Below, piece after piece: positions 1 through 34,148 of a stretch of DNA of 34,148 nucleotides. Source of the stretch: an uncultured Prevotellaceae bacterium (lineage in GTDB: Bacteria; Bacteroidota; Bacteroidia; Bacteroidales; Bacteroidaceae); the NCBI GenBank assembly GCA_902769705.1, contig CACXPX010000033.1:1-34148 (forward strand), read 5' to 3'. Numbering within the stretch: position 1 is the stretch's first letter; the number at the start of each line of letters is the position of its first letter. Under the pieces are notes generated by a model, which was not told where the DNA came from, made no database searches, and saw only the letters and a program-made list of their open reading frames with translations. Made by a program: the position numbers and the translations under genes.

Positions 1-1
1 G

Positions 2-244
2 AACTACTACATGTTGAAGATATATGAGCAGTCCAAGAGGTTCAAAGACAGCTATACACAAGTGATCCAGGTGCTTCAGGAAAAGGAGAATCAAAAGAAG
101 TTCATGGAAGGCACTAAACAGTATAAACGAAATAATATCATGGACTATGTGCTTCTGAAGAACCTTAGAGACTATGGCTGGTCAATCCAGCCACCGTCAA
201 CGAGGAAGGAAAGAAAGAGAGGGCCAGACTTATTCGAAACATAG
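2..244 (+). CDS. C-terminal part of an unidentified protein (cut by window edge)
   Basis: The frame is open from the left edge to a TAG-terminated end, so this is probably the last 80 or so codons of a longer gene; an internal ATG lies at 11. The peptide is strongly charged and Lys/Arg/Gln/Glu-rich, with a predicted helical stretch (MLKIYEQSKRFKDSY) and a basic tail (RKERKRGPDLFET). I do not recognise a family. It could be a nucleic-acid-binding or mobile-element protein, but the only support for that is its basic character and its position beyond the 3' end of a tRNA gene. Codon use is more AT-rich than in the core genes further right. Low confidence that it is translated as drawn. Confidence 0.35.
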   Translation, partial: NYYMLKIYEQSKRFKDSYTQVIQVLQEKENQKKFMEGTKQYKRNNIMDYVLLKNLRDYGWSIQPPSTRKERKRGPDLFET

Positions 245-255
245 CAAAAATACGT

Positions 256-321
256 AACATCTTGTCAGTAGAACGATGTTGGAACACCGATAGACACAGG
301 GTTTTAACACATTTGTTAAAA
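256..321. repeat. Two consecutive inverted repeats in AT-rich non-coding DNA
   Basis: AACATC at 256-261 is inverted as GATGTT at 275-280. TTTTAACA at 302-309 is inverted perfectly as TGTTAAAA at 314-321 around a 4-base loop. Neither is followed by a T-run on either strand, so they do not look like intrinsic terminators. They could be a protein-binding palindrome or the end of a mobile element. The rest of 322-655 is AT-rich and shows no supported gene; the only start-stop pair starting at 446 encodes 11 residues. Confidence 0.4.
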
Positions 322-647
322 AGATAGAATTGCAGTTGTGGGTGTATGTTTTTATCATGTTTTTGCCCATATTAGAAAGTAATGGTATCAGATAGAAAAA
401 GACTGCAAGGCTCGATTTTCGACTGAAACCCAAATCGGTAATACCATGAAAAAACAGGAAATAGCAAAAATGAATGATTAAATACGGAAAACGGTTGATT
501 TTAAAGTCTTTTTCGATTTTTTAAACTTTGAAAAATCACATTCAAAATTAACACTTTACGTGATAAGGCATCAATAATTCTTTGAATGCTCCCCAACATG
601 CTCCCATGATGTTCCCTCAGAAAAACGAAAAGTTTGGGAACATAAGG

Positions 648-682
648 CAAAGAAAAACGCTAACCCATTGAGGATTAGCGTT
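648..682 (-). terminator. Intrinsic terminator of tRNA-Ser
   Basis: On the minus strand the stem AACGCTAA...TTAGCGTT (arms 675-682 and 656-663, extended by a CC/GG pair after a one-base bulge) is followed by a T-rich tract (GTTTTTCTTT). It lies about 30 bases beyond the tRNA 3' end. Confidence 0.75.
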
Positions 683-710
683 CTAAGTGTTCCTATTTTT
701 GGGGAACCTG

Positions 711-798
711 CGGAGAGAACAGGATTCGAACCTGCGAACCGGTTTTGCCGGTTACACGCTTTCCAGGCGTGCCTCTTCAACCACTCGAGCACCTCTCC
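711..798 (-). tRNA. tRNA-Ser(GGA)
   Basis: The minus-strand transcript folds as a class II tRNA of 88 nt. The acceptor stem GGAGAGG pairs with UCUCUCC (last pair G-U) and is followed by discriminator G. The anticodon loop CUGGAAA gives anticodon GGA. The long variable arm (AACCGGCAAAACCGGUU) is typical of serine tRNAs, and the T-loop GGUUCGAAUCC is intact. The 3' CCA is not encoded; the genome continues CAGG. It has its own promoter and terminator and so appears monocistronic. Confidence 0.97.
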
Positions 799-814
799 AT
801 TGAAAAAGCGAATG

Positions 815-847
815 CAAAGTTATCGCATTTATTTGAAAAAACACCAA
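815..847 (-). promoter_or_regulatory. Promoter of tRNA-Ser
   Basis: The minus strand reads TAACTTTG at 822-815, matching the Bacteroidota -7 element TAnnTTTG, with TTG at 847-845 about 22 bases upstream as the -33 element. Predicted transcription start is near 808, 10 bases before the tRNA. Confidence 0.7.
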
Positions 848-878
848 CTTGCGTGCGCAATTTAAGGTTCTTTAATGA

Positions 879-1673
879 TTAAGTTGCGTCGATACCGAAC
901 ACATGTTTCACGTTTTCATTTGTCTGCCGCGCCACTTCCTCTTGGTCCACACCATAGCAAACAGCCAGTTTTTCAAGTACACAAGCCACATAGGCGGGCT
1001 CGTTACGCTTGCCACGATGGGGCACAGGAGCCATGTAAGGGCTGTCGGTTTCGAGGACGATGCGTGAAAGGGGTACCACCGAAGGCAGCACTTCGGGCAA
1101 GTGGCTCTTCTTGAAAGTCAACACACCGCCGATTCCTAAGACAAAGTTCTCGAACGAAAGCAACTCACGGGCTTCAATCTCATTCCCCGTGAAACAATGA
1201 AACACGCCACCTGGCAACTGATTCTCGTATCGACGCAAAATCCTAACCATCTCGTTTTGTGCCTTCCGGCAATGAATCATCAACGGCAAACGGGTTTCCA
1301 CCGACCATCGCACCTGTTCCTCAAAGGCTTCCATCTGCTCCTGCTCAAACTCCCGACTCCAATAAAAATCCAATCCCACCTCGCCAATGGCAATAGGCGA
1401 AGGAGACGCCGAATCGGGCAAAAGATGTGGGCGAATGGCTGCCAGTTGGTCGCGCCAATCAGCCTTCACTTCCTCGGGATGGAGGCCATACATGGGATAA
1501 GCAAAGCCAGGATATCGGCGGCAAACTTCTCCAACCGTCCCGACAGTCTTGAGGTCGATGGCTGGCAAGAATACTTTACACACTCCTGCTTCGCGAGCTC
1601 TGGCAACAACGTCTTCAATGTCTTGCGTGAACTCCTCACCATCAAGATGCGTATGGGTATCTATGAAATTCAT
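879..1673 (-). CDS. tatD: TatD family metal-dependent hydrolase / DNase
   Basis: 264 residues, the usual length of TatD/YcfH proteins, a TIM-barrel amidohydrolase family with metal-dependent 3'-5' exonuclease activity acting in the cytoplasm. Metal ligands are visible in order: H7 and H9 in THTHLD, E98 in IGEVGLDFYW, H135 in PLMIHCRKAQ, H160 in GVFHCFTG and D211 in VLETDSPY. The RGKRNEP motif after the last ligand is also typical. The ATG at 1673 places the THTHLD motif at the normal distance from the N-terminus. It is the last gene of the minus-strand run tonB / polyprenyl synthase / hypothetical / tatD, 25 bp after the hypothetical gene. The assignment to TatD is secure; the physiological substrate is not determined. 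Confidence 0.95.
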   Translation of the reverse strand: MNFIDTHTHLDGEEFTQDIEDVVARAREAGVCKVFLPAIDLKTVGTVGEVCRRYPGFAYPMYGLHPEEVKADWRDQLAAIRPHLLPDSASPSPIAIGEVGLDFYWSREFEQEQMEAFEEQVRWSVETRLPLMIHCRKAQNEMVRILRRYENQLPGGVFHCFTGNEIEARELLSFENFVLGIGGVLTFKKSHLPEVLPSVVPLSRIVLETDSPYMAPVPHRGKRNEPAYVACVLEKLAVCYGVDQEEVARQTNENVKHVFGIDAT

Positions 1674-1698
1674 TGGGAAATGCTGTTCGATTTAATTG

Positions 1699-2397
1699 TC
1701 AATAGTCGTGAGGCTCGTGTCGGCGGTAATAATACACCACACCGAACTTCCTGCACTCAGAAAAACGCACCTCAGGTGGCTCGTTCTCGAAATGCTTTTC
1801 TATCTGATTCCACAATTCAAGCAAGATATCATCCACCTCTGGACGTATGGCTTGCAAGTCGGCAACAACCTTTTGCGTGCGTAGCTGCAACCGTCGCTGC
1901 TGCTCAAACGCCTCCCGGAAGATGTCAAGATGGGTGGAAACCATTCCGATTGAAGGATTATAGATGGGGCGCCCGCCTTTCTTGATACGCTCTTTCTCGC
2001 CAGCGACAATCTTTTCGCCCCACTCCAACAGACGTTCAAGCGTCTTGATGTTAGGCACGGTGGTAGTGTCAGCATCCAAACCGTAGAGTGGCAACAACTG
2101 TCGTTTGGTCTCCCCACGCTCTACTGACATGAGCAACACCTGCACGAAGTGGCTCACGTAGATGGTGGCGTTGCGTTGCAATCTCTCCAACTTGGCAGTA
2201 TGACGGATTTGTGCCTGAGAACTCACACGATACTGCTCATAGGCCGTCAGCAGACGGTCGTAAGCCGGTTGGGCACGATTCAGCGTTTTCCAATCCAAAA
2301 ATCTGTTCCTGACCACATAGACGTCGTTGTTATCGAGCAGCGTTCTCAGTGCCCGCAGACGTGCGGCATCGGTTTTGGGTAGTCGGCGATAAGGCAT
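1699..2397 (-). CDS. Conserved hypothetical protein, cytoplasmic, mostly helical
   Basis: 232 residues, no signal peptide or membrane segment, rich in Arg, Glu and Leu with long amphipathic stretches, so probably an all-helical soluble protein. I cannot assign a function. Its start lies directly against the stop of the polyprenyl synthase gene (2397/2398), which implies co-transcription and probably translational coupling, and tatD follows by 25 bp. The C-terminal part (FGVVYYYRRHEPHDY) ends inside an AATTGTC-type short repeat at 1694-1707. The two neighbours suggest a core housekeeping cluster, but this does not identify the role of the protein. Confidence 0.85.
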   Translation of the reverse strand: MPYRRLPKTDAARLRALRTLLDNNDVYVVRNRFLDWKTLNRAQPAYDRLLTAYEQYRVSSQAQIRHTAKLERLQRNATIYVSHFVQVLLMSVERGETKRQLLPLYGLDADTTTVPNIKTLERLLEWGEKIVAGEKERIKKGGRPIYNPSIGMVSTHLDIFREAFEQQRRLQLRTQKVVADLQAIRPEVDDILLELWNQIEKHFENEPPEVRFSECRKFGVVYYYRRHEPHDY

Positions 2398-3372
2398 TTA
2401 GTTCTGACGGTTCATCATGTTAGCCACATATTTGCGCAATTCGCTCTTCCGCTCCTCAGGAACATTGAGCTTGTCCAGATATTTCCTGCTCTCGGCAAAA
2501 TACTCCTCTATCTTTTGCAAAGCCAGTCGGTCGATGCCGATTTCATTATAGAGTCGGGTCACAGCGGCAATTTTCTCATGAGCATTAAAGTCCTTTAACC
2601 CAATCCAGTTTAACAGTTCGGCCTGCTGTGCAGCATTTGCCCGGTTGCAGGCATTGATAAGCATGTAAGTTTTCTTATTCGATGTGATGTCGCCACCGAT
2701 GGCTTTTCCAAACACCTTCGTGTCGCCATACACATCCAGGAAATCGTCTTGTAACTGGAATGCGAGACCCAACTGCTCGGCAAACTTATACAGGGTGTCA
2801 GCATCCTCAGGGGTTGCGTCGGCCAAGATGGCGCCTATCTTCACGGCACACGCCAACAACACGCTTGTTTTCAAGCGAATCATCTCGATGTATTCTTCTT
2901 CGGTGACATCGGTGCGATTCTCGAAATCCATATCTAGTTGCTGACCTTCGTCAATCTCCAATGCCGTCTCGGTGAAGGTACCCACGACATCGGCCAGTTT
3001 GTCTGGACGGCAATGCGTCATTCGCTCAAAAGCCATCACAAACATGGTATCGCCCGAAAGGATGGCCGTGTTGGCATTCCATTTCTGGTGGACAGTTTGC
3101 TGGCCACGCCTCAATTCGGCATTGTCCATCAGGTCATCGTGCAACAAAGTGAAGTTATGGAATGTCTCCAGCCCACACGCCACAGGAAGGATGCTGTCCA
3201 CATCGTCGGCATACAAGTTGTAGGCAAGCATCATAAGCACAGGCCTTATTCGTTTTCCTCCCAACGAGAGCACATAGCGGATAGGTGCATAGAGCGACTC
3301 AGGGCGACGGTCGTAGGGCAGGTTGTCAATGTAATGATTTACTTTTGCAAGGATTTCTTCTGATGTAAACAT
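2398..3372 (-). CDS. Polyprenyl (short-chain isoprenyl diphosphate) synthase
   Basis: 324 residues, trans-prenyltransferase fold. It adds isopentenyl diphosphate units to allylic diphosphates in the cytoplasm. The first aspartate-rich motif is D79-D80-L-M-D83, without the two-residue insertion of bacterial FPP synthases; the second is D209-D210-F-L-D213. GGKRIRP (38-44), which binds diphosphate, and K168-T169 are also present. F74, five residues before the first motif, is an aromatic at a position known to limit chain length, so a C15-C20 product such as GGPP is more likely than a long quinone side chain; that is inference. It lies 14 bp downstream of the tonB-like gene and abuts the next gene. 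IspA-like annotation is possible, but the exact product is unknown, so no symbol is given. Confidence 0.93.
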   Translation of the reverse strand: MFTSEEILAKVNHYIDNLPYDRRPESLYAPIRYVLSLGGKRIRPVLMMLAYNLYADDVDSILPVACGLETFHNFTLLHDDLMDNAELRRGQQTVHQKWNANTAILSGDTMFVMAFERMTHCRPDKLADVVGTFTETALEIDEGQQLDMDFENRTDVTEEEYIEMIRLKTSVLLACAVKIGAILADATPEDADTLYKFAEQLGLAFQLQDDFLDVYGDTKVFGKAIGGDITSNKKTYMLINACNRANAAQQAELLNWIGLKDFNAHEKIAAVTRLYNEIGIDRLALQKIEEYFAESRKYLDKLNVPEERKSELRKYVANMMNRQN

Positions 3373-3386
3373 GCTTTATAATGAAT

Positions 3387-4103
3387 TTATAGTTTAAAGA
3401 CAATAGGAATGGCGAACATCGTGCGACAAGGTTTTCCCATCTGCAAGCCAGGTTTCCAGTTGGGCATCATCCTAACCACACGCATCGCTTCGCGGTCGAG
3501 TGTCGGGTCAACAGGTTTCACAACCTTCGCATCGGCTATAGTGCCATCCTTGTTCACAATGAACGAGACGACCACCCGCCCTTGCACTTTACGGTTTTGG
3601 GCTGATGGAGGATATTTCAGGTTTTTCGTCAGCCATTTCATAAACTCCACCATACCGCCAGGGAACTCGGGCAACTGCTCCACCACACGCAAACTCAGCG
3701 GGTTGTCGTCCATGTCGGTAACTACGGGTGGCAGAGGTTCGGCGGTAGCGGTTGGTTTCTGTGGAGCCTCATCAACTTCGCCGCCTACAACCACGTTGTC
3801 CTCTTGAAGCAAATCTGCCTCAGAGGGAGGAGTTTCTTCTACAGCCCTTATCTTCTCTGGAACCTTCACTTCTTCGGGCGTTTGTTGGGCAGCAATCATC
3901 TCTTGTTGCTCAATGGCAGGCAGCAGTTCCAAATCCTGCGCCAAATCATCAAGCAACAATTCGTCGGTTTCATAGTCAGGTTCATGACTCGTGTACTCCA
4001 ACGCAACAAAAGCCAAAGAGAACACCAGCACCAACCCCAACAAGAAGCCAGTCGTCCGTTTGTTCTCAAGGTTGCCCTTGTCAGTCTTCTTCAGTTCCTT
4101 CAT
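3387..4103 (-). CDS. Energy transducer TonB
   Basis: 238 residues. A short basic N-terminus (1-17) precedes one membrane helix (about 18-37, GFLLGLVLVFSLAFVALEY), then a long acidic and proline-containing periplasmic spacer (about 40-150), then a TonB C-terminal domain (about 150-238). The latter includes the family signature around LPEFPGGMVEFMKWLTKNL, the YPPSAQ turn, GRVVVSFIVNKDGTI and the terminal FAIPIVFKL strand. It couples the ExbB/ExbD proton channel to outer-membrane receptors. The ExbB/ExbD genes of this window are 17 kb away on the other strand, so partnership is plausible but unproven; Bacteroidota usually have many TonB paralogues. First gene of the minus-strand cluster, with its promoter facing that of porQ. 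Confidence 0.9.
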   Translation of the reverse strand: MKELKKTDKGNLENKRTTGFLLGLVLVFSLAFVALEYTSHEPDYETDELLLDDLAQDLELLPAIEQQEMIAAQQTPEEVKVPEKIRAVEETPPSEADLLQEDNVVVGGEVDEAPQKPTATAEPLPPVVTDMDDNPLSLRVVEQLPEFPGGMVEFMKWLTKNLKYPPSAQNRKVQGRVVVSFIVNKDGTIADAKVVKPVDPTLDREAMRVVRMMPNWKPGLQMGKPCRTMFAIPIVFKL

Positions 4104-4161
4104 TTATACTAAAAAACAGAATTTTTCGTTATTTATTACGAAATGTCTATAAAAGATAATG

Positions 4162-4169
4162 CAAATATA
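4162..4169 (-). promoter_or_regulatory. -7 element of the tonB cluster promoter
   Basis: The minus strand reads TATATTTG, a match to TAnnTTTG. Predicted start is near 4155, giving a leader of about 50 nt before the ATG at 4103. It overlaps the divergent porQ promoter region, so the two may compete or be co-regulated. Confidence 0.55.
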
Positions 4170-4191
4170 ATTCAGAAATTTGAAAAAAGCG

Positions 4192-4199
4192 TATCTTTG
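4192..4199 (+). promoter_or_regulatory. -7 element of the porQ-cmk promoter
   Basis: TATCTTTG matches TAnnTTTG. Predicted start is near 4206, a leader of only about 16 nt before the ATG at 4222. The -33 region is not a clear TTTG. Confidence 0.6.
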
Positions 4200-4221
4200 C
4201 GCATAAATTAGAATAAAATAA

Positions 4222-5190
4222 ATGAAAAAAACTGTTTTCACTCTTCTATTAACTTTAATTGTCAATTGTCTGTTGTCAATTGTCGAATGTAAAGCACAGG
4301 AGAGTCAGACAATTTATAATTTCCTCCGATTGCCTGTGAGTGCGCATTCTGCCGCCTTGGGTGGCGACAACATCACTTTGGCCGAAGACGATGAAGCTCA
4401 GATATTCCAAAATCCCGCCCTTTTGCACGGCGTAAGCGACAAGACGCTTCATTTGGGGTTCATGAACTACATGCAGGGAGCCTACACTGCCAATGCTGCC
4501 TTCAACCGTACAGTAGGCGAACGTGGCGCATGGGCCGTCTCGGGACAATTCTTGGACTATGGCACCATGAAAGAAGTTGATGAGAACAACATCGCAACGG
4601 GCGACTTCTCAGCACGCGACATTGCTATCACAGGCTATTATTCCCATTTGCTGGCGCCAAACCTTAGTGGCGGAATTGCTGCCAAATTCATCAATTCGCA
4701 CATTGCGAGCTACAATTCGATGGCCGTGGCCGTTGACCTTGGAGTGAACTATTACAAGCCGGAAAGCGGACTCTCAGCATCATTGGTGGCCAAGAACTTG
4801 GGCGGACAAATCAACGCCTACGATGAAGAATATGAACGACTGCCGTTCGACTTGCAGGCTGGAGTGAGCAAACGGCTCGTAGGCACGCCGTTGAGGTTCT
4901 CGGGTACGTTGGTTGACCTCACCCATTGGGATTACAAATTCATCCATCATCTTGCAGCAGGCATTGACTTGTTGCTCTCCGAACAGATATGGATAGGCGC
5001 GGGATACAACTTCCGACGTGCGCACGAAATGAACATCACGACCGATGACGTGGACAATGAGAGTGCTCACGGAGCCGGTCTTTCTCTCGGTGCAGGCCTT
5101 GCCCTCGAGCGCTTCAAACTGCATCTGGCTTACGGAAAATACCATGTGTCCAGCCATTCGCTCATCTTGAACTTGGCTATCAACTTATAG
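4222..5190 (+). CDS. porQ: Type IX secretion system protein PorQ
   Basis: 322 residues with an N-terminal signal peptide (about 1-25) and alternating beta-strand sequence through to the end (SLILNLAINL), as expected of a PorV/PorQ-type outer-membrane barrel related to FadL. Early motifs LPVSAHSAALGGDNIT and IFQNPALL are characteristic of PorV/PorQ family N-termini. PorQ is known as an outer-membrane part of the T9SS attachment machinery with PorU, PorV and PorZ. The next gene is cmk, an arrangement I associate with porQ in Bacteroidales. Its presence fits the two small proteins with T9SS-like tails in this window. An oddity is that the signal-peptide codons run through a degenerate 7-bp tandem repeat (4257-4291). 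Confidence 0.85.
   Translation: MKKTVFTLLLTLIVNCLLSIVECKAQESQTIYNFLRLPVSAHSAALGGDNITLAEDDEAQIFQNPALLHGVSDKTLHLGFMNYMQGAYTANAAFNRTVGERGAWAVSGQFLDYGTMKEVDENNIATGDFSARDIAITGYYSHLLAPNLSGGIAAKFINSHIASYNSMAVAVDLGVNYYKPESGLSASLVAKNLGGQINAYDEEYERLPFDLQAGVSKRLVGTPLRFSGTLVDLTHWDYKFIHHLAAGIDLLLSEQIWIGAGYNFRRAHEMNITTDDVDNESAHGAGLSLGAGLALERFKLHLAYGKYHVSSHSLILNLAINL
4257..4291 (+). repeat. Degenerate heptamer tandem repeat inside the porQ signal-peptide codons
   Basis: Consecutive 7-mers read AATTGTC, AATTGTC, TGTTGTC, AATTGTC and GAATGTA. The same word occurs at 1694-1707 (AATTGTC, AATAGTC). In porQ it encodes the hydrophobic core IVNCLLSIVEC. Confidence 0.8.
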
Positions 5191-5231
5191 AATCAGAATA
5201 AAAGAAGATGATTAAAAACAGAACTCCTAAT

Positions 5232-5924
5232 ATGAAAAAGATTACCATCGCTATCGACGGCCACTCCTCGTGCGGTAAAAGCACAATGGCCAAAGACCTC
5301 GCACGCCGCATAGGTTACGTCTATGTGGACACCGGTGCCATGTATCGTGCAGTAACACTCTTCGCCCTGCGCAACAATCTCTTCAACGAAGACGATACCG
5401 TGAAGACCGATGAACTGGAAAAACGCATACCAGAAATCAGCATCACGTTCCAGTTCAACCCAGAAACAGGACGCCCCGACACCTATCTGAATGGCGAACT
5501 CGTGGAGCAGGTCATTCGTTCGCTCGAGGTTTCTAACCATGTGAGCGCCGTATCAGCCATCCCCTTCGTTCGCACCGAGATGGTGGCACAGCAGCAGGCC
5601 ATGGGACAAGAGGGCGGTATCGTGATGGACGGACGTGACATCGGCACAACTGTATTCCCGAATGCCGAGTTGAAAGTGTTTGTTACCGCGAGTGCCGAAG
5701 TGCGCGCACAGCGTCGTTTCAAAGAACTAGAAGAAAAAGGAATGCCTGCCGACTTCGACGACATACTACAAAACGTCATCGACCGCGACTACCAGGACTC
5801 ACACCGCGAAGTGTCACCCCTGCGTCAGGCCGACGACGCCTTGCTGCTTGACAACAGCAACCTCACCATCCCCGAGCAGAACGAATGGCTCTACGAGCAG
5901 TATCTGCGCGTGGCTGGAGAGTAA
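5232..5924 (+). CDS. cmk: (d)CMP kinase
   Basis: 230 residues from the chosen start. Phosphorylates CMP and dCMP with ATP in the cytoplasm. The P-loop is GHSSCGKST at about residues 10-18. [29 protein letters not shown] and the [10 protein letters not shown] lid region are standard for Cmk. The ATG at 5232 ([18 protein letters not shown]) gives the family's normal N-terminus; an in-frame ATG at 5208 would add MIKNRTPN and is less likely. It lies 41 bp after porQ on the same strand and probably shares its promoter. Its stop is one base from the stop of the convergent next gene. Confidence 0.95.
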
Positions 5925-5925
5925 T

Positions 5926-6708
5926 TTATTTCACGAGAACCTTCTGACCATTGGCCACATAGACACCAGGCTGAAGGCTACGTAGTTGGGCGGCATTTGC
6001 TTTCGAAGCAACCTTCTGTCCCGACAACGTGTAGACATCAACCGAGCGGCCACTTGCCACGAGGGCTGAAATGCTTGTGGCCTCGCCAGCAGCAAGGTGG
6101 ATGGTGTTGATGGTCTTCGATACACCAGAAGACAGTTTCACGAAGCAACGTGTGGCGTAGAAGATGGCGCCATCGCCAGCGGTGACAGCCGTGAACAACG
6201 CCTCGCTGTTGTCCTTCACGCGAATTCCATAGAAACCATCGCCAGTGGTCTGCTTCTGGGCAGCCCCCATCGTCACCTTCTCATGACCGTCGCTGAATGA
6301 CAATGCTGCAGTACGGTTGTAGGGAATGGCAGTCTTGGCGATGCGGCAGTTGCCGTCTTCTCCATTATAATAAACAAGGTAAGGCACATTAGCTTCCATT
6401 CCGCGAGCCTTACAATCCTGGAAGATGAGCGACACGGCATTGTCAGAACTCTCGACACCAACCAGGCGCTCCAGACGGCAGTCGCTGCCGAAAGCCTCGT
6501 TGAGTTCCTCCACGCTGACAGCGAAAGGAAGCGACAGCGTGTTCCATCCGTGGAACATCTGGCGGTTGACGGTAATCTGGCACTCCGTTCCGTTCACTTT
6601 CTCCAGATTCGTACCGGCATAAGTGCTGATAGAAAGTCTTTGTTGTGCGCTGGCAGTAAGTGCCATGACGGCCATCACTGCGATAAGGTAGAATTTCTTC
6701 ATAATCAT
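5926..6708 (-). CDS. Secreted protein with T9SS-type C-terminal sorting domain
   Basis: 260 residues. A signal peptide (about 1-21, cut after TASA) leads into a beta-rich body that includes GWNTLSLPFAVSVEELNEAF, a phrase common in Prevotella secreted proteins. The last about 60 residues (SVDVYTLSGQKVASK ... LQPGVYVANGQKVLVK) match the pattern of type A T9SS sorting tails: a VYxLxGQKV strand, LxPGVYV, then a basic terminal strand. I infer export by Sec then T9SS, consistent with porQ nearby. No enzymatic motif is visible. A second ATG at 6702 (MKKFYL) is an equally good start. Single-gene transcript with its own promoter; convergent with cmk with a 1-bp gap. Confidence 0.85.
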   Translation of the reverse strand: MIMKKFYLIAVMAVMALTASAQQRLSISTYAGTNLEKVNGTECQITVNRQMFHGWNTLSLPFAVSVEELNEAFGSDCRLERLVGVESSDNAVSLIFQDCKARGMEANVPYLVYYNGEDGNCRIAKTAIPYNRTAALSFSDGHEKVTMGAAQKQTTGDGFYGIRVKDNSEALFTAVTAGDGAIFYATRCFVKLSSGVSKTINTIHLAAGEATSISALVASGRSVDVYTLSGQKVASKANAAQLRSLQPGVYVANGQKVLVK

Positions 6709-6748
6709 ACGGTTTTTAATGTTGATTTTTAAGTTCTGTTAGTTTCTG

Positions 6749-6780
6749 CAAAGATACATATTTTGCAAATATATTCCAAA
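6749..6780 (-). promoter_or_regulatory. Promoter of the T9SS-tail secreted protein gene
   Basis: Minus strand TATCTTTG at 6756-6749 and TTTG at 6780-6777, separated by 20 bases, give both the -7 and -33 elements of the Bacteroidota consensus. A second TATATTTG lies at 6773-6766. DNA from 6781 to 6936 is AT-rich with no supported feature. Confidence 0.7.
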
Positions 6781-6936
6781 TTTCTTTCGCAAAAGTTTTA
6801 GCGCGATGTTAAATGACCTATAAATTATTCTGAAAAATAACAACAAAAAACGTCTTCTTCATCGTTCATTCTAGAACAAAAAAAGCCCATGAAAAACAAA
6901 AAACGCGCACTTCAGTCCTGATTTTCGGTCAGTAGA

Positions 6937-7046
6937 ATTGGCAGATGTGGCATCTGAGTCTGTCACACATAACACCTGACCCGCCTACTTGTTGCATCTG
7001 ACAATCTTACACCTTATGTGTGACGCACTCAGATGCTACAAGTGAC
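6937..7046 (-). repeat. Degenerate 22-bp tandem array, locus 1 (five units)
   Basis: Read on the minus strand, consecutive 22-bp blocks (7046-7025, 7024-7003, 7002-6981, 6980-6959, 6958-6937) begin GTCACTTG, GTCACACA, GTCAGATG, GTCAGGTG and CTCAGATG. The first block agrees with unit 8 of the 31-kb array at 16 of 22 positions by eye. Superimposed on this is a near-perfect 23-bp inverted repeat (6950-6972 with 7014-7036, two mismatches, 41-base spacer), which could fold as a large hairpin. Confidence 0.6.
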
Positions 7047-7079
7047 AACCCAAAAGCAGAGCTCTTGCCAATCGCAAAA

Positions 7080-7119
7080 ATGTAAAGAAAACGGAAGTCG
7101 TTGAATGTCAACGACTTCC
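7080..7119 (-). terminator. Intrinsic terminator downstream of the ECF S-component gene
   Basis: A perfect 12-bp stem, GGAAGTCGTTGA with TCAACGACTTCC (7093-7104 and 7108-7119), has a 3-base loop and is followed on the minus strand by GTTTTCTTT. It lies 125 bp beyond the stop at 7245. Confidence 0.75.
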
Positions 7120-7244
7120 AAAAATATCGATTTTTTGTGCTTTTCGCCCCTAAATCTTGTCCACTTCAAAAAATAGCCCGTTTTTTGTGTTTAAAATTCG
7201 GAATTATTTTGACAGAAGATGAATGGTAAGATACCGAAGTTGTA

Positions 7245-7742
7245 TCACAATTTCATAATCAGCCAGGCACCGAAGACTTGCATCAGCAGACCAGGCCAAC
7301 CGATGGTGAAGTCGGCGATTGTTGCATCGATGCCACCTGTGAGAAGCAGTTCGCCAACACATTCGATAGCTTTGCTAACGAGTACGACACCGACGATGAG
7401 GGGCAGGCTTGCCTTCTTGAAGTGCTGGGCAGCAAGTCCGGCGACAAGAGCCAACACAGCGAGCTTGAGTGTCATCACCTGCAAGACGCTCCACTCAGGC
7501 ATTCCGAACGTAAGGTGGTTCACCAATGGCGAGAGGACAGCAGCCAACAGTCCCGTCTTCCAACCGAATTTGTAGGCACCAGCGAGAATGACGAGCGATA
7601 GCGGCGAGAAAATGATACCACCTTGCGGGATAAGGTGGAACAGATGAGGCAGAATCATGTTGCAAGCCACGAATATCGCTGCCCACATGTAAGTCTTTGC
7701 CTCGTTGTAATTAAGAGAATAAAGTCTGACGCTTGTTTCCAT
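7245..7742 (-). CDS. ECF transporter S component (substrate-binding membrane subunit)
   Basis: 165 residues, almost entirely hydrophobic, with about five to six predicted membrane helices: roughly 17-35, 40-58, 60-77, 85-107, 110-130 and 148-165. Size and the mix of short helices with small-residue turns (FSPLSLVILAGAYKFGWKTG, GIDATIADFTIGWPGLLMQ) fit an energy-coupling-factor S component that captures a vitamin or metal at the inner membrane. The EcfA/A'/T module is not in the window and would be shared. It lies 49 bp downstream of a TonB-dependent receptor gene on the same strand, so the two probably move the same micronutrient across the two membranes. The ligand cannot be told from sequence. 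A generic membrane protein is the alternative. Confidence 0.7.
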   Translation of the reverse strand: METSVRLYSLNYNEAKTYMWAAIFVACNMILPHLFHLIPQGGIIFSPLSLVILAGAYKFGWKTGLLAAVLSPLVNHLTFGMPEWSVLQVMTLKLAVLALVAGLAAQHFKKASLPLIVGVVLVSKAIECVGELLLTGGIDATIADFTIGWPGLLMQVFGAWLIMKL

Positions 7743-7791
7743 GTTTTTTTGAGTTTATAAGTTATTTTTGCTTATCAGTTTCATTGGTTCT

Positions 7792-9666
7792 TTAGAAGTT
7801 TACGCTGACGCCAGCCATGAATGTGGCGCGAGGCATGGGATAACCGAGGTTGATTTCGTATTTCTCAGCCAACAGGTTCTCACCACGCGCCCACAGGCTG
7901 ACGTTCGTCGTGGCAGCATAGGTGACAGAAGCATTAACCAGACGGAAGTCTTCCGTTTGTTCGGCCTCACCCACAGCGGTATAGAGATTTTCCACATACT
8001 GCATACCGACAGAGGCGAACCACTTGCCCCGTCGATAGTCGATGCCGAGGTAAGAAATTTGCTCAGGAGCGGCAACAATCTTGTTCTTCATGTGCAGGTA
8101 TGCCGAGTTGGCCCTGATGCTGAAATGGCGTGCGATGGGATACGACGCTTCCAACTCGAAGCCCCAGTTCTCAATCTCGCCCGTGTTCACGTTGCGCGGT
8201 TTGCCGTCTACAGGAACCGTTTGAATCATGTTGTCGCCCTTCAGATAGAAAAGGTTCGCGCCATAGGCGAAGCCGTCCTTCATGCGATGGCGCCACGACA
8301 GCTCGTAGTTCCACAGGCGCTCGGGCTTCAAGTCGGTGTTCGATGGCGGATAGAGATACATCTCGCGCATAGTGGGATTGCGGAATCCCTTGCTCACCAT
8401 CGCCTTTGCCTCTCCCGTGCTGATGGGACGCACCACCACGCCTGCCTGAGGTACAAACTCTGTGCCCGTGATGGAATGATGGTCGACTCGGGCTCCTGCG
8501 TCAACAGTCAGCCACTGTGTGAGGTCTTGACGGAAATCCACGTAGCCGGCCACCTCGTTACGATAAGACTTACCGCTCTGCTTGTTGGGTGTCTCCATCA
8601 CCTCGCCCGTCTGCTTCGACGTGTAGTAGGCATTGCCGTAGATATGCATATAATCGACACCCACCGTGAGGCGGTTGCCTTCGAAGAGCCCGGCGCTCTG
8701 GTACCAAGACACACCCGTCAGCGCATCCTTCGAACGGAAGTGGCGCCCAGTGGGTTTCTCGGGGTCGGCGGAGCCGTCGTCAATCTTGTGGCGCCCGAAG
8801 TTCGAATAGACGCTCAGTGCGCCGCTCGTGCGCCCGTAGTGGTTCTCGATGGCAGCACTCACCACGCCACGCGTAATCCATTGGTCGGCACCGTAGAGCG
8901 GCTTGCTCGTGGAACCTGGGTAACTGGCGTTGAAGCGGGTGATGTCGGCATCCACGTAGGCATTCCAATGGTCGTTCAGGTCGTACCCCACTTTCATGTA
9001 TCCGCCGTACTGCTCAAAGCCCATGCGCGGTCTATGGTTGTCCGTGCGGTTGTATTGAGCCGCAACCGTGCTGCTGAAGCGTCCGCTGCGCACTTGGTTC
9101 GAAGCCTCCGTCTGAACGGTTCCGTAGCTTCCTGCCCCCCCGTTCACGTTGGTATGGACGCCGTCCTGCTTGGCCTGACGGGTGACAATGTTCAGCACGC
9201 CACCCATGGCATTCGAGCCATAGAGCACCGACGCTGGCCCGCGCAAAATCTCCACACGCTCAGCCATCAATGTCTGATAGCTGTCGCTGATAGGGTGGCC
9301 GTAGATGCCCTGATACTGCGGATGTCCGTCGATGAGCACCATCAACTGACCCGCACCGCCCGTGATGCCACGCATGTTGATGCCGCCAGCAGCACCTGTC
9401 GACACGCCATAGCCCATCATCGACCGCGACGTGACCATCAGTCCCGGCACCCTCTGCATCACCGTCGGCAGCACGCTCGCTTGGTGTTGCTCCGTCAGCT
9501 GCTCACGCCCGATGACCGTCACCGTCATCGGCAGGTGGCGCACGTCGGTGGCGTAGCGTGTTCCCGTAACCACCACCTCCTCAAGCGACAGCGAGTCGCT
9601 CTTCGTTTGAGCCCATGCAGCCGTGCCCAGCATACTGCACATCAAGATAAAAAATGCTCTTTTCAT
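7792..9666 (-). CDS. TonB-dependent outer-membrane receptor
   Basis: 624 residues from the ATG at 9666, chosen because it gives a clean signal peptide (MKRAFFILMCSMLGTAAWAQ); the upstream in-frame extension to 9807 crosses the promoter. TonB box LEEVVVTGTR (about 28-37) is followed by the plug domain (about 45-150, with MNMRGITGGAGQLMVLIDG-type sequence and VEILRGPASVLYGSNAMGGVLNIVT split over 120-150), then a 22-strand barrel ending in aromatic F (VSVNF). No N-terminal carboxypeptidase-like domain, so it is a BtuB/cofactor-type receptor rather than SusC-like. Pairing with the S component suggests vitamin, cofactor or metal-complex uptake. I see no cobalamin or other riboswitch in the short leader (about 75 nt). 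Confidence 0.93.
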   Translation of the reverse strand: MKRAFFILMCSMLGTAAWAQTKSDSLSLEEVVVTGTRYATDVRHLPMTVTVIGREQLTEQHQASVLPTVMQRVPGLMVTSRSMMGYGVSTGAAGGINMRGITGGAGQLMVLIDGHPQYQGIYGHPISDSYQTLMAERVEILRGPASVLYGSNAMGGVLNIVTRQAKQDGVHTNVNGGAGSYGTVQTEASNQVRSGRFSSTVAAQYNRTDNHRPRMGFEQYGGYMKVGYDLNDHWNAYVDADITRFNASYPGSTSKPLYGADQWITRGVVSAAIENHYGRTSGALSVYSNFGRHKIDDGSADPEKPTGRHFRSKDALTGVSWYQSAGLFEGNRLTVGVDYMHIYGNAYYTSKQTGEVMETPNKQSGKSYRNEVAGYVDFRQDLTQWLTVDAGARVDHHSITGTEFVPQAGVVVRPISTGEAKAMVSKGFRNPTMREMYLYPPSNTDLKPERLWNYELSWRHRMKDGFAYGANLFYLKGDNMIQTVPVDGKPRNVNTGEIENWGFELEASYPIARHFSIRANSAYLHMKNKIVAAPEQISYLGIDYRRGKWFASVGMQYVENLYTAVGEAEQTEDFRLVNASVTYAATTNVSLWARGENLLAEKYEINLGYPMPRATFMAGVSVNF

Positions 9667-9748
9667 GTTCATCAGTTTCTGTGTTGTTTGTATATCATAA
9701 AAAAATCTTTTCTTCCCATATCCCAAATCTGTCACTTCATATTGGTCG

Positions 9749-9756
9749 CAAAGATA
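9749..9756 (-). promoter_or_regulatory. -7 element of the receptor / S-component operon
   Basis: The minus strand reads TATCTTTG. Predicted start is near 9742, leaving a leader of about 75 nt. The segment 9757-9868 to the end of the GH3 gene shows no clear terminator. Confidence 0.65.
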
Positions 9757-9868
9757 CATTTTTTTTGTGAAACATCCTACATTTTCGTGCAGAAATCTTC
9801 TGCTCACGTGTTTCTCCCTCTACATCCATTGAGCCAATGGTCGTCCTTTTCCAAGCACGAGGGGGCTT

Positions 9869-12142
9869 TCACTGTATCGTCACGCGCCCTCTTAGCGGCA
9901 GCTCGCCCGACGAACCACCCACTAGCACGTCGCAGTCGCCCACCTCCAACATCCATGCACCTGCAGCTTCATCCCAATGGCAGAGGTCGGCACGCCGCAG
10001 AGGAATCGTCACCGACTTGCTTTCGCCGCCATGCAGAGTCACGCGGCTGAAGCCTTTGAGTTCTTTCACGGGGCGATCGATATTCGATGTGGGGCGCGAC
10101 ACATAGACTTGTGCCACCTCTTCGGCTTCAAACTGAGTGTTGTTGGCCAGCGTGAAACTAACATCAAAACCATCAAGGGTAGGTGTCACTTTCAGATTGC
10201 TGTATTGGAAAGTAGCATAAGATAGCCCATGACCGAAGGGATAAGCCACCTCAACATTCTTACAATCGTACCAGCGATAACCTACGAGTGACTCCTCTGC
10301 ATATTTAGCCACAGGTTGGAATGAGGCGCGAGCGGCACGGGCGTTTTGGCCTTGATTCACCAAACCGACAAAGATGTCGCCCTGACTGTTATCGGCTTTC
10401 TGCGGATAGGTGCCTGTAGCATAAGCTGGCACATCCTCCAACTTCTTCGGCCACGACATAGGCAGTTTACCTGAGGGCGCTATGTTGCCATTCAACACCT
10501 CGGCGAGGGCCAGACCACCCATAGATCCGTTAAACCACGACACCACGAGGGCAGGTGACACAGCATCAACTGTGCTGATATCGACGGGGCCACCAGAAAC
10601 AATAACGGTAACCATCCTCGGATTCGCTTTGGCAAGTGCCAGAGCCAGTTCGTCCTGTCCTGAGGGAAGGGTGATGGTCTTGCGGTCGGAACCTTCCGTT
10701 TCCACCTCGCGGTTGTCACCCGCAAAAAAGATAACCAGATCGGCTCCCTTTGCCACCTTCACAGCCTCGTTCATCAATTGCTTGTCGGCAGGCTGTTGCG
10801 GGCTCTGGCGTTTATTGCGACTATCTCTGTCGAAACTCTTGTAGCCTGGTGCGTAAGTGATCTTCTTCCCACCGCCAAGAACAGCCTGTAGGCCTTCCAA
10901 AGGTGTAATCTCCTTGCGAGTCTTCACACCAGCACCTACCCCACCAAGCGCCATCTTCGTCACTGCATTCTCACCAATAACGGCAATGCTTTTCACCTCC
11001 GTCAGGTTGATGGGCAGCAGGGGCCAAGGTTGTTTCTTCGCTGCTTTCAAGGCATGCTTCCCAGAGATGGGGGTGTTCTTCAGTAGCACGATACTTCGGC
11101 GTGCCACCTCCAGTGCTGTCAGCATCTCCTCATCATTGCCTACAGGCTTGCTGTTGGCCACTGCCTTGTCAATGGGTTTCACCGTCAGACGGACACGTAA
11201 GATTTCCCTGACACGCTGGTTAATAATATCCTCACTCACCTTGCCTGCCTTTACAGAATCAAGAAGCGCCTGACCGAAGAATCTATTGCCAGGCATCTCC
11301 ACATTCATACCAGCCGAAACGGCATCAACCGTAGAGTGCACCCCACCCCAGTCGCTGATGACCATGCCAGGGAAACCCCACTGCTGACGCAAAATGGTGT
11401 TAAGCAGCTGTTCGTTCTCAGAACACCAACGCCCGTTCACCTTGTTATAAGCAGCCATCACGCCCCAAGCATCAGCCTCACGGACAGCCATCTCAAATGG
11501 TCTTAGATAGATCTCATGCATCGCCCGGTCAGAGATTTGCACATCCACCGTACCACGATAGTCCTCTTGGTTGTTCAATGCATAATGCTTCAGGCATACA
11601 GCCGTTCCATCCTCTTGCGCTCCTTTTGTATAGGCAACTGCCAACTGTCCACTCAGTAAAGGATCCTCACTTAGATACTCGTAGGTTCGTCCGCCGGTAG
11701 GGATGCGCTGGATATTGATGGCTGGACCAAGTATCATATCTTTACCACGCAGTCTGGCTTCCTTACTCATACCTCTTCCATAAGCATAAGCCCAGTCGGT
11801 GCTCCAAGTGGCAGCCAATGCCGAACCCGTAGGAAAGAATGTGGCAGAGTCGGTTGTTAGATGTGCTGAGTTCCACGAGTGAGGCTCCATCTCTTCGCGA
11901 ATGCCGAAAGGACCGTCAGCATATTCAATGTCAGCAATGCCCAACCGAGGGACACCTGCAGAGGAGAACATGTTCTTACCGTGAAGCATGGATATCTTCT
12001 CCTCGAGCGTCATGCCTTTGATGATAGATTCAATCTGAAACTCATGCCCCAACAACTGGGTTGGATACTTCTGTGTCTGAGCCAAAGTTGTTGAGGCTAT
12101 GGCTGAAGCAAGAATAACAAGTTGGAATCTTATGGTTTTCAT
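9869..12142 (-). CDS. Glycoside hydrolase family 3, secreted beta-glucosidase-like
   Basis: 757 residues. Signal peptide about 1-21 (ends TTLAQ). The GH3 N-terminal barrel (about 40-320) contains EYADGPFGIREE, the KHYALNNQE substrate-binding segment at 185-193, and the nucleophile motif MVISDWGG with D264. The GH3 C-terminal alpha/beta domain (about 335-600) contains GEN and the DNREVETEGSDR segment where the acid/base Glu usually lies. A fibronectin type III-like domain (about 670-745, VAQVYV ... ELKGFSRVTLHGGESKSV) closes the protein. The family removes terminal beta-linked glucose or xylose; specificity cannot be read here. It is third in the hybrid-regulator operon, 19 bp after the 638-residue gene. 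Periplasmic location is expected. Confidence 0.95.
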   Translation of the reverse strand: MKTIRFQLVILASAIASTTLAQTQKYPTQLLGHEFQIESIIKGMTLEEKISMLHGKNMFSSAGVPRLGIADIEYADGPFGIREEMEPHSWNSAHLTTDSATFFPTGSALAATWSTDWAYAYGRGMSKEARLRGKDMILGPAINIQRIPTGGRTYEYLSEDPLLSGQLAVAYTKGAQEDGTAVCLKHYALNNQEDYRGTVDVQISDRAMHEIYLRPFEMAVREADAWGVMAAYNKVNGRWCSENEQLLNTILRQQWGFPGMVISDWGGVHSTVDAVSAGMNVEMPGNRFFGQALLDSVKAGKVSEDIINQRVREILRVRLTVKPIDKAVANSKPVGNDEEMLTALEVARRSIVLLKNTPISGKHALKAAKKQPWPLLPINLTEVKSIAVIGENAVTKMALGGVGAGVKTRKEITPLEGLQAVLGGGKKITYAPGYKSFDRDSRNKRQSPQQPADKQLMNEAVKVAKGADLVIFFAGDNREVETEGSDRKTITLPSGQDELALALAKANPRMVTVIVSGGPVDISTVDAVSPALVVSWFNGSMGGLALAEVLNGNIAPSGKLPMSWPKKLEDVPAYATGTYPQKADNSQGDIFVGLVNQGQNARAARASFQPVAKYAEESLVGYRWYDCKNVEVAYPFGHGLSYATFQYSNLKVTPTLDGFDVSFTLANNTQFEAEEVAQVYVSRPTSNIDRPVKELKGFSRVTLHGGESKSVTIPLRRADLCHWDEAAGAWMLEVGDCDVLVGGSSGELPLRGRVTIQ

Positions 12143-12161
12143 ATAAGTTGGTTTTTGAACA

Positions 12162-14078
12162 TTAATAGCCTAATCCTATATAACTGTGGGCAGGTAGTTT
12201 GATTTCGAAGACTGTCGCCCCATCATGGCTGAAGAAACGGCCGCGGGCATAACGGTTGGGCGTGCGCTGACTCTCTGCTTTAGGTTGGAAGGTCTCACCT
12301 GTAAGCAGATTGCGGAGAGAGTTAACATTCGAGTTGATGACAATAGCGACGGAAACAGCCTCATCGTTGAAGTTCTCCACCACAAGCGTCTTGTTGTCAT
12401 AAGGGAAAAGCGCCACTTTTGCAGGACCTTCGATGTAGGCTCCCACATCCTTACTCATGGTGCGACGGATGACGTTGAGCGCTTCAGCAGGATAGTCATA
12501 GAGATTGCCAAAGTCATCAGGGATGGTGAGCACGAAGAGCATACCCTTCGAATAGGTGTCACGCAGCAGGATGGGATAGCCTGAGACACCACCAGTCAAC
12601 GGTCTTCCAACAGACACCACCTCCCAGGCATCGTTAGTGAAGTATTTCACCTGTGGAATGATGAACTCACGTTCCGACTTTCCCAACCAACCAAAATCAT
12701 TGACGATGGCTTTCAAGTCACCACAATAGAGTTCACAGATATCGGCGAGTTTGTCACGAATAGCCTTCAGCAAACCTGTGGTAATCATCACATCACCACC
12801 TTTTTGGAGTTGCTGCTTGATTTTCTCTACGATTTGTGGGTCTTTCGCCGATTGCTCAGTAAGGAGAATTTGCTGAAGATCGGCAGGGAACTGCGGTTGC
12901 ATGTCCATCGGCAAACCTATCATGCCGAGATAGTTCTGCAGGAATTCCTCTCCAGAAGAATGATAAGGTTTATAGGAAACAATGCCGATAGGGTTGCCGA
13001 GCTTGCCCACGAGTTGGTCCGTCTGATGCAACGTCACGCTGGCAAATCGCGCCATTGTTGTCGGGGTAATTGTCTTACCGTTCTTTGTGAAAGGCGCCAC
13101 CATCTCGTCATAACGGAAACTGTTGCCACCTTCGTCCTGCCATTTCCTGCGCATCATTTCTGGCGAAATCTTCACATCATTCAGTTGCATATAGTTCCAA
13201 AGGATGATTTCGGGAGTCTTCGCAAGCATCGTCAGGTGCAACTGTTCAGCATAGCGGTCCATGCTCATGTTGATGCCGCCTGCATCCACCCATCCGCCAC
13301 CATTCTTTCCCGGGGCGATGTTGTCTAAATAGCGGATGATGTTATAACTCAGGTAATTCTGCAAGTGCTGTGCTGATGCCGGGTCGCGTGTCTCCGTTCC
13401 CGTCCAAAGACCGTCGAAGTACAAGGGTTCTTCCTCGAGGTTAAAGCCGAGACCATGGAAGTGGTCGTACCAGTTGGGATACTTGATGATGACCTTCACC
13501 TTTGGATTCACCTTCTTTGCTGGTTCCACCACCAGTTCACGCCCTGCATCGGCCATAAGCCTAAGTCGATATTCCGTCCAACTCTTTGAACCCTTTGCTG
13601 CAATCTCATCGTCGTTCTTCAAATCGATAAAGAAGAAATCGTCAAGAATAAAATCATCAAAAAGCTTGGCGGTGTACTCTGCCACTTCCTTCACTTGTTG
13701 CCGTTCCACGGGACGTGCATAACTATAGGTCTCGAAGTCCGTAGGTTCGCTACGGGTGTATGTGATGCCGCCACCCACCTCCAAACCTTTCGAGAGGAAA
13801 AACTTCTTCACCTTCAGCATGGTCTTTTCAGGGACTGTGAAGGCGTCGCGATGGGTCTCAAGATAGATTTTGTCGAGGTCAACCTGCGAGCTCACCGTTT
13901 CCCAAGTTGCATTTAGGAACTTGTCGTCCTCCATTCGTGCTACGTCTTGTGCTCGGATATAGGAGCTGACTTTAAAGTTTTTGTAGTTGCCGGCAGGGTG
14001 TGGGGAAGCAAAAGCGGCTACGTTGGTGGGCAGGAGGGCTAGGGCGAAGAGGGTCAGAATGAGATGGTTGTGCTTCAT
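12162..14078 (-). CDS. Large secreted protein of unknown family, probable glycoside-hydrolase-like barrel
   Basis: 638 residues with a signal peptide (about 1-25). I do not recognise the family by name. The sequence looks like three domains. The first, about 35-310, has strands followed by acidic residues in barrel style (KIYLETHRD, EVGGGITYTR, FILDDFFFIDL, KVKVIIKYPNWYD, DAGGINMSMD, EIILWNYMQL). The second, about 350-540, is alpha/beta (IGIVSYKPY, GGDVMITTGLL). The last, about 545-638, is a beta-sandwich-like tail (VALFPYDNKTLVVENFNDE). That order resembles GH42-type enzymes, but no catalytic pair can be assigned with confidence. Between the hybrid regulator (13-bp gap) and GH3 (19-bp gap), a role in breaking down the same glycan is the natural inference. 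Confidence 0.8.
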   Translation of the reverse strand: MKHNHLILTLFALALLPTNVAAFASPHPAGNYKNFKVSSYIRAQDVARMEDDKFLNATWETVSSQVDLDKIYLETHRDAFTVPEKTMLKVKKFFLSKGLEVGGGITYTRSEPTDFETYSYARPVERQQVKEVAEYTAKLFDDFILDDFFFIDLKNDDEIAAKGSKSWTEYRLRLMADAGRELVVEPAKKVNPKVKVIIKYPNWYDHFHGLGFNLEEEPLYFDGLWTGTETRDPASAQHLQNYLSYNIIRYLDNIAPGKNGGGWVDAGGINMSMDRYAEQLHLTMLAKTPEIILWNYMQLNDVKISPEMMRRKWQDEGGNSFRYDEMVAPFTKNGKTITPTTMARFASVTLHQTDQLVGKLGNPIGIVSYKPYHSSGEEFLQNYLGMIGLPMDMQPQFPADLQQILLTEQSAKDPQIVEKIKQQLQKGGDVMITTGLLKAIRDKLADICELYCGDLKAIVNDFGWLGKSEREFIIPQVKYFTNDAWEVVSVGRPLTGGVSGYPILLRDTYSKGMLFVLTIPDDFGNLYDYPAEALNVIRRTMSKDVGAYIEGPAKVALFPYDNKTLVVENFNDEAVSVAIVINSNVNSLRNLLTGETFQPKAESQRTPNRYARGRFFSHDGATVFEIKLPAHSYIGLGY

Positions 14079-14091
14079 ATGGGGGGATGGG

Positions 14092-17000
14092 TTATGGTTG
14101 TTGACGTTGTTTCTTGAGGTATTCTGACGGTGTGTCGCCGTACATCTGTTTGAAATAGTGAGCGAACTGTTTTGGCGAGAATCCCACCATGTCGGCCACC
14201 TCAGAAATGTTGGTTTTTCCTTGGTCGAGGAGACTCTTGCCGCGCTTCAGCTTGACGATACGGACGAATTCGAGGGGCGACTTGCCGGTGATGGCCATGA
14301 GTTTCTTGTAGAGATGGCCGCGTGTCATGCCGACATCACTGCTCAGCTGCTGAACGGAGTAGTTGGCATCGTGCATATGCGCCTCAATGAGGGTGATGGC
14401 ATGGCTGATGAGCTCTTCATCGAGGGAGCTCACGGTGATGTCGCTGGGCTTTATCTCCAGTCCGCTTGCCACGCTGGAGTGTGCCCGTTGCGTCCAATCG
14501 AGTATTTTCTGGATGCGGAGGCGCAGCACGGCAAGGCTGAACGGCTTGGTGATGTAGTCGTCGGCACCCTCTTCGAGTCCGGCAACGATGTTCTCTTCGC
14601 TACTCTTGGCGGTGAGCAGGATGACGGGGATGTGGGAGAAGCGGATGTCGCCCTTGATTTGTCGGAAGAGGGCTATGCCGTCCATCACGGGCATCATGAC
14701 GTCGCTCACCACGATGTTGACATGGTCGGTCTGAGCCAGAAGGTGGAGCGCCTCTTTGCCGTTGGCGGCGAGGAGGACGTGGTAGGCGTCTTCAAGGCTG
14801 CGCTGCAGGAACTGTCGGGCGTCCAAGTTGTCGTCGACGACGAGGATGGTAGGCTTGTCGGGCAATGATTCGTGGCTGGCGGGCGACGGTTCGCGGCTGG
14901 CAGTGGACGATGGTTCAAGGCTGGTGTACGACGGTTTGACGGGGATGGTGACGGTGAAAACGGTGCCCTTGGGTCGGTTGTCAGCCACATGGATGGTTCC
15001 CTCCATCATGTTGACATACTGTTTGACGATGTGGAGGCCCAGCCCGCTGCCCTCTTGTTCCTGGGCATAAGGCGACGGAGACGTGGCGTCGGCGCTTTGG
15101 GGCCTCTCCTGAACGAAGCGGTCGAAGATGTGTTGCTTGTCGATAACGCCAATGCCCGTGTCGGCCACGCTGAGTTTAAGTAGCTTACTATCGCCCGTCG
15201 CAGCGATGCTGAGCGCGACGGACACCGTCCCGTTCTCGGTGTTATACTTGAAAGCGTTGGAGAGCAGGTTGGTGATGATGCGCCTCATCTTGTCTTCATC
15301 AAAGTCGATTTCCACGGAAGCAGGCGGCAGGTTCAGCTGCAGCGTTATCTGTTTGTGCATGGCGTAATAGTCGAATGCTTGCACGGTTTGACGGACGAAA
15401 CCGACGATGTCTCCATGCTTGAGATGGAGTTTCTCTCGACCCACATCCAGACGGCGGAAGTCGAGCAGTTGCAGGACGAGGTCGTGGAGCTGTCGGGCAT
15501 TGCGCCAAGCCACATCGATTTCGGTGCGTATGGCTGCCGGCAGGTTGCTTGCCCGTATCTTTTCCAAAGGAGCGACGACGAGCGTAAGCGGCGTCTTGAG
15601 GTCGTGGGAGATGTTGGTGAAGAATCGGATTTTCTCTTCTTCCATCTGATATTTCTCCAGATTCAGTTCGAGCTGCTTCATGGCGAGCTCGCGTTTCTGC
15701 CTGCGTCGCATGAGGCTGATGAGAAACCATACGATGGCGGCAGCGAGGAGCAGATAGAGGAAGATGGCGAGGTTGGACAGATAGAACGGTGGCTGCACCT
15801 TGATTTGAATTTCGGCCACGTCACTTTCCATCAGTCCTGGGAGAAGGGCTTTCACTTGCAACACGTGGTTGCCGGGGGAGAGTGAGGGGAAATAGAGTAT
15901 GTGGTCGGGGGCGGTCTCCCAATTCTCTTCGCCCTTGAACCGGTAGAGGTATTTGATTTTATTGCTTAACGAGGGAACCATCGCTGAAACGGAGATGCCA
16001 ACGCGGTCGTTATGACGAAGGAGAACGGAAGGCAAAGATGAGTCGGAAGAGGCGAAACGCACAAGGACGGCTGAGGAGTCGGAGGGCTCAGGGCGCACTC
16101 CATTGATGCGGAAATCGGTATATTGAAGGTGGAGTTTTGGATAATGAGTGATATAGTTGTCGGGACGAATGCAGACATAGCCAGAATAACATCCCAACAA
16201 GGCGCTGCCATCTGAAGTGGTAATGGCTGCATTGTTGGAGAACACCACGTTGCCAAGTCCGTCTGAATGAATGAAAGGGAGGATTACTGTGTTGTCAGGA
16301 GTTAAGGATGGAGTGTTGGCTGTTGGGTGTTGGGAGATGCAAGTAAGTCCGTCGTCGGTGCTTGCCCAAACGTTATTGCCACTATTGACAAGTGCCCTGA
16401 CCGTGTTGTGGGACATACCCTCGTTTGTGGTGTAATGCCGGATGGCTTTTTCGCTGGGCATGTAGACCCATAATCCGTTTCGGCTGCCTATCCAAAGCCA
16501 GTTATGGTTGCATATCATCAAGGATGACACATAAGAGCCTTCCAATTGTTGGAGCTGCTGGTTTTTGATGAATTGCTGTTTCTTGATGTCATAGGCAGAG
16601 ACGCCCATAGACGTACCTATATATATAATGTCGCTCAGGGAGTCGGTGGCGAGGCATAAAGTACCATTGGAGACGAGTGGTGAGTTTGAGGTGGTGTAAT
16701 TGGCAACATTCCCATTGGGGCTCACTTTCACGACGCCCTTGTCGACGGTGGCAACCCAAAGATTTCCATGTGTGTCGACACTCATGGCCTTGACGTATTT
16801 CAGATTGGGGTGCTGAGTATAGACGGGAGTGAATCTGGAACCGTCGAACTTCGCTATTCCGCTTCCGTAGGTGCCCATCAAGAGAGTGCCATCAGGAAGA
16901 AGGGTAAAAGAGGTGACGATGTTTGAAGGCAGTTGTCCGCGCAACGCAGAAAAATGAGTGACCTCGCCAGTAGTGGATTTCCTGATGATGCCGGCTCCAT

Positions 17001-18177
17001 CGAATGCAATCCACAGGTTGCCGTTACGGTCTTGAATGAATGAGCTGACATCCTCGCAATCGCCAGTGGAAACAATATCGAAACTGGGAAAATTCATATC
17101 GGTAAAAGCGACACCAAGTTTCGCCGACCCTACCCACATCGTGTTATTGTCGTCGAGATAGAGGCAAGTGATGTGGCTGCTTCGTGGGGTGAATGCTTTC
17201 GTGTTCGATATTCTGGTGTATTTCCCATCGCGATAGTCAAAGACAAAGATTCCCGCATCGCCAGTTCCCACCCATAGGTTTCCATCGTTGTCTTCAGCAA
17301 TGACGTTGACCAGCACATCCCCCATCTGTTTGAGTTCTGCCGGTTGCGTCCATTGGCGTGTTTTAAGGGAAAACACCCATTGGGTTCCAGATGGCGAGTG
17401 GGCATTGTAAACCCACAGATTGAGATTGTTGTCGAGATACACGCGGCTGTCCCTGTCGCTAAAAGGATGGGCTGCGTTGAGTGATGATTGTTGAGTGTCG
17501 AGCGAAGAATTGGACAGAGATGTGAGAGGCGAAAGACGTTGAGTGTTGGACTCCACTTGGAAAATCTTATAGTCGGCATTAACAACAATGGTGTTTCCGT
17601 TTTTCGATACGATATGCGTGATGGGCGACTTGCTGTGGTTGGGGATGCTGAATAGTTTATGCTGGGAATAATCGTAATGGAACAACCCGTATTCGGTGGT
17701 TACCCACAAGTTGTGGCGGTCGTCGACATAAAACAATTTCATGGTTCCTTTCACGCCGAGCTTGGCAAGTTGCTCCATTCCGTTCTTCTTCCAGGTGCCG
17801 ATGCCACGCGAGAAGGTGAACAATTCGTCCATAGTGACCATCCACAGCGTGGAGTCGGCTGTTTCCCTGACGGCGTAAACATCGTTGGAATGCCCACCCA
17901 TCTGCAGGGGCATATAGTTGCGGAAACTGTATCCATCGTATCGGCTGACACCGTTGATGGTGGAGAACCAAACGTAACCATAACTGTCGCGCAGGATATT
18001 CCTGATAAAATTGTCGGACAGCCCATTTTTGACGTTGAGGGCGTGAAAGGCTTGAGAGGCTTGAGGAGAAACACCTGTGCTGACACCGCCCAAAAAGGGA
18101 ACGGCAGCAATTGTGCTGCTCACGTTTGAAAGAAGAGCGCAGAGTGTCCAGATTGTGATGGTCCGTAGAATCTTCAT
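14092..18177 (-). CDS. Hybrid two-component system regulator (HTCS)
   Basis: 1361 residues. Signal/anchor at 1-25. The periplasmic sensor (about 40-795) is built of many beta-propeller blades of the Reg_prop type (GLSDNFIRNILRDSYGYVWF, DNDGNLWVGTGDAG and similar) and ends in a Y_Y_Y domain (YLYRFKGEENWETAP). One membrane helix lies at about 800-820. The HisKA domain carries the phospho-acceptor H858 in FTNISHDLKTPL. The HATPase has an N-box (NLLSNAFKYN, about 968-977), DTGIGV and GSGLGLHIVKQY. A receiver domain starts near 1108 with phospho-acceptor D1159 in VVSDVMMPVMDG. An AraC-type DNA-binding domain occupies about 1253-1358. This class senses glycan fragments in the periplasm and activates utilisation genes. 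It is first in the operon with its probable targets. Ser/Pro-rich linker before the receiver (about 1083-1106). Confidence 0.97.
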   Translation of the reverse strand: MKILRTITIWTLCALLSNVSSTIAAVPFLGGVSTGVSPQASQAFHALNVKNGLSDNFIRNILRDSYGYVWFSTINGVSRYDGYSFRNYMPLQMGGHSNDVYAVRETADSTLWMVTMDELFTFSRGIGTWKKNGMEQLAKLGVKGTMKLFYVDDRHNLWVTTEYGLFHYDYSQHKLFSIPNHSKSPITHIVSKNGNTIVVNADYKIFQVESNTQRLSPLTSLSNSSLDTQQSSLNAAHPFSDRDSRVYLDNNLNLWVYNAHSPSGTQWVFSLKTRQWTQPAELKQMGDVLVNVIAEDNDGNLWVGTGDAGIFVFDYRDGKYTRISNTKAFTPRSSHITCLYLDDNNTMWVGSAKLGVAFTDMNFPSFDIVSTGDCEDVSSFIQDRNGNLWIAFDGAGIIRKSTTGEVTHFSALRGQLPSNIVTSFTLLPDGTLLMGTYGSGIAKFDGSRFTPVYTQHPNLKYVKAMSVDTHGNLWVATVDKGVVKVSPNGNVANYTTSNSPLVSNGTLCLATDSLSDIIYIGTSMGVSAYDIKKQQFIKNQQLQQLEGSYVSSLMICNHNWLWIGSRNGLWVYMPSEKAIRHYTTNEGMSHNTVRALVNSGNNVWASTDDGLTCISQHPTANTPSLTPDNTVILPFIHSDGLGNVVFSNNAAITTSDGSALLGCYSGYVCIRPDNYITHYPKLHLQYTDFRINGVRPEPSDSSAVLVRFASSDSSLPSVLLRHNDRVGISVSAMVPSLSNKIKYLYRFKGEENWETAPDHILYFPSLSPGNHVLQVKALLPGLMESDVAEIQIKVQPPFYLSNLAIFLYLLLAAAIVWFLISLMRRRQKRELAMKQLELNLEKYQMEEEKIRFFTNISHDLKTPLTLVVAPLEKIRASNLPAAIRTEIDVAWRNARQLHDLVLQLLDFRRLDVGREKLHLKHGDIVGFVRQTVQAFDYYAMHKQITLQLNLPPASVEIDFDEDKMRRIITNLLSNAFKYNTENGTVSVALSIAATGDSKLLKLSVADTGIGVIDKQHIFDRFVQERPQSADATSPSPYAQEQEGSGLGLHIVKQYVNMMEGTIHVADNRPKGTVFTVTIPVKPSYTSLEPSSTASREPSPASHESLPDKPTILVVDDNLDARQFLQRSLEDAYHVLLAANGKEALHLLAQTDHVNIVVSDVMMPVMDGIALFRQIKGDIRFSHIPVILLTAKSSEENIVAGLEEGADDYITKPFSLAVLRLRIQKILDWTQRAHSSVASGLEIKPSDITVSSLDEELISHAITLIEAHMHDANYSVQQLSSDVGMTRGHLYKKLMAITGKSPLEFVRIVKLKRGKSLLDQGKTNISEVADMVGFSPKQFAHYFKQMYGDTPSEYLKKQRQQP

Positions 18178-18197
18178 GCTTTTTTAGGTTTGCCTAA

Positions 18198-18205
18198 CAA
18201 AAGTA
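18198..18205 (-). promoter_or_regulatory. Candidate -7 element of the HTCS operon
   Basis: The minus strand reads TACTTTTG, matching TAnnTTTG, about 20 bases before the ATG at 18177. No good -33 element is seen, which would suit an activator-dependent promoter. Confidence 0.45.
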
Positions 18206-18214
18206 GTTAAAAAT

Positions 18215-18237
18215 CCGTCTACTTGGCTTATAGACGG
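18215..18237. promoter_or_regulatory. Inverted repeat upstream of HTCS, possible bidirectional terminator or operator
   Basis: CCGTCTA (18215-18221) and TAGACGG (18231-18237) flank a 9-base loop. On the minus strand it is followed by ATTTTTAAC, on the plus strand by GTTTTATTT, so it could stop read-through in both directions just before the HTCS promoter. It also sits where the -33 region would be, so an operator is the alternative. Confidence 0.5.
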
Positions 18238-18277
18238 GTTTTATTTGCTGCTGCAATAGTTTTTTTTAACTTTTGAT

Positions 18278-18311
18278 ATCCCGTTTGTATCTATTTCCAT
18301 CCCGAATGTAT
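18278..18311. promoter_or_regulatory. Direct repeat with 21-bp spacing, candidate HTCS/AraC operator
   Basis: ATCCCGTTTGTAT (18278-18290) and ATCCCGAATGTAT (18299-18311) match at 11 of 13 positions and are offset by exactly 21 bp, two helical turns. AraC-family domains bind such direct repeats. It lies about 100 bp upstream of the HTCS start. A weak third half-site may start at 18321 (ATCTCG). Confidence 0.5.
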
Positions 18312-18372
18312 TGAGGATACATCTCGGAACAAATCGAATATAATTCGGCTTTAAAGAAAAAAGAATTGTTTG

Positions 18373-18380
18373 TAATTTTG
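18373..18380 (+). promoter_or_regulatory. -7 element of a candidate plus-strand small RNA
   Basis: TAATTTTG, within TTTGTAATTTTGCA, fits TAnnTTTG on the plus strand. No plus-strand gene follows before the terminator at 18515-18546. The -33 region reads CTTTAAAG, not a clear TTTG. Confidence 0.45.
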
Positions 18381-18386
18381 CAAACG

Positions 18387-18546
18387 AAACCAAGAGAGGG
18401 ATTCTTTAGACACAAAAACAATAAATATATATTAATCATTATTATATTTAGGTATTTAGTTTATTTTTTTACTCAATGAGTTCGTGATGAACTTGATTGC
18501 AGATACATGATGGAGAAGGCTTGGATACGTCCAGGCCTTCTTTTAT
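18387..18546 (+). ncRNA. Candidate small RNA, about 160 nt
   Basis: A promoter-like element at 18373-18380 and a strong intrinsic terminator at 18515-18546 bracket DNA with no ORF longer than a few codons (the best is MNLIADT from 18487). Visible structure between them is modest: an AT-rich region at about 18418-18475 and a short hairpin AGTTC...GAACT near 18479-18493. I cannot match it to a known RNA family. It lies divergent to the HTCS operon and could be a separate regulatory RNA or a relic of a lost gene's leader. Confidence 0.35.
18515..18546 (+). terminator. Strong intrinsic terminator, plus strand
   Basis: GAAGGCTTGGA (18515-18525) pairs with TCCAGGCCTTC (18530-18540) over 11 bp with one G-U pair and a TACG loop, followed by TTTTATT. 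It has no T-run in the minus direction. It ends 2-3 bases before the 22-bp array begins. Confidence 0.75.
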
Positions 18547-18548
18547 TG

Positions 18549-18834
18549 TATGCTTTGAAACAGGCACTTGCCGCATATGAATTCTTCATTAGTATGCTTT
18601 AGTGTAGGAAAATAATTTATTTTACTGAGGAAAATAATTTATTTTACTGAGGAAAATAATTTATTTTATCGAGTAAAATAATTTATTTTACATTGCAAAA
18701 TAATTTATTTTACTTTACCAAACGATACCTATAACAACGTCAAAGGGCATCTTTGACGACATTAGAGGATAGCTTTGACAACATTAAAAGATGTCTTTGA
18801 CAATGCCAAAGGAGATTTCTGATGCACAGAGAGG
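18549..18834 (+). repeat. 22-bp tandem array, locus 2 (13 units in register)
   Basis: Dividing the DNA into 22-bp blocks from 18549 gives 13 blocks without any indel. Block 1 starts TATGCTTTGA, block 3 TATGCTTTAGTG; blocks 4-8 each start ATTTATTTTA; blocks 10-12 carry CTTTGAC at positions 5-11 and end in (A/T)(A/T)AGAGG-like sequence. Across the boundaries of blocks 3-8 an invariant 16-base core AAAATAATTTATTTTA occurs five times (18609, 18631, 18653, 18675, 18697) with 6-base variable spacers. A 14th degenerate block may run to 18856. No ORF. Confidence 0.85.
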
Positions 18835-18862
18835 GCGTTTTTTACTCGCGTGCGAATTACTT

Positions 18863-19297
18863 TTAACTCGTTGGTTTCCAAAGGAAAAGGCCTTCTGAAG
18901 CAGCCAAAGGACGAACCAGTTGCAAGACTTCTTCATTTGGGTTGTAGAGAGTGATGTAGAGGTCGTCGCCGTTGATGGCCAGCATCGTGTCTTGAGATTC
19001 CATCAACACGAACAGCGGTTTTCTGTCATTCACCCACTTTTCCAATGTTTGCGGGGCAGGATTGTTCACCCATTCGCCAGAGGAGTGAAACACGAGAAAG
19101 TCTTCGTAGCAGTTCAGTTTTGTCAAGATATGGACGAACTTCTGAAGGAGAAGTCCATATTGCGGTTCGCTCAGATAGTAGTTTTCTATGCTGAAGTACT
19201 GTCCTCGGCTGTTTTCGGGCACTTGCTTGGGCAAAAAGTCGATTACCCAATACGGTTTTTCCAAATATTTGTCAATCAATTCTTCGTTGTCACTCAT
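18863..19297 (-). CDS. Conserved hypothetical protein, cytoplasmic
   Basis: 144 residues from the ATG at 19297 (MSDNEELIDKYLEKPYWVID); the open frame extends to 19399 but the extra N-terminus is basic and unlike a signal peptide. No membrane segment or known catalytic motif. The sequence alternates acidic and aromatic stretches (YWVIDFLPKQVP, FLVFHSSGEWVNN, LYITLYNPNEE) and ends GLFLWKPTS, consistent with a small alpha/beta soluble protein. I do not recognise the function. It stands alone on the minus strand, divergent from dsbD, and the 22-bp array ends shortly after its stop. Confidence 0.75.
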   Translation of the reverse strand: MSDNEELIDKYLEKPYWVIDFLPKQVPENSRGQYFSIENYYLSEPQYGLLLQKFVHILTKLNCYEDFLVFHSSGEWVNNPAPQTLEKWVNDRKPLFVLMESQDTMLAINGDDLYITLYNPNEEVLQLVRPLAASEGLFLWKPTS

Positions 19298-19449
19298 GTC
19301 GGCGCTTTTGGTAAATTGTTTTCTAAAATAACGTGAGAAGGCCGTTTTTAGTGTTGACGCAATTGTAAAAAAGAGGACGTTTTGCGTGGGGAGAGACATT
19401 AGTTGTCAACTTTTCGGATAAAGAATGAGGCTGTTTTGCAATTTTTCAT

Positions 19450-19457
19450 TAACTTTG
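19450..19457 (+). promoter_or_regulatory. -7 element of the dsbD promoter
   Basis: TAACTTTG matches TAnnTTTG. Predicted start is near 19463, a leader of about 53 nt before the ATG pair at 19517/19520. Confidence 0.65.
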
Positions 19458-19516
19458 CACGCACGCAAAACAATCATGAGTTAACAGAAAACAAAATAAA
19501 AAACCGACATACACTA

Positions 19517-21637
19517 ATGATGAAAAGACTATACTTAATAATGGTAATGCTGCTTCCGGCATTACTGGTTGGCGCCCAGATGATGGACCCTGTGCATTTC
19601 TCCTCTGACTTGAAGATGGGGAAAGGAGCAGAGGGCGAGGTGGTGTTCACGGCCAAAATAGATCCAGGATGGCACGTGTATTCCACCGATTTGGGCTCCG
19701 ACGGCCCTATCTCCGCCACTTTCAACGTGGTGAAGATGGACGGTGTGGAACTGGTGGGCAAACTGAAACCGGCTGGCAGAGCCATCAAGAAGTTCGACCC
19801 CATGTTCGATAAAGAACTGTCGTATTTCGAAGGCTCGGCTCAGTTTGTGCAGAAAGTGCGCTTCACGAAGCCCGAATACACATTAGATTGCTATCTGGAA
19901 TATGGCGCATGCAGCGATGTGGCTTGTCTGCCGCCCTCTTCGGTGGAACTGAAGAAGAGCGGAAAGGTTGCCATTGAGCCGAAGGAAGAGGCTGACAACA
20001 AAAAGCAAGAAGACAGCGCTGCGCCCGATGCCACAAAAAAAAACGATGAAGAAAACGACAAGAATCAAGCAGAGGCCGACAGTCTCTTGAAAAGTGATAA
20101 TACAGGAGCTCAAGGCGACTCGACCGTCGCTGCACTGAGTACGCCGTCAGCCGCCGCTGCAGAAAGTCTTTGGGAGTCGTCGGTGGATGAACTTCGTGCA
20201 CTGGGCGGCTCCGACAGCATAGCCAACCACAATCTGCTCTACATCCTCCTCATGGGATTTGTCGGAGGGTTGCTGGCAGTACTGATGCCCTGCATCTGGC
20301 CTGTGATACCGATGACCGTCAGTTTTTTCCTGAAACGGGCGAAGAGCGATAAGAAGCGAGGCATTCGCGACGCCTTTATCTATGGAGCAAGCATCATCGT
20401 CATCTATCTCGCGCTGGGGTTGCTGGTCACAGCACTCTTCGGAAGCGACACGCTAAATGCGATGTCAACAAACGCCATATTCAACATTTTCCTTTTCTTG
20501 TTGTTAGTGGTGTTTGCCCTGTCGTTCTTCGGATGGTTCGAAATCAAGTTGCCCGACCGTTGGGCAAATGCCGTTGACTCAAAGGCTTCGCAAACGAGTG
20601 GGTTGCTGAGCATCTTCCTCATGGCCTTCACCCTCGTGTTGGTGTCGTTTTCTTGCACAGCTCCCATCGTGGGTTTGCTGTTAGTAGAGACCGCCACAAG
20701 TGGCAACTGGCTGGCTCCGGCACTGGGTATGTTTGGATTTGCCCTAGCGTTGGCATTGCCTTTCACACTCTTTGCGCTGTTTCCCTCGTGGTTGAAACAA
20801 GCACCCAAGTCAGGCACATGGATGAACACGCTGAAGGTGGTGTTGGGCTTCATTGAATTGGCTTTCGCCCTGAAGTTCTTCTCCGTAGCCGACTTGGCTT
20901 ATGGCTGGCATCTAATGGACCGCGAAGTGTTCCTGTCACTTTGGATTGTCATCTTCTTCTTGTTGGGCGCATATCTTGTTGGTTGGCTGAAATTCCCAAG
21001 CGATGTGGTGCCTGAAGGGGATGGAGAGAAAGGCGGCTGGAAACCTATGCCGGTGCTCTGCATCATGGGTGGACTCGTGTCTATGGCGTTCGCCATATAT
21101 ATGATTCCTGGTTTGTGGGGCGCTCCCTGCAAGGCTGTCAGCGCTTTTGCCCCACCCATGAACACGCAAGACTTCAATCTGAACACGAAGACGGTTGAGG
21201 CGAAATACACCCATTACGAAGAAGGAATGGCTGCAGCTGCCGCCCAAGGCAAACCGGTGCTGATTGACTTCACGGGCTTTGGATGCGTGAATTGCCGAAA
21301 AATGGAGGCATCGGTGTGGACCGACCCGCGTGTGGCCGACAGACTGAATGACGATTTCGTGCTCATCTCCCTTTTCGTTGACGACAAGACACCGCTGCCA
21401 AAACCTTTAGAGGTGACAGGGGTAAATGGCGAGAAGCGCGTTTTGCGTAGCGTTGGAGCAAAGTGGAGTTGGCTGCAAAGTCAAAAGTTCGGTGCCAATG
21501 CACAACCCTTCTACGTTATCGTCGACGGAGCTACGGGGCGCCCATTGGTTGGAAGTCGTGGCTATAGCGAAGACATCAGCGGTTTCCTGGACTTTCTTCA
21601 GCAAGGAACTGAAGCGTATGGGAAAATTAAAGATTAA
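19517..21637 (+). CDS. dsbD: DsbD-like protein-disulfide reductase
   Basis: 706 residues. Signal peptide about 1-20. The N-terminal DsbD alpha-type domain (about 22-150) holds the C132/C137 pair in YGACSDVACLPP. A charged, low-complexity linker (about 155-215) follows. The membrane domain (about 240-535) has eight or so helices with the electron-relay cysteines C259 (LMPCIWPVIP) and C380 (FSCTAPIVG). A C-terminal thioredoxin-like domain (about 565-700) has the active site GCVNC (C590, C593). The protein carries electrons from cytoplasmic thioredoxin to periplasmic thiols. Start chosen at the first of two adjacent ATGs (19517, 19520) because both follow the promoter and precede a clean signal peptide; the frame open to 19403 crosses the promoter. 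The exact 11-mer ACATACACTAA overlaps the start codon. Confidence 0.93.
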   Translation: MMKRLYLIMVMLLPALLVGAQMMDPVHFSSDLKMGKGAEGEVVFTAKIDPGWHVYSTDLGSDGPISATFNVVKMDGVELVGKLKPAGRAIKKFDPMFDKELSYFEGSAQFVQKVRFTKPEYTLDCYLEYGACSDVACLPPSSVELKKSGKVAIEPKEEADNKKQEDSAAPDATKKNDEENDKNQAEADSLLKSDNTGAQGDSTVAALSTPSAAAAESLWESSVDELRALGGSDSIANHNLLYILLMGFVGGLLAVLMPCIWPVIPMTVSFFLKRAKSDKKRGIRDAFIYGASIIVIYLALGLLVTALFGSDTLNAMSTNAIFNIFLFLLLVVFALSFFGWFEIKLPDRWANAVDSKASQTSGLLSIFLMAFTLVLVSFSCTAPIVGLLLVETATSGNWLAPALGMFGFALALALPFTLFALFPSWLKQAPKSGTWMNTLKVVLGFIELAFALKFFSVADLAYGWHLMDREVFLSLWIVIFFLLGAYLVGWLKFPSDVVPEGDGEKGGWKPMPVLCIMGGLVSMAFAIYMIPGLWGAPCKAVSAFAPPMNTQDFNLNTKTVEAKYTHYEEGMAAAAAQGKPVLIDFTGFGCVNCRKMEASVWTDPRVADRLNDDFVLISLFVDDKTPLPKPLEVTGVNGEKRVLRSVGAKWSWLQSQKFGANAQPFYVIVDGATGRPLVGSRGYSEDISGFLDFLQQGTEAYGKIKD

Positions 21638-21684
21638 AAGAGATAATAAAGATATTAAAAGACTGTTTAAGATGTTGTGCAGAG

Positions 21685-21715
21685 TTGCACAAAAAGAAAT
21701 TAATGTGTATTTTTG
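21685..21715 (+). promoter_or_regulatory. Promoter of the exbB-exbD cluster
   Basis: TTG at 21685-21687 and TATTTTTG at 21708-21715 are separated by 20 bases, giving both consensus elements. Start near 21722, leader of about 23 nt. Confidence 0.7.
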
Positions 21716-21744
21716 CACATGAGAATTGATTATTGCAAAGAGAT

Positions 21745-22584
21745 ATGAAGAAACATCATTTAGCAAGAATATGGCTTCCGTTGGTTCTCGCCCTGATGGC
21801 GTGGTGCCCTTCGTTGACGCTGGCGCAGGAAAAGAGCGACACTTCGACGGTTCAGCAGATGGCAACCGACACCACCGACTTGGCTTTAGACGACAGTCTG
21901 TCCATTGTTTTCGATTCGGGAGCAGCTGCTGACGAAGCAGAAACCACAGGATTTCATCAGTCGTTGAAGAAGAAGTTCATCGAGGGAAATGCCGGTTTCA
22001 TGTCGTTGGTGGCATTGGCGTTGGTGCTAGGTTTGGCATTCTGCATCGAGCGCATCGTTTATTTAAGCCTGTCCGAGATTGACGCCAAGCGCTTCATGAG
22101 CGATTTGGAGGCGAAGGTTGCCGATGGCGATGTCGATGGTGCCAAGCAACAATGCCTGGAGACGCGTGGTCCTGTGGCAGCGATTTGCTATCAAGGTCTT
22201 TTGCGCATGGGCGACGACGTGAAGGATGTGGAGCGTTCGGTGTCGAGCTATGCCACCGTTCAGGCAGCCAACTTGGAGAAAGGCTGTTCATGGATAACAC
22301 TGATGATAGCGATGGCGCCGTCGTTGGGATTCCTGGGCACCGTCATCGGCATGGTGATGGCTTTCGACCGCATACAGCAAGTGGGCGATATCAACCCAAC
22401 CACTGTGGCAGCCGGTATGAAGGTCGCCTTGATAACCACCATCTTCGGTATCATCGTAGCCCTGATTTTGCAATTGTTCTATAACTACATTCTTTCGAAA
22501 ATCGAACATTTGGTCTCGCAAATGGAAGAGTCGTCCATCACCTTGCTGGATGTGGTGGCAAAGTATAGGCGGCCTTCAGCCTGA
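21745..22584 (+). CDS. exbB: MotA/TolQ/ExbB proton channel family protein
   Basis: 279 residues from the ATG at 21745 (MKKHHLARIW). An N-terminal hydrophobic segment (about 8-27) may be a signal peptide, as in many Bacteroidota ExbB proteins. Three helices form the family core: about 78-102 (FMSLVALALVLGLAFCIERI), about 180-205 (WITLMIAMAPSLGFLGTVIG) and about 222-250 (KVALITTIFGIIVALILQLF). APxLGFLGTVxGM is the ExbB/TolQ signature. With ExbD it uses the proton gradient to drive TonB. First gene of a four-gene cluster with its own promoter, 107 bp after dsbD. TolQ is an alternative name, but the two ExbD genes and the TonB-rich context favour ExbB. Confidence 0.92.
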   Translation: MKKHHLARIWLPLVLALMAWCPSLTLAQEKSDTSTVQQMATDTTDLALDDSLSIVFDSGAAADEAETTGFHQSLKKKFIEGNAGFMSLVALALVLGLAFCIERIVYLSLSEIDAKRFMSDLEAKVADGDVDGAKQQCLETRGPVAAICYQGLLRMGDDVKDVERSVSSYATVQAANLEKGCSWITLMIAMAPSLGFLGTVIGMVMAFDRIQQVGDINPTTVAAGMKVALITTIFGIIVALILQLFYNYILSKIEHLVSQMEESSITLLDVVAKYRRPSA

Positions 22585-22628
22585 ATGACAAATGATAAAG
22601 GACAAATAATAAAGGGGAGGAGAGAACA

Positions 22629-23120
22629 ATGAGGATGAAGACGGAGAAGATTTCGCGTTTGGTGCTCTATGGGCTCGTTGCCATCGTGCTGGTGGTGTTC
22701 GGCTTGTTCTTCATGATTGGATTCGACCATCCATATGTGGAGAACTCGAATTACAACGCCCCCGCGCTTACCGACTTGGTGCTGCTGTTGATGCTGCTAC
22801 TGGTTGTCGGCACAATAGGCGTGACGGCATGGGCAGCGTGGACTGCGCTGAAGAAGCGTGACAAGAGCAAAGCGTGGGACAACAATGTGCCTGTGCGCCG
22901 CATCTCTTACTCGGTCATTTTGGGTGTGCTGCTGCTCATGGTGTTAGCATTCTTGCTGGGTTCTTCGTCCACGATGTTTGTGAACGGGAAACCCTATGCT
23001 GACACTTTCTGGCTGAAGACAGCCGACATGTTCATCATCTCCAGCATTGTGCTGCTGGTTGTGGCAGCGGTGGTCGTGATATTTGGCGCCACCCGTTATT
23101 ATAGGAGGAAGGAGAAATGA
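22629..23120 (+). CDS. Conserved membrane protein of the exbB-exbD cluster
   Basis: 163 residues with four predicted membrane helices: about 11-32, 46-70, 95-113 and 135-157. A short periplasmic loop follows helix 1 (FDHPYVENSNYNAPALTD) and a basic cytoplasmic loop lies between helices 2 and 3 (KKRDKSKAW). No named domain recognised. An unusually good purine-rich ribosome-binding sequence (GGGGAGGAGAG) precedes the ATG. Its stop overlaps the start of exbD by 4 bp (ATGA), so translation is coupled. Location between exbB and exbD suggests an accessory subunit of the proton channel. Confidence 0.85.
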   Translation: MRMKTEKISRLVLYGLVAIVLVVFGLFFMIGFDHPYVENSNYNAPALTDLVLLLMLLLVVGTIGVTAWAAWTALKKRDKSKAWDNNVPVRRISYSVILGVLLLMVLAFLLGSSSTMFVNGKPYADTFWLKTADMFIISSIVLLVVAAVVVIFGATRYYRRKEK

Positions 23121-23641
23121 TTAAACGACGCAAACATATTGTTCCGGCACTGAACACGACGTCAACAGCCGACATCTCGTTCATGCTTCTGATTTTCTTT
23201 CTGGTGGCATCGTCTATGGACGTCGACAAAGGGCTTCTGCGCCAACTCCCCCCTGCCGACACCAAGGAGGAACCGTTGGAGGTGGACGTGAGCAAAGAGC
23301 GGCTGATGGAACTGAAGATAACGGGCGACAACCAGCTGATGCTCGACGGGCAGCCCGTTGAAGTCAGTGGGTTGCGCAACCGCGTGGCAGAGTTCGTCTC
23401 TCGGGTGGGCAGCAAGCATCTCATTTCGATTGATGCCGACCCCAATTCTTCTTACGAAACCTACTTCAAGATGCAGAACGAGATTGTGGTGGCCTATGCG
23501 ATGGTACGCAATGAGCTTGCCAAACGCAAATTCGGACAGCCACTCTCACGTCTGACCAACGATAAACGTGATGAGGTGAAAGCGTTGTTGCCTCAGCGCA
23601 TTGCCGAGATTTACCATTCACCCTTAACGAAAGAGCCTTAG
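23117..23641 (+). CDS. exbD: Biopolymer transport protein ExbD/TolR (first copy)
   Basis: 174 residues: short basic cytoplasmic N-terminus, one membrane helix (about 18-36, ADISFMLLIFFLVASSMDV) starting with the conserved aspartate D19 that carries protons, then a periplasmic domain with the alternating strands typical of ExbD (LMELKITGDNQLMLDGQPVE, LISIDADPNSSYETYF). It forms the channel with ExbB. Starts inside the stop codon of the upstream membrane protein and ends 1 base before the second exbD. Confidence 0.92.
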   Translation: MIKRRKHIVPALNTTSTADISFMLLIFFLVASSMDVDKGLLRQLPPADTKEEPLEVDVSKERLMELKITGDNQLMLDGQPVEVSGLRNRVAEFVSRVGSKHLISIDADPNSSYETYFKMQNEIVVAYAMVRNELAKRKFGQPLSRLTNDKRDEVKALLPQRIAEIYHSPLTKEP

Positions 23642-23642
23642 T

Positions 23643-24113
23643 ATGAGCATGATAGAACGTCGCCGTCGGGCTGTTCCGGGACTGAACACCGCCTCGTTGC
23701 CCGACCTGATCTTCACGGTGCTGTTTTTCTTCATGATTGTGACACACATGAGGACAGAGACCGTGAAGGTGGAGTATCATGCACCACAAGGCACCGAGCT
23801 GAGCCGTCTGGACAAGAAGTCGTCGGTGGTGCATGTCTACATCGGCAAGCCCTTGGGCGGACAGAAGGCTGGACAAGCAGCAACGTGCGTGCAAGTGGGC
23901 GACAAGATAGTGAGCATTGCTGACTTGCCCGATTGCATCCGTGAAGAGCGCCGACGTATGTCACCCGATGAAGCCCGCCAGATGGTTGTCTCCATCCGTG
24001 CCGACAAAGATGCCCCGATGGGCGTCGTCACCGAGGTGAAACAGGCGTTGCGCCGCGCCAATGCCCTCCGCGTGAGCTACTCGGCAGAGGAAGCAAACCT
24101 TAAAAATAAGTGA
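23643..24113 (+). CDS. exbD: Biopolymer transport protein ExbD/TolR (second copy)
   Basis: 156 residues with the same plan as its neighbour: basic N-terminus (IERRRRAVPGLNTASLP), a membrane helix beginning at conserved D21 (DLIFTVLFFFMIVTHM), and a periplasmic domain (SVVHVYIGKPLGG ... VVSIRADKDAPMGVVTEVKQAL). Sequence is clearly diverged from the first copy, so the two probably have different roles or form a hetero-oligomer. Last gene of the cluster; no convincing terminator before the Lrp promoter. Confidence 0.92.
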   Translation: MSMIERRRRAVPGLNTASLPDLIFTVLFFFMIVTHMRTETVKVEYHAPQGTELSRLDKKSSVVHVYIGKPLGGQKAGQAATCVQVGDKIVSIADLPDCIREERRRMSPDEARQMVVSIRADKDAPMGVVTEVKQALRRANALRVSYSAEEANLKNK

Positions 24114-24183
24114 AAACATAGTCGCTTTCTACTTATTCGTCATAATTTTACGCGGATTTATTGTTGATTTGATATATTTTTCC

Positions 24184-24191
24184 TATCTTTG
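24184..24191 (+). promoter_or_regulatory. -7 element of the Lrp-type regulator gene
   Basis: TATCTTTG, a clear TAnnTTTG. Predicted start near 24198 and an 18-nt leader. This decides the start codon: the TTG at 24189 lies inside the promoter. Confidence 0.75.
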
Positions 24192-24215
24192 CAAACAAAT
24201 TATCATTTCAAGGAA

Positions 24216-24680
24216 ATGGGACAACATCAATTAGACTCTTTAGACAAGAAAATCCTCAAGTTGGTGGCTGAGGATGCACGCATTCCCTTCTTGGAAGTGG
24301 CGCGTGCCTGTAACGTCAGCGGCGCTGCCATTCATCAGCGCATTCAGAAGCTGACATCGTTAGGTGTGCTGAAAGGCTCACAGTTCATCATCGACCCCGA
24401 GAAGATAGGCTATGAGACATGTGCCTACATCGGACTCTACCTCAAAGACCCCGAAAGCTTCGATGGCGTGGTGGAGGAACTGAAGAAGATTCCAGAGGTG
24501 GTGGAATGCCACTACACCACTGGTGGCTACGACCTTTTCATCAAGATCTACGCCCTTAACAACCGTCATCTGCTGAACATCATCCACGACAAGCTGCAGC
24601 CGCTCGGATTGGCACGCAGCGAGACCATCGTGGCCTTCAACGCAGTCATCGACCGACAGTTGCCCATACTCGACGAATGA
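24216..24680 (+). CDS. Lrp/AsnC family transcriptional regulator
   Basis: 154 residues, the standard length. The N-terminal winged helix-turn-helix (about 5-55: LDSLDKKILKLVAEDARIPF, then LEVARACNVSGAAIHQRIQKL) is typical, followed by the ligand-binding RAM domain (about 65-150: YETCAYIGLYL, VVECHYTTGGYDLFIKI, ETIVAFNAV). These proteins bind DNA as dimers or octamers and respond to amino acids. Own promoter and a strong terminator, so a single-gene unit. Targets cannot be deduced here. Confidence 0.93.
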   Translation: MGQHQLDSLDKKILKLVAEDARIPFLEVARACNVSGAAIHQRIQKLTSLGVLKGSQFIIDPEKIGYETCAYIGLYLKDPESFDGVVEELKKIPEVVECHYTTGGYDLFIKIYALNNRHLLNIIHDKLQPLGLARSETIVAFNAVIDRQLPILDE

Positions 24681-24724
24681 GGGTTAGCTTTAGTCGCAAC
24701 CCTTGTTGAGAGGCAGTAAAAATG

Positions 24725-24770
24725 AAACGTCAGGAACGGAGAACGTAGTCCCATTCCTGACGTTTTTAAT
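24725..24770. terminator. Bidirectional intrinsic terminator between the Lrp gene and folA
   Basis: AAACGTCAGGAA (24725-24736) pairs perfectly with TTCCTGACGTTT (24754-24765). On the plus strand it is followed by TTAATTTT, on the minus strand by CATTTTTAC. It serves the two convergent genes. A second, weaker CCCCT/AGGGG hairpin lies at about 24779-24810. Confidence 0.85.
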
Positions 24771-24816
24771 TTTCCCACACCCCTTAACAGAGGGATTCGA
24801 GAGGGGCTTTTCTCTT

Positions 24817-25344
24817 TCATTCGCGCACATACTCCACGAACGCATAGTCGAACGCGTGTTTCTCGTCGCGTCCATGCTCTTCGCGGCTCACCGCCTTCCA
24901 GTCGTCGTAGGGCGGAAAGAAGGCATCGGCTTCAGCAGGCGTGTCGACAATCTCCGTGAGCAACAGGCGCGTCGCCACACCCATAGCTTGCCGATAGACA
25001 CTGGCCCCACCTATTATATATATATCCTCGTCCTCCCGGCAATGCGCCAGCGCCTCCTGCAATGATGCGTAGCAGTCACATCCCGGGAAGCGTACATCGC
25101 TATGCTCCTCGCTGTTGCCAACGGTTCGGCTCAACACTATGTTCCTCCGGTTGGGCAGCGCCCCCTTCGGCAGACTCTCAAACGTGCGGCGCCCCATCAC
25201 GATGGTGTGGCCCGTAGTGAGCTGCTTGAATCGCTTCAAGTCGTTGGGCAGCCAGTAGAGCAGTTTGTTCTTCCATCCGATGGCGCGGTTGCTTGCCACA
25301 GCCGCAATGATACTGATTTGTCTTGTTGTCTTGTCGTTTTGCAT
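24817..25344 (-). CDS. folA: Dihydrofolate reductase
   Basis: 175 residues from the ATG at 25344 (MQNDKTTRQISIIAAVASNR). Reduces dihydrofolate to tetrahydrofolate with NADPH in the cytoplasm. Visible family elements: IIAAVASNRAIGWKNKLLYW at the substrate site, the catalytic acid in LPNDLKRFK (Asp, equivalent to the active-site Asp/Glu), the NADPH-binding HTIVMGRRTFESLP, NIVLSR, and IYIIGGASVYRQAM. An open frame extends upstream to 25533 but crosses the promoter and a hairpin and enters the next gene, so it is rejected. thyA, often next to folA in other bacteria, is not adjacent. Confidence 0.95.
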   Translation of the reverse strand: MQNDKTTRQISIIAAVASNRAIGWKNKLLYWLPNDLKRFKQLTTGHTIVMGRRTFESLPKGALPNRRNIVLSRTVGNSEEHSDVRFPGCDCYASLQEALAHCREDEDIYIIGGASVYRQAMGVATRLLLTEIVDTPAEADAFFPPYDDWKAVSREEHGRDEKHAFDYAFVEYVRE

Positions 25345-25364
25345 GTTCTTGGTTTTTACGTTTG

Positions 25365-25372
25365 CAAAGATA
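25365..25372 (-). promoter_or_regulatory. -7 element of the folA promoter
   Basis: The minus strand reads TATCTTTG. Start near 25358, a leader of about 14 nt. Confidence 0.7.
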
Positions 25373-25417
25373 CAAAAAAAAGGGAGTAGAACCAAATAAG
25401 TATTTCTTTTTAAACAT

Positions 25418-25456
25418 AAAGCGGGTAGAGTATTTTGCTCCACCCGCTTTTTTGGA
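25418..25456. terminator. Hairpin terminator after the C10 protease gene
   Basis: AAAGCGGGT (25418-25426) pairs with ACCCGCTTT (25442-25450). The T-run (TTTTTT) follows on the plus strand; on the minus strand, the direction of the protease gene, the sequence continues ATGTTTAAAAAG, so termination there depends mainly on the stem. It lies 25-57 bases beyond the protease stop. Confidence 0.55.
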
Positions 25457-25474
25457 TGCAATGCCAACAGAGAC

Positions 25475-28400
25475 CTATGGTTGAACCTCCAATCGGTATT
25501 CGATGTTGACATTTCCGTCTTGTCTGAAATCATCCGTCATCACCTCTGTGGGACCCACCCACGTTACTGGACAATCCGTCTCCGCTGTTATTTTCGTGTA
25601 CCAGCCAGGATTCTTCACCTCCGTATATACGGTGCCTTCCAGATGATAGGTCCCCTTTCCTTTGAATTGGTAGACATACTTGTCTTTGACACGATTGACT
25701 GTGAATGTTCCCTCCGCTTGATGGTGGATGTCACCCTCCAGCAATTCGTTCCACAGCAAGGTTATATTTCCATCAAACCAATTGGCCATATCTGCATAGA
25801 AGTGTATCAAATCTTCTATGGTCGCCAGCACATTGTGATAAGAAGTGTTCAGTTTGAAGGTGCCGCTACCAGTATTAGTCCCAGTGTCGAAGGTGCCAGT
25901 CATGGTCAGTCCGGCGATGTTGCTCTTAATGTCGCCAGTGAGCGAGGGCACTACACCATCGTTGGCCTTGAAAGCATCCACGATGTCTTGATACCAATCT
26001 TCGAAGAAGGCGCCATACTTTTGCCCTTCCACTTCCGTTACGATATCATCAATAAGTTCTGGATCTGGACCCCAGCATGACACGACGCCCATGCCATACA
26101 TTTTGTATATAGGGAGCTCAACAGAATCGGGATCCATCTTGATGTTGTAGTTCTTGCCTTGTCCCTCGATTGCCTGGCCACCCGTATCAAGGTCGATTGT
26201 GACCACCTGCAGACCTGTGCCACCAGGAACCTCGAAGTCGTAAGTGGCACGTTCCGTTCCTTCATCGTCTATCAGTGTCAGTTGACTCTTTATCTTGTGT
26301 CTGATGAGTGAATAGCGGGTGAAGGCACCCATTTTGGCTGTTCCATCCTTGTCAATGGTCTTCTGCCAGTTTTGAGGATCTTTGATGCTGTCGGGTATTT
26401 CACTGTAGCGAATGGTCCACCCGGCATACTGCGATGTCTCACCGTCCTCGCACGACGAATCGATGATTTTCAGTCCCAGATACGAGTTCATCCATTCAGA
26501 ATATTTCTTCACCCTTTGGCTGTACTCCCTGGCAGCTTTGGCGGCAATTTTGTTTTTGATAGCCTCGAACACGCTGACCAATTCTCCATTCATCAGTTCG
26601 GCGAAATATTCTTCAGTTATCTGCTTCTGAATTGACTCATACGGATATTGGTAGGAGGTCATCGAACGTGAGTCGGCCTCAGCCATACACATGGTGAACA
26701 CATCGGTAGGTTCTTCCCAGTAGGCCTCGCAATAGCGGCGCACCGACTGTTCGATGTATGCATCAAGCCTTTCCTTTGTCATACCGTGCTTGTTGAACGC
26801 AGGATAGAAGTAGTTGAACCACTCTTCTGTGTTGCGGTATTTCGAACCATACTGCGGTCCCACCAGGGCTCGTCCTTGTTCGCTATAGTAGAGGTTGTAT
26901 GCCTTGCGAAGCAGATCCTTGATGGATTTCTGCACTTTTGTGCCCAGTTTTTCCAGCGCCACACCAATGAATGCGCTTAATCCCATCGATGCAGACATGA
27001 CGCTGGAGCCAATGACGGATGACGCTTGTGCGCTCGTGATGCTGAGGATGGCTTTCAATGAATTGGAGGCCACACCGATGTCGTCGCCTTGAATGGAAGC
27101 ATTGGCGCAATCGAGGATCGTGGCGTAAGTACCCAGATAGCCCACTATGTTGGTCAGTTCTCCGATACCTTCTGTGGAGAAGCCCAGCGAACTGAGCAGG
27201 TTGTGTCCACCATCAATGCCGACGCTTTGCCAGAAGTTGTAGTCGTCGCGCCAAGCCTGCACGGCACCCTCCTCCGGGTCTTTGTTCGAGACTATTTTGT
27301 ACAACACCTCGAGCATTCCCGTCAAGTCATACGCGCCAGGAGTCATGTCATAATCCATGTCAATCATGGTGCGCCAGGTGTCGTTGTTAACCGTGGAGAA
27401 CACGGAGAAATACGACAGGTGGTCGGTTATGATGACTACGGCATCCTGCTCTTCGTCGTAGCTTGCCAGCACAGGCTCCCATTCGCCTGTTTCCTCATTG
27501 AAGTAGGCGGCATGAACCTTCTCATTTTCTCCAATGCTGTAGGGAACCACAATCTTTGCCGTGCCACTCAGTTCATGCACGTTGTTGGAGAGGCTGATAT
27601 CAATGCCGATGCCGCGTGTAACACCCTCGATGACATCGGGTGTCAGCACCGCGTTGCGGATGCACAGTTGCAGGTCGCTGCTGATGGTAGTTGGGTCAAA
27701 GGTCACCGAGCATTTCTGCGCTTCGGCAGTGAGTATCGAGTCGTTGAGTTCGAACACCTCAGCATTCTCATAGACAAAGCCGTTTATCCACGTGATGCTG
27801 TCCACCAGCGCCACATTTGAGGTGAGGTCATCGCGGCCATTCAACCTCACCACCACTTCGTTTTGCTCTCCATCCTGCGCGATGCGTATGTCGCTCACTT
27901 GGCTCAGGGGAACGCTGGTACTCTTGTCTCCACGGTGCATCACCATGTAATATTCGCGGCCTTGGTCGGGCACAGGTTCATACTTCTGGTTATCCTTGAT
28001 GAAGAATCGCCGCCAGCCAGGTGCGTTGCGATAGAGTTCGGCAGTACCTTGTGGCACGTAGAGGGTTGGCTGTCTTTCTTTAAATATCTTGTCGTTGAAG
28101 GTAGCATCGGTAATGTCGGGCGGCACCACAGCGAGGCAAGTCAAGTTGTTCAGTCGTTCGCAGTTCGTGAATGCATCTTTCATCTCAATGACGGTGTTAG
28201 GGATGATGACGTTGAACGTCTCATGCTGAAGACTGTGAATGCTGCCAGGTTCCAGCTTCACTAAGTTGTCAGTAAAATACTCTCTGTAAATGTCATCATC
28301 TCCTAATGTCAAGGAATACCAAGATGTGCCATACATGGATGTGGTATAAGACTGCGGAAGTGTGACCACAAGGCTCGAACCGTCTTTGCTGAACAGCATT

Positions 28401-30277
28401 TTGCTATACTGGAGGTCAGGATGGATGCGAAAGCAGGGGCTTCCTTCTTCTACGATGAAAGCTTGAAGATTGGTGCCCTCAAATGCGTTTGGTGCAATCC
28501 GTTTCAAACTCGGGAAGACATGAAACAGCTTTACTGCCCTGTAATAGGTTTCTCCATTGTAAGTATAGGGAAGGTTTTCATCGGGGAAAGTGACTGCATA
28601 TAATGCCTGTCCCCCAATCTCTTTCAGACTTTTGAAGTGGGGTGACACGTTGAAAGAGCAGGAGGCGAACACACGGTAACCCAGTTTGGTGATGCACCCC
28701 AACCATTCTCCATCACCTGCTGAGGTCCCAGTTCCTCCTGCTTCGAAAGCCTCGTCGTCCACCTCGAAGCCAGGACTGCGGCTGATGATGTTTGAAAGGG
28801 AGCACATCATGAATGCCTTCTTGCCGATGCGTTTGACGGAGGCCCCGATGGTGAGGTGTTTGATCTTTGCCATTTGGAAGGCTCCATCGGGCACTTCCTC
28901 CATCTTGTCGCTGATGACGAGTGTGTCGATGGTGCTATAGATGAAGCAATACTGGTCAATTATCCTCACGTTTTCGCCGAGGTTCATTTTGCTGAAATGT
29001 CCTCTGCTGTAGAAAGCATTCTTGCGAATGCGTGTAACGGGATATTCCTGTCCTTCGTAGGTGATGGTGTTGGGAATGTTGATCTCAGTGCCATTCTGAC
29101 CACTCAACAGGTATGAAATGATATGCGCCTCACCGCTCTGTTGCAAGCCATATCTTATATTGTCAATCTCGATGATTTTAGTGTCGTAGGTGGGAATGAA
29201 GCCTGTAATAGCTACTCCTTTGGAATTAAATTGGTGTAAGGTTGATGGTTTATAAAAACCATCATAAGCACCTCCCCATCCGTAGTTGAAATGCAAGTAG
29301 TTATTGCTTGTATAGCCATCGCATACTAGCGCATGGTTGATTTTGTCGCCCGAACCACCAGAGTAGGGTACAGGATGCAACTCGTCGAGGTCTTTTTTGA
29401 TGATGGAAATCAACTGGTCTGCATCTTGAGGAGTATGAATATCACCTTGTTCGTAACTGAAATTATATGCTATTTCGTAAGTGCCAAAGTTGGATGAACT
29501 TCCTTCGGGTTGGTAATATGTTCCCATAGACTTGCCGATGTCCCTCATCAGATAGGCCACAGCTTGTGCTTGGTCAGCGTTGTATCCCGAAGCGTAGTTG
29601 TCGAGCATATTGTCCCAATCATAAACGTGGCCTGAAAAGTCCTCACCAGTGAATAATGCAGTCATATGGTCTTTCAATTGTCCTTGTGATTCCTTTGGCC
29701 ATTTGTAGTAGTTCATGATTTGGGCAAAGGCCGTTGGAACACAACCACTAGGGCATCCTGCAGGGCATAAGTTGTTGTAGGGTCCCCATTGGTTCCAAGT
29801 GGTGGTGAGTAGCGGGGCCACCACCACCGTTCCGATATCTTTCGCCTTGCGTGGCACCTTGGAGGCCAGAGAAGGGTTGCTTCGAAGCTGGTCGATCTCG
29901 TCCGTGTAGTTATCGAGCAGTTCTTTCAGTTGGATGGGAGCATCGTCGTAGTTGAACGAGCCGTGATCGCAATAACCGAGAATATCGTCCTGAGTGCCGC
30001 TCTCGCCGGAGACAATTACGAAACCCTGATTGTTGGCGAGGTTGATGACATACACATTGTCTTTTTCCTCGTCCACCTTCGAAGGTATGGCATGCGACAG
30101 TTGCGGAACCATTGCTTTTCTCGGTGCTCGGTAGCCCTTCACTTTAGAGAGGCCAGGCTGGCTGGCTGTGGCAAACTGCTGTGCTGCCTGCAACGCCTGT
30201 TCCACGCTGACGTCATCGGCCATCATGACATTGACCGAGAAGAGGAGAAGGGTCAAGAGAGTCAGTATCTTCTTCAT
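25475..30277 (-). CDS. Very large C10-family cysteine protease with BspA-like LRRs and a novel C-terminal region
   Basis: 1600 residues. Signal peptide about 1-20, then a streptopain-type propeptide (about 22-150, VEQALQAAQQFA ... NVYVINLANNQGFVIVSG). The C10 peptidase domain (about 155-365) has nucleophile C179 in GCPSGCVPTAFAQIMNYY and H315 in KINHALVCDGY, followed by LHFNYGWGG. BspA-type leucine-rich repeats (LRR_5) span about 405-765. A beta module at about 775-830 (YYMVMHRGDKSTSVPLSQV) and a domain ending HLSYFSVFSTV (about 840-962) follow. Residues about 985-1600 match nothing I know: a helical, Ala/Ser/Gly-rich hydrophobic stretch (about 1065-1110), then helical and finally beta-rich sequence. 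No T9SS tail is seen. Known interpain-like proteases are much shorter. Coupled by a 4-bp overlap to the gene before it. Confidence 0.92.
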   Translation of the reverse strand: MKKILTLLTLLLFSVNVMMADDVSVEQALQAAQQFATASQPGLSKVKGYRAPRKAMVPQLSHAIPSKVDEEKDNVYVINLANNQGFVIVSGESGTQDDILGYCDHGSFNYDDAPIQLKELLDNYTDEIDQLRSNPSLASKVPRKAKDIGTVVVAPLLTTTWNQWGPYNNLCPAGCPSGCVPTAFAQIMNYYKWPKESQGQLKDHMTALFTGEDFSGHVYDWDNMLDNYASGYNADQAQAVAYLMRDIGKSMGTYYQPEGSSSNFGTYEIAYNFSYEQGDIHTPQDADQLISIIKKDLDELHPVPYSGGSGDKINHALVCDGYTSNNYLHFNYGWGGAYDGFYKPSTLHQFNSKGVAITGFIPTYDTKIIEIDNIRYGLQQSGEAHIISYLLSGQNGTEINIPNTITYEGQEYPVTRIRKNAFYSRGHFSKMNLGENVRIIDQYCFIYSTIDTLVISDKMEEVPDGAFQMAKIKHLTIGASVKRIGKKAFMMCSLSNIISRSPGFEVDDEAFEAGGTGTSAGDGEWLGCITKLGYRVFASCSFNVSPHFKSLKEIGGQALYAVTFPDENLPYTYNGETYYRAVKLFHVFPSLKRIAPNAFEGTNLQAFIVEEGSPCFRIHPDLQYSKMLFSKDGSSLVVTLPQSYTTSMYGTSWYSLTLGDDDIYREYFTDNLVKLEPGSIHSLQHETFNVIIPNTVIEMKDAFTNCERLNNLTCLAVVPPDITDATFNDKIFKERQPTLYVPQGTAELYRNAPGWRRFFIKDNQKYEPVPDQGREYYMVMHRGDKSTSVPLSQVSDIRIAQDGEQNEVVVRLNGRDDLTSNVALVDSITWINGFVYENAEVFELNDSILTAEAQKCSVTFDPTTISSDLQLCIRNAVLTPDVIEGVTRGIGIDISLSNNVHELSGTAKIVVPYSIGENEKVHAAYFNEETGEWEPVLASYDEEQDAVVIITDHLSYFSVFSTVNNDTWRTMIDMDYDMTPGAYDLTGMLEVLYKIVSNKDPEEGAVQAWRDDYNFWQSVGIDGGHNLLSSLGFSTEGIGELTNIVGYLGTYATILDCANASIQGDDIGVASNSLKAILSITSAQASSVIGSSVMSASMGLSAFIGVALEKLGTKVQKSIKDLLRKAYNLYYSEQGRALVGPQYGSKYRNTEEWFNYFYPAFNKHGMTKERLDAYIEQSVRRYCEAYWEEPTDVFTMCMAEADSRSMTSYQYPYESIQKQITEEYFAELMNGELVSVFEAIKNKIAAKAAREYSQRVKKYSEWMNSYLGLKIIDSSCEDGETSQYAGWTIRYSEIPDSIKDPQNWQKTIDKDGTAKMGAFTRYSLIRHKIKSQLTLIDDEGTERATYDFEVPGGTGLQVVTIDLDTGGQAIEGQGKNYNIKMDPDSVELPIYKMYGMGVVSCWGPDPELIDDIVTEVEGQKYGAFFEDWYQDIVDAFKANDGVVPSLTGDIKSNIAGLTMTGTFDTGTNTGSGTFKLNTSYHNVLATIEDLIHFYADMANWFDGNITLLWNELLEGDIHHQAEGTFTVNRVKDKYVYQFKGKGTYHLEGTVYTEVKNPGWYTKITAETDCPVTWVGPTEVMTDDFRQDGNVNIEYRLEVQP

Positions 30278-30762
30278 GGCTTCTGGAATTTAAATGAGAA
30301 ACGGTTGGTCTTCACGATATAGATGTCTCTGCCCAGCATCTGCAAGGAGATCTCGGCACGTCCGTTGGAGTCGAGGCGCCATTGTCCCACTTTTGTACCC
30401 TTGATGCTGTAGAGCGTCACAGGAGCACCTGGCTGGCCTCCGCTGATGACGAGCGTTCCATTGTTGAAATAGAACTGCTCCTCGGGCATTTGAATGTCCT
30501 CGATGTGACTGACCGACCCTGTCCACTCCACATCGAACACCAGTTTCTTCAGCAAGTAGATGGGGTATTGCACAGTGGTCTTCGTGGTGGTCAGCAAGAG
30601 GTTGCTGCCACTGTAGGTTACTACAGGTTTCTCAGTAAAGGCAAACATGGCCACCTTTCCGTCCTTCTGGTGGATGGCAACGGCATTCTGGGCGTATGCC
30701 GTCAAGCCTATTCCTGATAGTATAAGGATGGCCATGATGGTAAGCATTCTTTTCTTATTCAT
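30274..30762 (-). CDS. Short secreted protein with T9SS-like C-terminal tail
   Basis: 162 residues. Signal peptide about 1-25 (ends AYAQ). A beta-rich module (about 26-78: VAIHQKDGKVAMFAF ... TVQYPIYLLKKLVFDVEW) is followed by a type A T9SS tail (about 100-162: GTLVISGGQPGAPVTLYSI, KGTKVGQWRLDSNGRAEISL, RDIYIVKTNRFSFKFQKP). First gene of the two-gene C10 protease operon; the stop overlaps the protease start by 4 bp. It could be a secretion partner, anchor or inhibitor of the protease; none of these is shown. It does not look like the known Spi-type inhibitors. Confidence 0.85.
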   Translation of the reverse strand: MNKKRMLTIMAILILSGIGLTAYAQNAVAIHQKDGKVAMFAFTEKPVVTYSGSNLLLTTTKTTVQYPIYLLKKLVFDVEWTGSVSHIEDIQMPEEQFYFNNGTLVISGGQPGAPVTLYSIKGTKVGQWRLDSNGRAEISLQMLGRDIYIVKTNRFSFKFQKP

Positions 30763-30833
30763 TTGGTTCGCGTTTTTGAGGTTTAGATGGATGCTCTTGG
30801 TTTTTGTGTTTCACAAGATATATGTTTCGATTG

Positions 30834-30841
30834 CAAATATA
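30834..30841 (-). promoter_or_regulatory. -7 element of the C10 protease operon
   Basis: The minus strand reads TATATTTG. Predicted start near 30827, a leader of about 65 nt. 30842-31012 is AT-rich with no other supported feature. Confidence 0.55.
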
Positions 30842-31012
30842 GTAAATAATGTTGAAACCTCCAAATTTCACACTCTCTAGTGCGCAAAAATTTGTTATTT
30901 TAACTTGAGCTCGATGAATTGAAATTTTCAAAAAAGTTTCTGGATAATAGTTCCATGTCCGCGAAGGGTGCATTCTTCTATTTGTAGCCTTTTTGAACTA
31001 ATAATTCAAACA

Positions 31013-31122
31013 ACATACACTAATATTATACTATCTTCTTATTATTCAGTATTTTAGCTCGTTTACAACATACACTAAACATACACTAAACATACATTTT
31101 ACCTACACTAAACATACACAAG
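31013..31122 (+). repeat. Left arm: 11-bp repeat ACATACACTAA
   Basis: One isolated exact copy at 31013-31023, then five consecutive 11-bp units at 31068-31122 (two exact; the others read ACATACATTTT, ACCTACACTAA, ACATACACAAG). The isolated copy starts exactly 55 bp (5 x 11) before the array. The unit is the reverse complement of the right-arm unit. Confidence 0.9.
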
Positions 31123-31177
31123 ATGTTTTCTGTGTTCTATATTCTTGTTTCCTATTCGCTAGATGCATATTCTAAGG

Positions 31178-31397
31178 GTGTCAGAGATATGCTTTGAGTG
31201 TGTCAGAGCTATGCTTTGAGTGTGTCAGAGCTATGCTTTGAGCGTGTCAGAGCTATGCTTTGAGCGTGTCAGAGCTATGCTTTGAGCGTGTCAGAGCTAT
31301 GCTTTGAGCGTGTCAGAGCTGTCAGAGCTATGCTTTGAGCGTGTCAGATGTATGCTCTGAGCGCATTAGAAGCATGCTTTGAGCGTGTCAGATGTAT
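31178..31397 (+). repeat. 22-bp tandem array, locus 3 (about ten units)
   Basis: The unit is GTGTCAGAGCT followed by ATGCTTTGAGC. Units start at 31178, 31200, 31222, 31244, 31266, 31288, 31310, 31341, 31363 and 31385. Units 3-6 are identical; unit 7 carries an internal 9-base duplication of GTCAGAGCT (31 bp in all); unit 9 is divergent (GCATTAGAAGC then ATGCTTTGAGC); unit 10 is partial. A degenerate unit may precede at 31156. No spacers, no ORF of note. Confidence 0.95.
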
Positions 31398-31415
31398 AAG
31401 ATAGCGGAAAGGCGG

Positions 31416-31547
31416 TTTAGTGTATGTTTGGTGTATGTCTGGTGTATGTTTAGTGTATGTTTAGTGTATGTTTAGTGTATGTTTAGTGTATGTACAATTT
31501 TTTGGAAATACCTTTGTTTTGTTGGAATTCCAAGAATTTAGTGTATG
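31416..31547 (+). repeat. Right arm: 11-bp repeat TTTAGTGTATG
   Basis: Seven consecutive 11-bp units at 31416-31492 (five exact; the second and third read TTTGGTGTATG and TCTGGTGTATG), then one isolated exact copy at 31537-31547. The isolated copy starts exactly 55 bp after the last array unit starts, mirroring the left arm. 31548-31680 shows nothing further that I can support. Confidence 0.9.
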
Positions 31548-31680
31548 TATTTTGATTTCACTACTTTTTCAGACAATTATATTTCATCGAACTCACGTTA
31601 ACTAATTGAAAAAAAACAAACAAATTCGTATTCAGGTTAGCTTTTTCTGCGTCTAAAGGGTATAACTATAAAAAGACGTG

Positions 31681-32160
31681 ATGGAAAGACAAATCATCCA
31701 ACGGCTGTTCAAGCAGCACTATGCCAAAATGCTCAGGGTGGCACGCACCATCCTCTACGACGAGCAGGAGAGCAAAGATGTGGTCAGCGACATCTTTGAG
31801 AGTCTGCTCTGGGGACAAACCGTCATCATGCCCGACACCGAGGAGCACTACCTGCTGACATGCGTTCGCAACCAGTGTCTGAAACGTGTCCGTCATCAGG
31901 AAATGAGACTCCGCACGGAGGCTGCTATGGCAGCAGAAAGGGCTGAAGACGAAGAAGACGACGAGCGCACGGCAGATATCGTCGAGTTCGTGGTCAACCA
32001 TCTCACGGAACAAGAGCAGCGCATCTTCCACCTCCGTTTCACCGGAGGGTATAGCTACGAGGAGATAGCCTCTACAGAAGGCATCAGCCGCGTGGCGGTA
32101 TGGAAACATCTTTCCCACGCCTTGAAAGAAATCAGAAACCGTTTTAATCCGAAAGCATGA
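31681..32160 (+). CDS. ECF-type RNA polymerase sigma factor
   Basis: 159 residues from the ATG at 31681; an in-frame GTG just before it (31678) is less likely. Region sigma-2 (about 4-65: LFKQHYAKMLRVARTILYDE, SKDVVSDIFESLLWG) and region sigma-4 (about 108-152: LTEQEQRIFHLRFTGGYSYE, EIASTEGISRVAVWKHLSHA) are clear, with no other domains, joined by an acidic linker (AERAEDEEDDERTAD). Such factors direct polymerase to envelope-function genes in response to outside signals. Coupled by a 4-bp overlap to the anti-sigma gene. No TAnnTTTG promoter is seen upstream. Confidence 0.93.
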   Translation: MERQIIQRLFKQHYAKMLRVARTILYDEQESKDVVSDIFESLLWGQTVIMPDTEEHYLLTCVRNQCLKRVRHQEMRLRTEAAMAAERAEDEEDDERTADIVEFVVNHLTEQEQRIFHLRFTGGYSYEEIASTEGISRVAVWKHLSHALKEIRNRFNPKA

Positions 32161-32735
32161 TGAAACCAACAGACCCCAACAAGCAGCTTTACCGCGACAT
32201 GCAGGAAGAGCCCGAAAAGTATTCCGACCAGGAGTTAGAGGCCATGATGGACGAGGTTGACCAAATGGCCGACGCAGAAGAAGCATGGCAGCAGTTCTGT
32301 CAGCAACATATGCCCCCCGCAAACCCCATGCATACGTGGCGTAAGATGGCCGCCATTCTCATCAGCATCATAACGATATCGGGCATTGCCTTTGCGGCAG
32401 TTCACTTTGTGCGCAACCATGAAGGGCGGCCTGCCGAGACAGAACCGCAACCCACAACTGTTGAAGCACGGACAGCTGATGCCGGCAAACAGCCTGCCGA
32501 CACGACGGCCATCGCGCAGCCCGTGGTCTTCGACAACGTGACGCTGGACAGCATCCTTCCCCAGATTGCACGCCACTATGGCTACACGGTCGTCTTCCGC
32601 AACGAGCAGCCAAAATCGCTGCGCCTGTTCCTCACATGGAATCCGCAGGACTCCATTCAGAAAGTGACGGAAAAAATGAATCTCTTCGAGCAATTCCACA
32701 TCGTGCTCGATGAACAAACCATCATCGTTGAGTAG
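32157..32735 (+). CDS. FecR-like anti-sigma factor lacking the FecR domain
   Basis: 192 residues. The cytoplasmic N-terminus (1-60) is acidic and would bind the sigma factor. One membrane helix lies at about 63-84 (KMAAILISIITISGIAFAAV). A short Pro/Thr-rich linker leads to a C-terminal domain (about 122-192: VVFDNVTLDSILPQIARHYG, YTVVFRNEQPKSLRLFLTWN) like DUF4974, the secretin/STN-type fold that ends FecR proteins. The usual central FecR domain is missing, so it is shorter than the common 300-plus residues. Start overlaps the sigma stop (ATGA). Three bases separate it from the receptor gene. Confidence 0.85.
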   Translation: MMKPTDPNKQLYRDMQEEPEKYSDQELEAMMDEVDQMADAEEAWQQFCQQHMPPANPMHTWRKMAAILISIITISGIAFAAVHFVRNHEGRPAETEPQPTTVEARTADAGKQPADTTAIAQPVVFDNVTLDSILPQIARHYGYTVVFRNEQPKSLRLFLTWNPQDSIQKVTEKMNLFEQFHIVLDEQTIIVE

Positions 32736-32738
32736 ACT

Positions 32739-34148
32739 ATGAGCAGACTGTGTTTATTGTTTGTCATTTTTCATCTGTCATTTAGCGGAGCGATAGCGCA
32801 GCACATCAGCCGAAGCTATCAAGACCTGTCGCTTTCAGAAGTATTGAAAGACCTCAATGCCGCTTCAACCCGCTATGAGGTGAGTTTCATCTACAACGAA
32901 CTGGAGGACTTCCGTGTCACCACAACGCTCCATCGCTCTACCCTACCCGATGCCGTCCGTCAGGTTGTGGGGTTCTATCCCATGCGTGTCACAGAGACCG
33001 ACAGCGTGATGATTGTGGAATGTATTCACAAGACCGACCTCCACCTGACGGGCACTATCATCGATGAACAAGGACAGCCTGTGGCATACGCCAACATTTC
33101 CGTACTCAATCCTGCTGACAGCACCCTTCTTTGTGGTGGTGTCTCTAACGAGAGCGGCTACTTTGCCATACCCATAGAGCAAGACAAGGTGTTGGCCCGC
33201 ATCTCCTACGTTGGCTATAAGACCGTTTGGCGGTTGAGCAACAAAGAAAACCTCGGCACCATTCGGCTGCAACCCGAAAGCTACACCATCAATGGCGTAA
33301 CCGTGGAGGGCGAACGCCCGAAGGTGAAACTGGAGGGAAACACGCTGGTCATGAATGTGGAAGGAACGGTCATGGAGCGACTGGGGACAGCCGAAGATGT
33401 TCTCTCGCGCGTGCCAACCATCTCAAAGAAAGGTGAAGGCTACGAGATTCTCGGAAAAGGCGCACCGCTGATTTACCTGAACAACCGCAAACTGACCGAC
33501 CTGAACGAACTGCGCAATATCCAGTCGGACTTCATCCGCACGGTGGAGGTGATTCAAAATCCCGGGGCACGGTATGATGCCACCGTACAAGCTGTCATCG
33601 TCATCCGCACCAAACGCGCTCAGGGCGAGGGACTGGGCGTGGAACTGACCTCATGGAGCAGCAAGGGGCGCGGCTACGTGAACAACGAGCGCATCAACCT
33701 GACCTACCGAAAGGGAGGACTGGAACTCTTTGCCAACCTCTTCGGCGCCTATAACAAAAGATGGAGCAGCGGTGGCTTCGAGCAGACCGTCTTTGCCGAT
33801 ACTTTGTGGACCATCACCAACCGCCATCAGTCCACGGAGCGCAACCCTTACCTTGAGGGACGGGCTGGCTTCAACTACCAGCTGAACGACAGCATTTCCT
33901 TCGGCGGCTTCTATCAGAACACCTACGACTACGTGAAGACCCACAATGACAATGCCGACGACCTGATGGCAAACGGTAGTCCGTACGACCACTTGCATAA
34001 CAGCGGCATACGCCGGGACAATAATTCACCGAAGCATGAAGCCAATCTTTACTTTACAGGAAAAGCGGGGCAGTTCTCCATCGACTTTAACGCCGACTAC
34101 ACCGCCTACAAACGAGTGAGCCGCAGCCAGCAACAGGAACTGAGCAGC
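32739..34148 (+). CDS. Outer-membrane beta-barrel / TonB-receptor-like protein, 5' part
   Basis: 470 codons without a stop, continuing past the window. Signal peptide about 1-20 (MSRLCLLFVIFHLSFSGAIA). An STN-like domain (about 22-92: SLSEVLKDLNAASTRYEVSF, then VMIVE) is followed by a carboxypeptidase-regulatory-like beta domain (about 98-180: LTGTIIDEQGQPVAYANISV, ARISYVGYK), a plug-like region (about 185-280: VTVEGERPKVKLEGNTLVMN, ILGKGAPLIYLNNRKLTDLN, VEVIQNPGARYD) and the start of a barrel. This order is that of the Bacteroidota outer-membrane beta-barrel family related to TonB-dependent receptors. With the sigma/anti-sigma pair it suggests a surface-signalling operon. Its signal-peptide codons contain a TGTCATT-type repeat. 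Confidence 0.9.
   Translation, partial: MSRLCLLFVIFHLSFSGAIAQHISRSYQDLSLSEVLKDLNAASTRYEVSFIYNELEDFRVTTTLHRSTLPDAVRQVVGFYPMRVTETDSVMIVECIHKTDLHLTGTIIDEQGQPVAYANISVLNPADSTLLCGGVSNESGYFAIPIEQDKVLARISYVGYKTVWRLSNKENLGTIRLQPESYTINGVTVEGERPKVKLEGNTLVMNVEGTVMERLGTAEDVLSRVPTISKKGEGYEILGKGAPLIYLNNRKLTDLNELRNIQSDFIRTVEVIQNPGARYDATVQAVIVIRTKRAQGEGLGVELTSWSSKGRGYVNNERINLTYRKGGLELFANLFGAYNKRWSSGGFEQTVFADTLWTITNRHQSTERNPYLEGRAGFNYQLNDSISFGGFYQNTYDYVKTHNDNADDLMANGSPYDHLHNSGIRRDNNSPKHEANLYFTGKAGQFSIDFNADYTAYKRVSRSQQQELSS

What the first reader, a model, noticed from the sequence alone, without database searches (positions are those of the whole stretch)
31013..31547. Composite element: 22-bp array enclosed by inverted 11-bp arrays with mirror-symmetric spacing
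The central array is flanked on the left by ACATACACTAA units and on the right by their reverse complement, with period 11, half of the central period. On each side one extra exact 11-mer lies apart from its array, and on both sides the start-to-start distance is exactly 55 bp. The gap between left array and central array (31123-31177) is also 55 bp. A 535-bp structure with this symmetry could fold as a giant hairpin, serve as paired binding platforms looping to one another, or be the body of a non-autonomous mobile element.
Basis: seen in the sequence. Interest (0 to 1): 0.85.

Follow-up and report, generated by a model that had tools for sequence, protein, structure and literature searches.

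The report
Mirror-image phased repeat element in Prevotella
A short stretch of non-coding DNA, repeated at five unrelated places in this bacterium and present in some related species, is built like a mirror with its parts set at about whole turns of the DNA helix, which suggests the ends of a small mobile element, or a docking platform, gripped by a protein that is not yet known.

Summary
In the window's genome, 31 of 32 exact ACATACACTAA copies lie in five dispersed intergenic clusters, + boxes left and - boxes right. The outer-box distance is 55 bp on both sides in all five, except one 56. The two spacers of a copy are unrelated (27-41% identical), yet each is conserved between copies (86%, 77%): length is kept without shared sequence, which fits protein binding better than a hairpin. 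Relatives keep the plan with other sequences: of 107 stretches from a scan of bacterial genomes, 43 have converging array pairs and 1 a diverging pair; left and right boxes co-vary (0 of 2000 permutations); the centre has a 22-bp period in 10 of 16 genomes with centres of 100 bp or more. Outer spacing is clear in some relatives and unresolved in the largest subfamily. The genome's only two IS982-type remnants found by DNA search both abut copies, the window's included. Best reading: a non-autonomous, MITE-like element whose mirrored, phased boxes bind a protein supplied in trans. Mobility rests on dispersal, one presence/absence site and the IS982 remnants; the protein is unknown.

The parts
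30900..30920 (+). possible degenerate left terminal inverted repeat of IS982 type (TTAACTTGAGCTCGATGAATT)
   Evidence: 18 of 21 letters as in the IS at G000:C21, counted by eye; place. The score of the whole 210-bp left flank is weak (12 of 300 shuffles reach it)
30949..31012 (+). conserved outer left flank (CCGCGAAGGGTGCATT..), shared with the other four copies
   Evidence: alignment; match from 30949
31013..31023 (+). outer left box ACATACACTAA
31024..31067 (+). left spacer, 44 bp; same length in all five copies, 86% identical between copies, unrelated to the right spacer
31068..31122 (+). left array, five 11-bp units
31123..31177 (+). 55-bp joint; no gap in it in the alignment of the five copies; its end looks like a degenerate first 22-mer
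   Evidence: by eye
31178..31392 (+). central array, 22-bp period (GTGTCAGAGCTATGCTTTGAGC), broken once near 31310
31417..31493 (-). right array, seven 11-bp units, inverted
31494..31537 (-). right spacer, 44 bp, with an imperfect dyad TTGGAA..TTCCAA
   Evidence: dyad by eye
31538..31548 (-). outer right box ACATACACTAA
31558..31606 (+). right end of an IS982-family element (IS 991-1039, 86% identical); terminal repeat 31583-31601
   Evidence: (E 7e-9)

Best explanation
A dispersed, non-autonomous, MITE-like element. Its two ends are mirror-image platforms: an outer 11-bp box and an inner array of the same box, in inverted orientation, about a whole number of helical turns apart. A DNA-binding protein supplied in trans (a transposase or recombinase, or an architectural protein) is inferred to bind the boxes on one face of the helix and to bring the ends together over a central, often 22-bp-periodic array. 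In the window's genome two of five copies carry remnants of an IS982-family insertion sequence at their edges; an IS982 of that type with an open transposase frame, at C21, could have moved them. Shown: dispersal, inverted design, fixed spacing in the five own copies, left-right co-variation across genomes, IS982 remnants at two copies, one presence/absence site in a relative. Inferred: that a protein binds the boxes, and that it or the IS982 transposase moves the element.
For: Five copies with unrelated neighbours and no preferred gene orientation (2 divergent, 2 convergent, 1 co-directional, from open reading frames). Pairwise matches of 70-87% identity by piece, spacers included. Outer distances 55/55 in four copies and 55/56 in one; spacers equal in length but unrelated, while the flank just outside the left box varies (44, 45, 46, 46, 48 bp). 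Same plan in other genomes: of the 107 genome contigs stretches, 43 have a converging pair of arrays, 1 a diverging pair, 63 no pair (many of the 43 come from the same few genomes). Left and right boxes share variants (0.767 against 0.462 permuted; 0 of 2000). One site where G190 carries a ~690-bp block holding the element and G242 has a clean junction, with TAATAAA on both sides of the block. IS982 DNA search of the own genome: three places only, the IS itself and two remnants, both abutting copies; in C38 the left piece (IS 13-80, E 4e-10) and right piece (IS 793-829, E 1e-4) are collinear around the element. C21 IS: 1025 bp, IS982 transposase (254 bits, cut-off 130), perfect 7-bp duplication TAAATTA.
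Against: No autonomous copy found: centres of the 51 elements read are 10-808 bp and their longest ATG frame is 51 aa. Only two of five own copies show significant IS982 matches; the window's left end is weak and it has no target duplication. In other species IS982-type ends sit inside the centre (L140 with duplication TAATTTA, L141; L222, L263), so nesting goes both ways and IS982 may simply favour such AT-rich DNA. IS982 ends are not clearly enriched beside the G190-type copies (2 of 44 ends against 3 of 153 control stretches). The presence/absence block also contains another repeat module and is AT-rich; the same locus differs from G242 at a second place ~200 bp on, and G143 and G103 hold other DNA at the junction. 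Six further elements searched for an empty site gave no verdict (L145, L147, L129, L255, L125, L134). Some sites are occupied in both G190 and G143 (L121/L126, L142/L128), so copies can be long-lived. No binding protein was identified.
Confidence: 0.55

Rival explanations
1. A chromosomal architectural site, not a mobile element: a protein polymerises along 11- and 22-bp phased boxes and loops or wraps the DNA (nucleoid organisation, segregation or insulation between genes). Copies spread by rare recombination.
For: Parts of the own copies lie at multiples of 11 bp; outer distances elsewhere fall mainly at 52-56, 67-68 and 76 bp. 22-bp periodicity is widespread in the own genome's non-coding DNA: 24 of 44 non-coding arrays in a 400-kb sample have period 22, 0 of 20 coding arrays do; 37 of 114 non-coding tiles have 22 as top lag. 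Subirana and Messeguer propose a nucleoid protein for constant-size repeats (PMC8161180, passages). Some sites are shared by two species.
Against: The element is absent beside the same sigma-factor gene in relatives: no arrays in 21 of 21 loci, and no match to window 29001-31611 in them. IS982 remnants at two copies; one presence/absence site.
Confidence: 0.25
2. DNA or RNA structure: the inverted arrays fold into a long hairpin or cruciform that terminates transcription or blocks polymerases.
For: Calculated DNA fold z -8.4. Left and right boxes co-vary.
Against: Spacers are not complementary (27-41%) yet equal in length; the arrays have unequal unit numbers (3 and 6 by the rule in the window). 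Two of five copies lie between divergent genes, where no terminator is needed.
Confidence: 0.1
3. Neutral decay products of IS982-type elements plus slippage-grown repeats; the mirror design has no function.
For: IS982 remnants at two copies; slippage-type arrays are common in this genome.
Against: Equal spacer lengths held over diverged, unrelated sequences; the plan recurs in other genomes with other 22-mers.
Confidence: 0.1

Closest known systems
BrickBuilt and MITE464/PgRS of Porphyromonas gingivalis (Klein et al. 2015, PMC4596501; abstract and two sections read)
   Same: Intergenic, dispersed, non-coding elements with an internal array of constant period (23 or 41 nt); in PgRS the segments flanking the array are themselves repetitive; ends resemble resident insertion sequences.
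   Different: BrickBuilt's leader and tail differ from each other and are not repetitive; the sections read describe no mirrored 11-bp arrays, helically fixed outer boxes or co-variation across species; BrickBuilt ends are nearest ISPg1 and ISPg9.
MITE239 and MITE700 of P. gingivalis, with ends matching ISPg3 (PMC4596501), and ISPi1 of P. intermedia (Naito et al. 2015, PMC4755523; abstract and passages)
   Same: Terminal repeat TCGAACTCACGT, printed for MITE700, is the one at window 31587-31598; the stretch between the window's two IS982-type ends is about 700 bp; ISPi1, closely related to ISPg3, makes 7-bp duplications as the C21 IS does.
   Different: Klein et al. file ISPg3 under IS5; the C21 transposase scores as IS982. 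I saw no sequence of MITE700, so whether it carries 11-bp arrays is unknown.
Tandem repeats of constant size and variable sequence (Subirana and Messeguer 2021, PMC8161180, abstract and passages; their 2020 paper is not held)
   Same: Arrays of one size with unrelated sequences (they report 20-23 nt in many groups); protein polymerisation on DNA proposed.
   Different: The passages seen describe arrays, not a frame of inverted 11-bp arrays and outer boxes around them.
Transposon ends with several transposase sites (Tn7, Mu) and the parC centromere of plasmid R1 (recalled, no call)
   Same: Several short sites at each end, or clusters of 11-bp repeats, bound cooperatively.
   Different: No transposase, partition gene or sequence relationship was found for the boxes here.

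Membership tests
MITE | short, no coding capacity, several dispersed intergenic copies | tested here: met
   five copies, about 440-700 bp, intergenic; no open frame of 90 aa or more inside them
MITE | terminal inverted repeats | tested here: inconclusive
   window copy: IS982-type ends, left one degenerate; C38 has one end; C27, C29, C30 no significant match. G190-type relatives have long terminal repeats (about 45 bp, by eye)
MITE | target-site duplication or empty site | tested here: inconclusive
   one presence/absence site in relatives with a 7-bp repeat; none for the window copy; six other sites without verdict
MITE | ends shared with a resident autonomous element | tested here: inconclusive
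   C21 IS982 against C33 and C38; 2 of 5 copies, the other 3 without significant match
IS982 derivative | both IS ends, same orientation, around the element | tested here: inconclusive
   C38: left end and an internal piece, collinear; C33: right end plus a weak left end
BrickBuilt / PgRS | sequence relationship | not tested
   no P. gingivalis sequence was fetched
constant-size, variable-sequence tandem repeats | one period, many unrelated units, non-coding | tested here: met
   central array and the own-genome sample
CRISPR array | repeats separated by unique spacers | tested here: not met
   units are head to tail without spacers

The most novel reading that the evidence does not exclude
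A new kind of 'helical-lattice' element: geometry is conserved (11-bp boxes, 22-bp core, outer boxes at about 5, 6 or 7 turns, mirrored at both ends) while most sequence turns over together within each species. That would mean one family of proteins that reads phase and symmetry first and co-evolves with its box, and that mobilises or organises these elements across Prevotella.
Probability: 0.3. Interest if true: 0.85.

Novelty: new variant of a known kind. Interest (0 to 1): 0.63.

Why it matters
Repeats of constant size and variable sequence are an open puzzle in bacterial genomes. Here such a repeat sits in a defined, mirror-symmetric frame that recurs across species, so spacing, phase and box sequence can be changed one at a time and tested. 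If the element is mobile, it is a compact model of how transposon ends are recognised through geometry; if it is architectural, it is a candidate organising site in a common gut and rumen genus.

Tried and rejected
Known RNA families: at the gathering threshold only a tRNA in the window. CRISPR: no spacers. Regulatory element of the neighbouring sigma-factor gene: in 21 relatives' loci with that gene, homology to the window starts at 31612-31635 (31785 in one) and no arrays are present; the loci hold at most about 1.5 kb upstream. Autonomous copy: no paired arrays with a transposase-sized centre among those read; for 14 one-sided arrays the inner open frames were listed but not searched against families; L263 has IS982 pieces beside its array. 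Viral contigs: of 74 stretches, eight have converging pairs 194-216 bp apart; the two of these that I read, and a related one, have another sequence (GTACACTAAGT type) and were set aside. Transposase remnant by protein comparison: nothing beyond the DNA matches. Empty sites: see evidence against; no empty site was found for the own copies (searched flanks of C33 and C38). Literature: searches showed no description of this composite in their listings; the library is partial and not all listed papers were opened.

Limits: 60 hand-chosen loci were given; 9 had no converging pair by its rule (L144, the presence/absence case, among them); two places are listed twice (L083 = L135, L081 = L125). G131 and UBA2444 share a contig length of 62,580 and are taken as one genome. 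Outer distances that do not fit the classes: G183 59 and 56; G380 left 66; G347 right 30; L066 right 33; L272 and L273 one side each; G159 left none. Outer boxes with two mismatches (both sides in RUG063, one side each in RGIG7796 and in L236 and L274) are weak taken singly. For the G190/G143/G103/G242 group and its kin (RUG14400, RGIG6879) the finder gave no consistent outer distance, because the outer copy there (CCTACATACCTACA) differs by two or more letters. Genomes compared are related, so they are not fully independent. The counts 3 of 80, 27 of 398 and 13 of 398 include the window's own genome.

Full report
Check. Outer box 31013, left array from 31068, right array to 31493, outer box 31538: both start-to-start distances are 55 bp. 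Matches to the 11-mer exceed all 100 shuffles.

Genome-wide test. In the window's genome (3.6 Mb, 72 contigs) the exact 11-mer occurs 32 times; 31 fall in five clusters on contigs 27, 29, 30, 33 (the window) and 38, each with + units left and - units right. One is a stray in the window at 19507. The reversed control has one hit. The copies align with each other, spacers included, with matches of 70-87% identity by piece. They lie between unrelated genes: two divergent, two convergent and one co-directional pair, read from open frames. None holds an open frame of 90 aa or more.

Geometry without sequence. The outer-box distance is 55 and 55 in four copies and 55 and 56 in the fifth. Left spacers are 86% alike between copies and right spacers 77%, but within a copy the left spacer and the inverted right spacer share only 27-41%. 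The flank just outside the left box varies in length (44, 45, 46, 46, 48 bp), whereas nine of ten spacers are 44 bp and one is 45. So the length is held although left and right sequences differ. That is what a protein complex spanning the box and the array on one face of the helix would need, and not what a hairpin would need. The fold calculation does give a strong hairpin, as any inverted arrays must.

Relatives. DNA similarity finds matches in 27 of 398 genomes of the genus, and the array pattern in 13 of 398, own genome included; the reversed pattern has no hit in the genomes listed. A scan of 84,980 species gives 107 stretches: 43 have a converging pair of arrays, one (a Saprospiraceae contig) a diverging pair, 63 no pair. 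By the titles shown, the paired ones are Prevotella, Prevotellaceae or uncultured Bacteroidales, except one contig labelled Clostridia (L287); eight titles were not shown to me. Many pairs come from the same few genomes. Box letters differ between species (ACATACACTAA, ACCTACACTAA, GCATACACTAA, ATATACACTAA and others), but left and right agree within an element (0.767 against 0.462, 0 of 2000 permutations, 20 labels for 19 genomes). Outer distances of 52-56 on both sides are seen in the own genome, G018, G395, G133, UBA2444 and RUG063, of 67-68 in RGIG5162 (two of four copies on both sides) and RGIG7796, and of 76 in RUG571, near 5, 6 and 7 turns; some of these boxes have two mismatches. Other copies fit on one side only or not at all, and in the largest subfamily (G190, G143, G103, G242 and kin) the finder was inconclusive; the exceptions are listed under Tried and rejected.

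Centre. Of 16 genomes whose elements have centres of at least 100 bp, 10 have 22 as the strongest lag between 15 and 30: own, G395, G131, G380, G347, G133, RGIG5162, RUG063, RUG571 and RGIG7796; Tandem Repeats Finder calls a 22-bp array in nine of them (not in G131). The six without it (G190, G143, G103, G242, RUG14400, RGIG6879) look like one subfamily with AT-rich centres. The 22-mers are mostly unrelated: 3 of 55 pairs pass p 0.02, about one being expected by chance, and only own against G395 is clear. Outside the elements, 2 of 28 non-coding tiles of other species have top lag 22. In the own genome 37 of 114 do, so there the central array alone is unremarkable.

Mobility. In G190 a block of about 690 bp, holding the element and a second array module, is missing from the same gene junction in G242, and TAATAAA stands on both sides. 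This is one AT-rich site; the locus differs from G242 again about 200 bp on, and G143 and G103 hold other DNA there. Six other elements gave no verdict, and some sites are occupied in both G190 and G143. In the own genome the IS982-family element at C21 (ends ACGTGAGTTCGACGAA, duplication TAAATTA) has only two other DNA matches, and both abut copies of the element. In C38 its left end and an internal piece flank the element collinearly (E 4e-10 and 1e-4). In the window its right end starts 10 bp after the outer right box (E 7e-9), with a weak left end at 30900. In other species the nesting is reversed: IS982-type ends lie in the centre (L140, L141, L222, L263). The IS982 link is therefore good evidence that these two copies have been tied to an IS982, but not that all copies travel with it.

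Mechanism. Shown: a dispersed, conserved, mirror-symmetric design with fixed spacing. Inferred: a box-binding protein supplied in trans bridges the two ends; movement by IS982 or by an unknown enzyme. Naming it a MITE is supported by size, lack of genes and dispersal, and is inconclusive on ends and target duplication. The closest published things are the P. gingivalis MITEs, two with minisatellites and two with ISPg3-type ends like this one (PMC4596501; ISPi1 in PMC4755523), and the constant-size repeats of Subirana and Messeguer (PMC8161180). I found no account of the composite in the searches listed.

Noticed in passing
own genome, 20 samples of 20 kb (L409-L428); window 18598-18714 and 18751-18803: Non-coding DNA of this genome is rich in 22-bp tandem arrays with many unrelated units: 24 of 44 non-coding arrays against 0 of 20 coding ones; in five other genomes of the genus 5 of 38 non-coding. 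No preference for gene orientation (12 co-directional, 8 divergent, 7 convergent). Dyad symmetry of the units is only slightly above shuffles (6.0 against 5.4 pairs, n 26).
   Followed up: partly
flanks of many of L121-L147 (G190, G143, G103): A second module of 11-bp repeats (ACGGACTTACA / CCCATGTAAGT, also inverted) lies beside many of the G190-type elements (by eye).
   Followed up: no
L263 (Prevotella sp. UBA4268), 123-376 and 1278-1838: Two copies of an IS982 close to the one at C21, both lacking the same internal stretch (IS 139-543); one abuts an 11-bp array.
   Followed up: partly
L148, L164, L170, L179, L184, L188, L189, L201 (IMG/VR contigs): Viral contigs carry converging 11-bp-phased arrays 194-216 bp apart; L148 and L184, the two read, are of another sequence (GTACACTAAGT type).
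   Followed up: no
L240, 5011-5107 (Capnocytophaga bilenii): One-sided array of nine 11-bp units.
   Followed up: no
window 25475-30277 and 31678-32735: Left of the element, beyond a 162-aa gene without Pfam match: a large peptidase C10 protein with LRR_5 and Inhibitor_I69 domains. Right: a sigma-70-type factor and a FecR_C protein.
   Followed up: no
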